Positions 1 through 42,168 of a stretch of 42,168 nucleotides of DNA are shown here, piece after piece. Source of the DNA: a virus. How positions within the stretch are numbered: the first letter of the stretch is position 1; every line of letters starts with the position of its first letter. The translations under genes were made by a program, and so were the position numbers. Under the pieces are notes generated by a model. The model was not told the DNA's origin and searched no databases. It saw only the letters and a program-made list of their open reading frames with translations. The stretch spans positions 1 through 42,168 of IMG/VR virus record IMGVR_UViG_3300035659_001198, one strand, 5' to 3'.

Positions 1-933
1 GCTTTGGCGTACTTTTCGAACGGTTGTGGAAATTATTGCATGATGATGCCAGCACTCCAAGCAGTCGCATCCATGACGGAGAATAAACAGATAGACATCT
101 GCCTAACCGATGAATGGTCGGATAGTCGGAGGGAAGCCGTGGAAGAGCTTTGCAAGGCGTGGCCGGTTGTCAATAAGGTCTTGAGTTGGCCCAGAGACAG
201 GATAGACGAGAAGAAATATGATCTTTGGTATCTCTCTGTGCATGGAGTCCAATCCGATGTACTCTATGTTTTCCTCAGCAACATGAAGAAGAGGATTACC
301 CCCAAACCATCTTGGAGGTCTTCGATGGTGCATGAGGCCGACCACTATATGGACATAGCATATGCCATGGGGTATGAGGGGTCAGTGCCGCAGGTAATTT
401 TCCCTCTTGCTGACAAACCGATTCTTGACCTCCCAAGGCCGATCATCGGGCTGTGTAATGGGTACTTCAGGACATCAACCCACTACTGGGATAAGAAGGG
501 GTGGCCGCACTTTCGGGGACTCTCCGAATCGCTCAATCTATATTTTGGGGGGGCGACGGTGGGCCTCGGAAGGGAGAACGAAATTCCAAAGGACGTGCAG
601 ATGACGGCGGACTATACTGGAAAGCTGAACATCCTGGAGACGGCGAAGGTGATCTCTCAACTCGATCTTCTCGTCACGACGGATACGGGGTTGATGCACG
701 TCGCCGACATTCTTAGAGTGCCGCTGATCGCCATGTTCGGGCCGACCTTGCCTACCAAGAATGCCCCGAGGGGGAAAGGATCGAAAATCATCCAGGCCGG
801 ACAAAAGTGTGTCCCGTGCCAGGACACGTCGGCCTTTCAGGTCTGCAAGTCCAACGAGTGCATGAGGTCTATAACCGTGGGGGACGTGATGGCGAAAGCA
901 AGGGAAATGCTTTTTAATCATTCAAAATCGTAG
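1..933 (+). CDS. Glycosyltransferase family 9 (heptosyltransferase-like), 5' edge at window start
   Basis: This is probably a GT9-type sugar transferase (GT-B fold, nucleotide-sugar donor) that modifies a virion protein or a host surface glycan. The frame is open to the left edge, with a TTG at 4, so a few N-terminal residues may be missing. The N-terminal NGCGNYCMMMPALQAVAS matches the family's first glycine-rich loop. The C-terminal half has DTGLMHVAD followed by MFGPTLPTKNAP, the donor-binding signature of the family. After it comes a cysteine cluster (CVPCQ...CKSNECM) of the kind seen in many GT9 proteins. It is followed by an SLH-domain gene and lies in a cluster with another glycosyltransferase and a methyltransferase. 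The acceptor is unknown. Confidence 0.85.
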   Translation, partial: ALAYFSNGCGNYCMMMPALQAVASMTENKQIDICLTDEWSDSRREAVEELCKAWPVVNKVLSWPRDRIDEKKYDLWYLSVHGVQSDVLYVFLSNMKKRITPKPSWRSSMVHEADHYMDIAYAMGYEGSVPQVIFPLADKPILDLPRPIIGLCNGYFRTSTHYWDKKGWPHFRGLSESLNLYFGGATVGLGRENEIPKDVQMTADYTGKLNILETAKVISQLDLLVTTDTGLMHVADILRVPLIAMFGPTLPTKNAPRGKGSKIIQAGQKCVPCQDTSAFQVCKSNECMRSITVGDVMAKAREMLFNHSKS

Positions 934-947
934 AAAGGGGAAAACAA

Positions 948-1511
948 ATGGAACTATGGCCAATCGGGAAAAGCCTGATCAGTCCATTGATGAAATCTGG
1001 GATCACATATAATCTTATCGTGATCAAAAATCCTGACATGGTTCTCACCTGGACGGTTCAACTTATCAAAGGGGACTGGAAGATTGCCACACCGGAACTT
1101 CTTTTTGCTCATCTCGTCGATGAGACGTGGACTGATACTGGGCAAACAATAGATACTGCCCGGAAGAAAGTCCAGGATGGTATCATCACCCCATTCAATG
1201 ATTTTATGAACCAGTATTTTAGCGCAGAATCAGTGATTCCCCAATTGGCCTTTGGTGCATTGCCAGAGGGGATGCTTACGTGGATTGAGATGATTGAGGG
1301 ATTTTTGCAAAGCATTGTTATAGAAGGTGCGGATATTGTTCAGCCGTTTACCGATGTTCCTCTGGATCATTGGGCTTTCAATTATATCACAGCCCTCCAC
1401 AATCAGGGGATTGTGAGAGGATTCGGAGACGGAACATTTAGACCTGATCAACTGGCCACAAGAGCGGAGTTAGCGACGATAGTAGCAAGGGCTTTCTTGG
1501 GTATGAAATAA
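948..1511 (+). CDS. Protein with C-terminal S-layer homology (SLH) domain
   Basis: A 187-residue protein with a good ribosome site (GAAAGGGGAAAACAA before ATG). The last 55 residues are a complete SLH module: FTDVPLDHWAFNYITALHNQ, then GIVRGFGDGTFRPDQLATRAE and a closing helix. SLH domains bind pyruvylated secondary cell wall polymers or outer-layer polysaccharide in bacteria. The first 130 residues are not recognised and show no signal peptide or membrane segment. Its place between a glycosyltransferase and a glycine-rich surface protein suggests a virion surface protein that holds host envelope polysaccharide, but that role is inference. A single SLH copy, rather than the usual three, is notable. 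Confidence 0.8.
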   Translation: MELWPIGKSLISPLMKSGITYNLIVIKNPDMVLTWTVQLIKGDWKIATPELLFAHLVDETWTDTGQTIDTARKKVQDGIITPFNDFMNQYFSAESVIPQLAFGALPEGMLTWIEMIEGFLQSIVIEGADIVQPFTDVPLDHWAFNYITALHNQGIVRGFGDGTFRPDQLATRAELATIVARAFLGMK

Positions 1512-1523
1512 ATAGGGAGACTT

Positions 1524-2456
1524 ATGGGTTCTCAGGAATATAATGCAGGACAAAGTGGAAACTGGACTATACCTACGGGTGTTACTTCTGTCACGGTTAC
1601 TATGTACGGCGGTGGTGGAACAGGAGCATATGCCAACGCAGGTGTAGGTGGGGGTGGGGGTGCTGGGGTAATTGTCAGTTATACCATAACTGGACTGACT
1701 CCAGGTAACACTATTGCCTATTCCGTAGGTAATGGAGGAGCAGCAATTCCTTATGGGGGATTGGGGAGTGCAGTAGATGGTAATTCTGGTTCAAATACAA
1801 CATTTGGAATTTTAACTGCTTATGCTGGTTTACTTGGACATTACATAGGTAATTCTAATGGAGGCAATGGCGGCAATGCTACAGATGGTTCATCAACTGC
1901 CAATGGTGGAGCAGGTGGTACAAGTGGTGACGGTGGAAATGGTCAGACCGTAGCAGCAGGAGGGGGTAATTTGTATGGTGGAGGAGGTGGTGGATATGGC
2001 AGTACTGCCGGAAGTAAAGGGGGTAAGAGTTACAATACTGGTCAAGCTGCTGGTGCTGCTGTATCTGGTGGTGGAGGAAGTAGTTATGCTGTGGGCATAG
2101 CAGCAAAAACATACACCTATGGTTCTACCGGAGCAGGCACGGGTGGAGATGGTCAGACCGTAGCAACAGGAGTAGGTGCAGGTGGACCTGGACATATTTC
2201 GCTAACATGGACAGTGTCCTCAAATTATCCGAGAGCAGTTGCCGGAGCCGTAGGATGGGTGGGCGGAACGGTTAAAAGATTGGCATCTGCCAAAAGAAAA
2301 ATCACAGGAGCAATCTATGACTCTTTACGAACCCAAAGGGATGTTTTGGAGAATCTTATACCTGATCCTCATCGGGCTGTTAAGAATATGGAATCCCTGT
2401 CCCAGGCGTTTAAAGGCGGTCAGGGATGGGAATTATGTCCTCGATATTCGAGGTAG
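1524..2456 (+). CDS. Glycine-rich fibre or adhesin-like protein
   Basis: A 310-residue protein. Residues 1-30 form a small beta domain (NWTIPTGVTSVTVTMYGGGG) typical of glycine-rich phage fibre and adhesin proteins. Residues 30-235 are low-complexity glycine runs (GGGGGAG, GGNGGNATDG, GGGGGGYG), as in polyglycine-sandwich receptor-binding tips. After about residue 235 the composition changes and one repeat unit of the type found in the gene at 4271 appears (GAVGWVGGTVKRL). The final 45 residues are ordinary sequence and overlap a possible separate small gene. It probably sits on the outer virion surface and contacts the host; the exact structure it decorates is unknown. Confidence 0.75.
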   Translation: MGSQEYNAGQSGNWTIPTGVTSVTVTMYGGGGTGAYANAGVGGGGGAGVIVSYTITGLTPGNTIAYSVGNGGAAIPYGGLGSAVDGNSGSNTTFGILTAYAGLLGHYIGNSNGGNGGNATDGSSTANGGAGGTSGDGGNGQTVAAGGGNLYGGGGGGYGSTAGSKGGKSYNTGQAAGAAVSGGGGSSYAVGIAAKTYTYGSTGAGTGGDGQTVATGVGAGGPGHISLTWTVSSNYPRAVAGAVGWVGGTVKRLASAKRKITGAIYDSLRTQRDVLENLIPDPHRAVKNMESLSQAFKGGQGWELCPRYSR

Positions 2457-2580
2457 AAGGCTCAGTAACAAAATCCAAAAGAGGGAGCTTGTCAGAAGGA
2501 AGCTGGCAGGAGAGGAGGAACGACAATGTTTCAGGATATCACAAAAAGGCTCAGTCGTAATGTCCGGTTCAACAAAATAG
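2317..2580 (+). CDS. Possible small basic protein overlapping two neighbours
   Basis: An 87-residue frame preceded by CAGGAGCAATCT, a well-placed ribosome site, before ATG. The product has a short hydrophobic stretch (ILYLILIGLLRIW, residues 12-24) and then a strongly basic part (CPRRLKAVR, RGRRLSNKIQKRELVRRKL). It overlaps the end of the glycine-rich gene by about 140 bases and the start of the next gene by about 55 bases, in a different frame from both, so it may be spurious. Its regular basic and hydrophobic pattern and its ribosome site argue for it. No function can be assigned. Confidence 0.35.
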   Translation: MTLYEPKGMFWRILYLILIGLLRIWNPCPRRLKAVRDGNYVLDIRGRRLSNKIQKRELVRRKLAGEEERQCFRISQKGSVVMSGSTK

Positions 2581-3125
2581 GGCGGCTGGTCAGAAGGGGC
2601 ATCATTCCCGAGGGCGTGGAGCAGGCGGAAATCTACGAGGCCATCCGGCACACCCATCCGGCGGGAGTCCTTGAGTTGTTAGGGTTTCTGCGGGTGAAGG
2701 TCTTCAGGAAGCGGGGGTACATCTGGCACTGCGACGACTACGGGCTGGTGAGTTGCAAGAAGGTGACGACGGCGTTTGCCAACTATCTGGTTGCCTCCCT
2801 GATAACTACTAATACGGCTTTCGCCAACTTCAGGTTCCACGACATGGGCGACAACTCGGCTGCCGAATCGAATGCTGGAACTGCCCTCAATAATTCGAGG
2901 GAGACGAGGGTAGCGGGAAATCAGCAGAACAATGGGGCTGGAGTTTATCAGTCCATAGCCACCATCACAGCTACGGCAGGCTATACCGTTCAGGAGCAGG
3001 GTCTGTTCAATGTTGCAACAGGTGGAACCATGATGGACAGGAACCTTGTGCCCAATGCGCCGGTTGTGATTGCGAACGACACCGTTGCTTTTACCTATGA
3101 ATTAAGTGTAAGTGCCGAGGCATAA
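2526..3125 (+). CDS. Virion structural/decoration-like protein
   Basis: A 199-residue protein with a strong ribosome site (AGGAGAGGAGGAACGACA before ATG). The N-terminal 75 residues are basic and not recognised. The C-terminal 120 residues (KVTTAFANYLVASL, FHDMGDNSAAESNAGTAL, GYTVQEQGLFNVATGGTMMDR, ending DTVAFTYELSV) have the all-beta pattern of a domain frequent in phage genomes, where the end reads like a beta sandwich (EQGLF...MMDR...FTYEL). I know this pattern from phage structural clusters but not with a firm function. It probably coats the virion. The next gene starts only one base after its stop. Confidence 0.55.
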   Translation: MFQDITKRLSRNVRFNKIGRLVRRGIIPEGVEQAEIYEAIRHTHPAGVLELLGFLRVKVFRKRGYIWHCDDYGLVSCKKVTTAFANYLVASLITTNTAFANFRFHDMGDNSAAESNAGTALNNSRETRVAGNQQNNGAGVYQSIATITATAGYTVQEQGLFNVATGGTMMDRNLVPNAPVVIANDTVAFTYELSVSAEA

Positions 3126-3126
3126 A

Positions 3127-3603
3127 GTGAATTTGAATCTTGGTGCGGGGAACGATTTTCGGTACTCAAAGGACTGGGTGAACCTTGACATTACGAAGCC
3201 GTGCAACGTCATGGCTGACATTCGGCAAGGAATTCCATTCAAATCGGCCTCTCTCGACATGGTATGGGCCTCTCACATTCTTGAGCATTTGCCTGATCTC
3301 AGAGCGATGCAGAGGGAGTTGGCAAGGATCATTAAATATAAGGGAGTGCTGAATGTCATCGTTCCTTACTATCTTTCTTCCGATGCGTGGGGCGATCCGA
3401 CCCATTGCAGGGCATTCAGCGAGGAGAGTTTTTTCGAGTGCTTCTGGGCAGGATTTACAGCAGTATCGGTAACGATGAAGCAGTATGTAAAGCAGGGAAC
3501 CGGAAACAAGATTCATTGGCTCCATGTCATACTGGTTCGCAACGCTGTTGAACTGTGGGAAGTGATGAGGGACATTGGAGGAAACACTTTTAATAAGACG
3601 TGA
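3127..3603 (+). CDS. Class I SAM-dependent methyltransferase (Methyltransf_11 type)
   Basis: A small SAM-dependent methyltransferase. LNLGAGNDFR is the glycine-rich SAM loop (motif I), WVNLD is the acidic end of strand 2, and HILEHLPDL matches the motif after strand 4 in this family. I place the start at GTG 3127 because GAGG lies six bases upstream and the product then begins with the SAM loop. A GTG at 3112 would overlap the previous gene by 14 bases. Cellular relatives often act in polysaccharide or lipid-linked sugar clusters, which fits the two glycosyltransferases nearby. The substrate is unknown, probably a sugar. Confidence 0.8.
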   Translation: MNLNLGAGNDFRYSKDWVNLDITKPCNVMADIRQGIPFKSASLDMVWASHILEHLPDLRAMQRELARIIKYKGVLNVIVPYYLSSDAWGDPTHCRAFSEESFFECFWAGFTAVSVTMKQYVKQGTGNKIHWLHVILVRNAVELWEVMRDIGGNTFNKT

Positions 3604-3609
3604 GGTTTT

Positions 3610-4269
3610 ATGTTTGGGAAAGAAAAAAAGAAAATCTTCATCTCCTGTTGCAGCAATCGGAATCCCGAGTGGGCGACCGTTCTTTCGATAGAGGATGCCA
3701 TGAGGGATGCTGCCAAACATGGGTTTGATACAGTTTTTCCTCCACAGATGGGGGACAGCCTGATTGACCGTGCCAGAAACAACGACCTCGTTTCCTTCAT
3801 GCAGAAGGGGGCGGACTATCTTTTCTCGATTGATGACGATGTGTCAATTGCACCCGACACGTTGACCACGCTTGCGAAGGCTGATAAGGACATCGTGGCG
3901 GGGATATATCGGCTGAAGCAGGATAATCCCGTTGCCGCAGTCCGGTTGCCTGTGGATGGTCCGTCATGGAACGATGTTTTGGTTCATGGACTTTTGACGC
4001 CAGCTATATATGTCTCGACTGGATGTTTTATGGTCAAAAGAAAAGTTGTCGAGGGGATGATTGAGAAATATCCCGAACTGCACTACAAGCGGAATGTTAG
4101 CGGAGACAAGGCGTGGGCGCTCTATATGCCTTTTATTTATAATCAGGAATATCTTTCTGAAGATTGGGGGTACTGCCAGCGTGCACGTGATGCTGGTTTC
4201 GAGGTGTGGGTTCATGGCGGTGTGAAGTGTGCCCACTGGGGAAAGAAAATGTTCGTTTTTGGAGATTGA
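3610..4269 (+). CDS. GT-A fold glycosyltransferase (family 2-like)
   Basis: A 219-residue glycosyltransferase. It opens with IFISCCSNRNPEWATVLSIE, the donor-binding first strand, and later has DYLFSIDDDVSIAPDTL, where DDD is the metal-binding DXD motif. VAGIYRLKQDNPVAAVR and the late SEDWGYCQRARDAGFEVW supply the acceptor-side acidic motif typical of GT-A enzymes (ED box). No membrane segment is present, so it is cytosolic. With the GT9 gene and the methyltransferase it forms a three-enzyme glycan set within virion genes. It may glycosylate virion proteins, for example the repeat protein that follows directly, but no acceptor is proven. Confidence 0.8.
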   Translation: MFGKEKKKIFISCCSNRNPEWATVLSIEDAMRDAAKHGFDTVFPPQMGDSLIDRARNNDLVSFMQKGADYLFSIDDDVSIAPDTLTTLAKADKDIVAGIYRLKQDNPVAAVRLPVDGPSWNDVLVHGLLTPAIYVSTGCFMVKRKVVEGMIEKYPELHYKRNVSGDKAWALYMPFIYNQEYLSEDWGYCQRARDAGFEVWVHGGVKCAHWGKKMFVFGD

Positions 4270-4270
4270 G

Positions 4271-5095
4271 ATGCCTCTTACGGGAACGGTTGTAAGGAAG
4301 GTCGCCGGAGGAAGAAGGGAAGCTGGTACTTTGACTTGGGTGCAGGGAACAGTGGGAAGAATTTACAATGCTCCTCGCAAGCTCACGGGAAGTTTATCGT
4401 GGTTGGGAGGGACAGCCTCTCGAAAGTTTTCAGGTAAAAGAACCGAGGCTGGAGCTTTATCTTGGGCACAGGGAACAGTCGTAAGAAAGTTTTTAGGTGC
4501 AAGAATTATCCTTGGAAATCTATCGTGGACCTATGGGACAGTAACAAGGAAATGGAGTGTGGTTCGTAGCCTCGTTGGGATACTTGCGTTGGAAGCAGGT
4601 TCTTTGATCCGCAAGTTTCAAGGGAATAGGGTTGAGGCGGGTTCCCTTTCTTGGGTGGCCGGCACATTATTGAGAAAGTTTTCAGGGAAGAGAATGGACG
4701 TTGGAACATTGCTATCATCTGGGGCCATTTATCGGAAGTTTGCGGGTGGACGGTTCCTTTCCGGCAGTATATTGTTCTCCGGAATAATCCAAGCACTTAA
4801 AAATGTCGTTGTAATTTTAAGAAGTGTTGTGGGGACTCTTTCGTGGGCCGGGGGAGTTGTTGTCAGGAAAGTGGTCTACAAGAGAATCGAGACGGGTTTG
4901 GTCTTCTCATCCGGTAAAGTGATCCGCAAGTTTGTGGGGGAGAGGTCCGTTCATGGAAGCATATCGTTCTCCGGAATAGTCCGGGAGATAAAGAATTACG
5001 TGGCGGTTTTGGCCGGCACCATCTTTTTGAGGTTCAAAGGTAAGCCGCTCAAATTTTCATTTAAAAGCAGGCCCATTTTCAAATTCGAGAAATAG
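4271..5095 (+). CDS. Unrecognised protein made of ~21-residue tandem repeats
   Basis: A 274-residue protein that I do not recognise. I start it at ATG 4271, just after the previous stop, with GGAGATTGAG as ribosome site; a longer frame opens at 4229 but overlaps the glycosyltransferase. Nearly the whole chain is about eleven repeats with the pattern G-T-V-x-R-K-F-x-G-x-R-x-x-x-G-x-L-S-W-x-x. Examples are GTASRKFSGKRTEAGALSW and GSLIRKFQGNRVEAGSLSW. Each unit alternates hydrophobic and basic residues and looks like two beta strands with glycine turns, suggesting a solenoid. Later units replace W by F. It is very basic with a lysine and phenylalanine-rich tail. Its position suggests a virion surface fibre or decoration. 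Confidence 0.6.
   Translation: MPLTGTVVRKVAGGRREAGTLTWVQGTVGRIYNAPRKLTGSLSWLGGTASRKFSGKRTEAGALSWAQGTVVRKFLGARIILGNLSWTYGTVTRKWSVVRSLVGILALEAGSLIRKFQGNRVEAGSLSWVAGTLLRKFSGKRMDVGTLLSSGAIYRKFAGGRFLSGSILFSGIIQALKNVVVILRSVVGTLSWAGGVVVRKVVYKRIETGLVFSSGKVIRKFVGERSVHGSISFSGIVREIKNYVAVLAGTIFLRFKGKPLKFSFKSRPIFKFEK
4283..5000 (+). repeat. Coding tandem repeat array, ~63-bp unit
   Basis: The repeats encoded by the gene at 4271 keep register for about eleven units of 20-22 codons. At DNA level they have diverged so far that only short motifs (for example AGGAAAGTTTT, TCGTGGG) recur. This means old duplication under protein-level selection rather than recent slippage. One related unit is found at the end of the glycine-rich gene near 2240-2300. 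Confidence 0.65.
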
Positions 5096-5108
5096 ACGAG
5101 GAATAAAG

Positions 5109-5408
5109 ATGAACCCTAAGAATTGGCTCAAGCAACCGGCGGAGATCCGGATTCTTGAAATCGATTGCACCGATGCCGTCCCGACAGGGGCAAGTATATC
5201 TTCTGCCGAAACTAAGATTTTTGACAGCGAGGGCACAGAGAAAACTGACATGATAGGAACATCATCTAAGAGCGGATTGAAAATCTTGATTCAAGTCAAA
5301 GGAGGAACAGCTGGGGAGGACTACAGTTTGAGGGTACGCTTGAATCTGAGCAACACGGAAATCGCAGAGGATGACTTAAAGATATTCGTTAGACAGATTC
5401 TTTCTTAA
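5109..5408 (+). CDS. Small beta-sandwich virion protein (fibre/tail adaptor-like)
   Basis: A 99-residue protein with GAGGAATAAAG as ribosome site. The pattern TDAVPTGASISSAETKIFDS, then SGLKILIQVKGGTAGEDYSL and a last strand EDDLKIFV, resembles an Ig-like domain common beside head-tail connector genes in phages, where strands are joined by a GGTAGEDY-type turn. In annotated phages similar proteins are called fibre-tail adaptor or simply structural. The connector gene follows by 14 bases. Assignment to a named family is tentative. Confidence 0.5.
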   Translation: MNPKNWLKQPAEIRILEIDCTDAVPTGASISSAETKIFDSEGTEKTDMIGTSSKSGLKILIQVKGGTAGEDYSLRVRLNLSNTEIAEDDLKIFVRQILS

Positions 5409-5422
5409 CTTTGGAGGGACCC

Positions 5423-6064
5423 ATGAGCCTGATTTTGCTCGAAGATGCTAAGGACGAGTTGGATATGCCGGATGATGACGCCTCTTCTGATAAAAAATTA
5501 CAACATTATATCGACGGTATGATCTCGGAGGCCGAGGGGTATATGGACGCCAAGATTGAAGGTGTCACAGATGAGGTTGCCTATTTTGATGGCGGGAAGA
5601 GCTATCTCATGCTTCCCCATCTGAATATCAGCAACGTCTCGGTGTGGGAGGATCTATCAAGAACCTTCGATTCATCCACCCTGATCGACCCCAGCGAATA
5701 CCAGGTCTACACCGAAAGGGGAATACTCAGGATCGGAAATCCGAAAGACATAGGATCGGGTGGCATCGCCTGGATGGACAGGTACTGGGACGACACATTT
5801 TTTGAGGGATGCAGAGCGTTTCTCAGGGGCAGGCTGGTCATAAAGGTGAAGTACGATGGGGGATATGACTCTGACACGATCAATGGAAGCCTAAAAATGG
5901 CTCTTCTTAAGCAGATTAGCTACAGGTTCAGGCGGAGGAAGGATCTGGGGCTATCGACCGTCACCTATCCAGATGGCTCGATATCGAAGATGGCAGATAT
6001 CAAACAGTTTCTGCCGGAAGTCCAAGCCGTATTGGATAAATTCAAGAGGATATCGATAGCATGA
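5423..6064 (+). CDS. Head-tail connector protein (gp6-like)
   Basis: A protein of about 213 residues. I choose ATG 5423, because TTTGGAGGGACCC gives a ribosome site and the product then begins MSLILLEDAKDELDMPDDDA, the usual start of gp6-like connectors (LEDAKxxL followed by DDxxxDxxLQxYIDxAxxxA). The middle is beta-rich (YFDGGKSYLMLPHLNISNVS, EYQVYTERGILRIG, VIKVKYDGGYD), and the C-terminal helices (ALLKQISYRFRRRKDLGL) are typical too. Such proteins form the ring that closes the portal and joins the tail. It places the head gene block upstream of this window. Its stop overlaps the next start (ATGA). Confidence 0.8.
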   Translation: MSLILLEDAKDELDMPDDDASSDKKLQHYIDGMISEAEGYMDAKIEGVTDEVAYFDGGKSYLMLPHLNISNVSVWEDLSRTFDSSTLIDPSEYQVYTERGILRIGNPKDIGSGGIAWMDRYWDDTFFEGCRAFLRGRLVIKVKYDGGYDSDTINGSLKMALLKQISYRFRRRKDLGLSTVTYPDGSISKMADIKQFLPEVQAVLDKFKRISIA

Positions 6065-7260
6065 CTGACAGCCAGGAGATCAAAAACAAAATCATTAAGA
6101 CCGAACCGGTGGAATGGAAGAAGCTTGACTGGCTTCAGAATCCAAACCTTAAGGAGATGACTAAGGAGTCTTTTGAGAGGCTGAAAAACTTCTTAAAGAA
6201 GAATGATTTCATAATGCCATTCAATGTATGGCAGAACAATGGGAAGACATGGATTCTGGACGGGCACCACCGGAAGAAGGCGATGGAGGAGATAAAGGGA
6301 AACGGGTATAAGATACCTGGCCTTTTGCCCGCAAATTTCATCAGGTGTAAGAACAGAAAGGAGGCTGTAAGGCTTATTCTTGTCTATTCGGCTATCTATG
6401 CCAATGTGACAGAAGATGGGTTATACGAATTTCTGAACGCCGAGGGATTGGATTTCAACGACCTTAAAATGGATGTGGAGTTGCCTCAGATCGACTGGAA
6501 GGAATTTGAGAAGGGATGGATGAAGGATGAGCCAGAAGAGCCTCCGGAACCACAAATTGATAAGGCTGAGGAGTTAAAGGAAAAATGGGGAGTGGAATTG
6601 GGGCAGTTATGGGAACTCGGAGAGCATCGGCTGATTTGCGGCGATTGCACAGACAGGGCGGTTATTTCAAAACTACTACAGGGCGATAAAGTTGATTCTG
6701 TTTTGACAGATCCCCCCTATGGCGTGGGTGTTAATTATGGACAATTTCAAGACACACCGGAAGAAGTAAAAAAACTTATTCATAAAATCATGCCTATCAT
6801 TCTTGAATATCCTGCCGCAGCCCTTACCCCCGGCGTGCCTTCGATGTGGGAATATCCACAACCCGCCTGGGTTGGCGCATGGATACACCCCGCGCCTAGC
6901 GGGGGCTGTTCGTGGGGGTTCGCTGGCACTAATCCAATTTTGTATTATGGGGCTGACCCTTACCTGAAAGAGGGCAAAGGACGCAGGCCTGACAGCATAG
7001 TTATGGCGTCCGATCGAGAAGGCGAAGAGGGACACCCGACCCCGAAGCCAGTCAAGGTATGGGAATGGTTACTTGAAAAAGTGTCAACCAGCGCAGGCAA
7101 AATAATATTCGACCCCTTCCTCGGCTCCGGCACCACCCTAATCGCCTGCGAACGTCTTAATCGCAAATGTAGAGCCATAGATATTTCTCCAGCCTATTGT
7201 GCCGTTTCAATCCAGAGGTGGGTTGATCTAACCGGAAAGGAACCGAAACTAATAACATGA
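6061..7260 (+). CDS. ParB-like N-terminal domain fused to DNA methyltransferase
   Basis: A 399-residue two-domain protein. Residues 1-150 are a ParB/Srx-like domain, with WILDGHHRKKAMEEI matching the family's DGxxR nucleotide-binding motif. Residues 170-399 are an amino-group DNA methyltransferase: SVLTDPPYGVG is catalytic motif IV (DPPY), and FDPFLGSGTTLIACERL is SAM motif I, placed downstream as in the beta class (N6-adenine or N4-cytosine). HPTPKPVKVWEWLL is the usual motif just before it. The recognition part is shorter than usual. It overlaps connector and neck genes by four bases each, so it is expressed with virion genes. It probably methylates phage DNA against host restriction. A related ParB-like domain is at 23365. 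Confidence 0.88.
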   Translation: MTDSQEIKNKIIKTEPVEWKKLDWLQNPNLKEMTKESFERLKNFLKKNDFIMPFNVWQNNGKTWILDGHHRKKAMEEIKGNGYKIPGLLPANFIRCKNRKEAVRLILVYSAIYANVTEDGLYEFLNAEGLDFNDLKMDVELPQIDWKEFEKGWMKDEPEEPPEPQIDKAEELKEKWGVELGQLWELGEHRLICGDCTDRAVISKLLQGDKVDSVLTDPPYGVGVNYGQFQDTPEEVKKLIHKIMPIILEYPAAALTPGVPSMWEYPQPAWVGAWIHPAPSGGCSWGFAGTNPILYYGADPYLKEGKGRRPDSIVMASDREGEEGHPTPKPVKVWEWLLEKVSTSAGKIIFDPFLGSGTTLIACERLNRKCRAIDISPAYCAVSIQRWVDLTGKEPKLIT

Positions 7261-7907
7261 CCGACATCATCTATGAAAGCAAGATAGACCAGGTCTACCC
7301 TGGAATTGTCAAGAAGCTTATCAGGGTCCTTGATCTTGATTCGATATGGCTTCAGAAGTTCATCAGGACGGAGCATATGAGCGGGCAGACAGGGGGTACA
7401 TCGATAAGCGTCAGGTCTGGAGCATTGAGGGCTTCAGTACTTCCCATTAAATCGGAAGTCAAGGATGAGTCCGTCCAGGCAGGGGTGTCAATCGGGGGAG
7501 ACATCGCAAGAGGGGGAGGAACGCCAGCCGGGAGATATGCAAGAGTCCATGTGGGGGGAAATCGCTCGACCGTAATCACGGCCAAAAATAAGAAATTTCT
7601 TACAATCCCGTTGCCAGCGGCCAAGACGAAGGCCGGACTCACAAAGGCCCCGGCTCCGAGCGATTCGGTGTGGGGTCAGACATTCGTGGCCAAGAGCAAA
7701 AAGGGGAATCTGATAATTTTTGGAAGGGAGAAATTCGTCAAGGGCAAAAGAGCGGGGGAATTCAAGACAAAAATAGTCCCGCTTTTCCTATTGAAAAAAA
7801 GCGTGTCCATCCCAGCCAGAGTCCATCCCGAGGAGATAGTTGCCGCTTTTAGCCTCAAGGTCATGGGTGACTTGCAGGGGATTGGCGTGAACATTTTAGG
7901 AGGGTAA
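7257..7907 (+). CDS. Neck / tail completion protein (HK97 gp10 or gpZ-like)
   Basis: A 216-residue protein overlapping the methyltransferase stop. The sequence HMSGQTGGTSISVRSGALRASVLPI is the familiar pattern of phage neck proteins of the HK97 gp10 or lambda gpZ type (xGxLxxSI after a short helix). YARVHVGGN and the late NLIIFGREKFVKG strands fit as well. These proteins complete the tail end that docks onto the head. Its position between the connector and the tail terminator is the conserved siphovirus order, which supports the call more than the sequence alone. Confidence 0.65.
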   Translation: MTDIIYESKIDQVYPGIVKKLIRVLDLDSIWLQKFIRTEHMSGQTGGTSISVRSGALRASVLPIKSEVKDESVQAGVSIGGDIARGGGTPAGRYARVHVGGNRSTVITAKNKKFLTIPLPAAKTKAGLTKAPAPSDSVWGQTFVAKSKKGNLIIFGREKFVKGKRAGEFKTKIVPLFLLKKSVSIPARVHPEEIVAAFSLKVMGDLQGIGVNILGG

Positions 7908-7910
7908 TTG

Positions 7911-8348
7911 ATGGCAAAACCCGCAAAGACTGCATTCATGGACATGGTAGAGACGGCTCTGAAGACCGTGATTGAATCGAGTCATGACGTGCAGCGGAGA
8001 CCGACCGTACCCACGGATAGAGATAACTTCAAGGCACCGTTCATAAGGTTCGCCTATTTCGCATCCCGGAAAAGGAGGGACAATAGGGTACAATTTGTTG
8101 AGTTCGATCTTCAGGTGGAGACATCGATAGAGAGGACGGGCATGGATAGTGTTGACGTGGTGGGTGAGGCTTTGCAGGCGGATATAGAGATAAAGCTTTT
8201 GGCGCTTATGGGAACCAAGCCATGTGTCAAGATTGAGTGCACGGGGGACGACATCCTCTATTACGACGACGAGTTCAGAGCGGGGATGGCGGTCTCCACA
8301 TATGCGGTGATGATAGCGCACAATTACGGGAATCCATATAGTTATTAG
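7911..8348 (+). CDS. Tail terminator-like protein (gpU-like)
   Basis: A protein of about 145 residues. The frame extends to TTG 7908, but ATG 7911 has AGGAGGGTAATTG upstream. It has a helix start (FMDMVETALKTVIES) followed by mixed strands (FIRFAYFASRKRRDNRVQFVEFDLQVETS) and ends with STYAVMIAHNYGNPYSY, the alpha/beta arrangement of tail terminators. No sequence motif is diagnostic. The call rests on size, fold pattern and position just before the tail tube gene. Two strong hairpins follow it. Confidence 0.55.
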   Translation: MAKPAKTAFMDMVETALKTVIESSHDVQRRPTVPTDRDNFKAPFIRFAYFASRKRRDNRVQFVEFDLQVETSIERTGMDSVDVVGEALQADIEIKLLALMGTKPCVKIECTGDDILYYDDEFRAGMAVSTYAVMIAHNYGNPYSY

Positions 8349-8393
8349 AAAGGGAAGGGGGATATAGAAGAATCATTTAGCAGTTAAATAAAA

Positions 8394-8424
8394 ATCCCCA
8401 TACGTTGGCCACGTCACTGGGGAT
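8394..8424 (+). promoter_or_regulatory. Nested hairpin between tail terminator and tail tube genes
   Basis: ATCCCCA (8394-8400) pairs with TGGGGAT (8418-8424), and inside it ACGT (8402-8405) pairs with ACGT (8411-8414). There is no T run after it, so it is not a standard terminator. It could be an RNA processing site or stabiliser for the tail tube message. Confidence 0.5.
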
Positions 8425-8426
8425 AA

Positions 8427-8490
8427 GCCCAAAGTTATTGAAAAGCCCGTTTTCTCGTGCACGAGCGAGGGACGGGTTTTTCTTTTGGGC
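8427..8490 (+). terminator. Large three-tier hairpin, terminator or attenuator-like
   Basis: GCCCAAA (8427-8433) pairs with TTTGGGC (8484-8490). Inside it GAAAAGCCCGT (8440-8450) pairs with ACGGGTTTTTC (8472-8482) with one G-T pair. The loop holds the perfect palindrome CTCGTGCACGAG (8454-8465). The inner stem alone, followed by a T-rich stretch (TTTTTCTTTT), reads as a rho-independent terminator. No convincing promoter lies between it and the tail tube start at 8524, so partial read-through or RNA processing is likely. Confidence 0.65.
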
Positions 8491-8523
8491 AAAGTAGGCC
8501 AAATCAAAAAGGAGGTCAAGAAA

Positions 8524-9057
8524 ATGGTAGAACTAAAATCACACGACTTGGGTTTACTGAGGCTCGGGAAGGGGATCGTCAGCTTCGACAGGTTCGATGC
8601 CGACGGACTGCCGACAGGACTGAGGGATTTGGGTAATGTTCCCTCAATGGCCCTGACCCCGACCGAGGAGGTGATCGAGCACTACACGGCGCGGGAGAAC
8701 ATAAAAAGGCTTGATGACATCATCCCCGTCTCCCAAAAGATCATCGGGAAGTTTACCCTTGAGGAGTTCGACAGGGAGAATCTTCGCATCGCACTTTTCG
8801 GCGAAGTCGGAAGCTATTCAATTCATGGGATGACGGCCGCGGTGGTTGAAGGACAACTTGAACTCTGGCCGACCAATGATCAGGGGCCGAAGTACCACTT
8901 CCAGGCGTGGAAGGTGAGACTCAGACCGACTGGCGACGTGGGGTTGATCGACGACACCGCTCTGGGTACGATGGCATTCGAGTTCACCTGTCTGAACGAT
9001 GCGGCAAATCACCCTGAATCCCCGTACTTCGACTATACCCTGCTTGGTGAGTCATAA
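8524..9057 (+). CDS. Major tail (tube) protein
   Basis: A protein of about 177 residues. I choose ATG 8524 (MVELKSHDLGLLRLGKG) because AAAAGGAGGTCAAGAAA precedes it; the frame is open up to 8485, inside the terminator hairpin. The pattern LGLLRLGKGIVSFDRFDADG, then LGNVPSMALTPTEEVIEHYTAREN and DDIIPVSQKIIGKFTLEEFD, followed by strands WKVRLRPTGDVGLID and MAFEFTCL, is characteristic of siphovirus tail tube subunits. It is the most abundant tail protein, which may explain the special RNA structures just upstream. The chaperone genes follow directly. Confidence 0.8.
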   Translation: MVELKSHDLGLLRLGKGIVSFDRFDADGLPTGLRDLGNVPSMALTPTEEVIEHYTARENIKRLDDIIPVSQKIIGKFTLEEFDRENLRIALFGEVGSYSIHGMTAAVVEGQLELWPTNDQGPKYHFQAWKVRLRPTGDVGLIDDTALGTMAFEFTCLNDAANHPESPYFDYTLLGES

Positions 9058-9075
9058 CAGATAGGAGGTTGTGGC

Positions 9076-9483
9076 ATGGGTGAAGAGGAATCCAAAAAGG
9101 ACGAGATGGAAGTCCTGTTCCCTGAGATTGCCGTCTCAGGGGTAAAACTGAAGCCGTGGACGTACCGACAGTTCACGGCCTTGCTACCCTGGTTCAGGGA
9201 ATTGAAGACCCAGTTCAAGGAGAAGGGAATCAAGAAGGATTACCTCAAAGAGCTTTTCGATAAGCCGGACGAAAAAATCGATGAGATTCTTGATCTTCTC
9301 GGACTCGTTTTTCCCATCATCCCCGAGCTTGTGGTAAGGACGACAGGAGACGAGTTGGACACTGTCTTGGATTGGGAGTTTGACAAGACGCTGAAGGTGG
9401 CCTTGCTCATCATCCTTCAAAATATGGGCCGAATAAAAAACTTGTCTGGCCTCGCACGGGAGATGAGAAGCCTGGCGGCATAA
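9076..9483 (+). CDS. Tail assembly chaperone, short form (gpG-like)
   Basis: A 135-residue protein, with GGAGGTTGTGGC before ATG. It begins with a charged stretch, then VSGVKLKPWTYRQFTALLPWF, a common start for tail chaperones, and an all-helical remainder. It lies between tube and tape measure genes, the fixed place of the G/GT pair. Its 3' end carries a canonical slippery site, and the -1 frame is open past its stop, so a minority of ribosomes should make a longer fusion. The ratio of the two forms is known to matter for tail assembly in lambda. Confidence 0.85.
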   Translation: MGEEESKKDEMEVLFPEIAVSGVKLKPWTYRQFTALLPWFRELKTQFKEKGIKKDYLKELFDKPDEKIDEILDLLGLVFPIIPELVVRTTGDELDTVLDWEFDKTLKVALLIILQNMGRIKNLSGLAREMRSLAA

Positions 9484-9503
9484 GAGACCCGCTAAGCGAG
9501 GCC
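9435..9503 (+). promoter_or_regulatory. Programmed -1 ribosomal frameshift signal (slippery site and stem-loop)
   Basis: A AAA AAC (9435-9441) sits in the correct phase of the short chaperone frame (ATA AAA AAC TTG), the classic bacterial -1 heptamer. Six bases later GGCCTCGC (9448-9455) can pair perfectly with GCGAGGCC (9496-9503), giving an 8-bp stem with a 40-base loop. Spacing and geometry match known -1 sites. After the slip the frame continues KLVWPRTGDEKPGGIRDPLSE without a stop to 9782. Confidence 0.88.
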
Positions 9504-9782
9504 GTCGATCTGCTTGTTTTCAGGGGATACGGGGAACCCGATGACATACTTGACCGGCTCACAATGGATCAGGTTGAGCTTTTCGTCAGGGTCGCAGAGA
9601 GGCGGAGAAAGAGGGAATTGCTCGATCTTGCCGTCGCCGTGAACAGGGCCTTTGGAGCGGATAAGAGATCATGGAAGGAATACGTGGACTATCTGACAAG
9701 GGAGCCTGGAACGGGTGTGGAACCTTCGTCGAAGGAGCAGATGAAGATGCTCAAGGAATGGTCTAAGAAGAAGAGGAAGTGA
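9441..9782 (+). CDS. Tail assembly chaperone, frameshift extension (gpT-like part of gpGT)
   Basis: This is the -1 frame reached by slippage. It adds about 114 residues to the chaperone: RDPLSEAVDLLVFRGYGEPDD, a helix DQVELFVRVAERRRKRELLDLAVAVNRAFGADK, and a basic end KEWSKKKRK. The pattern RRRKRELLDLAVAVNxAF is common in T-domain extensions, which bind the tape measure protein in lambda. An ATG at 9564 lies within it, but no good ribosome site precedes that codon, so an independent start is unlikely. The stop is one base before the tape measure start. Confidence 0.82.
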   Translation, partial: LVWPRTGDEKPGGIRDPLSEAVDLLVFRGYGEPDDILDRLTMDQVELFVRVAERRRKRELLDLAVAVNRAFGADKRSWKEYVDYLTREPGTGVEPSSKEQMKMLKEWSKKKRK

Positions 9783-9783
9783 C

Positions 9784-12528
9784 ATGGCTGATCAAGAAAT
9801 AGCCAGGCTAATAATCAGGATCATAGGAGAAGTTGGAGAGGTCAAGAAGCAGCTTGCGGATGTGCAGAAGGCCACCAAGGAGACCGCCGACCAGACCAAG
9901 ACCCACGTCGAATCGATGAAGGGGACGCTCGGAATGTTAAAGACCGAGTGGGTCGCCCTCACTGCAGCGGCCTATGCCGCTTATGCGGGGATATCGAAGG
10001 CATTTCAATGGGCGGAACTTGGTGCAAAAGCAGAGGCGATTGCAGAATCGTTTGGACATGTCACTAAATCAATCGGGGTCGATGGGAAAAAGCTGATTGC
10101 CGACATCAAGCAGATCTCCGGTGTATATGAGGACAGCACGGATATTATGCTCGTGGCCAACAAACTTCTTGTCGCCGGTATACCTGCGGGCGATATCGTC
10201 AGATTATTCGAGTCGGCAAGGGTCGGGGCGAGGCTCATGGGGATTGGCGTTGAGGAAGCGATGGAGCTTATCACAAGGGCCGTCCTGACCTTCGCGGCAA
10301 GAGGTCTGCTAAAACAGGCTTTCCCGATGGAGATGGAGAAGGTCTTCGAGCGATATGCCGATAAGATGAAAATAGATGTGGATATGATTACTGAATTCGG
10401 CAAACAATCGGCGGTGGTCCAGGAGATTCTAAGACAAACTCAGACCAGGATGCAATTTCTCGGCGATGTCACCATCCCCAATAATTACGAAAAAATGCAA
10501 AAATTGGCTTCGACATATAAAGAGGGGAAAGAATCAATTGGGATATTTGTTGTAGACGCCTTATCCCTATTTCTGAGTGGGATGGAAAAGGCGGTGGGAC
10601 TGGTTGTTTCATGGCAGATGATATTGGAATCCACTTGGTCCACAATGAAGGGCATAACTACGACAATCGGGGGATTCTTTGGTTTGGTATCAAAAGCTCC
10701 GCCGATTGTGGCTAAAGTGGCATCTACAGGTGCTACCCCTACCAAAGCTGTCTTTGCTATCGAGGAAGGAAAGGCAGGGATTGATAGGCAGATTAGCGAT
10801 CAGGACAAGCTCCAAAAGGCTCTGACGAAGCTCCGCCTCGATGCCGAAAAGGCCAGGGTTGATGCCACCGGTCAGATCCAAATGCTCGGGCTCGAAGCCC
10901 AGCATAGTCAAGCACTAAAGGAAGCCATGTTGGCCGCCAAAGATACCTTTGAGATCGACCAGAAGTTCCAACGTGACAAGGCCGAAATGGAGCTTAAAAA
11001 CACCCTAGCATCCTTAAAGGCCCAGGAGAATGCCGAGGTAGCGGCAGCGATCTCAGACAAGAAGATAAGGGAGATACCGGCCATCAAAGAGAAGATCAGG
11101 CAGGCGGAATTGGTGGCCGAGGGGAAATATAATGCAGAGGTCGACAAGATCAATCTGGATCGGGTCACAAAAGAGAAGGAACGCACTCTTGCACTTGCGG
11201 CGGCTTCAACGAAAGAGGAGATATCGATCCAGCAGTCCTATCTCGATAGGTTGCAGGACCTTTTCGAGCGCAACCGGATAACGGTAGAGCTTTATTACGC
11301 CAAGAGAAAGGATCTTGTTGTATCTATCGGGACGACGGAAATCCAGAACCTTCAGCAGGAGCTTGACGCCAGGGGTGACATAGCCAAGGAGGGCGACCTC
11401 TACGCCCAGATTGTGGAGAAAACCGCCAAGCTTGAAAAGGATCTTCTGGGGATAGAGAGGGATCGATACAACGACATCCAAAAGCTGGCTGATCTTAATT
11501 TGGATATTTTCAACGGATTGCAGGACAGAAGAAAGATAATGATCGACATGGCCCGCAAGGAGTTGACCATGGGGCCTGTTGAGGCCATAAACGAGCAGAT
11601 CAGTCTTGAGGTAGACCTCCAGGCTAAGCTAAAAGAGAGGCTCGTCCTGGTGGACCAAATTACCGACCCAAAGAAATATAGCGACTTTCTAACTCAGATC
11701 GCCCAATCCCAGGGAAAGGTAAATGACTTGTTTTTACAGTCACAGGAGAGAACGGGGACTTTTATCCAGGGATGGGAGAAGGGGGTAAAGGAGGTTGGGG
11801 AGCAACTGCCGACGGCGTTTCAGATGGGAAAGAATGCAGTGAATGATTTTCTAAACGCAGTCACCAATCCGATCAAGTCCTTCTTCGATAATCTCACCAG
11901 CGGGACGATGTCGGCGAAGGATGCCTTCAAGAAATTTGCCGACGACATGGCGAAGAACGTCATGAACATGCTTGTCGACATAGGGATGCTCATTCTCAAG
12001 ATGGAGATTCTCAAATCCCTGGGATACGGGACGGCAGGGGGAGGCGGAGGTGGAAGCTGGTTGAGTGCGCTTCTTGGTTTAGTAGGAGGTGGTGGAGGTA
12101 CAACGACTACAGTGGGGAGCTTCATAGGCGAGGCCGGCATCATCAGTGTATTACAGCATGGAGGAGCCGTAACCGGCCCATCTGGTAAGGATGTCGTACC
12201 CATCCGAGCCACTGCTGGAGAATACGTGATACAAGAATCTGCCGTAAGGAAATATGGCCCGGGATTCATGTCGATGATCAACGAAGGTCTCTTGGACATA
12301 TCGAAACTGATCGGGTTGTCATCAAGATCGCAGCCTTCTTTGGCTTTTGCCTCCGGGGGTTTAGTCTCGAATATTTCGCCGTCCATCGATCAAAGAACCG
12401 CTTTGAGTATCATCAACGTGGTCGATCCGAGGGAACTGGATCGGTATCTGGCTTCCGCCGGAGGTCAGAATGCGATATTAAACGTTTTAAGTTCAAGGGC
12501 GATGGTGGTCAAAAAGATTCTTCAATAA
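9784..12528 (+). CDS. Tail tape measure protein
   Basis: A 914-residue tape measure protein, which sets tail length and later helps DNA delivery. The start ATG 9784 has AAGAGGAAGTGAC upstream. Order: N-terminal coiled coil (EVGEVKKQLADVQKATKETADQ), a small hydrophobic segment (VALTAAAYAAYAGISKA), a lambda-like helical region up to about 240, a hydrophobic stretch near 290-320, and very long coiled coil from 330 to 650. Next comes a glycine-rich hinge near 755-780. The C-terminal AVTGPSGKDVVPIRATAGEYVIQESAVRKYGPGFMSMINEG is the pattern shared by many lambda gpH-type proteins. At about 0.15 nm per residue this length suggests a tail near 135 nm. Confidence 0.92.
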   Translation: MADQEIARLIIRIIGEVGEVKKQLADVQKATKETADQTKTHVESMKGTLGMLKTEWVALTAAAYAAYAGISKAFQWAELGAKAEAIAESFGHVTKSIGVDGKKLIADIKQISGVYEDSTDIMLVANKLLVAGIPAGDIVRLFESARVGARLMGIGVEEAMELITRAVLTFAARGLLKQAFPMEMEKVFERYADKMKIDVDMITEFGKQSAVVQEILRQTQTRMQFLGDVTIPNNYEKMQKLASTYKEGKESIGIFVVDALSLFLSGMEKAVGLVVSWQMILESTWSTMKGITTTIGGFFGLVSKAPPIVAKVASTGATPTKAVFAIEEGKAGIDRQISDQDKLQKALTKLRLDAEKARVDATGQIQMLGLEAQHSQALKEAMLAAKDTFEIDQKFQRDKAEMELKNTLASLKAQENAEVAAAISDKKIREIPAIKEKIRQAELVAEGKYNAEVDKINLDRVTKEKERTLALAAASTKEEISIQQSYLDRLQDLFERNRITVELYYAKRKDLVVSIGTTEIQNLQQELDARGDIAKEGDLYAQIVEKTAKLEKDLLGIERDRYNDIQKLADLNLDIFNGLQDRRKIMIDMARKELTMGPVEAINEQISLEVDLQAKLKERLVLVDQITDPKKYSDFLTQIAQSQGKVNDLFLQSQERTGTFIQGWEKGVKEVGEQLPTAFQMGKNAVNDFLNAVTNPIKSFFDNLTSGTMSAKDAFKKFADDMAKNVMNMLVDIGMLILKMEILKSLGYGTAGGGGGGSWLSALLGLVGGGGGTTTTVGSFIGEAGIISVLQHGGAVTGPSGKDVVPIRATAGEYVIQESAVRKYGPGFMSMINEGLLDISKLIGLSSRSQPSLAFASGGLVSNISPSIDQRTALSIINVVDPRELDRYLASAGGQNAILNVLSSRAMVVKKILQ

Positions 12529-12540
12529 GGAGCGTTTGAA

Positions 12541-13725
12541 ATGTCAGAAGAATCCCTCATGATTCCCAATTGGGCGGAATCGGTGAAATACAAGAGGGGA
12601 TGGAGAACCACTATCGGAGGCAATCTTCGGGGGGGTGAGCAGAGGAGTTCCCTTTTTACGTGGCCTCGTCGGTCGCTCCTTTTTTCGATGCTTACCTTGA
12701 ATGCACAAGAGAGCTCCTTATTCAAGGGGAATCTTTACAAGAATCTTTATGGAGTTTGGGGAATTCCATTCTGGCAAGACGAAACAGAGTTGGTTGTTGT
12801 AGCAGCCTCCGGACAAAAGATTCTTGATGTCGGATCGACTTTGTATCGGAACTTTGAGATTGGCGGAATGGCAATGGTCGGCTCTCGAAGCTTTATGGAG
12901 ACGTGGAAAATAGACGATCTTACGGAGACCCGCATAACGTTGCATAATGATCTCAGCCACACGTGGCCCACAGGAACTTCCGTGTATCCTCTCCTGCAAA
13001 CAAGAATCGCACCGACTCAGACCCTGAAGATGCTCAATTCCGCAATCGGGCAAATCGACATAGAGGCGTCGGAGGAATTCGACGGCACAATCACGAGAAA
13101 GATAGGGACTGCGGCTGGCTTCGATGCATATAAGGGCGTGCCCATTTTCAACATAAAGCCGAATTGGGTGGGCATCGACGATGGATTCGATCACCCTTAT
13201 AACTTGCTCGGTTTTTTGGGAAAGACGACTCCGCTGTCGCATTATACCGAGACGATGTTTCCTTTAAAATATGAGTACCTCGCTTACAAAAAATCGGAGA
13301 TACAAAAGCACATCGATTTCTTCGATTCCAGAATGGGCCGTCTGGATGGATTCTGGCTTCCTTCCTGGCAGGAGGACATACATCTGACGGAGGGCTTTCT
13401 CGCCTCTGATGATCATCTCCACATAGACTCGATCAATTACCCGTTGTATTGGTTTGGAAACGAGATGGGGAAGTCGATAATCACAATTTGGCCCGACGAT
13501 ACATATGTGTGGAACGACATCGTCGCCGCTCCCTCCGATACCCGAATAAATCTCGACGACGTTGTTGGGAGAGATTGTCCGAAATCTTCCATAAAACGGC
13601 TTTTGGTATGCTTTCTTCTTTTTTGTCGCTTCGGCCAAGATGAAATCGAGGTCGAATACTTGACGCCGGAGGTGGCAAGGATGAGCCTTTCGTTTCGGAC
13701 TCTCCTGGGGGAAAGGCCGTCATGA
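12541..13725 (+). CDS. Minor tail / distal tail-type protein
   Basis: A 394-residue protein with GGAGCGTTTGAA before ATG. It opens with MIPNWAESVKYKRGWRTTI and has a beta-rich body (GTITRKIGTAAGFDAYKGVPIF, RLDGFWLPSWQED), ending in VEYLTPEVARMSLSFRTLLGE, the end form seen in minor tail proteins placed before the BR0599/DUF2163 gene. Gene-transfer-agent and related siphoviruses have a DUF2460-type distal tail protein here, and this product may be a longer analogue. It probably forms the ring between tube and hub. It overlaps the next gene by four bases. Confidence 0.6.
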   Translation: MSEESLMIPNWAESVKYKRGWRTTIGGNLRGGEQRSSLFTWPRRSLLFSMLTLNAQESSLFKGNLYKNLYGVWGIPFWQDETELVVVAASGQKILDVGSTLYRNFEIGGMAMVGSRSFMETWKIDDLTETRITLHNDLSHTWPTGTSVYPLLQTRIAPTQTLKMLNSAIGQIDIEASEEFDGTITRKIGTAAGFDAYKGVPIFNIKPNWVGIDDGFDHPYNLLGFLGKTTPLSHYTETMFPLKYEYLAYKKSEIQKHIDFFDSRMGRLDGFWLPSWQEDIHLTEGFLASDDHLHIDSINYPLYWFGNEMGKSIITIWPDDTYVWNDIVAAPSDTRINLDDVVGRDCPKSSIKRLLVCFLLFCRFGQDEIEVEYLTPEVARMSLSFRTLLGERPS

Positions 13726-14588
13726 CCATAACCCAGGATTATATCGATGCGGAAACGGCGGGCAAGATCAAGCCGGTTGAACTGTACCACATTTGGACGG
13801 AGGGGGGAGAGCATTGGTACTATACGAGTGGAGATGCGGAGTTGACTTATCCGTCAGACGGACCTATGGAGGACAGAAAACCTTATATTCCGGCCACGCT
13901 GCAAAGAAGCATGGTGAAATATAATAGCCAATTAGAGGCGACGGAGTGCGCTATCCAAGCGGGATATGTGGAGAATCCAGTCCTGAAATACATCGCCATC
14001 AACCCCATCGAGATAATCTGGGTGTCGATTATGAGGCTACACCGGGACCAAGTTCCTCTCGAACCAAGCGTGGTGTTCCTTGGACAGATAAAAAGCGTTT
14101 CGTTCAAGGGTGTAGCGGCTGAGATCCAGTGCGTTGGCTTCGAGAAGTTTTTGAACATGCCTGTCCCAGTCTTTCGATATCAGATTAACTGCAACCATAG
14201 GCTTTTTGACGATGGATGTAAACTGGTGAAGTCTCCTACCTATAAGGTCACGACAATAGTGACCCTAGATACGACCCTGACGCAGCTTACCGCTGCTGAT
14301 TTTGCGACATTCCCCAATGGATACTTTATCGGCGGATCGGTCGAATACGAGCGACTTCCTCCGAAGTCTCCCGGAACAGAAAAGAGAACTATCATTGCTC
14401 ATGCAGGAGACACCATTACGATGGCTTACATGATGGCGGACCTGGAAGATGACGATTCGGTTGATGCTTATCCTGGCTGCGACAGAAGAGCGGAGACGTG
14501 CAGGGACAAGTTTTTGACGAACAACATCGAGCATTTTCTTGGGTTCCCTTTCATACCGAAGGAGAACCCGGCAATCGTGCTGCCATGA
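13722..14588 (+). CDS. Phage BR0599/DUF2163-family tail hub protein
   Basis: A 288-residue minor tail protein. The N-terminal half (KPVELYHIWTEGGEHWYYTSG, then ATLQRSMVKYNSQLEATE) is a beta domain typical of DUF2163. The C-terminal half has INCNHRLFDDGCKL and YPGCDRRAETCRDKFLTNNIEH, so four cysteines are spaced as in lambda gpL-like and BR0599 proteins, some of which bind an iron-sulphur cluster. In gene transfer agents the equivalent gene lies just before the NlpC/P60 and megatron genes, which is the order here. The conserved cysteines strongly support the call. It overlaps the next start by four bases. Confidence 0.82.
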   Translation: MTITQDYIDAETAGKIKPVELYHIWTEGGEHWYYTSGDAELTYPSDGPMEDRKPYIPATLQRSMVKYNSQLEATECAIQAGYVENPVLKYIAINPIEIIWVSIMRLHRDQVPLEPSVVFLGQIKSVSFKGVAAEIQCVGFEKFLNMPVPVFRYQINCNHRLFDDGCKLVKSPTYKVTTIVTLDTTLTQLTAADFATFPNGYFIGGSVEYERLPPKSPGTEKRTIIAHAGDTITMAYMMADLEDDDSVDAYPGCDRRAETCRDKFLTNNIEHFLGFPFIPKENPAIVLP

Positions 14589-15073
14589 CAGAATATTATT
14601 TCGATGATTTGGAGAACCAAAAAAGATTGAAGATCATTCTTGATGAATGGCTTGATCCTCCAACTCCTTGGAGACACCGCTGCGGTGTGAAGCACCTTGG
14701 TACGGACTGTATTCATTTCGTTTTAAGGGTGTCGGAGGAACTTGGGCTTTTGAAATGGCGGAAGGACTTGATTCCCGATTATCCAAGAGACTGGCATCTT
14801 CACAATACGAGGGAATTGGTGTCGGAAGGCCTGAAGAGAGAACTCAAGGTTGAAAAGATCGACTTGGGTGAGCTGCTGAAAAAGATCAGCCTGGGCGAGC
14901 TGCTGAACGGCGACATCATCGTGAGCTATTTCGGAAAGGCGGCTTCTCACGCCGGATTCTTTTTCGACGGGTATGTCTACCAGGCCCTGGAAAACATAGG
15001 GGTGTGCAGAATGAATGTCAAGGATCGTTATTTTTTAAATCGGATGAAGTTCGCCTATAGGATTCTGGGATGA
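14585..15073 (+). CDS. NlpC/P60-like tail-tip peptidase
   Basis: A 162-residue protein starting at ATG 14585 inside the previous stop (ATGA). HLGTDCIHFVLRVSEELG has the Asp-Cys catalytic pair of NlpC/P60 enzymes (usually DCxxFV), and NGDIIVSYFGKAASHAGFFFDG supplies the catalytic histidine and the usual GDI strand before it. These cysteine peptidases cut peptidoglycan stems and sit at the tail tip to help DNA entry. A duplicated helix (IDLGELLKK, ISLGELL) separates the two motifs. Position between hub gene and central tip gene agrees with gene-transfer-agent-type tails. Confidence 0.85.
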   Translation: MTEYYFDDLENQKRLKIILDEWLDPPTPWRHRCGVKHLGTDCIHFVLRVSEELGLLKWRKDLIPDYPRDWHLHNTRELVSEGLKRELKVEKIDLGELLKKISLGELLNGDIIVSYFGKAASHAGFFFDGYVYQALENIGVCRMNVKDRYFLNRMKFAYRILG

Positions 15074-16941
15074 GCACTGCGGGGCAATGGGGGGGTGGAA
15101 TACTAGGTTTAGTCATCGGGTACATCCTCGGGCCATATGCCGGTCTTATGGCCGTCACGGGTGCGCTATACGGTGCGGCTATCGGCTATACGGTGGGAAA
15201 CATCATCAGCCCTACGGCCCCTGACATTCGGTCCGTTGGCGTTCCGGCTCAACCCTTTCAGTTCACACCTAACACGGTGGGGATGCCGATCGCAGATGCC
15301 CTGGGAACGGTCAAGATAACCGGATTTCTTGTGACCTATGGAAAACAGAAGGCTAAACCCCAATACGTGGAGATATCGAGCGGAAGCATTAGCGGTTCGG
15401 AGCAGCAGCTCGTAGGGTACAAATATTACGCCTCCTGGGTTCTCGGAATCTGCCTTGGCCCCATCGACACTATCTATACGATTTTCAAGGACGACAAGGT
15501 GATCTGGGAGGGAGAAGTCGTCCGGCCCATCTCCGGTGGCCAAGAAACCATCGCTATACCGGGCATGGGCAGTATGATCCTTTATTTTGGAACAGATGAC
15601 CATGCGGTGAATTCGACGATAGGCGAGCTTTTGTCGGATGCGACTTTGAACTCTCCGCTGAGGGGATTGTGCTATGCTTTTTTCGATAATTGCTTCATGA
15701 ACACTTATAACCGAATGCCCACCATGGTCTTTGTCGTCCGGAAGTCTCCTGTACTGGGATTCTCTACGAAGAACGTTATCCAGGTATACGACTACAATCC
15801 TGCCCATGCGATTTATTACATTTTAAGCCAGCTTGCGGGCCTTCCCACGGTATGGCTTTACGATGCGGATTTCATCGCCGTCGCCAATCAACTGCATCTG
15901 GATGGATTAGGAGTTAGTCTTCTTCTCGACAATCAACAGGCGGCATTGACCTACATCGAGACGATCAATACCCATATCGACTCCATTCTTCAATATGGAA
16001 ACGACGGAAAGTTTCATCTTAAATTGATCAGGGGAGACTATACGCTCGGCGATTTGCCAACCGTAGATGAGTCGCACATGCTGGAGGAACCCACCTTGAG
16101 AAGGCCGTCTTGGATCGAGACGATTAATGAAGTGATAATCCAATATTCTCAGATTTCTGACAGAATAATTTTGGATGCATATCTCCTTGCGTGGTACAAG
16201 TTTGATGAAGGGATAGGAGATATTGCCCGCAACAGCGCAAAGAACGGGTGCTTGGGCGGAGGTGTATTCCCCGATTTAGATGTTTTAAATCCCAACCTTG
16301 GTTTTTGGAAACAGCTCGAAGGATTTGCCTCAAGTAGTGGTTGGGCTTGTGACTGCGCCCTGGGGGAGTTGGATGCAGCAATGAGCTTCCATGGCCAAGA
16401 CAACAATATGCCTGGCTGGGGAATTTTCTACCGTGCAACATGGCCTGGGTATTACATAGGAAATTATTATTGTTATCTTTTCAATGTTTGCCCGATTGAT
16501 TTTTCCTTCCATGGCTTTGCCTCTTTCTTTAGGGGTATGGGATATTCGTCGAAGGAATATCGTTCATGTATTTATTATAATAATGTTTATGCGGAAAATA
16601 TGTATCTTAGCTATTTGCTGGATCAAAGATGGGTGTTTTATTTCTGCGCGTCGGGGAATGGAGCGGGTTCGGATTATCCTTTGGCGCAGTATCTGTGTGT
16701 CGTGACAGACGACGGAGTTTTGCATGCGTTTCAAAACACCTTTGTTAACCCGGTGACTGACTTAAAATACATCGTCGCTGGGGCTGCCGCCTCGGATGGC
16801 GAAAAAGGTTATGACAGCGCAAAAGGGTCTTTTGCCGATTTGATCATATATAACCACATGCGGCCCAAGATCAAGGAGTGGGCGGACTGGTATGATCTGC
16901 TCAGGACGAGGTACGGCATGGCTAAAAGGAGCGGGTGGTAG
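15070..16941 (+). CDS. Central tail tip protein, N-terminal part with LamG-like C-terminal domain
   Basis: A 623-residue protein starting in the previous stop. Residues 1-45 are a glycine-zipper-like hydrophobic stretch (GGGILGLVIGYILGPYAGLM). Residues 50-355 follow the pattern of phage tip (J-like/megatron) proteins: LGTVKITGFLVTYG, SWVLGICLGPIDTIYTI, NRMPTMVFVVRK and finally WIETINEVIIQYSQI. At that point homologues normally continue into the domain now found in the next gene. Instead residues 368-623 form a LamG/concanavalin-like domain (LLAWYKFDEGIGDIARNSAK, AAMSFHGQDN, ADLIIYNHMRP), a sugar-binding fold. It then stops three bases before the next gene. Confidence 0.75.
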   Translation: MSTAGQWGGGILGLVIGYILGPYAGLMAVTGALYGAAIGYTVGNIISPTAPDIRSVGVPAQPFQFTPNTVGMPIADALGTVKITGFLVTYGKQKAKPQYVEISSGSISGSEQQLVGYKYYASWVLGICLGPIDTIYTIFKDDKVIWEGEVVRPISGGQETIAIPGMGSMILYFGTDDHAVNSTIGELLSDATLNSPLRGLCYAFFDNCFMNTYNRMPTMVFVVRKSPVLGFSTKNVIQVYDYNPAHAIYYILSQLAGLPTVWLYDADFIAVANQLHLDGLGVSLLLDNQQAALTYIETINTHIDSILQYGNDGKFHLKLIRGDYTLGDLPTVDESHMLEEPTLRRPSWIETINEVIIQYSQISDRIILDAYLLAWYKFDEGIGDIARNSAKNGCLGGGVFPDLDVLNPNLGFWKQLEGFASSSGWACDCALGELDAAMSFHGQDNNMPGWGIFYRATWPGYYIGNYYCYLFNVCPIDFSFHGFASFFRGMGYSSKEYRSCIYYNNVYAENMYLSYLLDQRWVFYFCASGNGAGSDYPLAQYLCVVTDDGVLHAFQNTFVNPVTDLKYIVAGAAASDGEKGYDSAKGSFADLIIYNHMRPKIKEWADWYDLLRTRYGMAKRSGW

Positions 16942-16944
16942 CCT

Positions 16945-18330
16945 ATGGCGATAGACATTCTGCAATCCACTGCTGATCCCGTAGCAACCGATATTGGAAA
17001 TCGAGACGTTCAGGGTCGGCTCGTGAGCAAGACGATTCAGTTCGGGATGTTCACGGCGAACCAGAATGCGGTCTGGGCGGGAAGGAAGGAACTGCAGAAG
17101 CAGTCGTTCCCCTTCATGATGGTCGACATCAAGGTCAACCGGCACCTTTTCAACCTTCGGGTTGGAGACTGCTTCAAAGCTTATTATACGCCCTACGGGA
17201 TCACGGGGATGGTGTGCCGCATTCTCCAGATAGAAGAAGAGAGCCTCGAATCGGAGGCCATCGTCCTGCATTGCATGGAGGACATGTATTCAAAGATATA
17301 CGCTTTTTCGGAGTTCTCCAAGATTAGAGACTTGAGGCCTCCGGGGGTAGATTACACCGCTTATCCCTTCGACCACCAGTCCGTCAGAGAGGCTCCCTAC
17401 GTCCTGTCACAAAATATATCCATTCTTCCGGCGGCCTGTCGGAAAGGCGATCAGGATTTGGGTTTTGATGTCTATATGAGTATCGATGGAGGGGCATCCT
17501 ATCTGTTTCTCAATCGAGTTTCTAACATCGTTCCTTACGGAACGCTCGTCGGGTCATATCCTGAAGACACCAATCCGATCGATGAGGATGTCGGCTTTAT
17601 CGTTGAATTTGTCAAGGATGCAGACGACATCGAATCTGTCACATGGTCGGAAGTTTTCAGCGGGCAGAAGAACATCGCTCTGCTGGGGACAGAGATCATT
17701 TCCTTTCATTCCATCACGCCGCTGACCGGTCAGCAGTACAAACTCGAAGGCGTGATTCGGGGAAGATATGGAACGGTGAGAGTTCTTCATACAGAGGGGA
17801 CGGAGTTTTATTTTTTCCTTTCGTCCATGCTGACGATCGCAAATTCAGAGCTTATCGCCAACGTGGTAAGGAAATTCAAATTTGTCCCCTTCAACGCAAG
17901 GAAGTCGGGAGATATTTTAGAATCTACCGAGCTTTCGCTGTTAGTTCATGGATGGGCTCTGGCTCCTTACACGCCGTCCAATTTCATGGCGAACGGAAGC
18001 CAGTTTGCGGCGAGATACGACACGGACATTATCCTGACATGGGATCCAAGATACCGAGGCAAGGGGGCTGGGATCGGGATGCCCGGAATTGCTCTTGCGG
18101 ATGATGATTATGAGGGACTGTTCGAGGTTGAAGTCTGGGCAGGATTTTCCAAGAAGAGGACGCAAAGTGCGATTGATGCTGTTACGTGGACATATACGCA
18201 GGCAATGAACATTGCGGACAACGGGTCTCTGGCAAGTGAGGTGGGTTTTAACTTGTCGAACTACCGCTTGGAGGGCGGGATTATATATAAGTCCCCTCTG
18301 GTCTGGGTATATTGTGAAAAGAACGCATAA
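16945..18330 (+). CDS. Central tail tip protein, C-terminal part
   Basis: A 461-residue protein that reads as the direct continuation of the tip protein interrupted upstream. It opens STADPVATDIGNRDVQGRLVSKTIQFGMF, which in homologues follows the QYSN/QYTN segment without a break. Further motifs are LRVGDCFKAYYTPYGITGMVCRILQIEE, ALLGTEIISFHSITPL, YKLEGVIRGRYGT and the late TWDPRYRGKGAG. The likely ribosome site is GGGTGG about six bases before ATG 16945. It should assemble with the upstream part into the tail tip hub, which is inference from sequence continuity. Confidence 0.75.
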   Translation: MAIDILQSTADPVATDIGNRDVQGRLVSKTIQFGMFTANQNAVWAGRKELQKQSFPFMMVDIKVNRHLFNLRVGDCFKAYYTPYGITGMVCRILQIEEESLESEAIVLHCMEDMYSKIYAFSEFSKIRDLRPPGVDYTAYPFDHQSVREAPYVLSQNISILPAACRKGDQDLGFDVYMSIDGGASYLFLNRVSNIVPYGTLVGSYPEDTNPIDEDVGFIVEFVKDADDIESVTWSEVFSGQKNIALLGTEIISFHSITPLTGQQYKLEGVIRGRYGTVRVLHTEGTEFYFFLSSMLTIANSELIANVVRKFKFVPFNARKSGDILESTELSLLVHGWALAPYTPSNFMANGSQFAARYDTDIILTWDPRYRGKGAGIGMPGIALADDDYEGLFEVEVWAGFSKKRTQSAIDAVTWTYTQAMNIADNGSLASEVGFNLSNYRLEGGIIYKSPLVWVYCEKNA

Positions 18331-18342
18331 GAGAGGTGAAAA

Positions 18343-19131
18343 ATGACAATCTCAAACGATAAGTATGATCTCCACGACATAGAATACTCGACTCAGGGCT
18401 GGGATTCTGTTCTTGCCCAGGACATGCAGATCGTTAATGACCAGGTGCCGACGAGAATTCTTGGCATCCTCGGAGAGACGGTGACCGCCTACCAAGCATT
18501 GTACCTGAAAGCTTCCGATAGCAAATGGTGGAAGGCCCAAGCAGACGGAACCAAGCAGCCGTGCCATGGCATCGCGGTAGAAGGCGGGAGCGGGACGATC
18601 AGGATTCACCGGATGGGAGAAATTACGAATGCGGGATGGGCGTGGGGAACGATCGGGGGACCGATCTATCTTGACCCGTCGAGCGCTGGGGCGTTGACTC
18701 AGACCAAGCCTTTGGCCAATGTTCAGATCATAGGATACGCCATCACGGCGACGAAGATGCTAGTTCTGATCCTTCCCGGTCTTCCTTACGAAGTCGACAG
18801 GGGCGATCCGGCGGCGGTCGACTTTACATCCTTCACTACCGATGAGACATGGAGGGATCTGAATTGCTCATCCGTCGTGCCGGCCGGAAAGGCGAGGTTC
18901 ATAAAATTCAAGGCGACGGTCCAGGACGATGCTGCGGGATCCGTGTTCAGGTTGAGAGAGAAGGGGAATGCGAACGCCATCAATGTAGCCGAAATCGTGA
19001 CGCAGGTTTCTGGGGTCAACATCTCCGCTGACATGGAGGTCGCCTGCGATGCGTCCGGATATATTCAATATTACGGGACGAACACAACTTTCACCTCCAT
19101 CGCTTTGACCATCAAGGGGTGGAAGATATAG
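18343..19131 (+). CDS. Tail tip / receptor-binding or fibre-base protein
   Basis: A 262-residue, beta-rich protein with GAGAGGTGAAAA before ATG. The N-terminal 45 residues are helical. A compact beta unit follows (GETVTAYQALYLKASDSKWWKAQADG to HRMGEITNAGWAWGTIGGPIYLD), similar to small capping or fibre-base beta barrels in phages. Residues 155-262 form a second beta domain (FTTDETWRDLNCSSVVPAGKARFIKFKAT to FTSIALTIKGWKI) of the jelly-roll kind. As the last gene of the tail block it may bind the receptor or attach the fibre. No catalytic motif is seen. Confidence 0.55.
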   Translation: MTISNDKYDLHDIEYSTQGWDSVLAQDMQIVNDQVPTRILGILGETVTAYQALYLKASDSKWWKAQADGTKQPCHGIAVEGGSGTIRIHRMGEITNAGWAWGTIGGPIYLDPSSAGALTQTKPLANVQIIGYAITATKMLVLILPGLPYEVDRGDPAAVDFTSFTTDETWRDLNCSSVVPAGKARFIKFKATVQDDAAGSVFRLREKGNANAINVAEIVTQVSGVNISADMEVACDASGYIQYYGTNTTFTSIALTIKGWKI

Positions 19132-19143
19132 GAGGTCGAAAAA

Positions 19144-19524
19144 ATGAACCTACTACACTGTCACAAGATTTTGGCCATGTCTTGCTTGGTTACCCTTCTC
19201 GTGGGATTTTTCACCAATTTTTATTATCTTTCCAACCACAAAGTCTATGCCAAAGTCGATGAATACGAACTTGGAAAATGGCAGGGCAAGATTGAGGAAG
19301 GTTTCAAGGCCGGGCAAGAGAGAGACCAGGCTATTTTTTCACAGATAAAGGTGATCAGAGACAAAATAGACGGTATCTCCGACAATATCACGGACATCAA
19401 AGTCCAGGCTGCTAAGAACGCTGGAATTTACGGAGGAGGAAGCGGAGCAGGGATTTTTTTGGTGTTGACTCTCACAAAGATTCTTGTGGCAAGGAACAAC
19501 AAAAATAAAAATGGGAATGCTTGA
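19144..19524 (+). CDS. Membrane protein with two transmembrane segments and central coiled coil
   Basis: A 126-residue protein with a good ribosome site (AGGAGGTCGAAAA). A hydrophobic segment spans residues 9-30 (ILAMSCLVTLLVGFFTNFYYL). A charged coiled coil follows to about 90 (GKIEEGFKAGQERDQAIFSQ, then IRDKIDGISDNITDIK). A second hydrophobic segment spans 95-115 (GGSGAGIFLVLTLTKILVA), then a basic end KNKNGNA. This arrangement suggests a periplasmic loop anchored at both ends. It may be a holin or lysis accessory protein, since it precedes the endolysin. Not a recognised family. Confidence 0.7.
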   Translation: MNLLHCHKILAMSCLVTLLVGFFTNFYYLSNHKVYAKVDEYELGKWQGKIEEGFKAGQERDQAIFSQIKVIRDKIDGISDNITDIKVQAAKNAGIYGGGSGAGIFLVLTLTKILVARNNKNKNGNA

Positions 19525-19756
19525 AAGGACACTCAGAGTGATCAAGGCCCGCTTCTCCATATTTTTTTTGATATGGAGGCTGCGATTGGTAAGGGAATGC
19601 GTGGAACAGATCAGGCAGGCATCCTCCTGCATGGAAGGGGTTTTCCGGAGACTCGTCAAAAGGCACATTACGATAGGGGAGGCATTAAAAGAGTTCTCCT
19701 CCCTGCACAAAAGAATCGAACTGGCGCTGAGGTTTCTCCGGAAGGCGGGATTGTAA
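19511..19756 (+). CDS. Small basic amphipathic protein
   Basis: An 81-residue frame starting at ATG 19511 inside the end of the previous gene, so probably translationally coupled. It is mainly helical, with a hydrophobic patch (ARFSIFFLIWRLRLV, residues 12-26) and basic helices (VFRRLVKRHITIGEALKEF, IELALRFLRKAGL). Its stop is two bases before the endolysin start. It could be a membrane-associated lysis accessory or an antiholin, but there is no motif that proves this. Confidence 0.5.
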   Translation: MGMLERTLRVIKARFSIFFLIWRLRLVRECVEQIRQASSCMEGVFRRLVKRHITIGEALKEFSSLHKRIELALRFLRKAGL

Positions 19757-19758
19757 AA

Positions 19759-20121
19759 ATGACACGTCTCCAGTTTTTCATTGAATCGGCAAAATTTGAA
19801 GTCTGGGCTTATGAAGAGGCGGGTATCTATATTGCCTGCTTTACATTTTGGCGCTCACCCGAAAATCAGTTGATAGAATTCAATGCAGGGAGATCGGGAG
19901 TAAAGTTTGGAAAGCATCAAACGTGGCAAGCCAAGGACTATATGGTTATCGTGGATACTGACAGAGATTTCATTGTTAGCAAGGATGAGATTAGATGGGG
20001 CTTTGATCTAAAAAATCCCAAAGATTCTTATGTGATCCTTGGCACCGAATGGGAAAAAAGAGGAGGAACTTGGGGAGGAAGATGGAAGTCGCCTGTTGAT
20101 CCTTTCCATTTCGAAGGCTAA
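19759..20121 (+). CDS. Endolysin, M15-type (VanY-like) peptidase
   Basis: A 120-residue enzyme starting at ATG 19759; an upstream extension to 19573 is open but unrelated. GKHQTWQAKDYMVIVDTDRDF matches the SxHxxGxAxD metal motif of M15 peptidases with altered glycine, and the late LGTEWEKRGGTWGGRWKSPVDPFHFE matches the C-terminal WGG...DPxHFE motif, where the histidine binds zinc. M15 phage enzymes cleave L-alanyl-D-glutamate or D-Ala links of peptidoglycan. Serine and glycine replacements in the first motif (GKHQTWQ) are worth noting. The neighbouring membrane genes make it the lysis enzyme. Confidence 0.78.
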   Translation: MTRLQFFIESAKFEVWAYEEAGIYIACFTFWRSPENQLIEFNAGRSGVKFGKHQTWQAKDYMVIVDTDRDFIVSKDEIRWGFDLKNPKDSYVILGTEWEKRGGTWGGRWKSPVDPFHFEG

Positions 20122-20133
20122 AAGGAGAATATC

Positions 20134-20694
20134 ATGAAAAAGATTACCGTGTTGATGTTGATTTTGTTGATTCCCATCATGGCATTTTCTCAGGTAAAAC
20201 TGATAATTGACAATAAGGAGTATACCCAGGGGATCGTGACTATTACCACTCAACCGTTAACACCAGTCCCTGTGCCGATCCCGATCCCGACTCCTGTACC
20301 GATACCAACACCCACGCCAATACCGATACCCATTCCTCCGGATGCGCAGGTTTTATCTTGGGGTCTGACAAATTACATGACCCAAGGCGTAACAGGCCAA
20401 AAGAGGACGTATATAATCAGAGTCGTGCAAGGCAAAACCTATGGATCGGTATACTTCACTTCGGTTGATCCCAGTACCAGCTTTACATATAAGTTTACAC
20501 CCATCCCAGGATATTTGTATTTAGGTCGAAGCGAATTTACCGGAAGCATTTATTACGGGATCTTGGAACTGCCCTTTATCCCGTCATATTTTACGCCAGA
20601 AATATCGGATGGATATATACCGGCCGGCGACAATGTGCTTGAGCTTAACTTTATCGACAATGGTCGTATCCTGATAACTACTTCAATTTATTGA
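20134..20694 (+). CDS. Secreted protein with proline-dipeptide linker
   Basis: A 186-residue protein with a classic signal peptide (MKKITVLMLILLIPIMAFSQ) and ribosome site AAAGGAGAATATC. Residues 39-68 are a run of alternating proline (PVPVPIPIPTPVPIPTPTP and on), a stiff rod of roughly 9 nm like that of TonB. After it lies a beta-rich domain (QVLSWGLTNYMTQGVTGQKRT to NVLELNFIDNGRILITTSIY). The product should be exported to the periplasm or outer membrane. It may be a host-surface modifier such as superinfection exclusion, or a spanin-like bridge, but neither can be shown. Very unusual for a phage lysis block. Confidence 0.65.
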   Translation: MKKITVLMLILLIPIMAFSQVKLIIDNKEYTQGIVTITTQPLTPVPVPIPIPTPVPIPTPTPIPIPIPPDAQVLSWGLTNYMTQGVTGQKRTYIIRVVQGKTYGSVYFTSVDPSTSFTYKFTPIPGYLYLGRSEFTGSIYYGILELPFIPSYFTPEISDGYIPAGDNVLELNFIDNGRILITTSIY

Positions 20695-20709
20695 AAGGAG
20701 GTAAGATAA

Positions 20710-20880
20710 ATGAAAGGACCCGATACGAACAATCTTATTATCGGAGGAGTGATTTTGCTGACAGCATTTTGGATTTATATGCAACCAAGTGCTGCCTCGA
20801 ATCAATTAAACATTGTAACAGGGGGATTACTTGGCTATCTCGGAGCATCAGTTAAGGCAAATCAGATTCCCAAAGTATAA
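20710..20880 (+). CDS. Small holin-like membrane protein
   Basis: A 56-residue frame with a very strong ribosome site (AAAGGAGGTAAGATAA before ATG). The product has two hydrophobic stretches, NLIIGGVILLTAFWIYM (residues 7-24) and NIVTGGLLGYLGASV (residues 33-48), joined by a short polar turn, with a charged end ANQIPKV. Size and two-helix hairpin shape fit a small (class II-like) holin or a membrane effector. It lies among lysis-related genes. Conclusive family membership cannot be seen. Confidence 0.65.
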   Translation: MKGPDTNNLIIGGVILLTAFWIYMQPSAASNQLNIVTGGLLGYLGASVKANQIPKV

Positions 20881-20889
20881 GGTGAGGTA

Positions 20890-21576
20890 ATGAAGATTCA
20901 GGATCACTTAGATATTCTCTGGAAAACGAGTCAGCGGATCAAGATAAATAAAGCAATCATCATTGGAGACCTTCATCTCGGAGTAAGAAATAATGCCGAT
21001 GATTTTGATGGCCATGACAACTTGTTTTTATCTTCGATTTCACCCTTCCTCGACAAAGGATACTCTCTTTTACTCGGAGGAGATATAACTGATGATTGGG
21101 AGAATTCCGATCGATCAGAGATTAAGGCTGAGTATCCTACCATATTTCAAATTTTAAGTAGGACGCTTCTTGAGGAGCCTGGCAATCATGATCCTAATCC
21201 ACTTCTTCCAATGGCCTATGTTCTCGTTCTCGAATCAGGCAAAGAAGTCCTTTGGACTCACGGGCATGTTGGAGATTTCTTCAACTATCAAGCCTCTTGG
21301 TTAGGAAAATTCTTCGTGAGATATGTTTGGAGAAATCTTCAAATGACGGGAATATTCAAAGATCCGACTACGGCAACAGTTAGAAATCCTGGGAAACATG
21401 AAGAAACAAGATTGGCTTTTCTCGATTGGGCACAAACTCGGAAAAAGGAAGTGATTTTCCATCATACACATTTCGCAACTGAAGGCCCAAGTTGGAATGC
21501 AGGATCTTGGGTAGGACTCGGGGGCCAGGCCATCATAATTGATGGAGATAAGATTGAGGTCAAATACTTCACATAG
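20890..21576 (+). CDS. Calcineurin-like metallophosphoesterase
   Basis: A 228-residue phosphoesterase. The metal motifs are in order: GDLHLG (residues 27-32), GGDITDDW, GNHDPN, THGHVGDFF and FHHTHFATEG. This set of D-x-H, G-D-x-x-D, G-N-H-D and H-x-H is complete, so it should be an active binuclear metal enzyme. Substrates in the family include nucleotides, lipid A precursors and protein phosphates. No nucleic acid domain is present, unlike the SbcD gene at 32873. The phage role is unknown; a nucleotide or envelope lipid substrate is possible. Confidence 0.85.
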   Translation: MKIQDHLDILWKTSQRIKINKAIIIGDLHLGVRNNADDFDGHDNLFLSSISPFLDKGYSLLLGGDITDDWENSDRSEIKAEYPTIFQILSRTLLEEPGNHDPNPLLPMAYVLVLESGKEVLWTHGHVGDFFNYQASWLGKFFVRYVWRNLQMTGIFKDPTTATVRNPGKHEETRLAFLDWAQTRKKEVIFHHTHFATEGPSWNAGSWVGLGGQAIIIDGDKIEVKYFT

Positions 21577-21586
21577 GGAGAATACT

Positions 21587-22006
21587 ATGAAAAGGAAATT
21601 CATGTTAGTTTTTCTTGCAGTAGGTTTTTCATTAACCCTGATAAGTTGTGCGGCTTTCCAAAAAGAAATTATAAATTTTGATGATCAGAATGCTCTGAAT
21701 ACAGTCTCCTCGGCCAAGCAGGTGATGAAGCATTGGGAGATGAATAGTGCAGCCATCAGGGAAGGTTTGGGAAGTGCATTAAACGAGAAATTGCCTGTCT
21801 CCTTTGCGACCGCTATGGCTGCCCTGGACGGATTCGCCAAAATTTACGGTAGGGATCAGGGCAAGATGACAGAACCGGATGCGGGAAGGATTGTGGTTTT
21901 GGTGGGAAAACTTATTGAGCCGCTAATACAGGCCATTATTAGCCAATATGCACCGCAGGTCTGGACTCAGGTTCTGAAATATCTCCCGGCATTTGTCGCC
22001 TTATAA
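21587..22006 (+). CDS. Lipoprotein
   Basis: A 139-residue protein starting at ATG 21587 (AGGGAGAATACT upstream). The N-terminus MKRKFMLVFLAVGFSLTLISCAA is a lipoprotein signal with lipobox L-I-S-C, so the mature protein would carry a lipidated cysteine. The rest is helical (SSAKQVMKHWEMNSAAIRE, AGRIVVLVGKLIEPLIQAIISQ). Phage lipoproteins near lysis genes are often outer-membrane spanin parts or superinfection-exclusion proteins. It is longer than most o-spanins and lacks a proline-rich stretch, so exclusion or envelope change is equally plausible. Confidence 0.75.
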   Translation: MKRKFMLVFLAVGFSLTLISCAAFQKEIINFDDQNALNTVSSAKQVMKHWEMNSAAIREGLGSALNEKLPVSFATAMAALDGFAKIYGRDQGKMTEPDAGRIVVLVGKLIEPLIQAIISQYAPQVWTQVLKYLPAFVAL

Positions 22007-22035
22007 TTTATTGGCAAATCACTGATACCGGGCAT

Positions 22036-22051
22036 CGGGCAAAACTGCCCG
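22036..22051 (+). terminator. Compact hairpin after lipoprotein gene
   Basis: CGGGCA (22036-22041) pairs with TGCCCG (22046-22051) around an AAAC loop, with no T run after it. It lies in the 112-base gap between lipoprotein and methyltransferase genes, and could be an intrinsic terminator without a U tract, an RNA stabiliser or part of a mobile insertion edge. Confidence 0.4.
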
Positions 22052-22118
22052 AAAACCCGACTATTATCGCATTATCAGGGCAAAATGGCAAGTTAATCAA
22101 TGGTTAGAAGGCTAAAAC

Positions 22119-22973
22119 ATGTTCACTTTGCACAACGGCGATTGTCTCGCGGTCTTACCTTCCATCCCCAGCGGAAGTATTGACGCAATAATCACAGACA
22201 TCCCGTATGGCACAACTTCTATAAAATGGGATTCAATTATTCCGTTTGTCCCGATGTGGGAGCAGGTGCAAAGAGTGTTGAAGTCAAGCGGCGTTTTCAT
22301 TACCACTTCAAGCCAGCCATTTACAAGCGCGTTGATTATGTCTAACCCAAAGTATTTCAAATATGAATGGATTTGGGAAAAGACAATCCCAACAGGTGTG
22401 GCGCAGAGTTCTTATATGCCGATGAAGTATCACGAAAATATTCTGATATTTGGAAACTCGAAGCCAACTTTCAATAAAATTATGGCAGTAAGAAGCGCAA
22501 GCGGTAAGGCTAGAGCGAAAACTCCTATAAACGGTTCATCCACAAAAGGAAGTCATTTTCATCTTGGAAAGCAGGTAAAAAGACAATATGACCCAAACTT
22601 TGTAAATCCTAAATCTGTTTTGAAGTTTGGAAGCGTGGCAAACAGTAAAGGCAAAATTCACCCAACCCAAAAGCCCGTTGCCCTGTATGAATACCTAATC
22701 CGAACATACACCAACGAAGGCGAAACAGTTTTAGATATTGCAATGGGTTCAGGCACAACGATTGAAGCGGCTGAACGAACATGGCGCAATTCAATCGGTA
22801 TTGAAAAAGACGAAGGTATCTTTCAATCGGCGGTCTTAAGGCTTAATTCATATACGCCTTCTAACAACCGCTTGCACTGGACTGTCGGGGATTCTCCCGA
22901 CTTACCGAGTCAATCTACACTCGAAGGTTTTACTGCTCCCGAAGCGGATACTACCCCGCCCGCCAGCCAGTAA
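22119..22973 (+). CDS. DNA methyltransferase (N6-adenine or N4-cytosine, beta class)
   Basis: A 284-residue site-specific DNA methyltransferase. It starts MFTLHNGDCLAVLPSIPSGS, then IITDIPYGTTSIKWD, catalytic motif IV with Ile replacing the usual first Pro (DIPY), and later HPTQKPVALYEYLIRTY and VLDIAMGSGTTIEAAERTW, SAM motif I. The order (IV before I) is the beta class. It modifies a specific site, protecting phage DNA or competing with host restriction. No cognate endonuclease is next to it. A tnpB remnant follows, and codon use is less GC-rich than the virion genes, so it was probably acquired separately. Confidence 0.88.
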   Translation: MFTLHNGDCLAVLPSIPSGSIDAIITDIPYGTTSIKWDSIIPFVPMWEQVQRVLKSSGVFITTSSQPFTSALIMSNPKYFKYEWIWEKTIPTGVAQSSYMPMKYHENILIFGNSKPTFNKIMAVRSASGKARAKTPINGSSTKGSHFHLGKQVKRQYDPNFVNPKSVLKFGSVANSKGKIHPTQKPVALYEYLIRTYTNEGETVLDIAMGSGTTIEAAERTWRNSIGIEKDEGIFQSAVLRLNSYTPSNNRLHWTVGDSPDLPSQSTLEGFTAPEADTTPPASQ

Positions 22974-22986
22974 AGCGAACCGTTAT

Positions 22987-23196
22987 ATGAATAAGAATTC
23001 GATTCATTTTAATTGCTGTAAATATGACCGGATTAGCATAGTTAAGCCCCCGCATTGTTACAATTGCAGAATGCGGGATGGATATCCTTGGAATCTCGGT
23101 GGTGACTACAATTGCAAAAATTTCGTGGCCCGCGCCGCTTATCCTGGCGGTATTCCATCCCGGCCCGTGTGTGGACGTGTGAGACGTGCGGCGTAG
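22987..23196 (+). CDS. Small cysteine-rich protein, 3' end apparently altered by tnpB remnant
   Basis: A 69-residue frame. Residues 10-47 contain CC...PPHCYNC...GDYNCKNF, a cysteine pattern like small phage zinc-binding proteins. After NCKNF the sequence turns arginine and glycine-rich (AAYPGGIPSRPVCGRVRRAA), and here the DNA also encodes the tnpB tail in another frame. The likely picture is an original small gene whose end was replaced when an insertion element arrived and decayed. There is no clear ribosome site. Confidence 0.4.
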   Translation: MNKNSIHFNCCKYDRISIVKPPHCYNCRMRDGYPWNLGGDYNCKNFVARAAYPGGIPSRPVCGRVRRAA

Positions 23197-23312
23197 TCCA
23201 TGACAGAGATCACCTTGCAGCTCAGAATATTCTGAAGTTTGGATTGCAGAAACAGAACATAATCAAAGCCACCGGGGGAACCTCGGGAAGAGCGGCCAGA
23301 GGTGTCGTGTAG
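23160..23312 (+). pseudogene. tnpB C-terminal remnant (IS200/IS605 or IS607-type)
   Basis: The frame ending at 23312 encodes RVWTCETCGVVHDRDHLAAQ and then NILKFG, the second half of the TnpB zinc finger with the RuvC-III motif (DRD...AA.NI). TnpB proteins are about 400 residues, so only about the last 45 are left, and no upstream RuvC-I or helix-turn-helix part is seen in any frame. It is a fragment of an RNA-guided nuclease gene left after a deletion. The 3' noncoding part that normally encodes its guide RNA may persist up to about 23350. Confidence 0.8.
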
Positions 23313-23364
23313 CAATGCGAACCAATGAAGGTCGAACCATGTCTTTTGTGGAGTTCAACCTCAT

Positions 23365-24024
23365 ATGAAAGACAATCGCTCCATTGAATCGAAGATCGTA
23401 AAGACCGAGCCCGTGAAATGGAAGGCCCTGGAGATACTCCAAACCAAGGACCTGAAGGAGATGTCCAAGGAATCCTACGGGCGACTAAAGACATCGCTCA
23501 TAGACAACTCCTTCGTTCAGACCTTGAATGTCTGGGCAAACAACGGGAAGCTTTACTGCCTTGATGGATACCACCGGATCAAGGTAATGATGGAACTGGA
23601 GAAAGAAGGTTATACCGTACCCGAAGAACTGCCCGCCAATTTTATAGCGTGCCGTAACCGTAAGGAGGCTTCCAAATTGGTGCTAATCTATTCGGCCATT
23701 TATGCCAATGTGACCGGCGAGGGGCTTTATGAATTCATGAACTCGGAAGGATTGGAATTGAATGATATCAAGTTTGATGTGGAGTTGCCGGAGATAGACT
23801 TTGAAAAATTTGAGAAAGAGTTCTTTGAAGAGAAAGAGCAAGGCGGGAATGGTGGTGGGATGATTCCTGAAAAAGATCCTAATATCATTGCTCGCATTTC
23901 GTTTCATCCAGGGATGTGGCTTGGGAAGCGTGAAGAGATTTTGAATGTCTTTGAAAAAATGAAAAAATCCTATATCTTTCTTTTGGCCGGGATGACTTTT
24001 CCTACGGTATGGCCTTATGCCTAA
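23365..24024 (+). CDS. ParB-like domain protein, overlapping a radical SAM gene
   Basis: A 219-residue protein. Residues 1-155 are clearly homologous to the N-terminal domain of the ParB-methyltransferase at 6061 (shared VxWKxL, LKEMxKES, NVWxNNGK, LDGYHR versus LDGHHR, ANFIxCxNRKEA, YSAIYANVT). Instead of a methyltransferase it continues through an acidic/glycine linker (EKEQGGNGGGM) into PNIIARISFHPGMWLGKREE. It then ends IFLLAGMTF, which looks like the first strand of a Rossmann-type domain. It overlaps the next gene by 16 bases in another frame. It probably binds nucleotide (ParB/Srx fold) and positions its partner on DNA or protein. Confidence 0.75.
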   Translation: MKDNRSIESKIVKTEPVKWKALEILQTKDLKEMSKESYGRLKTSLIDNSFVQTLNVWANNGKLYCLDGYHRIKVMMELEKEGYTVPEELPANFIACRNRKEASKLVLIYSAIYANVTGEGLYEFMNSEGLELNDIKFDVELPEIDFEKFEKEFFEEKEQGGNGGGMIPEKDPNIIARISFHPGMWLGKREEILNVFEKMKKSYIFLLAGMTFPTVWPYA

Positions 24025-25283
24025 ACAGCCTTCCTAAAGAAAACCTTTTCAGGGTTACTTCCAAAACCGCAAAATATGTTGACTGGCTTCTCTTCTCTTG
24101 CTTTTGGTGGGAACATATATATTTATTGGCAGATTTTCTGAGAAAAGCAGGAATTAGGAAAGGAGATACTGAAAGACCAAAAATCATAGTAGGTGGTTTT
24201 AACACTTTTAATCCTGTCCCATTTCAGGCCTATGCTGATTATGTAGTTTGTGGTGACGGTGAGGAGATCCTTCCCAAAATTATTGAGGGTAAAGAATCTC
24301 CTCCCCTGGAGTGGCTAAATGTGGACCCGCTTAGAGGGTTTCTTTTAGAAAACCAAAAAGGAATTGCTCGAATTGAGATTGCAAGGGGCTGTAAATTTAG
24401 ATGCCACTTCTGTGCGGTTTCTCATTTGAAACCATACCGAGAAGTGCCATTTGATGAAGTATATGAGCAATTAAAGAAAACAAAATCTCCGCGTGTTTCC
24501 TGCTTTTCTCCCGAACCGACCTTGCATTCTCGAAATGATGAAATCACAGATATGTGTCACCGATTAGGTAAGCACCGTGAGGATAGCGATGTTCGCCTTG
24601 ATCGAATCTCTAAAAAATCGGATGCTGTTCCAAGAGTAGGCATAGAGGGTTTATCGGAGAGGCTTAGAAAATCAATCGGGAAGCCTTATGAGGATGAACA
24701 AATTATTGAGGCCATAGATAGGGCTATAAAAGAAAAGAGGAAAGGAATCTTTCTCTATTTTATCCTGGACCTTCCAGGAGAAACGGAAGAAGACTGGATG
24801 GCCTTCCATATCTTGTTTAAAAAGATTGATAAAATTCCAGGGATTCAAGATTTTGTAGTCAAACCTTCTCCTTCAGTGTTTCTGCCTAATCCACACACCC
24901 CGATGGAATTTGATGGAATCCATTGGGATAGACCATATCAACAAAAATGGATTAACATATTTCACGGCAAAGGGAAAAGGGATCGAACAGAAAATAGAGA
25001 ATGGGAGATGATATTGACCGAAAGGTCGAGAGTGTTCTCCCCTGCAAATAGGGTGCTTTGTATGATTTCAACCCGTGCAGGAGAAGAATTTTCAGCCATT
25101 GAAGAAGAATTATCGAGAAAAAAAGCGATTCAGGATCAGGGCGGGAGGGTGAAGTGTGTGAATCAAAATCTGTTGATACGAGTCCTCACAAAATATGGTG
25201 GTGTGGATCATTACTGTGGTGGAATTGATGAGAATCAAAAATCATCTACTCCTTGGAAAAAATTAATTGTAAAATCTAAATAA
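24009..25283 (+). CDS. Radical SAM protein with B12-binding-like N-terminal part
   Basis: A 424-residue protein. CKFRCHFC (CxxxCxxC) at about 130-137 binds the radical SAM 4Fe-4S cluster, preceded by IARIEIARG. Later VGIEGLSERLRKSIGKPY and FLYFILDLPGETEEDW are the family's SAM-contact motifs. N-terminal KIIVGGFNTFNPVPFQAYAD and YVVCGDGEE resemble the end of a cobalamin-binding Rossmann domain, but without the DxHxxG motif. The start lacks a ribosome site and overlaps the ParB-domain gene, whose last residues (YIFLLAGMTF) look like the missing first strand. So translation coupling, a frameshifted fusion or a sequence error is likely. Substrate unknown; a nucleic acid base is possible. Confidence 0.8.
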   Translation: MALCLNSLPKENLFRVTSKTAKYVDWLLFSCFWWEHIYLLADFLRKAGIRKGDTERPKIIVGGFNTFNPVPFQAYADYVVCGDGEEILPKIIEGKESPPLEWLNVDPLRGFLLENQKGIARIEIARGCKFRCHFCAVSHLKPYREVPFDEVYEQLKKTKSPRVSCFSPEPTLHSRNDEITDMCHRLGKHREDSDVRLDRISKKSDAVPRVGIEGLSERLRKSIGKPYEDEQIIEAIDRAIKEKRKGIFLYFILDLPGETEEDWMAFHILFKKIDKIPGIQDFVVKPSPSVFLPNPHTPMEFDGIHWDRPYQQKWINIFHGKGKRDRTENREWEMILTERSRVFSPANRVLCMISTRAGEEFSAIEEELSRKKAIQDQGGRVKCVNQNLLIRVLTKYGGVDHYCGGIDENQKSSTPWKKLIVKSK

Positions 25284-25504
25284 TATTGCCTACTTATAAG
25301 AATCAACCTATTTTTTGATCATCTTACCCATAACAAATTTTGTCAATTCACTCATATCTTATTGATTTTACTTATCTTTTTTAATCCAAAAAACGTCACC
25401 AGTTTTACCTTTTTTCACACTTTCACCAGCTTGTAACAATACTTCACAATCTAAACATGACTATCCTATTGATATTATTAGCTATTTTTTTTCTATCTTT
25501 TTGC
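25284..25504. other. AT-rich noncoding region before early genes
   Basis: A 221-base, strongly AT-rich stretch between the radical SAM gene and the promoter at 25505. It has many T runs (CCTATTTTTTGATC, CTTATCTTTTTTAATCC, TTTTTTTTCTATC) and no credible gene. It separates late and early blocks and is probably regulatory or a transcription end. I see no strong hairpin or tRNA in it. Confidence 0.6.
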
Positions 25505-25540
25505 TTGCATTGGTATATATCTTGCAATATATAAGATATA
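25505..25540 (+). promoter_or_regulatory. Sigma-70-like promoter overlapping a 8-bp dyad (operator-like)
   Basis: TTGCAT (25505-25510), a 17-base spacer and TATATA (25528-25533) read as a -35/-10 pair. TATATCTT (25516-25523) and AAGATATA (25533-25540) form an inverted repeat that covers the -10 box. The first early gene starts at 25555. This would be the promoter of the rightward early operon, with a repressor site on top. Confidence 0.6.
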
Positions 25541-25554
25541 AAGGAGATAAGAAG

Positions 25555-25830
25555 ATGGAAGAGAAAACCAAAAATCAGAAAGGAGAAAAGAAGATGAAAT
25601 GCTTGGGACAAGTAAATCAAGGTAGATGGTGTCAGGAATCTTACGAATCTGCTTCTGGAGATGCTCGTAGAAGGGCAATACAACTTAGAAAATTGGGTTA
25701 TCAAGTTACCGTCGGTTCCATGGGAATGCAAATAACTAAAGTAGGTTCCATCCGCCTTACGATGGTAACTGTTAACCCCGGAGTCAACTCTAATACTTCT
25801 GGACTTCCGGAAGTGGAAATGGTTTGGTAA
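25555..25830 (+). CDS. Small early protein, unrecognised
   Basis: A 91-residue product from ATG 25555 (AAAGGAGATAAGAAG). A second ATG at 25594 has an almost identical ribosome site (AAAGGAGAAAAGAAG), so either start may be used, and the doubled site looks like a local duplication. The shorter form begins MKCLGQVNQGRWCQESYESA. The rest is beta-rich (GYQVTVGSMGMQITKVGSIRL). Immediately after the early promoter, so it is an early-expressed protein. No family is recognised. Confidence 0.65.
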   Translation: MEEKTKNQKGEKKMKCLGQVNQGRWCQESYESASGDARRRAIQLRKLGYQVTVGSMGMQITKVGSIRLTMVTVNPGVNSNTSGLPEVEMVW

Positions 25831-25833
25831 AAG

Positions 25834-26007
25834 ATGAAAACTAATCAGATCAAAAAAGAGTATGAGAGGGAGGATCGAGAGACAGGAATAGAAAAACTGC
25901 TCCATCTCTCCTATGATCGGCTGGCTGATGGCGGGCGAAATCGCAACAGATCGCCCAGGAGAATTGATCCCGAAACAGCGGAAGCAATCCGACGGATGTG
26001 GGCATGA
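25834..26007 (+). CDS. Small protein with C-terminal RRIDPxTAxAIRR motif (1 of 3)
   Basis: A 57-residue product starting 4 bases after the previous stop. The charged N-terminus (KKEYEREDRETGIEKLL) is followed by GGRNRNRSPRRIDPETAEAIRRMWA. The last 25 residues match almost residue for residue those of the gene at 26928 and more loosely those at 26029. The DNA of that part is also nearly identical to the copy at 26928, including GAAATCGCAACAGATCGCCC. The basic, helical ending suggests nucleic acid or protein binding, but the role is unknown. Confidence 0.6.
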   Translation: MKTNQIKKEYEREDRETGIEKLLHLSYDRLADGGRNRNRSPRRIDPETAEAIRRMWA

Positions 26008-26028
26008 CACCCGGAAAGAAGAAAGAAA

Positions 26029-26190
26029 ATGGCTTGCAGGTGGGAGGAGGAAATATTTAGATTTGAAGGTAAGATGGATGAGTGCGGTTGTCCAACTTGC
26101 CCATACCGCACGTTGGCGGAATGTTATGAGGAGCCAACGGGAGTATTGATTGATGAGACGGCGGCAGCAATTCGCCGAGCATTTTGCTGA
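26029..26190 (+). CDS. Small cysteine-rich protein with C-terminal AAAIRRAFC motif (2 of 3)
   Basis: A 53-residue product from ATG 26029; ATG 26074 (38 residues) is an alternative. It has a cysteine cluster MDECGCPTCPYRTLAECYEE, perhaps metal-binding, and then VLIDETAAAIRRAFC, the same ending as its two relatives. It differs from them in lacking the RNRNRSPRR part. It lies between relative 1 and a zinc-ribbon gene. Confidence 0.55.
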   Translation: MACRWEEEIFRFEGKMDECGCPTCPYRTLAECYEEPTGVLIDETAAAIRRAFC

Positions 26191-26202
26191 AAGGAATAGA
26201 AA

Positions 26203-26415
26203 ATGAAAATTAAAGCCCACACTAACACGTTGAATTGCAACAGATGTCAAAGGTCATTTACTGCACCATTGAACGGGGAAGCAAGCGAGTATTACAAGGG
26301 AGTGACAAGGGTAACATATCCCTTGATGACTTGCCCATATTGCGGCATGCACGATAGCCACTACATTTACGAAAGAGATAATAAAGACGTAGAAATAATT
26401 AAAATAGAATTATAA
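26203..26415 (+). CDS. Small zinc-ribbon protein
   Basis: A 70-residue protein with ribosome site GAAAGGAATAGAAA. CNRCQRSF and later MTCPYCGMHD give two CxxC pairs about 30 residues apart, a treble-clef or ribbon zinc site. The remaining part is short beta sequence and an acidic end. Phage early proteins of this kind often bind host RNA polymerase or nucleic acid, but no partner can be named here. Confidence 0.65.
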   Translation: MKIKAHTNTLNCNRCQRSFTAPLNGEASEYYKGVTRVTYPLMTCPYCGMHDSHYIYERDNKDVEIIKIEL

Positions 26416-26471
26416 CTTAAACTCAGCCCACCCCGACATAACACCGGGTAGAAAGGGGAAAGGAGTAGAAA

Positions 26472-26900
26472 ATGAAACGATTTATTAGCGTAATGGGATG
26501 GAGTAAGCATCATAAGCAGATGGATAGCAACCCAAAATTGGACACCGCTGCCAAGGGACCACGGGATTGTGAAAGTGGGTATATCGTCTACAAGATCAAC
26601 CCCGATGGCTCCCATACCAATCTGACTGTTGATATGTCCGAACCCATCACCCTCAATCGGTGCATAAAAATATTGGCTGAAGCTGAGCGCATGACGGGTA
26701 ACAATTACTCCAAAATCGTTGTTGAGGATGAGTCCTTTGATGATGCGGGAGAGACCATTAATCGCAAGCATTATGTGTACTCGGTCAAACATAACCGCCT
26801 GACCATCTGGGCTGGGAAACGAGGCCTCTCGCCGGTCTATGAAAATTGGGACGGGACGATTTGCAAAGATCAAGATGCTCTTGCAGATTGTTTGCTTTAA
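26472..26900 (+). CDS. Unrecognised early protein
   Basis: A 142-residue protein with an excellent ribosome site (GGGGAAAGGAGTAGAAA). It has a beta-rich, soluble pattern (SGYIVYKINPDGSHTNLTVDM, TLNRCIKILAEAERMTGNN, HYVYSVKHNRLTIWAG) and a small cysteine content. No family, signal peptide or membrane segment is seen. Confidence 0.6.
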   Translation: MKRFISVMGWSKHHKQMDSNPKLDTAAKGPRDCESGYIVYKINPDGSHTNLTVDMSEPITLNRCIKILAEAERMTGNNYSKIVVEDESFDDAGETINRKHYVYSVKHNRLTIWAGKRGLSPVYENWDGTICKDQDALADCLL

Positions 26901-26927
26901 AAAATCAAACGCCAAAAGGAGGAAATT

Positions 26928-27059
26928 ATGGATTACAAATGGGAATCTAAGTTGCTCCATGAGCACCCGGCGAAGCACAACGCCGGAAGAAATCGCAACA
27001 GATCGCCCAGAAGAATTGACCCCAAGACCGCAGACGCCATTCGGAGGGCGTTCTGCTGA
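26928..27059 (+). CDS. Small protein with C-terminal RRIDPxTAxAIRR motif (3 of 3)
   Basis: A 43-residue product, with AAAAGGAGGAAATT before ATG. The ending GRNRNRSPRRIDPKTADAIRRAFC repeats that of the gene at 25834, with about 80 percent identity over 24 residues, and ends in AFC like the gene at 26029. The N-terminus (MDYKWESKLLHEHPAKH) is different. Three relatives within 1.2 kb point to local duplication and divergence of a small protein family. Confidence 0.6.
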   Translation: MDYKWESKLLHEHPAKHNAGRNRNRSPRRIDPKTADAIRRAFC

Positions 27060-27073
27060 AAGAGGAGGAAATA

Positions 27074-27292
27074 ATGAAAACGAGAAACCAAATTGCAGAG
27101 GAATTAATGTCAGGGTGCCAAACGGATGAGGAGTGGGGTGAGGATGAACGGAAACCCTGGACGGATCATGAGACCATTGCAGAGGCAATTCGGGATGGTA
27201 TGGCCATCGATGAAATCCTAAATATGCCGGAAATGGAATCGTGGCCTGAAACATATGTTTGGGTGAAAAATGAATTGAAGAGTGAGAATTGA
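27074..27292 (+). CDS. Small acidic helical protein
   Basis: A 72-residue protein, with AAAGAGGAGGAAATA before ATG. It is acidic and helical (NQIAEELMSGCQTDEEWG, HETIAEAIRDGMAIDEILN) and ends WPETYVWVKNELKSEN. The high acidic charge makes a DNA-mimic or other inhibitor conceivable, but nothing specific is visible. Confidence 0.6.
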   Translation: MKTRNQIAEELMSGCQTDEEWGEDERKPWTDHETIAEAIRDGMAIDEILNMPEMESWPETYVWVKNELKSEN

Positions 27293-27329
27293 TACCAAAT
27301 AACATTCCGAGACGAAGGAGGTAAGACAA

Positions 27330-27566
27330 ATGAATTTAGTGACCTTATACAAAAGCCTTCCCCAAGCAGTAGCAATCCCAGATATCATTTGGACCGCACA
27401 GGCAGAAATTGAACGGATGGAGGAACTTAGGGCAGAACTCCAGACTCTCGAAAATAAATATGCGTCTGAAACAATCCCGACAATGTTGGAGGCTCTTAGG
27501 GTAGACTGGACGGATAAGGAATTGACCGAGGGAGGTTTCCTTAAATCAGGATTGGAGAGCGAATGA
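27330..27566 (+). CDS. Small helical protein
   Basis: A 78-residue protein with GAAGGAGGTAAGACAA before ATG. Residues 20-60 are a probable coiled coil (IWTAQAEIERMEELRAELQT, LENKYASET). It ends just before the solitary CRISPR repeat. No function can be assigned. Confidence 0.6.
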   Translation: MNLVTLYKSLPQAVAIPDIIWTAQAEIERMEELRAELQTLENKYASETIPTMLEALRVDWTDKELTEGGFLKSGLESE

Positions 27567-27577
27567 AAAAGAAATCA

Positions 27578-27609
27578 GTTTCAATCCACGCGCCCGCATG
27601 GGGCGCGAC
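27578..27609 (-). CRISPR. Solitary type I-C-like CRISPR repeat (single unit, 32 bp)
   Basis: Exactly 32 bases read on the minus strand GTCGCGCCCCATGCGGGCGC and then GTGGATTGAAAC, the layout of type I-C repeats: GTCGC start, a GC-rich stem with GCATG-type loop, and the invariant end GATTGAAAC. The stem CGCGCCC (27589-27595) / GGGCGCG (27601-27607) has seven pairs. There is no second repeat, no spacer array, no leader and no cas gene in the window, so this is one isolated unit. It lies between two + strand genes, opposite to its own sense. Such solitary repeats in phages are known to include RNA-based anti-CRISPRs. Confidence 0.85.
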
Positions 27610-27638
27610 GAAAACAGACGTGAGGAAAGGAGGATACG

Positions 27639-28241
27639 ATGAACCAATTAATCGTTAAATATCAAGGAGAATGCAAGAAATGCGGGCAGTTCTTAGAAGT
27701 TGGTCAACCTGCCATGTATGAGAAAAGCATGGGCATCTTTTGTGTTGGATGCGAACCTAAAGACACAGAAGAAATCAGGACTTTCCGACTTGCGAAGGCC
27801 GAACGCAAAGCGAAGAAATATGAAGAATGGGCAGGGAAAAGAGAACGGGAGGCCAACGCTCAGTTAAACAGTCATTCAGAAGTCCGGCATGACTGGGCTT
27901 TCATCACCCAACCCGGCCATATCCCGTTCAGAGCGCAGATGATAAAGGCCGATGATAGAGCGTTTGAAAGCCTCCAGGTTGCAAAAGGATTCAGATGGAA
28001 AGCGAAAAACTTACTCAATGTTCGGGTAGCTGGGGATGCAGAGAAAGAAAGACAAGCTAAAAGAGAAGCACTTGACCAACTTATTAGCAAGGGAAGCAAA
28101 GTTATTGATACCATTTTTGGTGAAGGGACCGTCTTGAGTATCCACAAAAAATCGTACCGGATTCAGTTTAATTCCAAATGCGGACCTGACCAGTTTTTTA
28201 CTTGTGCCAGAGATAAAAGTTACGTTCGCCCAGTTATTTAA
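27639..28241 (+). CDS. DUF3560-like protein with N-terminal zinc ribbon
   Basis: A 200-residue protein with GAAAGGAGGATACG before ATG. It has an N-terminal zinc ribbon (CKKCGQFLEVGQPAMYEKSM, then CVGC). A charged helical middle follows (AERKAKKYEEWAGKREREAN, SHSEVRHDWAFITQPGHIPF), the form of DUF3560 proteins that contain a RAxKYEExAxR helix and a GHHS-type segment. The C-terminal 50 residues form a small beta domain (SKVIDTIFGEGTVLSIHKKS). DUF3560 proteins are common in plasmids and phages without a settled function. Confidence 0.6.
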   Translation: MNQLIVKYQGECKKCGQFLEVGQPAMYEKSMGIFCVGCEPKDTEEIRTFRLAKAERKAKKYEEWAGKREREANAQLNSHSEVRHDWAFITQPGHIPFRAQMIKADDRAFESLQVAKGFRWKAKNLLNVRVAGDAEKERQAKREALDQLISKGSKVIDTIFGEGTVLSIHKKSYRIQFNSKCGPDQFFTCARDKSYVRPVI

Positions 28242-28275
28242 CCTTAACCACCCGCGAGGGAGAAAGGGATTGAAA

Positions 28276-28533
28276 ATGAGAGATATTCAGATTTATCGAT
28301 CAACCGATTATGATTGCGTAATCAACCTTTTTAATGGCCGGGCTGATGTCGGAAGGGAAGAGGTTGTTATTAAAACTAAGAATGTTTACGGCACTCTTTA
28401 TACCTATGCTGAACCTTCAATCCCTGGTCAATATGCCTTTGGCGGCACGATCCTTTTTACTTCAAACGGGATCTTCCCAGAATTTAACGCTCCAATAAAA
28501 TTACATGATCGCAGAATGGATTTAGAAAGTTAA
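28276..28533 (+). CDS. Small unrecognised protein
   Basis: An 85-residue protein starting at ATG 28276 with AGAAAGGGATTGAAA as ribosome site; a longer frame from 28204 overlaps the previous gene. It is beta-rich (DYDCVINLFNGRADVGREE, TLYTYAEPSIPGQYAFGGTI). No family is recognised. Confidence 0.5.
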   Translation: MRDIQIYRSTDYDCVINLFNGRADVGREEVVIKTKNVYGTLYTYAEPSIPGQYAFGGTILFTSNGIFPEFNAPIKLHDRRMDLES

Positions 28534-28558
28534 CCCCCACACCTTCCCCAGCATCACA

Positions 28559-28589
28559 TTGACATTTTTCGATTGTCGTGAATACAGAC
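28559..28589 (+). promoter_or_regulatory. Possible promoter for gene at 28635
   Basis: TTGACA (28559-28564) is a perfect -35 box, followed at 18 bases by TACAGA, a weak -10 candidate. The segment ACAGACGTGA at 28584 also occurs next to the CRISPR repeat (27614). It lies in the 101-base gap before the next gene and could start a new message. Confidence 0.35.
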
Positions 28590-28634
28590 GTGAAAAAGGG
28601 TAGTTTTTAAATAAAATACTGAAAGGAGAAAACG

Positions 28635-29879
28635 ATGAAAACGGAAAAACGAGCACAGATGATCACGGACAAAATCAGCAAAATCACATCAGACGAATCC
28701 CAGGTGATCTCCACTTACCGAACCTCCGACAGTTCCGTGCAGGCGGAGTTGAGGTTGAGGGCGGAGTGGACGATCCGAGTGCCCGTGGATGAGATCAATT
28801 CCCCCAGGGATTTGAGCGGGAAAAACGGTGAACTTTGGAGCTCCATGTGGCCACTAACCCGTGATATCTCCAAAACCTCCGAGCTGAAAACGGGCAACAG
28901 CCGTGTGACCATCCCTATCAGCGCAAAAACCAAAACAGGACCGGAACGGCGCACCGAAGCTAAAAATCTCTGGTTGACCGAAACCGGAACCGCATTTTTG
29001 AGTGATTACCGCGCCGTGACCGGCAAACGACACCTCGCCGAAATCCGCAACCAGATCACCGACCTCCAATCGCAGCAAAAAGCCCTCATCCCGAAACTCC
29101 GGGAATCCAACTCCATTTATTTGGCAGGCAAAAAAACCGAGCGGGGGGAACTGGCTACCAAAAACGCTGAGGCTCTCAAATCCGGAAAATTTTGGGAGGC
29201 AGACAAGGACACCCTTAAAGGTTATTTCCACCCCCCGTTTGATAAAAATTACCTTGCCGATGTCTCCGAGAAATGGCGCGCCGCCCTGTTTTTGGAGTGT
29301 GAATCGGTCTCCTACAAGCGATATTCCGGCGACTGGGGACACAAACTCACGGGAACCGGGCGAGGCTATCTCTGCGGGATTGACGACAACGGGGATGAGT
29401 GGGGGCACAGGGTTGAGAATCTCCCTCAATCCCATGACCAATTTGGAGATGCCGGGCTGGACAGCACGGTTGAGGAGGCGATGGAAAACCTGTTTGATAT
29501 CTCCAAAACTGCCCTCGCCAATTGCCAGCGACAGGGCGATCTCTTGTTTTGCTCGGAAAAAATTCCGGGGAAGAGAACCATTTGCGATCATTGCGGATAT
29601 CCCTATCATGCGGATTATCAAGCGATAGGAAAAGCCTATCCATGCGGATGTTACTCCGGTGAGGCAATTCCAAAAACACTCCCCGCCGTGGAACTCCATC
29701 CCGAAGAGAAATGGATTCCTCGTGAGTCTCATGAGATCACGAGTATCAGTCTCCAACGAAATGGGAGATATTTTAAATCAGATCACGAGATCACGGTATT
29801 GCACACCAGCCATCCGGTGGTAATGTTGCCACCAGGAGAATATCGGCTGTATGCTCTGAAAATTGCAGACGCTGATTAA
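28635..29879 (+). CDS. Unrecognised protein with cysteine-rich zinc site
   Basis: A 414-residue protein with GAAAGGAGAAAACG before ATG. The N-terminal 100 residues are charged with TxxxxR strands. Residues 120-160 form a coiled coil (KRHLAEIRNQITDLQSQQ). A probable zinc site CDHCGYPYHADYQAIGKAYPCGC lies at about 320-345. The end (HEITSISLQRNGRYFKS, HTSHPVVMLPPGEYRLY) is a beta motif seen at the end of several phage proteins of unknown role. No enzymatic motif is visible. Confidence 0.6.
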   Translation: MKTEKRAQMITDKISKITSDESQVISTYRTSDSSVQAELRLRAEWTIRVPVDEINSPRDLSGKNGELWSSMWPLTRDISKTSELKTGNSRVTIPISAKTKTGPERRTEAKNLWLTETGTAFLSDYRAVTGKRHLAEIRNQITDLQSQQKALIPKLRESNSIYLAGKKTERGELATKNAEALKSGKFWEADKDTLKGYFHPPFDKNYLADVSEKWRAALFLECESVSYKRYSGDWGHKLTGTGRGYLCGIDDNGDEWGHRVENLPQSHDQFGDAGLDSTVEEAMENLFDISKTALANCQRQGDLLFCSEKIPGKRTICDHCGYPYHADYQAIGKAYPCGCYSGEAIPKTLPAVELHPEEKWIPRESHEITSISLQRNGRYFKSDHEITVLHTSHPVVMLPPGEYRLYALKIADAD

Positions 29880-29932
29880 TGTTGAGCCCAAAACGAAATC
29901 ACTGAAAACATTTGTGGAGAAAGGAGATTAAT

Positions 29933-30358
29933 ATGCAGAAAAAGATCATTGCACCAAGAGTCAGAGAGGGAACGGCAGAGTGGTATAAGGACCATTTCGC
30001 CAACACTAATGCGGGAGTAGTTTTTATGCTTGAAAGCCTCCCCGAACTCTACAAGCGGGCCATGTTGGAGATTAAGGGAAAATTCTCCCATGGGGAATTG
30101 CTTCTTATCGTGGATGTCTACAATGCCACGATTCTTACACCCGGGATGCCCATGCTAGATGCCCAGGTGTCGGACGGGATCGCCCTCGACCATCTGGACG
30201 GCAAATGGGAGGTGGACGGAGAGATCCTGATTGAGAAAATTGCGGATCTCACATCATACCAAAAGGCGGTTCTGGAGATCTGGGCCAATGGTTATTGGTA
30301 TGCCCAGCCGGGGAAGGAATTGCGGGACCTCGAAAAGTATGTAAGAGGACTTTTGTGA
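29933..30358 (+). CDS. Unrecognised early protein
   Basis: A 141-residue protein from ATG 29933 (AAAGGAGATTAAT). Pattern: an N-terminal helix pair (REGTAEWYKDHFANTNAGVV), a central HGELLLIVDVYNATILTPGM, and a C-terminal helix (SYQKAVLEIWANGYWYA). Its stop TGA overlaps the start of the following pseudogene (GTGATG). No family is recognised. Confidence 0.6.
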   Translation: MQKKIIAPRVREGTAEWYKDHFANTNAGVVFMLESLPELYKRAMLEIKGKFSHGELLLIVDVYNATILTPGMPMLDAQVSDGIALDHLDGKWEVDGEILIEKIADLTSYQKAVLEIWANGYWYAQPGKELRDLEKYVRGLL

Positions 30359-30738
30359 TGGGGAAATTTGGTAGTATCAATTATCATCAAGCCAAAGTTA
30401 ATAAGGATTTGCTCACGACTCCAGAGGCAGCATAATATTTAGGCATCTCTGAAAATTGGCTAAGAAAGAATCTTGCTCCATCGGAATGGCATCATTCTAA
30501 ATTAAAATATGGTGATGCAGCTAAGGCATATTTCTGGAACCGTGATCATCTAAATGATCTCAAGGATTTCGTTAAATCTGGAAATGAAGATGATCTATTT
30601 TTTATTCCAGAAAAACCACGTGGGACAAATCGCAAAGAAAGAGAATGGAATTTAACTGAATTGCGAAATGAATTGATAAAAGCAAAACAAAAAAGAGATA
30701 TTATGAAAGCCAAAAAATTCAACGCTGGGTTGACCTAA
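30358..30738 (+). pseudogene. HTH (excisionase/MerR-type) gene broken by an in-frame stop
   Basis: From ATG 30358 (overlapping the previous stop) the frame reads MGKFGSINYHQAKVNKDLL TTPEAA, then TAA at 30433-30435, then YLGISENWLRKNLAPSEWHH and on to TAA at 30736. Ignoring the stop the product would be 126 residues with TTPEAAxYLGISENWLRK, the classical HTH_17/excisionase recognition pattern where Q (CAA) is expected at the stop. A single C-to-T change explains it. A charged coil follows (NRKEREWNLTELRNELIKAK). Alternatives are sequence error or recoding; TAA ends other genes here. Confidence 0.8.
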
Positions 30739-30866
30739 TGGGGAGGAGAAGATAAGATGTCCTTCAATTATTTCAAACATCAGATAATCAGTTAAAAAAA
30801 TATCATGAATATTATCTTTTGATATCATATAGTTACAAACAAAATTAATTATGATGAATTTTTTAC

Positions 30867-30895
30867 TTGACAAATAACAATCATTGTGGTAAATA
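30867..30895 (+). promoter_or_regulatory. Strong sigma-70-like promoter with central palindrome
   Basis: TTGACA (30867-30872), 17 bases, TAAATA (30890-30895). The spacer contains ACAATCATTGT (30877-30887), an 11-base palindrome around a C, like an operator inside a promoter. The surrounding 30739-30900 is AT-rich and otherwise empty apart from small hairpins. It reads rightward, towards the Ner-like regulator gene at 31346 and across the minus-strand gene at 30968. Confidence 0.65.
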
Positions 30896-30967
30896 AGTAA
30901 ATCATGAACGATCAAGTTTTAAAAATTAATCATCCATTGCTCGAAAGATTCCCCCAATGGCTCACAT

Positions 30968-31222
30968 TCATGCTCCGGGAGACTCTTGATTCAAAAGAGT
31001 CTGAAGTAAGCCTTGAGCAATCTTTAAGGCATCAGCTGATGCCTGAAGAACTTGAGGATCTCCGGCAAGCAATTCTGGATTTTCTGAAAAGTTGCCTGCA
31101 AGGGAGAGAATCTCTTTAGCGTCTTTGAGAGTGATGGTTTCTTTCTTGATTAGCCTTGTCAGGAGGGTGATAGAAAGAATGAATCCTGCGATGCCAAATC
31201 CTATTTCGACTTTGTTTTCCAT
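30968..31222 (-). CDS. Minus-strand small membrane protein
   Basis: An 84-residue protein and the only good minus-strand gene in the window. On that strand AAAGGAGAAAGTGGAC precedes ATG at 31222, an ideal ribosome site. The N-terminus (VEIGFGIAGFILSITLLTRLI) is one transmembrane helix. Residues 28-84 are charged and amphipathic (KKETITLKDAKEILSLAG). A + strand frame of 71 residues (30904-31119) overlaps it but has no ribosome site. It may be a lysogeny or exclusion-type membrane protein, since it faces the regulator gene; that is inference. Confidence 0.55.
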   Translation of the reverse strand: MENKVEIGFGIAGFILSITLLTRLIKKETITLKDAKEILSLAGNFSENPELLAGDPQVLQASADALKIAQGLLQTLLNQESPGA

Positions 31223-31279
31223 GTCCACTTTCTCCTTTCATTTTAACCATGTAAAGGCAGCGGATACGACATTGAACAC

Positions 31280-31298
31280 TGGAAGCTGTGGGCTTCCA
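31280..31298. promoter_or_regulatory. Hairpin/dyad in divergent region
   Basis: TGGAAGC (31280-31286) and GCTTCCA (31292-31298) form a 7-bp inverted repeat with TGTGG between. It lies in the 120-base gap between the minus-strand gene and the Ner-like gene, and may be an operator of the regulator or a transcription end. Confidence 0.45.
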
Positions 31299-31345
31299 AG
31301 CTCAGCACGAGACGCTATATCAGCCGTCTTTTTAAAGGATAGTTT

Positions 31346-31612
31346 ATGAGTCCAAAAGAGATCATTATTCTGCTGAAGCTCCTCGATGTAACCCAGTCCT
31401 CCGTGGCTAAAAACCTCAATATTACAGTCCCGGCAGTTAATTCCGTAATTAAGGGTCTTCGCCAAAACCCCCGCATTCGTCAGGCCATTGCAGCCGCAAT
31501 CGGGCGACCTGTCGAGCAGATTTGGCCTCCGGAAAATGCCAAAAAAGAGACGGATAAAAGGATAAATCAACATATCAAAAATTCTGAACCAGTGCAAGCC
31601 GAAAATCAATGA
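31346..31612 (+). CDS. Ner-like HTH transcriptional regulator
   Basis: An 88-residue protein starting at ATG 31346 (AAAGGATAGTTT). VTQSSVAKNLNITVPAVNSVIKG is a helix-turn-helix followed by LRQNPRIRQAIAAAIGRPVEQIWP, the exact layout of Ner/Nlp-type lambda-fold repressors, in which the IAxAIGRPxEQIWP tail packs on the domain. Mu Ner is the known example, a small early repressor. The C-terminal tail (NAKKETDKRINQHIKNSEP) is flexible. It probably acts on dyads around 31280 or the 10-bp repeats at 31631. Confidence 0.85.
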   Translation: MSPKEIIILLKLLDVTQSSVAKNLNITVPAVNSVIKGLRQNPRIRQAIAAAIGRPVEQIWPPENAKKETDKRINQHIKNSEPVQAENQ

Positions 31613-31630
31613 AATCTTTGGGGCATGGAT

Positions 31631-31670
31631 TTTAAGTGAATTTAACCCAATTTAACTGACTTTAAGGTGA
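31631..31670 (+). repeat. Four helically phased 10-bp TTTAA repeats
   Basis: TTTAAGTGAA, TTTAACCCAA, TTTAACTGAC and TTTAAGGTGA follow each other in exact 10-base steps, each starting TTTAA. They end at the ribosome site of the gene at 31676. Equal phasing on one face of the helix suggests cooperative protein binding or a bend. Confidence 0.6.
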
Positions 31671-31675
31671 GCGAA

Positions 31676-31930
31676 ATGAGCAAAGATAAAACAGTAGAAA
31701 ATGTTCTTCCGCTCTTTGAATATGCCAAAAAATTCGAGGACTTTGAAACATATGAGAGTTTTGATTCTTACCTCATTTATTGTTTTCATACCTGCGGGAT
31801 CCCCAAAAAGGAAATAGCCCAGACAATGCTTTTGTCTGAGGCGGGCTTTCATTGTGGTTTTGGAGAAATGAGACCTTTCGCTCCTAAATCAAGTGGTACT
31901 CATGGAATGTTCGAAGTTGTACGCAAATAG
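31676..31930 (+). CDS. Small unrecognised protein downstream of phased repeats
   Basis: An 84-residue product from ATG 31676 (AAGGTGAGCGAA upstream); a longer GTG start at 31667 is possible. Pattern: helices VENVLPLFEYAKKFEDF and SFDSYLIYCFHTCGIPKKEIA, the latter similar to the first half of an HTH, followed by a cysteine and histidine-containing stretch (GFHCGFGEM). It may be DNA-binding but the second helix is weak. No family recognised. Confidence 0.55.
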   Translation: MSKDKTVENVLPLFEYAKKFEDFETYESFDSYLIYCFHTCGIPKKEIAQTMLLSEAGFHCGFGEMRPFAPKSSGTHGMFEVVRK

Positions 31931-31953
31931 CGCTGAAGGTGTAAAAGGAGAAG

Positions 31954-32205
31954 ATGATGGATATATCAAAAATTCAATTTAATTCTTTGACTCCCGGAGA
32001 GGAATTCATTATCAAGTGGCAATTTAGATTATTGGGAGATTTCAAAACGGCTCTTATTACGGCAATCACGAGAGCAGATGGTCGGAATCTTGAAAGGCTC
32101 GCACTGGGTTTCCCTGATGAAGTTGAAGGTTATTCAAATTACATACAAACTCCTGGATGGTGGGCAGATACAAAGAAGAAGGCGAATATTGATTGGTGGG
32201 ACTGA
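31954..32205 (+). CDS. Small phage protein (LALGFPDEVEGY type)
   Basis: An 83-residue protein with AAAGGAGAAG before ATG. Residues 20-75 contain FRLLGDFKTALITAITRADG, RNLERLALGFPDEVEGYSNY and TPGWWAD, a pattern found in many phage early regions with unknown function. Mostly helical. The next gene follows by 55 bases. Confidence 0.6.
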   Translation: MMDISKIQFNSLTPGEEFIIKWQFRLLGDFKTALITAITRADGRNLERLALGFPDEVEGYSNYIQTPGWWADTKKKANIDWWD

Positions 32206-32260
32206 TGTCAAGAACGGCAATGAGTTGCAATTCAACTGCACAAAGAAAGGAGGAAGAAAA

Positions 32261-32857
32261 ATGAGTTTGATGGCAAGAGACAAAATCGGTGGGGATTTTA
32301 CGCCAATCCCGGAGGATCTTCACTTGGCGATTTGCTACGGGATTTGGGATCTGGGAACACAATTTTCCGAACGGTGGGAAAAATCCGTTCACAAAGTTCT
32401 GATAGTCTGGGAAATTCCCGGATGTCGAGGAGATTTTGACCGTGACGGCAAAAAGATGAACCTCCCGCGGGCAATTAGCAAGCGGTACAGGCTCAGCCTG
32501 CACAAAAAAGCGGACCTCCGGAAGGACCTGGAAAGCTGGCGGGGGAAGAAGTTTTCCGATGAGGAATTGAAAGGGTTTGACCTCAAGCGTCTTCTGGGCG
32601 CACCCTGTCAAATCCAGGTGCTGCACAATGAGGTGGACAAAAAGATTTACGCGAACATTGCAACCATCACAAAAGCTCCAGGTGGGACCAAACTTACTAC
32701 AGAAAATCCCTTGAAGTTTTTTTCCTTTGAAGACGGAGCAGAAGTGCCAGAGGGGACCCCCCAGTGGATCATGGATCTTATCCGGCATGCCGAGGAGTAT
32801 AAAGGCGGGGTCCATGAAGAACACGACTCACCGGAGGATTCAGATATACCTTTTTAG
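32261..32857 (+). CDS. Phage ssDNA-binding/recombination-accessory-like protein
   Basis: A 198-residue protein from ATG 32261 (AAAGGAGGAAGAAAA). It has a beta-barrel pattern: VHKVLIVWEIPGC, NLPRAISKRYRLSLHKKADL, LKRLLGAPCQIQVLHNEVDK, IYANIATITKAPGGTK, and a very acidic tail (EYKGGVHEEHDSPEDSDIPF) as in ssDNA-binding proteins. Similar phage proteins lie beside recombination nucleases, as here (SbcD follows). The tail and the barrel favour an SSB role, without certainty. Confidence 0.65.
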   Translation: MSLMARDKIGGDFTPIPEDLHLAICYGIWDLGTQFSERWEKSVHKVLIVWEIPGCRGDFDRDGKKMNLPRAISKRYRLSLHKKADLRKDLESWRGKKFSDEELKGFDLKRLLGAPCQIQVLHNEVDKKIYANIATITKAPGGTKLTTENPLKFFSFEDGAEVPEGTPQWIMDLIRHAEEYKGGVHEEHDSPEDSDIPF

Positions 32858-32872
32858 TTAAAGGCATAGGTC

Positions 32873-34030
32873 ATGGAAACTATCAAAATCCTGCATAGTG
32901 CCGATTGGCATCTCAGCCAACGCGGAAACGTGGCTGGGAGATTTGTCCTGGAGAATGGAATCAATATTACCTTACTGGATCGAATCAAGGCCCTCGAAAA
33001 AATCTGCGAATATGTAGAAAGTGAAAACGTCGATCTGACAGTAATCGCCGGAGATCTCTTCGACAATGCCAATCCAGAGAATATTGCTATCCGTGCCGCT
33101 GTCCAAACGATTGAACGGCTGGCAGAAGTGGCTCCGGTTGTATTGATTCGGGGTAATCATGATGGAAAGAGTTCAACCTCTTCAGCCCTTGCCCCATTTG
33201 GAACACTTGCGAGGCGTAACGGTATCTACGTTTTTGAGCAGCCAGAAGTGTTCTCCCTAATTATCAAAGACACTAAGGTTCAGATTTTCGTCCATCCATA
33301 TCCTAGACGGTCCGATTTTCAACAAGACCCACAGCTTAAATTGATGTCCCCAGAAGAAATTTCAATTCATATTTCTGGGAAGCTGGAAGAAACCATTTCT
33401 GGATTTTCATCCATGATCGAACGGGATGCGGTGAACATCCTGGTTGGTCATTTCACGGTCGGAGGGGGATCATATTCGAAGGAGCAGAATGTTCCCGTCT
33501 TCGATGTCAGCGTTCGAGAGGAATTTCTTGCACCATTCGATATTGTTTGTTTGGGGCATCTACACGCTCCGCAACCCTATTATTCAGGCTCCATTGCAAG
33601 AAACGGTTTTGGAGAACAGGATCAAAAGGTCGGGTTCAAAGTCTACGACATCCAGCCAGGAGAAAAACCGGTTGAACAGTTCATCGAACTACCAGCCCGC
33701 GAATATGTGACGGTAAATCCAGAAGAATTCTTGAAGGATGGACATTTCTCTCCAGATGCTGCCGTAAGAGTTAAAGGGAAGATTCCGAAACACGAGTATG
33801 ATGAAATTATCCGAAAGATGAAGGCCCTGAATATGCCTTTCCTCAAGAATGCCATCGAAATTGAAAGTGATACCGCAGGCGGCAACGGTGGGGATACCAG
33901 TGAAGAATTAAGTCTTGAAGAGGCGATCAAACTATGGGCGACATCAAGAGACGGTATCGCTCTTTTTTTGGATCGACTAATATTGGCAGCCCAAGAAGTA
34001 GAAGGGATATTTAATGAAGCGAAAAAGTAG
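32873..34030 (+). CDS. sbcD: SbcD-like (Mre11-type) exonuclease subunit
   Basis: A 385-residue nuclease with all Mre11/SbcD metal motifs: HSADWHLSQRG (1), AGDLFDNANPE (2), LIRGNHDGKS (3), VGHFTVGGGS (4) and CLGHLHAPQ (5). Length suits SbcD. It forms a complex with the SbcC gene that follows and processes hairpins and blocked double-strand ends. The C-terminal helices (LSLEEAIKLWATSRDGIALF) would bind SbcC. Phages such as T4 (gp47) and T5 carry the same pair for recombination-dependent replication. Confidence 0.9.
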   Translation: METIKILHSADWHLSQRGNVAGRFVLENGINITLLDRIKALEKICEYVESENVDLTVIAGDLFDNANPENIAIRAAVQTIERLAEVAPVVLIRGNHDGKSSTSSALAPFGTLARRNGIYVFEQPEVFSLIIKDTKVQIFVHPYPRRSDFQQDPQLKLMSPEEISIHISGKLEETISGFSSMIERDAVNILVGHFTVGGGSYSKEQNVPVFDVSVREEFLAPFDIVCLGHLHAPQPYYSGSIARNGFGEQDQKVGFKVYDIQPGEKPVEQFIELPAREYVTVNPEEFLKDGHFSPDAAVRVKGKIPKHEYDEIIRKMKALNMPFLKNAIEIESDTAGGNGGDTSEELSLEEAIKLWATSRDGIALFLDRLILAAQEVEGIFNEAKK

Positions 34031-34051
34031 CCTGGTTGGGAGCGTCGCGTT

Positions 34052-34113
34052 GGGGACGGGCGAGGCGGGGTGTGCTGGGGCAAGGCTTGGTATGGCAGGC
34101 GAGGAGGGGTGTG
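34052..34113 (+). repeat. G-rich tract with 16-bp direct repeat and G-quadruplex pattern
   Basis: Between the SbcD and SbcC genes, GGGG (34052), GGG (34058), GGGG (34067) and GGGG (34077) are separated by 2, 6 and 6 bases, a G-quadruplex pattern. GGCGAGGCGGGGTGTG (34059-34074) recurs as GGCGAGGAGGGGTGTG (34098-34113), 39 bases apart. The tract is far more G-rich than its surroundings and contains the SbcC ribosome site. Confidence 0.6.
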
Positions 34114-34120
34114 GCAAAAG

Positions 34121-36484
34121 ATGAAAATTGACAGAATTAAGGCACAGAACTTTATGAGTCATCATAATAGCGAAATTAATTTAAGTGGCTATCCCGCCAT
34201 TATTGCTATCGGCCCCAACGGAACCGGAAAGAGCAGTCTGCTTATTGATGCACTCTTGGTGTGTATTTTTGGAAAAGGGAGAAGTGGAGACATTGACGGG
34301 TATGTAACAGGGTCCAAAGACCTCATGACGGTAGAAGTTGACTTCTCTCTTGACGGATCAAAATACAGAGTAATTCGAAAACGGAGCAAAAAAACAGCCA
34401 GGGGTTCATCGAGCTTAGAATTTCTGCAACTCAATCCAGAAAATAATGAGGTTATCCAACTCACAGCGGGGACGATTGCGGAAACTCAATCCATTATTGA
34501 AAAAACTATAGGCATTGATTTTGACCTTCTCACCAGGACTTCAATCCTTCCGCAGGGTGAAAGTGAATATTTCTGCTCTGCGTCCCCTTCTCAAAGAATG
34601 GAATTATTTAGCACCATCTGGGACCTGGACCGTTATGAGGCCATGGCACAGATCGCCAGGGACACATGGACCGGCCTCAAATCCGAAATTGCCACCTTGG
34701 ACGGAAAGATTGCATCGATGAGGTTGCGGATCTCGGAGATCGACAATCAGAAAGGGGAACTCTCGAAGACAAAGACCGAACTTGAAAAGGCATCTCTTTT
34801 GGTGTCTGTCTTTGAGAAGAAGAAGGGATTGCTCCAGCAGAAGATAGGAAGCTTTGAGAATTTGGTGCATGACCTTCAAAAAGCAAAAGAACTGAAGGCC
34901 CGGGCGGAACAGGAGATCAAGAGGGCATCGGAGCAGCATACGGCGATCCTGGCCAAGATCGAGCGGTATGAGAAGATTCTGAAAAACCGAGATACGGTGC
35001 TGGCGAAGGTAGAGGAAGAAAAAGAGAAAACCGTATTCCTTGAGGAGATAGAAAGAGCAACCGAGACGCTTGACAAACACCTTGAGGGCCTGCGGGCAGA
35101 AATAGACACGATCAGACATGAGCATCAAGTCGGGATTGATGGAGCAGAAAAGGCTAAGGCTGAGATTGAGGCCCAGATTTTGGATGCCAAGACCAAAGAA
35201 AAAGAATTTCACAAGACGGAGGCGGAGATCGGTCGAAAAGAAGAGGAGTTGAAACACCTCCGCCTGGATGCCGACAAGCTCAAGGGCGTATCCTGCCATC
35301 CTGATTTCGATCCCCAATACGTCAATGAGGGATGCCGGTTCATCAAGGATGCGGTCGAGGCCAAACGGCGAATCCCGGAACTCGAAGATCAAATCCTGAC
35401 ACAAAAGCGTCAGATAGCGTCAGGAATGGCCTCCATTGAGGCTGCAATGGGTCAATTTCAAGAGAAGAAGACCGAGTGCTTATCCCAGATAGGGGATATC
35501 CGGAAAAAAGTAGAGCTTTTAATTGCTGAAAAGGAAGGAAAGGATAAGGAAATTAACGCCAAAAAGGGCGGGCATAGAACCGAAATAGACCGGATCAGGA
35601 CCGAACTGACAGAGATTAAGCGATACACAAGGCTTGTCCCTGAGATCGATCTGGCTGGGAAGGAACTCCCGGCGCTTAAAGAGGAGGCTATCGAAATTGA
35701 AGGAAGATCATATGAGCATGCAGCGGAAAGAGATCAGGCATCCGTGGATATCGAGCGGTTGACCAAAAAACAGGACGAGAAGGCTATTCTCGAATCGGAA
35801 GTGCAATCAATTGCAAAAAATCTCGGTGAGGCGACGGGTTTGAAGGATAGCCTTACAAAGAGATTAGGATTCATCGAGGCGGAGATCAGCCAGGGCGAGA
35901 CGCTAAAGAGTCAAATTTCGGAAAGCGAGAAGGAGATTGAGAAGATCGGGGGAGAAAAGGCAGTTTACGAGATTCTTGAGGGAGCCTTCAAACAGATTCC
36001 CTATATGCTGGTTGCGCGGGGGATTGGAGCGGTAGAGAAGATTGCCAACGAGATCCTGTCGATGATCAGCTCATCTGGACTCACCGTAAAGATCGAGACG
36101 GAGAAGACGACTAAGACGACCAAAAAAGTCAAGGATGAGATTAACCTGGCCATTCTGGATAACGAAGGTTCTAAAATCTACCCACTCCTATCGGGAGGGG
36201 AAAGGCTTAGGGTGGCGATGGCGCTTAGACTTGCGATCAGCGAGGTCCTTGCCCACCGTAGGGGAACCCGGATTGATACCCTGATAGCGGACGAACCTTT
36301 TGGGCCTCTTGATGTTGAGGGCATTGAGGACATGAAAGAGGCGATGAGAGAATTGAAGAAACGCTTTAAATTTATGGGAATAATTACACATATTGATCGG
36401 GCTCAAGATATTTTCCCGACAAGGCTTGTATTCTCCAAGGGACCCAATGGTAGTCAGGTGGAGGTCCAGGAGGATTACGCTTAG
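34121..36484 (+). CDS. sbcC: SbcC-like (Rad50-type) ATPase
   Basis: A 787-residue SMC-type ATPase starting at ATG 34121 (GAGGAGGGGTGTGGCAAAAG). Walker A is GPNGTGKSSLL at about 31-41. LLTRTSILPQGE is the Q-loop region. Two coiled coils (about 190-400 and 440-620) flank a short cysteine-containing turn (SCHPDFDPQYVNEGC) where SbcC has its zinc hook; CxxC itself is absent. LLSGGERLRVAMALRLAISE is the signature, DTLIADEPFGPLD is Walker B/D-loop, and IITHIDRAQDIFP ends the head. It is shorter than E. coli SbcC and similar to T4 gp46-type proteins. Confidence 0.92.
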   Translation: MKIDRIKAQNFMSHHNSEINLSGYPAIIAIGPNGTGKSSLLIDALLVCIFGKGRSGDIDGYVTGSKDLMTVEVDFSLDGSKYRVIRKRSKKTARGSSSLEFLQLNPENNEVIQLTAGTIAETQSIIEKTIGIDFDLLTRTSILPQGESEYFCSASPSQRMELFSTIWDLDRYEAMAQIARDTWTGLKSEIATLDGKIASMRLRISEIDNQKGELSKTKTELEKASLLVSVFEKKKGLLQQKIGSFENLVHDLQKAKELKARAEQEIKRASEQHTAILAKIERYEKILKNRDTVLAKVEEEKEKTVFLEEIERATETLDKHLEGLRAEIDTIRHEHQVGIDGAEKAKAEIEAQILDAKTKEKEFHKTEAEIGRKEEELKHLRLDADKLKGVSCHPDFDPQYVNEGCRFIKDAVEAKRRIPELEDQILTQKRQIASGMASIEAAMGQFQEKKTECLSQIGDIRKKVELLIAEKEGKDKEINAKKGGHRTEIDRIRTELTEIKRYTRLVPEIDLAGKELPALKEEAIEIEGRSYEHAAERDQASVDIERLTKKQDEKAILESEVQSIAKNLGEATGLKDSLTKRLGFIEAEISQGETLKSQISESEKEIEKIGGEKAVYEILEGAFKQIPYMLVARGIGAVEKIANEILSMISSSGLTVKIETEKTTKTTKKVKDEINLAILDNEGSKIYPLLSGGERLRVAMALRLAISEVLAHRRGTRIDTLIADEPFGPLDVEGIEDMKEAMRELKKRFKFMGIITHIDRAQDIFPTRLVFSKGPNGSQVEVQEDYA

Positions 36485-36492
36485 AGGCCGAT

Positions 36493-36684
36493 ATGATATC
36501 TCAATGCTGCGTCTGCGGGACAGTGATGGGGGAGAAGGAGTCTTACGACAATCCCGAGGCAACCCACTGGTTTTGTCCATTCTGCCTTTGGGCCTATATG
36601 TTCAACGTGGTAGTAAATGGACTTATGGATGACGAGTATTTCTATCCAAAAAATAACGACACAGCCTTGGTTGTGACGTTTTAG
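36493..36684 (+). CDS. Small zinc-ribbon protein
   Basis: A 63-residue protein beginning 8 bases after the SbcC stop. CCVCGTVMG and FCPFCLWAY are two CxxC pairs about 20 residues apart, a zinc ribbon. The C-terminal half is ordinary. No ribosome site beyond GAGG, so it is probably coupled to SbcC. Function unknown. Confidence 0.55.
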   Translation: MISQCCVCGTVMGEKESYDNPEATHWFCPFCLWAYMFNVVVNGLMDDEYFYPKNNDTALVVTF

Positions 36685-36695
36685 ATAGATGATTA

Positions 36696-37385
36696 ATGGC
36701 AAATCCTCAAAAAGAAAATGGTTATACACCAATATCACACAAAATTTTAGAAGCTCTTGCAAGACAAGTGATAAGCCCTGATGAATGGCGAGTTCTTATG
36801 ATAATTTTTAGGAAAACTTACGGGTGGGATAAAAAACAAGATTGGATTTCTCTTGGAAAATTCGAAGAAATGACAGGTATTTTGAGGCAGCATGTACCCA
36901 GGGTGCTTAAAAGACTTATTCAGCGTAACATTATTATACGGGGTGTTACCCAAACAGGTAGCACTGTTACCCATTCAGGTAACACCCTGGAGATAACATA
37001 TGGATTCCAAAAGGATTTTGATAAATGGAAGGTGTTACCCAAACAGGTAGCAGTTACCCAAGCAGGTAGCAGGGGTGCTACCAGATCAGGTAAAAGGGTG
37101 CTACCTGATCAGGTACCCACAATAGATAACATACAAAAGATAACTAGAAAGATAGCTTCAACTTTAGTAGATGAAGAATTCTGGAAACAAGTACGGGAAA
37201 TTTATACTTGGGTGGATATAGATTTTCAGGTTCAAAAGATGAAAGGATACCAACTTACACCGAAGGGTAGGAGTTGGAAGATGACGAGAAGAAGCGTAAT
37301 AGGATGGTTAAATAGAATTGATAAGCCATTAGAAACCCCAAATGAAGGAGACCCTTATTCCCACCTCCCCACGATAGGAGAATGA
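36696..37385 (+). CDS. O-like replication initiator containing the origin
   Basis: A 229-residue protein. The N-terminal 75 residues are a winged-helix domain of Phage_rep_O type (GYTPISHKILEALARQVISP, then DEWRVLMIIFRKTYGWDKKQ, and LGKFEEMTGILRQHVPRVLK). The middle (about 83-141) is encoded by DNA iterons. The C-terminal part has helices (RSWKMTRRSVIGWLNRIDKP) likely to contact the helicase. Like lambda O it should bind the iterons in its own gene and load the DnaB-like helicase encoded directly downstream. Confidence 0.85.
   Translation: MANPQKENGYTPISHKILEALARQVISPDEWRVLMIIFRKTYGWDKKQDWISLGKFEEMTGILRQHVPRVLKRLIQRNIIIRGVTQTGSTVTHSGNTLEITYGFQKDFDKWKVLPKQVAVTQAGSRGATRSGKRVLPDQVPTIDNIQKITRKIASTLVDEEFWKQVREIYTWVDIDFQVQKMKGYQLTPKGRSWKMTRRSVIGWLNRIDKPLETPNEGDPYSHLPTIGE
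36944..37118 (+). repeat. Six 20-bp iterons, probable replication origin
   Basis: Six copies of TGTTACCCAAACAGGTAGCA or close variants: 36944-36963, 36965-36984 (perfect 7-bp dyad TGTTACC/GGTAACA), 37033-37052, 37052-37071, 37076-37095 and 37099-37118. The pattern is TACC-N6-GGTA with a CAG before GGTA. The first two and last four are grouped around a 48-base gap. An A-rich segment follows (37121-37160, AATAGATAACATACAAAAG), suitable for melting. The position in the initiator gene matches lambda oriλ. Confidence 0.85.
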
Positions 37386-37386
37386 A

Positions 37387-38508
37387 ATGGATTTAAATAT
37401 TGAAAAATATCTCATCTGGAGGATGCTAACTAACCCAGCGGAAATTAATGCTGTTATCGAGATTATTTCAAGGAATGATTTTCAAAACACTCTTTATCGG
37501 CATTCCTTTGATACGATCCTAAGAATGAAACAAGGGAGCAAAGATATTGATCTTCCATCCCTATATTTTGAGATGGGGAGGCCAAAAAACATCTCGGCTA
37601 TAATTACCGAAACTGACGAAACTCTTTTCCCTGCCTCTCATTATGCAACTCTTTTGAAGCAAAGAAATCTTGAAGATGATATCACCGATTCCGTGGAAAA
37701 AAGAGAATACGATCAGGTACAAGAGAGAATTTTAGAACTTCGGAGATTAGGGAAACCTGTAAATATTGAAACTATCTCAAAGATAATAGAGAAAATAGAC
37801 GAAAAAAAAGAAGTTTTTAAAACTGGATACCGCGATCTTGATGCGATTGTCTCTTTTGAGGTTACAGATTTGATGGTGCTTGCCGGGAAATCTTCGACAG
37901 GAAAGTCTCTTTTTGGAGCCTCGATCCTTGCATATATGGCCCAATCCATTCCGGTTGGGTTGGTTTCTTTCGAGATGAGCGAAATAAAAATAGTGCAGAG
38001 ATTGTCGTATTCCCTATCAATGAACAAACTTTCTAATATAGACAAAAATTTCTTTATACTATCTCCGGTAGCCTTCAACCTTGCCCAAATAAGAAAAGGA
38101 CTTAATACCCTAAAAATCAAGAATGGTGTGAAGGTGGTTCTCGTTGACTACCTTCAGTTAATGAGCGAAACAAAGGAATTTCGTTCTCGACATTTAGAAA
38201 TCTCTCATATTATCCGGCAACTTAAGGAAGTAGCAAAAGAGTTTCAGGTGGGGATGATCGTAATTTCTTCTCTGTCAAGGAACATTGACCAAAAGGGAGA
38301 GAAGGCCCAGCCCGTTCTCGGGGACCTTAAAGAGAGTGGTGACATTGAATATTGTTCAGATGTTGTTTGCTTTTTGCACCGAGAGCCTAAAGAAATGAAC
38401 GCCGAATTAATCGTTGCAAAAAACAGAAATGGAATGCTTGGCAAAATAAAACTCATTTGGTTGAAGGATAGAATATGCTACGGAAATTGGGATTGGAAGG
38501 AGGATTAG
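37387..38508 (+). CDS. DnaB-like replicative helicase
   Basis: A 373-residue protein. The N-terminal 110 residues match the DnaB N-terminal helical domain (LIWRMLTNPAEI, FDTILRMKQG). From residue 145 the RecA-fold begins: LMVLAGKSSTGKSLFGASIL (Walker A), SFEMSEIKIVQRLSYSLSM, VKVVLVDYLQLM (Walker B), VISSLSRNIDQK and DIEYCSDVVCFLHRE, and a last strand WLKDRICYGNWDW. It unwinds DNA at the fork, loaded by the O-like protein upstream. Confidence 0.88.
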   Translation: MDLNIEKYLIWRMLTNPAEINAVIEIISRNDFQNTLYRHSFDTILRMKQGSKDIDLPSLYFEMGRPKNISAIITETDETLFPASHYATLLKQRNLEDDITDSVEKREYDQVQERILELRRLGKPVNIETISKIIEKIDEKKEVFKTGYRDLDAIVSFEVTDLMVLAGKSSTGKSLFGASILAYMAQSIPVGLVSFEMSEIKIVQRLSYSLSMNKLSNIDKNFFILSPVAFNLAQIRKGLNTLKIKNGVKVVLVDYLQLMSETKEFRSRHLEISHIIRQLKEVAKEFQVGMIVISSLSRNIDQKGEKAQPVLGDLKESGDIEYCSDVVCFLHREPKEMNAELIVAKNRNGMLGKIKLIWLKDRICYGNWDWKED

Positions 38509-38578
38509 ACAATTCCGGACATATCACAAAAATTGTCGGAGAGAGGAGTATAGGCGAAACAAAAAAAGGAGGTAACTT

Positions 38579-38806
38579 ATGACAGATTTTCATTTTCCGC
38601 TTTTAAACGGGAACAAGAAAGTAACAGTGATAGAAACTTTTGATAGTAGAGCCTTAATTCTCTCTCCAGGAGAACGCCTTGAATTTCCGTCCCTGGATAA
38701 GTGCAAGGATCATATTATTCAGACCGGGTTTGAAATAAGTATTAGTCATATTTTTGGAAGTTCAATCCAGAGGGAGATCCAGAAGGCGAAAGGAGTGGAG
38801 AAATGA
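38579..38806 (+). CDS. Small unrecognised protein
   Basis: A 75-residue protein with AAAAAAGGAGGTAACTT before ATG, an excellent ribosome site. Beta-rich start (VTVIETFDSRALILSPGERL) and a helical end (HIFGSSIQREIQKAKG). The stop overlaps the next start (ATGA). No family is recognised. Confidence 0.6.
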   Translation: MTDFHFPLLNGNKKVTVIETFDSRALILSPGERLEFPSLDKCKDHIIQTGFEISISHIFGSSIQREIQKAKGVEK

Positions 38807-39435
38807 GCGTGATACTAAGATCGGATCATGAGAAAGTTGTATCAAACCTAAAGGGGCGGATACTTAAAGTCTACGTTCTCATCGGGATCGTTATCGCTTT
38901 GAGTTTTGGATGGTCCTATGTTGCGAAGCTCGAGAGAGACCTTGTCACAACCGCCTACCAGGTGTCAAAGATGGAGTTTAATTCGGTGCTTTTAAAACAG
39001 GATCTTCTGCGGCTACTGCGAACGAAATCCCTTAGCGTCGGCCAGGCACTTGACATTGTTGATGTGATCATGTCGCAGAGAGATGTCCCGGTGGCGCTGA
39101 TCCTGGCTGTGATCTCACAGGAGTCGGAGTTTAGGCCTTTTGAGGTTTCAAATAAAGGAGCTAAAGGAATTATGCAGATCATGCCGGCAACGTTTAATAA
39201 CTATTCTAAAAATGCGCTGCTGAAAGGGGACCGGCATATTTATGATCCACAGCAAAATGTTAGGGCGGGGGTCCTCTGTCTGAAGGAGCTCTTCGACAGA
39301 TTTGGGGACTGGAGGACGGTGCTAAGAGCATACCAGGCGGGGCCGGAAAATGCAAGGAATAAGAAGTTCGATTGGTATGCAGATTCGGTGATGAAGAAAT
39401 CGAAAAAATATGGACAGATAGTAGAGAAGGAATGA
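38803..39435 (+). CDS. SLT-type lytic transglycosylase with N-terminal membrane anchor
   Basis: A 210-residue enzyme. Residues 21-42 are a transmembrane helix (ILKVYVLIGIVIALSFGWSYV), so the catalytic domain faces the periplasm. The SLT domain has SQESEFRPFEVSNKGAKGIMQIMPAT, where E is the catalytic glutamate, then NVRAGVLCLKELFDRFGDWRTVLRAYQAGP. It cleaves glycan strands of peptidoglycan. It lies inside the replication block, away from the lysis genes, which is unusual and suggests an additional or early role. Confidence 0.85.
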   Translation: MSVILRSDHEKVVSNLKGRILKVYVLIGIVIALSFGWSYVAKLERDLVTTAYQVSKMEFNSVLLKQDLLRLLRTKSLSVGQALDIVDVIMSQRDVPVALILAVISQESEFRPFEVSNKGAKGIMQIMPATFNNYSKNALLKGDRHIYDPQQNVRAGVLCLKELFDRFGDWRTVLRAYQAGPENARNKKFDWYADSVMKKSKKYGQIVEKE

Positions 39436-39548
39436 ACACCAAATGGCTGAATCGGAAAATCGTGGCGCGGGGTTCCCACCTTGTTGTTTCACCCCCTTTA
39501 TCGGAAATGACGAGAAGACCCCGCGCCATGGTTAAAAAGGAGTGTTGA
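39432..39548 (+). CDS. Small basic protein between transglycosylase and RusA genes
   Basis: A 38-residue frame that starts in the previous stop (ATGA) and ends just before the RusA ATG: MNTKWLNRKIVARGSHLVVS and then PPLSEMTRRPRAMVKKEC. It fills the whole gap. The DNA also holds an 11-bp inverted repeat TGGCGCGGGGT (39463-39473) / ACCCCGCGCCA (39518-39528) with 44 bases between. It may be a real small gene or only a structured spacer. Confidence 0.4.
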   Translation: MNTKWLNRKIVARGSHLVVSPPLSEMTRRPRAMVKKEC

Positions 39549-39974
39549 ATGGCCACGGTCTCATATCAGATTTGTCCAGTAGCCAAACCAAGAATGGTTC
39601 GGGGAGACGTTTGGAAAAAAAGGAAGTGTGTCGTCAAGTACCGTCGCTTTGCGGATCTTTGCAGATTGGAAAAAGTTCAGCTTCCTCTTTCGGGTGGCCA
39701 TGTTATTTTTGTCCTCCCTATGCCGGATTCATGGTCAAAGAAAAAGAAGAATTTGTTTGACGGGAAGGCTCACTCACAAACGCCCGATCTCGATAATCTA
39801 ATCAAGGCAATCGGCGACGCAGTTTATGCAGACGATTCAGGGATATGGGACATTCATGTGACCAAATTATGGGGATCAGAAGGAAGAATTATCGTAGAGG
39901 CGAGTCAACTACCCACAAATAAATTCGTGGGCTTGAAGTCAACTACCCACGAATTTATTCGTGGGCTGAAATGA
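39549..39974 (+). CDS. rusA: RusA-like Holliday junction resolvase, C-terminus altered by insertion
   Basis: A RusA endonuclease of 141 residues with AAAAAGGAGTGTTGA before ATG. Typical parts: VAKPRMVRGDVWKKR, VIFVLPMPDSWSKKKK, SQTPDLDNLIKAIGDAVYADDSGIWD (DxDN and DDS acidic catalytic motifs), and GRIIVEA. The natural end is near residue 118. The remaining 20 or so residues (LPTNKFVGLKSTTHEF) are encoded by the terminal hairpins of the insertion element, so the gene end was replaced on insertion while the catalytic core stayed intact. Confidence 0.85.
   Translation: MATVSYQICPVAKPRMVRGDVWKKRKCVVKYRRFADLCRLEKVQLPLSGGHVIFVLPMPDSWSKKKKNLFDGKAHSQTPDLDNLIKAIGDAVYADDSGIWDIHVTKLWGSEGRIIVEASQLPTNKFVGLKSTTHEFIRGLK
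39912..39965 (+). repeat. Two tandem left-end hairpins
   Basis: CCCACAAATAAATTCGTGGG (39912-39931, imperfect) and CCCACGAATTTATTCGTGGG (39946-39965, perfect). Both are preceded by AGTCAACTA (39903 and 39938). Two copies of one element end, 34 bases apart, suggest a duplicated end or an earlier insertion event. Confidence 0.8.
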
Positions 39975-40192
39975 GTAACATGCCAATGCGAAAGTTTCGA
40001 GGGAAAGCAGGAGACTAGAGTGGCCAAGATCAGCAATGGTCGTTTGAAGGCAACTGAACTATCTGGACATGGCAGTCCAAAAGACGTTGTAGGTGCTTCC
40101 CAAGCCCACAACCTCTCTGATAGTCAGTCTCGATGGGGTGTATCTACTTGTTTTGGAAACAGTTCAAGGCTTACAGCAACAAAAACTGTTTC
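39966..40192 (+). ncRNA. Predicted omega RNA of the IsrB-like nuclease
   Basis: The region upstream of the nuclease core folds into a string of stems: TGGAC/GTCCA (40064-40079), an 11-bp bulged stem from GTTGT (40086) to ACAAC (40112), CTGA/TCAG (40117-40127), and GAAACAGTT (40156-40164) with AACTGTTTC (40184-40192). IscB/IsrB guide RNAs lie in this position, with the guide at the 5' end outside the element. Boundaries are approximate. This overlaps the first 57 codons of the nuclease frame, which look noncoding. Confidence 0.65.
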
Positions 40193-41225
40193 AGTTCCTG
40201 TTATAGACATTGATCAGAAACCGCAAATGCCAACAACATCAAGTCGTGCAAGGAGGTGGATTAAGGAAGGCAAAGCTACTGGATTCTGGAAAAAAGGTAT
40301 CTTTTGTGTTCGGTTGAATCAAGAACCCTCAAATAGAAACAAGCAAGTAATTGCTATTGGTATTGATCCCGGCAGTAAAAAAGAGGGCTTCACGGTTAAA
40401 TCAGAAGCCCACACTTATCTCAATATTCAAGCTGATGCTGTGACGTGGGTTAAAGATGGTGTGGAAGTACGTAGGAATATGCGTCGCGCTAGAAGGTTTC
40501 GTAAAACTCCTTGTAGAGCTTGTAGACCTAATAGGTCTAAGAAATCCTGGCTACCACCTTCTACAAAAGCCCGTTGGGGTTGGAAATTAAGGATTTGTAA
40601 TTGGTTAATGAAAATGTATCCAATAGATACTTTTGTTGTTGAAGACATAAAAGCCAAGACGATGGGTAAGAGAAAATGGGATCGATCTTTTTCACCCCTT
40701 GAGGTTGGAAAGAATTGGTTTTATGAGGAATTAAATAAACTAGGACATCTGGAAACCAAGCAAGGTTATGAAACAAAAGAATTAAGGGATCAGTTAGGGC
40801 TAAAGAAAACCGGCAAGAGACTCGATTCTATTTTCTCATCTCATTGTGTTGACTCTTGGGTTCTTGCTAATGATTATGTCGGTGGGCATCTGAAACCAGA
40901 TAATACCAATTTGATTTGTATAACACCTCTACAATTTCATCGTAGACAACTCCATGCTCTCCAACCTACTAAAAATGGTATTAGAAGAGATTATGGAAGC
41001 ACAAGGAGTCTTGGATTCAAGCGAGGCTCTTTGGTTAAACATAAAAAGTATGGAAGGGTCTCTGTGGGTGGAACTAGTAATAATAGAATTAGTCTGCATT
41101 CGATAGAGACAGGTAAGCGTTTAGCACAGAATATCAAACCAGTTGATTGTAAATTTCTAACCTACAATATATGGAGGATGGCAATTCCTCCAACGACTAA
41201 AGTCGTTGGTTTCCTTGCCATATAG
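40020..41225 (+). CDS. IsrB-like RNA-guided nuclease (IscB family without HNH)
   Basis: A 401-codon frame from GTG 40020; the conserved protein begins only near codon 57 (VSVPVIDIDQKPQMPTTSSR), the PLMP/RRXRR part. Then IGIDPGSKKEG (RuvC-I, catalytic D), an arginine-rich bridge helix (RRNMRRARRFRKTPCRA), DTFVVEDIKAKT (RuvC-II, E) and HCVDSWVLAND (RuvC-III, D). No HNH lies between RuvC-II and III, so it is IsrB-like, about 345 residues, and would nick one strand. The C-terminal SLVKHKKYGRVSVGGTSNN resembles the family's end domain. No in-frame start codon precedes the core except GTG 40020 or TTG 40044. Confidence 0.8.
   Translation: MAKISNGRLKATELSGHGSPKDVVGASQAHNLSDSQSRWGVSTCFGNSSRLTATKTVSVPVIDIDQKPQMPTTSSRARRWIKEGKATGFWKKGIFCVRLNQEPSNRNKQVIAIGIDPGSKKEGFTVKSEAHTYLNIQADAVTWVKDGVEVRRNMRRARRFRKTPCRACRPNRSKKSWLPPSTKARWGWKLRICNWLMKMYPIDTFVVEDIKAKTMGKRKWDRSFSPLEVGKNWFYEELNKLGHLETKQGYETKELRDQLGLKKTGKRLDSIFSSHCVDSWVLANDYVGGHLKPDNTNLICITPLQFHRRQLHALQPTKNGIRRDYGSTRSLGFKRGSLVKHKKYGRVSVGGTSNNRISLHSIETGKRLAQNIKPVDCKFLTYNIWRMAIPPTTKVVGFLAI
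41180..41219 (+). repeat. Right-end hairpin of the element
   Basis: GGCAA (41180-41184) pairs with TTGCC (41215-41219) and CCAACGAC (41190-41197) with GTCGTTGG (41202-41209) around TAAA. This is the right-end hairpin of an IS605-type element and overlaps the last codons of the nuclease gene. The next 84 bases up to 41309 contain only a 25-codon frame of no clear meaning. Confidence 0.8.
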
Positions 41226-41309
41226 GATCATGATTAATATGGTGGTCCCTTTTGCTCTGGGGACGATTGAACTCAGTGGTGGGTTGACCGTCAGCTGGAG
41301 TGATTGATT

Positions 41310-41567
41310 ATGGGGAGGATGAATGTAGAGTTGGAAAAATCAGAGCAAGAGAGAGAACGTCTCTCCAAACTCTTGATTGAGGCGAGGATTGAAATTGTAC
41401 AGTTGTGGGGAGGGATTAAGAAAGTCTTGAAATGGAGAAACCTTGACGGGGATGGCATTAGTGATCCGTTAAGACAAGAACTCTACGAACTCATAGGTTT
41501 GGACCAGCCTGCCCCCGCCCAGGTCGAGGCTTCGAGGGGAGGCCAGGCGGGGGGAAAGGAGAAATAA
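41310..41567 (+). CDS. Small coiled-coil protein
   Basis: An 85-residue protein from ATG 41310. MNVELEKSEQERERLSKLL and EARIEIVQLWGGIKKVLKW form a coiled coil, then GDGISDPLRQELYELIGLDQ and a proline and glycine-rich tail (PAPAQVEASRGGQAGGKEK). No recognised family. It follows the insertion element directly. Confidence 0.5.
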   Translation: MGRMNVELEKSEQERERLSKLLIEARIEIVQLWGGIKKVLKWRNLDGDGISDPLRQELYELIGLDQPAPAQVEASRGGQAGGKEK

Positions 41568-41577
41568 GGAGGAGAAG

Positions 41578-41718
41578 ATGACCATTAAATTATATCCGAC
41601 AGATGGTTCTGAACCTACCGTTAGAGTAGAAGCGATGGTGTTTAAAAAAACAGCAAAAGAAATTTCCGAAATAGAGAAATGGAAAATGTTTGTAGAGGTC
41701 ATTGACGATGAAAGTTGA
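41578..41718 (+). CDS. Very small unrecognised protein
   Basis: A 46-residue product with AAGGAGGAGAAG before ATG, an ideal ribosome site. MTIKLYPTDGSEPTVRVEAM is a short beta start and the rest is a charged helix and strand. It overlaps the next gene by 11 bases. Confidence 0.5.
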   Translation: MTIKLYPTDGSEPTVRVEAMVFKKTAKEISEIEKWKMFVEVIDDES

Positions 41719-41914
41719 AGAATGTCCTCACCGTCGAGAAAAGTGCCATTGCATCCCATCCTCATCAATGGGGATAGGCAGGGACATCTATCTGTGTTGC
41801 GATAGTCGGGAGTGTCAATTTCTGATCCGGCTAAACAGCTGTACAAGAATCTGCAATTGTCCATGTTTTAAGGAGGTTGAGATTTTCCAAAGAACTGAGC
41901 GGCAAGGAGGGTGA
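41708..41914 (+). CDS. Cysteine-rich small protein
   Basis: A 68-residue protein starting at ATG 41708 inside the previous gene. It holds ten cysteines in ECPHRREKCHC, LCCDSRECQF and CTRICNCPCF, so it probably binds metal. It ends two bases before the next ATG. No family is recognised. Confidence 0.5.
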   Translation: MKVEECPHRREKCHCIPSSSMGIGRDIYLCCDSRECQFLIRLNSCTRICNCPCFKEVEIFQRTERQGG

Positions 41915-41915
41915 A

Positions 41916-42167
41916 ATGACAGAGGAAGATATCTTTTTATCACCAGGCACTATTTTTAATAAGGACGCTGATTTATCAGGCATCCGCTCAAGTAAATTGT
42001 TATCCCGTATTAAACAGGTTGAAGAAGCCTACCATAAAATGCGTGAGGCGGCATTTCAAAACCATTCTGCCCATTTTGATAAGACCGGAGGATCGGGAGC
42101 AGGATGTCCGGAATGTCTCCGCATACGTTCATTAAGGCGTGAAGCTGAAAAGATTTTTGAGGGATAA
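41916..42167 (+). CDS. Small protein with C-terminal CxxC, ends at window edge
   Basis: An 83-residue protein from ATG 41916 with AAGGAGGGTGAA upstream. A helical middle (SKLLSRIKQVEEAYHKMREA) precedes GAGCPECLRIRSLRREAEK, where CPEC may bind zinc. The stop (42165-42167) is one base from the window end, so nothing follows. Confidence 0.5.
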   Translation: MTEEDIFLSPGTIFNKDADLSGIRSSKLLSRIKQVEEAYHKMREAAFQNHSAHFDKTGGSGAGCPECLRIRSLRREAEKIFEG

Positions 42168-42168
42168 C

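Follow-up and report, generated by a model that had tools for sequence, protein, structure and literature searches.

The locus and its neighbours

The window, by which we mean the whole stretch of 42,168 nucleotides of viral DNA that was analysed, carries on its minus strand (27609..27578) the 32-nt sequence GTCGCGCCCCATGCGGGCGCGTGGATTGAAAC, set in a gap of 72 nt between two plus-strand genes (Table 1). The locus is part of a long run of plus-strand genes, among them those for SbcC/SbcD-like, O-like and DnaB-like proteins of replication and for a RusA-like resolvase. An initial annotation of this DNA had described a tightly packed region in which the repeat is antisense to the genes on either side, and this layout is what is found between the ORFs 27330-27566 and 27639-28241; it had overlooked a plus-strand ORF of 31 codons that passes through the repeat (27563-27658). 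The start of this small ORF overlaps the stop of the upstream gene (ATGA) and GGAG lies upstream of it; the frame may be there by chance. Family scans of the neighbouring proteins recognised no known anti-CRISPR gene nearby.

Table 1. Features of the repeat locus, with their positions in the window, strand and basis
Feature	Position	Strand	Basis
Solitary type I-C CRISPR repeat GTCGCGCCCCATGCGGGCGCGTGGATTGAAAC	27578..27609	-	Sequence, fold, Rfam, exact match to bacterial I-C arrays
Counterpart of the crRNA 3' handle: stem 27601-27607 with 27589-27595, loop CATGC	27589..27609	-	Fold and B. halodurans Cas5d literature
Counterpart of the crRNA 5' handle: 11-nt tail TGGATTGAAAC	27578..27588	-	Sequence and literature
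Extended hairpin enclosing the repeat (TGTTTTC pairs with GAAAC), then T-rich TTTCTTTTT	27566..27619	-	Fold
Gene on the upstream side, product of 78 aa in no known family, 11 nt between its end and the repeat	27330..27566	+	ORF list, family scan
Gene on the downstream side, product of 200 aa in no known family, 29 nt between the repeat and its start, with ribosome-binding site	27639..28241	+	ORF list, family scan
Possible small ORF through the repeat (MKKKSVSIHAPAWGATKTDVRKGGYDEPINR), 31 codons	27563..27658	+	Sequence
Promoter-like site TTAACG-16-TATCCT, the best on the minus strand ahead of the repeat	27631..27658	-	Sigma-70-like scan against shuffles

In the computed fold the repeat consists of a 7-bp stem (CGCGCCC/GGGCGCG), a 5-nt loop and a free 11-nt tail. 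The type I-C processing enzyme Cas5d of B. halodurans yields crRNAs with an 11-nt 5' handle and a 21-nt 3' handle (PMC5965380), and this division into 21 + 11 nt is the exact length of the window repeat; a Cas5d cut is accordingly predicted right after the portion that corresponds to the 3' handle. Within 27000-28300 the sole match to the Rfam family CRISPR-DR9 coincides with the repeat on the minus strand, at 21.7 bits (E 0.064), which is under the gathering score; at the gathering score itself no Rfam family was matched. When up to three mismatches are allowed, the repeat has a single match in the window and none in 100 shuffles, and a simple calculation puts the number of exact matches that any given 32-mer should have in 84 kb at about 5e-15. 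On the minus strand the extended hairpin and the TTTCTTTTT behind it resemble a terminator, which we regard as putative. The fold energy around the repeat is about equal on the two strands (z of -2.2 and -2.4), and the choice of an active strand by folding energy was dropped because both fold equally.

Several other genes of the window merit mention in their own right. The plus-strand ORF 40020-41225 encodes a 401-aa protein with a Pfam RRXRR domain, whose best relatives of solved structure are IsrB (8dmb, E 1.3e-40) and IscB proteins, and which is a phage-borne relative of the IscB/IsrB-like RNA-guided nucleases; no omega-RNA family had a match near it. A radical SAM protein is encoded at 24009-25283 (+), near DNA methyltransferase genes, and a glycosyltransferase family 9 (heptosyltransferase-like) domain lies at the window start, 4-933 (+).

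A bacterial type I-C repeat standing alone in a narrow phage lineage

The initial annotation staked its reading on the existence of bacteria with the same repeat, and these are plentiful: in a scan of one genome per species the exact 32-mer occurs in 49 stretches of bacterial contigs, most of which are arrays. The taxa concerned include deltaproteobacterial groups, Bacteroidetes, Spirochaetes, Omnitrophota, planctomycetes and others, so many phyla that the repeat gives no pointer to the host. The cas genes adjoining all three arrays that were checked are of type I-C: Cas5c/d, Cas8c/Csd1, Cas7/Csd2, Cas4, Cas1c and Cas2 in the first (L066), Cas8c, Cas1c and Cas2 in the second (L043), and Cas8c in the third (L037). 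Since type I-C cas genes adjoin arrays with the same repeat, the subtype call counts as tested. These matches, together with the fold and the Rfam coordinates, confirm that the element is a genuine and complete type I-C CRISPR repeat, its 7-bp GC stem on the minus strand included, as had been claimed.

Its solitary state was also correctly recognised, as regards array, spacer, leader and cas gene alike. The window locus has no second repeat and no spacer, and no cas gene was recognised among the window proteins scanned. In most host arrays with this repeat the leader has a TTCGCnnAA-like motif ~55 nt upstream, and many of the leaders end in ACA; compared with 22 such arrays, the window flank ...CACGTCTGTTTTC has neither the motif nor the ACA end. 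A mini-array, or an unloaded array with its leader, is ruled out by the single repeat and the missing leader, and neither the leader nor the two or more repeats that define a CRISPR array or spacer-acquisition site are present. Faure et al. and SRUFinder have catalogued 2,103 solitary repeat units (SRUs) in viruses (PMC10651486, PMC8616872). An SRU has to match the repeat of a known CRISPR-Cas subtype at 90% or more in both identity and coverage, here 100% over 32 nt, and to have neither cas genes nor any other full or partial repeat within 100 bp, here one repeat with no repeat-like tail in its flanks and no cas gene among the proteins scanned. SRUs are also intergenic; the window repeat lies within the gap between the flanking ORFs, yet is spanned by the 31-codon ORF. 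By the published criteria it would thus be classed as an SRU, with this small ORF as the sole reservation.

Two further viral contigs, 3300031707_004158 (G002) and 3300031997_000066 (G001), have the repeat at an identical junction, in the orientation seen in the window. The identical junction in three phage contigs rules out an assembly chimera or a misjoin with a host array. The conservation that the initial annotation proposed to look for among related phages is borne out in these two contigs, orientation included, and fails among more distant relatives. The product of the upstream gene has a 41% identical relative in another phage (L143), whose record, which may be a fragment, has no repeat after that gene or anywhere else at up to three mismatches. 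Relatives of the downstream product, at 45-82% identity, occur in about ten viral contigs, none of which has the repeat; in the distant phages L005-L013 it is absent at up to three mismatches from the whole records, which may be fragments. Named phages have no DNA match to 26300-29900 and none to the exact repeat, and a tail protein matches named phages, which infect varied proteobacteria, at less than 25% identity only. Judged by these comparisons, the carriers are one narrow phage lineage only.

Around the repeat the window differs from G002 at 2 of 4,300 sites and from G001 at 2 of 328, and elsewhere the carrier genomes diverge by up to 5% or more. At the divergence around the repeat, an unselected stretch of 32 bp should have changed at about 0.02-0.2 positions. 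The carriers are too alike around the repeat, and therefore give no information on selection; the argument for selection from the perfect length of the repeat, put forward initially, is not supported, on this count and given the lack of the repeat in distant relatives. Since the two flanking genes do not stay side by side in the relatives, there is no empty site for comparison. The neighbourhood is a mosaic in which close relatives exchange modules; at 25.9-27.3 kb the window and G001 have different ones. We also observed ~55-bp direct copies (~84-91% alike) at 25937-25991 and 26989-27043, around GAAATCGCAACAGATCGCCCAGAAGAATTGA, which are gene-module exchange points among close relatives.

Solitary type I-C repeats across viral contigs

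Degenerate type I-C patterns were searched for in viral contigs, and arrays, mini-arrays and duplicates were removed; the genes were called by a simple custom script, so that single assignments may be wrong. At least 87 distinct solitary sites were obtained. Among the matches listed, the sites with both neighbours on one strand comprise 51 in the sense and 20 in the antisense orientation (P = 3e-4), and those strictly between co-directional genes 36 and 10 (P = 1.6e-4), a ratio of ~3:1. Given this sense bias, the RNA of the repeat strand is generally what matters, as in the acrIC5-racrIC1 operon.

The window lineage is one of the 10 antisense intergenic cases among the matches listed, the other nine being in other viral contigs. 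In 8 of these 10 the 3' end of the repeat lies no more than 11 nt from the preceding stop codon, compared with 8 of 36 when the sense cases are measured in the corresponding way (P = 0.0015 in a post hoc test, among the matches listed). Short gaps that keep the ribosome-binding site free could add to this closeness.

No enrichment of promoters upstream of SRUs was found across the survey, with strong single exceptions (L094, L126 and L097). Two of these, L094 and L126, have a TTGACA-18-TATGGT promoter and a type I-C repeat in common and diverge directly after the repeat, much like a textbook unit for an RNA anti-CRISPR (Racr).

The survey yielded two other observations. AAAC stands directly after 8 of the 87 solitary repeats (GATTGAAAC followed by AAAC; L077, L079, L083, L138, L144, L145, L156 and L176), all of them sense, as against 11 of 1,033 host spacers (P ~5e-6, among the matches listed); it could be a remnant of repeat capture, or it could be selected. 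Moreover, some single viral contigs contain two or three dispersed copies of one type I-C repeat, as in 3300031673_000079 (L077 and L079), 3300032156_001598 (L085 and L114) and 3300020171_000101 (L086 and L087); the copies L077 and L079 have ~20 nt of upstream flank in common.

Possible origin and role of the repeat

The explanation that we tentatively prefer, at somewhat less than even chances, is that this SRU was taken from a bacterial array and is a candidate RNA anti-CRISPR, a mimic of the Racr type made from the minus strand; its transcription, a host with a matching type I-C system, binding and inhibition are what we infer. SRUs are the kind of element from which Racrs arise, and nine tested candidates of this kind inhibit CRISPR, among them RacrIC1 against type I-C (PMC10651486), which bears out the initial statement that phage-borne solitary repeats are known to act as Racrs. 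Having acquired the repeat from an array in bacteria, the phage would express its hairpin on a short transcript of the minus strand. The Cas5d of the host would bind this hairpin as though it were pre-crRNA, cleave it behind the stem and remain attached to the product, perhaps together with Cas7; the fragment upstream of the cut would lack a proper 5' handle and could give no working Cascade, and Cas proteins would in this way be diverted from phage-targeting crRNAs.

The exact 32/32 identity with array repeats, stem and handle included, counts for such mimicry, as do the type I-C cas genes beside such arrays and the same repeat, solitary and leaderless, at the same junction in three phage contigs. 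The frequency and sense bias of solitary type I-C repeats in viruses also count in its favour, the bias being expected if the repeat RNA is the active form, and so do the promoter and repeat that L094 and L126 keep in common, with their difference right after the repeat. Against it counts that read-through of the plus-strand genes gives the complement of the repeat and not the repeat, that no minus-strand promoter rises above chance, that no acr neighbour was recognised and that the carriers are a single narrow lineage. The best promoter-like site is equalled by 37% of shuffles; no minus-strand site within 300 bp upstream of the repeat beats shuffles, and the promoter scan gave none within 250 bp upstream on that strand. 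There is, further, no convincing spacer match: 1,033 spacers from arrays with this repeat match the phage at chance level only, the best match in the window aligning 20 bases of a 34-nt spacer, of which 19 agree (per-query E of 0.001 in a set of 1,033 queries). Relatives of two phage proteins were found in none of the 40 genomes holding the repeat, an empty answer of a kind that weighs little.

A Racr should have the repeat sequence and stem of its host's CRISPR type, and those of the window repeat are as in type I-C repeats, the putative type of its host; it should also have its own promoter within ~250 bp or lie sense in an operon, and neither was found in a test that reads sequence alone and leaves other promoter types possible. 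Because expression was not supported computationally and inhibition is a prediction, we do not file the window repeat as a Racr, though it may still work like one.

Nearly as likely as the minus-strand mimic, and to be thought a serious if doubtful possibility, is a recently captured and functionally silent copy, brought by illegitimate recombination into a region of module exchange, where it landed backwards in a harmless intergenic gap and has so far gone unused. Its minority orientation, its lack of a promoter above chance and its absence from every more distant relative that has the flanking genes suit this reading, and the mosaic surroundings and a divergence among the carriers too small to reveal selection are consistent with it. 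But all 32 bases are intact in three contigs, including parts that a silent insert could lose, and general silence does not fit the abundance of solitary repeats in phages or their directional bias.

An antisense anti-CRISPR appears unlikely. Here the mRNA of the early plus-strand operon, containing the complement of the repeat (GUUUCAAUCCACGCGCCC...), would pair with the repeats of host pre-crRNA, the 11-nt handle serving as a toehold, and block processing by Cas5d or invite cleavage by RNase. Transcription of the operon most simply yields this complement, and the pairing would be strong, the cofolded strands reaching -71.8 kcal/mol where the two hairpins have -14.3 and -16.0; perfect complementarity, however, is automatic for any inverted repeat and hence is no evidence. 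The nine other viral contigs with antisense intergenic repeats, and the stop codon within 11 nt in 8 of the 10 cases among the matches listed, are in its favour, but the sense orientation dominates the survey. Moreover, a low-copy mRNA would face long repeat arrays and would need to be in excess over the many repeats of each pre-crRNA, and the plus strand may be translated (27563-27658), which would unfold the repeat. The antisense mode suggested in the initial annotation thus gained no positive evidence. We consider it improbable, too, that some phages keep type I-C repeats deliberately backwards behind a stop codon in early operons, their mRNA acting as antisense against pre-crRNA repeats, with the window phage as one of about ten independent cases.

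A role at the level of DNA is less probable still: the repeat would offer homology for recombination with, or integration into, a host array, or act as a decoy for Cas1-Cas2. Its 32 bp are perfectly identical to arrays and integration via solitary repeats has been proposed in the literature, but the window proteins scanned include no integrase and the leader motif of host arrays is missing here. That the repeat is merely part of a small plus-strand protein gene (27563-27658) is hardly credible. The frame is open, its start is linked to the stop of the gene before it and its ribosome-binding site is plausible; yet it is just 31 codons long, overlaps the next gene by 20 nt and would leave the exact CRISPR-repeat identity unexplained.

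The window repeat resembles RacrIC1, from a Bifidobacterium pseudocatenulatum prophage (PMC10651486), in being a single type I-C repeat in a phage, without recognised cas genes and with Cas5d as its expected target, and it may share the intergenic position. RacrIC1 lies 11 nt downstream of acrIC5 and forms one bicistronic RNA with it (PMC10651486), whereas the window repeat is antisense to its own operon and lacks both a recognised acr neighbour and a known transcript. With virus-borne mini-CRISPR arrays it has in common a host-identical repeat in a virus lacking cas genes; these arrays, however, have at least one spacer between two repeats, one of them possibly truncated, and the window a single repeat only. 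It is also like the catalogued SRUs (PMC10651486, PMC8616872), which are exact host-like repeats in phages with no second repeat, leader or cas gene nearby; many published SRUs have a promoter just upstream, where the window repeat has none that is recognisable, and in the sequence itself there is no difference. SRUs are already an accepted source of Racrs, and the published Racr cases act as repeat-strand RNA. A clean, leaderless and exact type I-C repeat that opposes its operon, together with the ~3:1 ratio of sense to antisense, makes the role of such antisense copies testable, be they silent, served by promoters of their own or paired with pre-crRNA.
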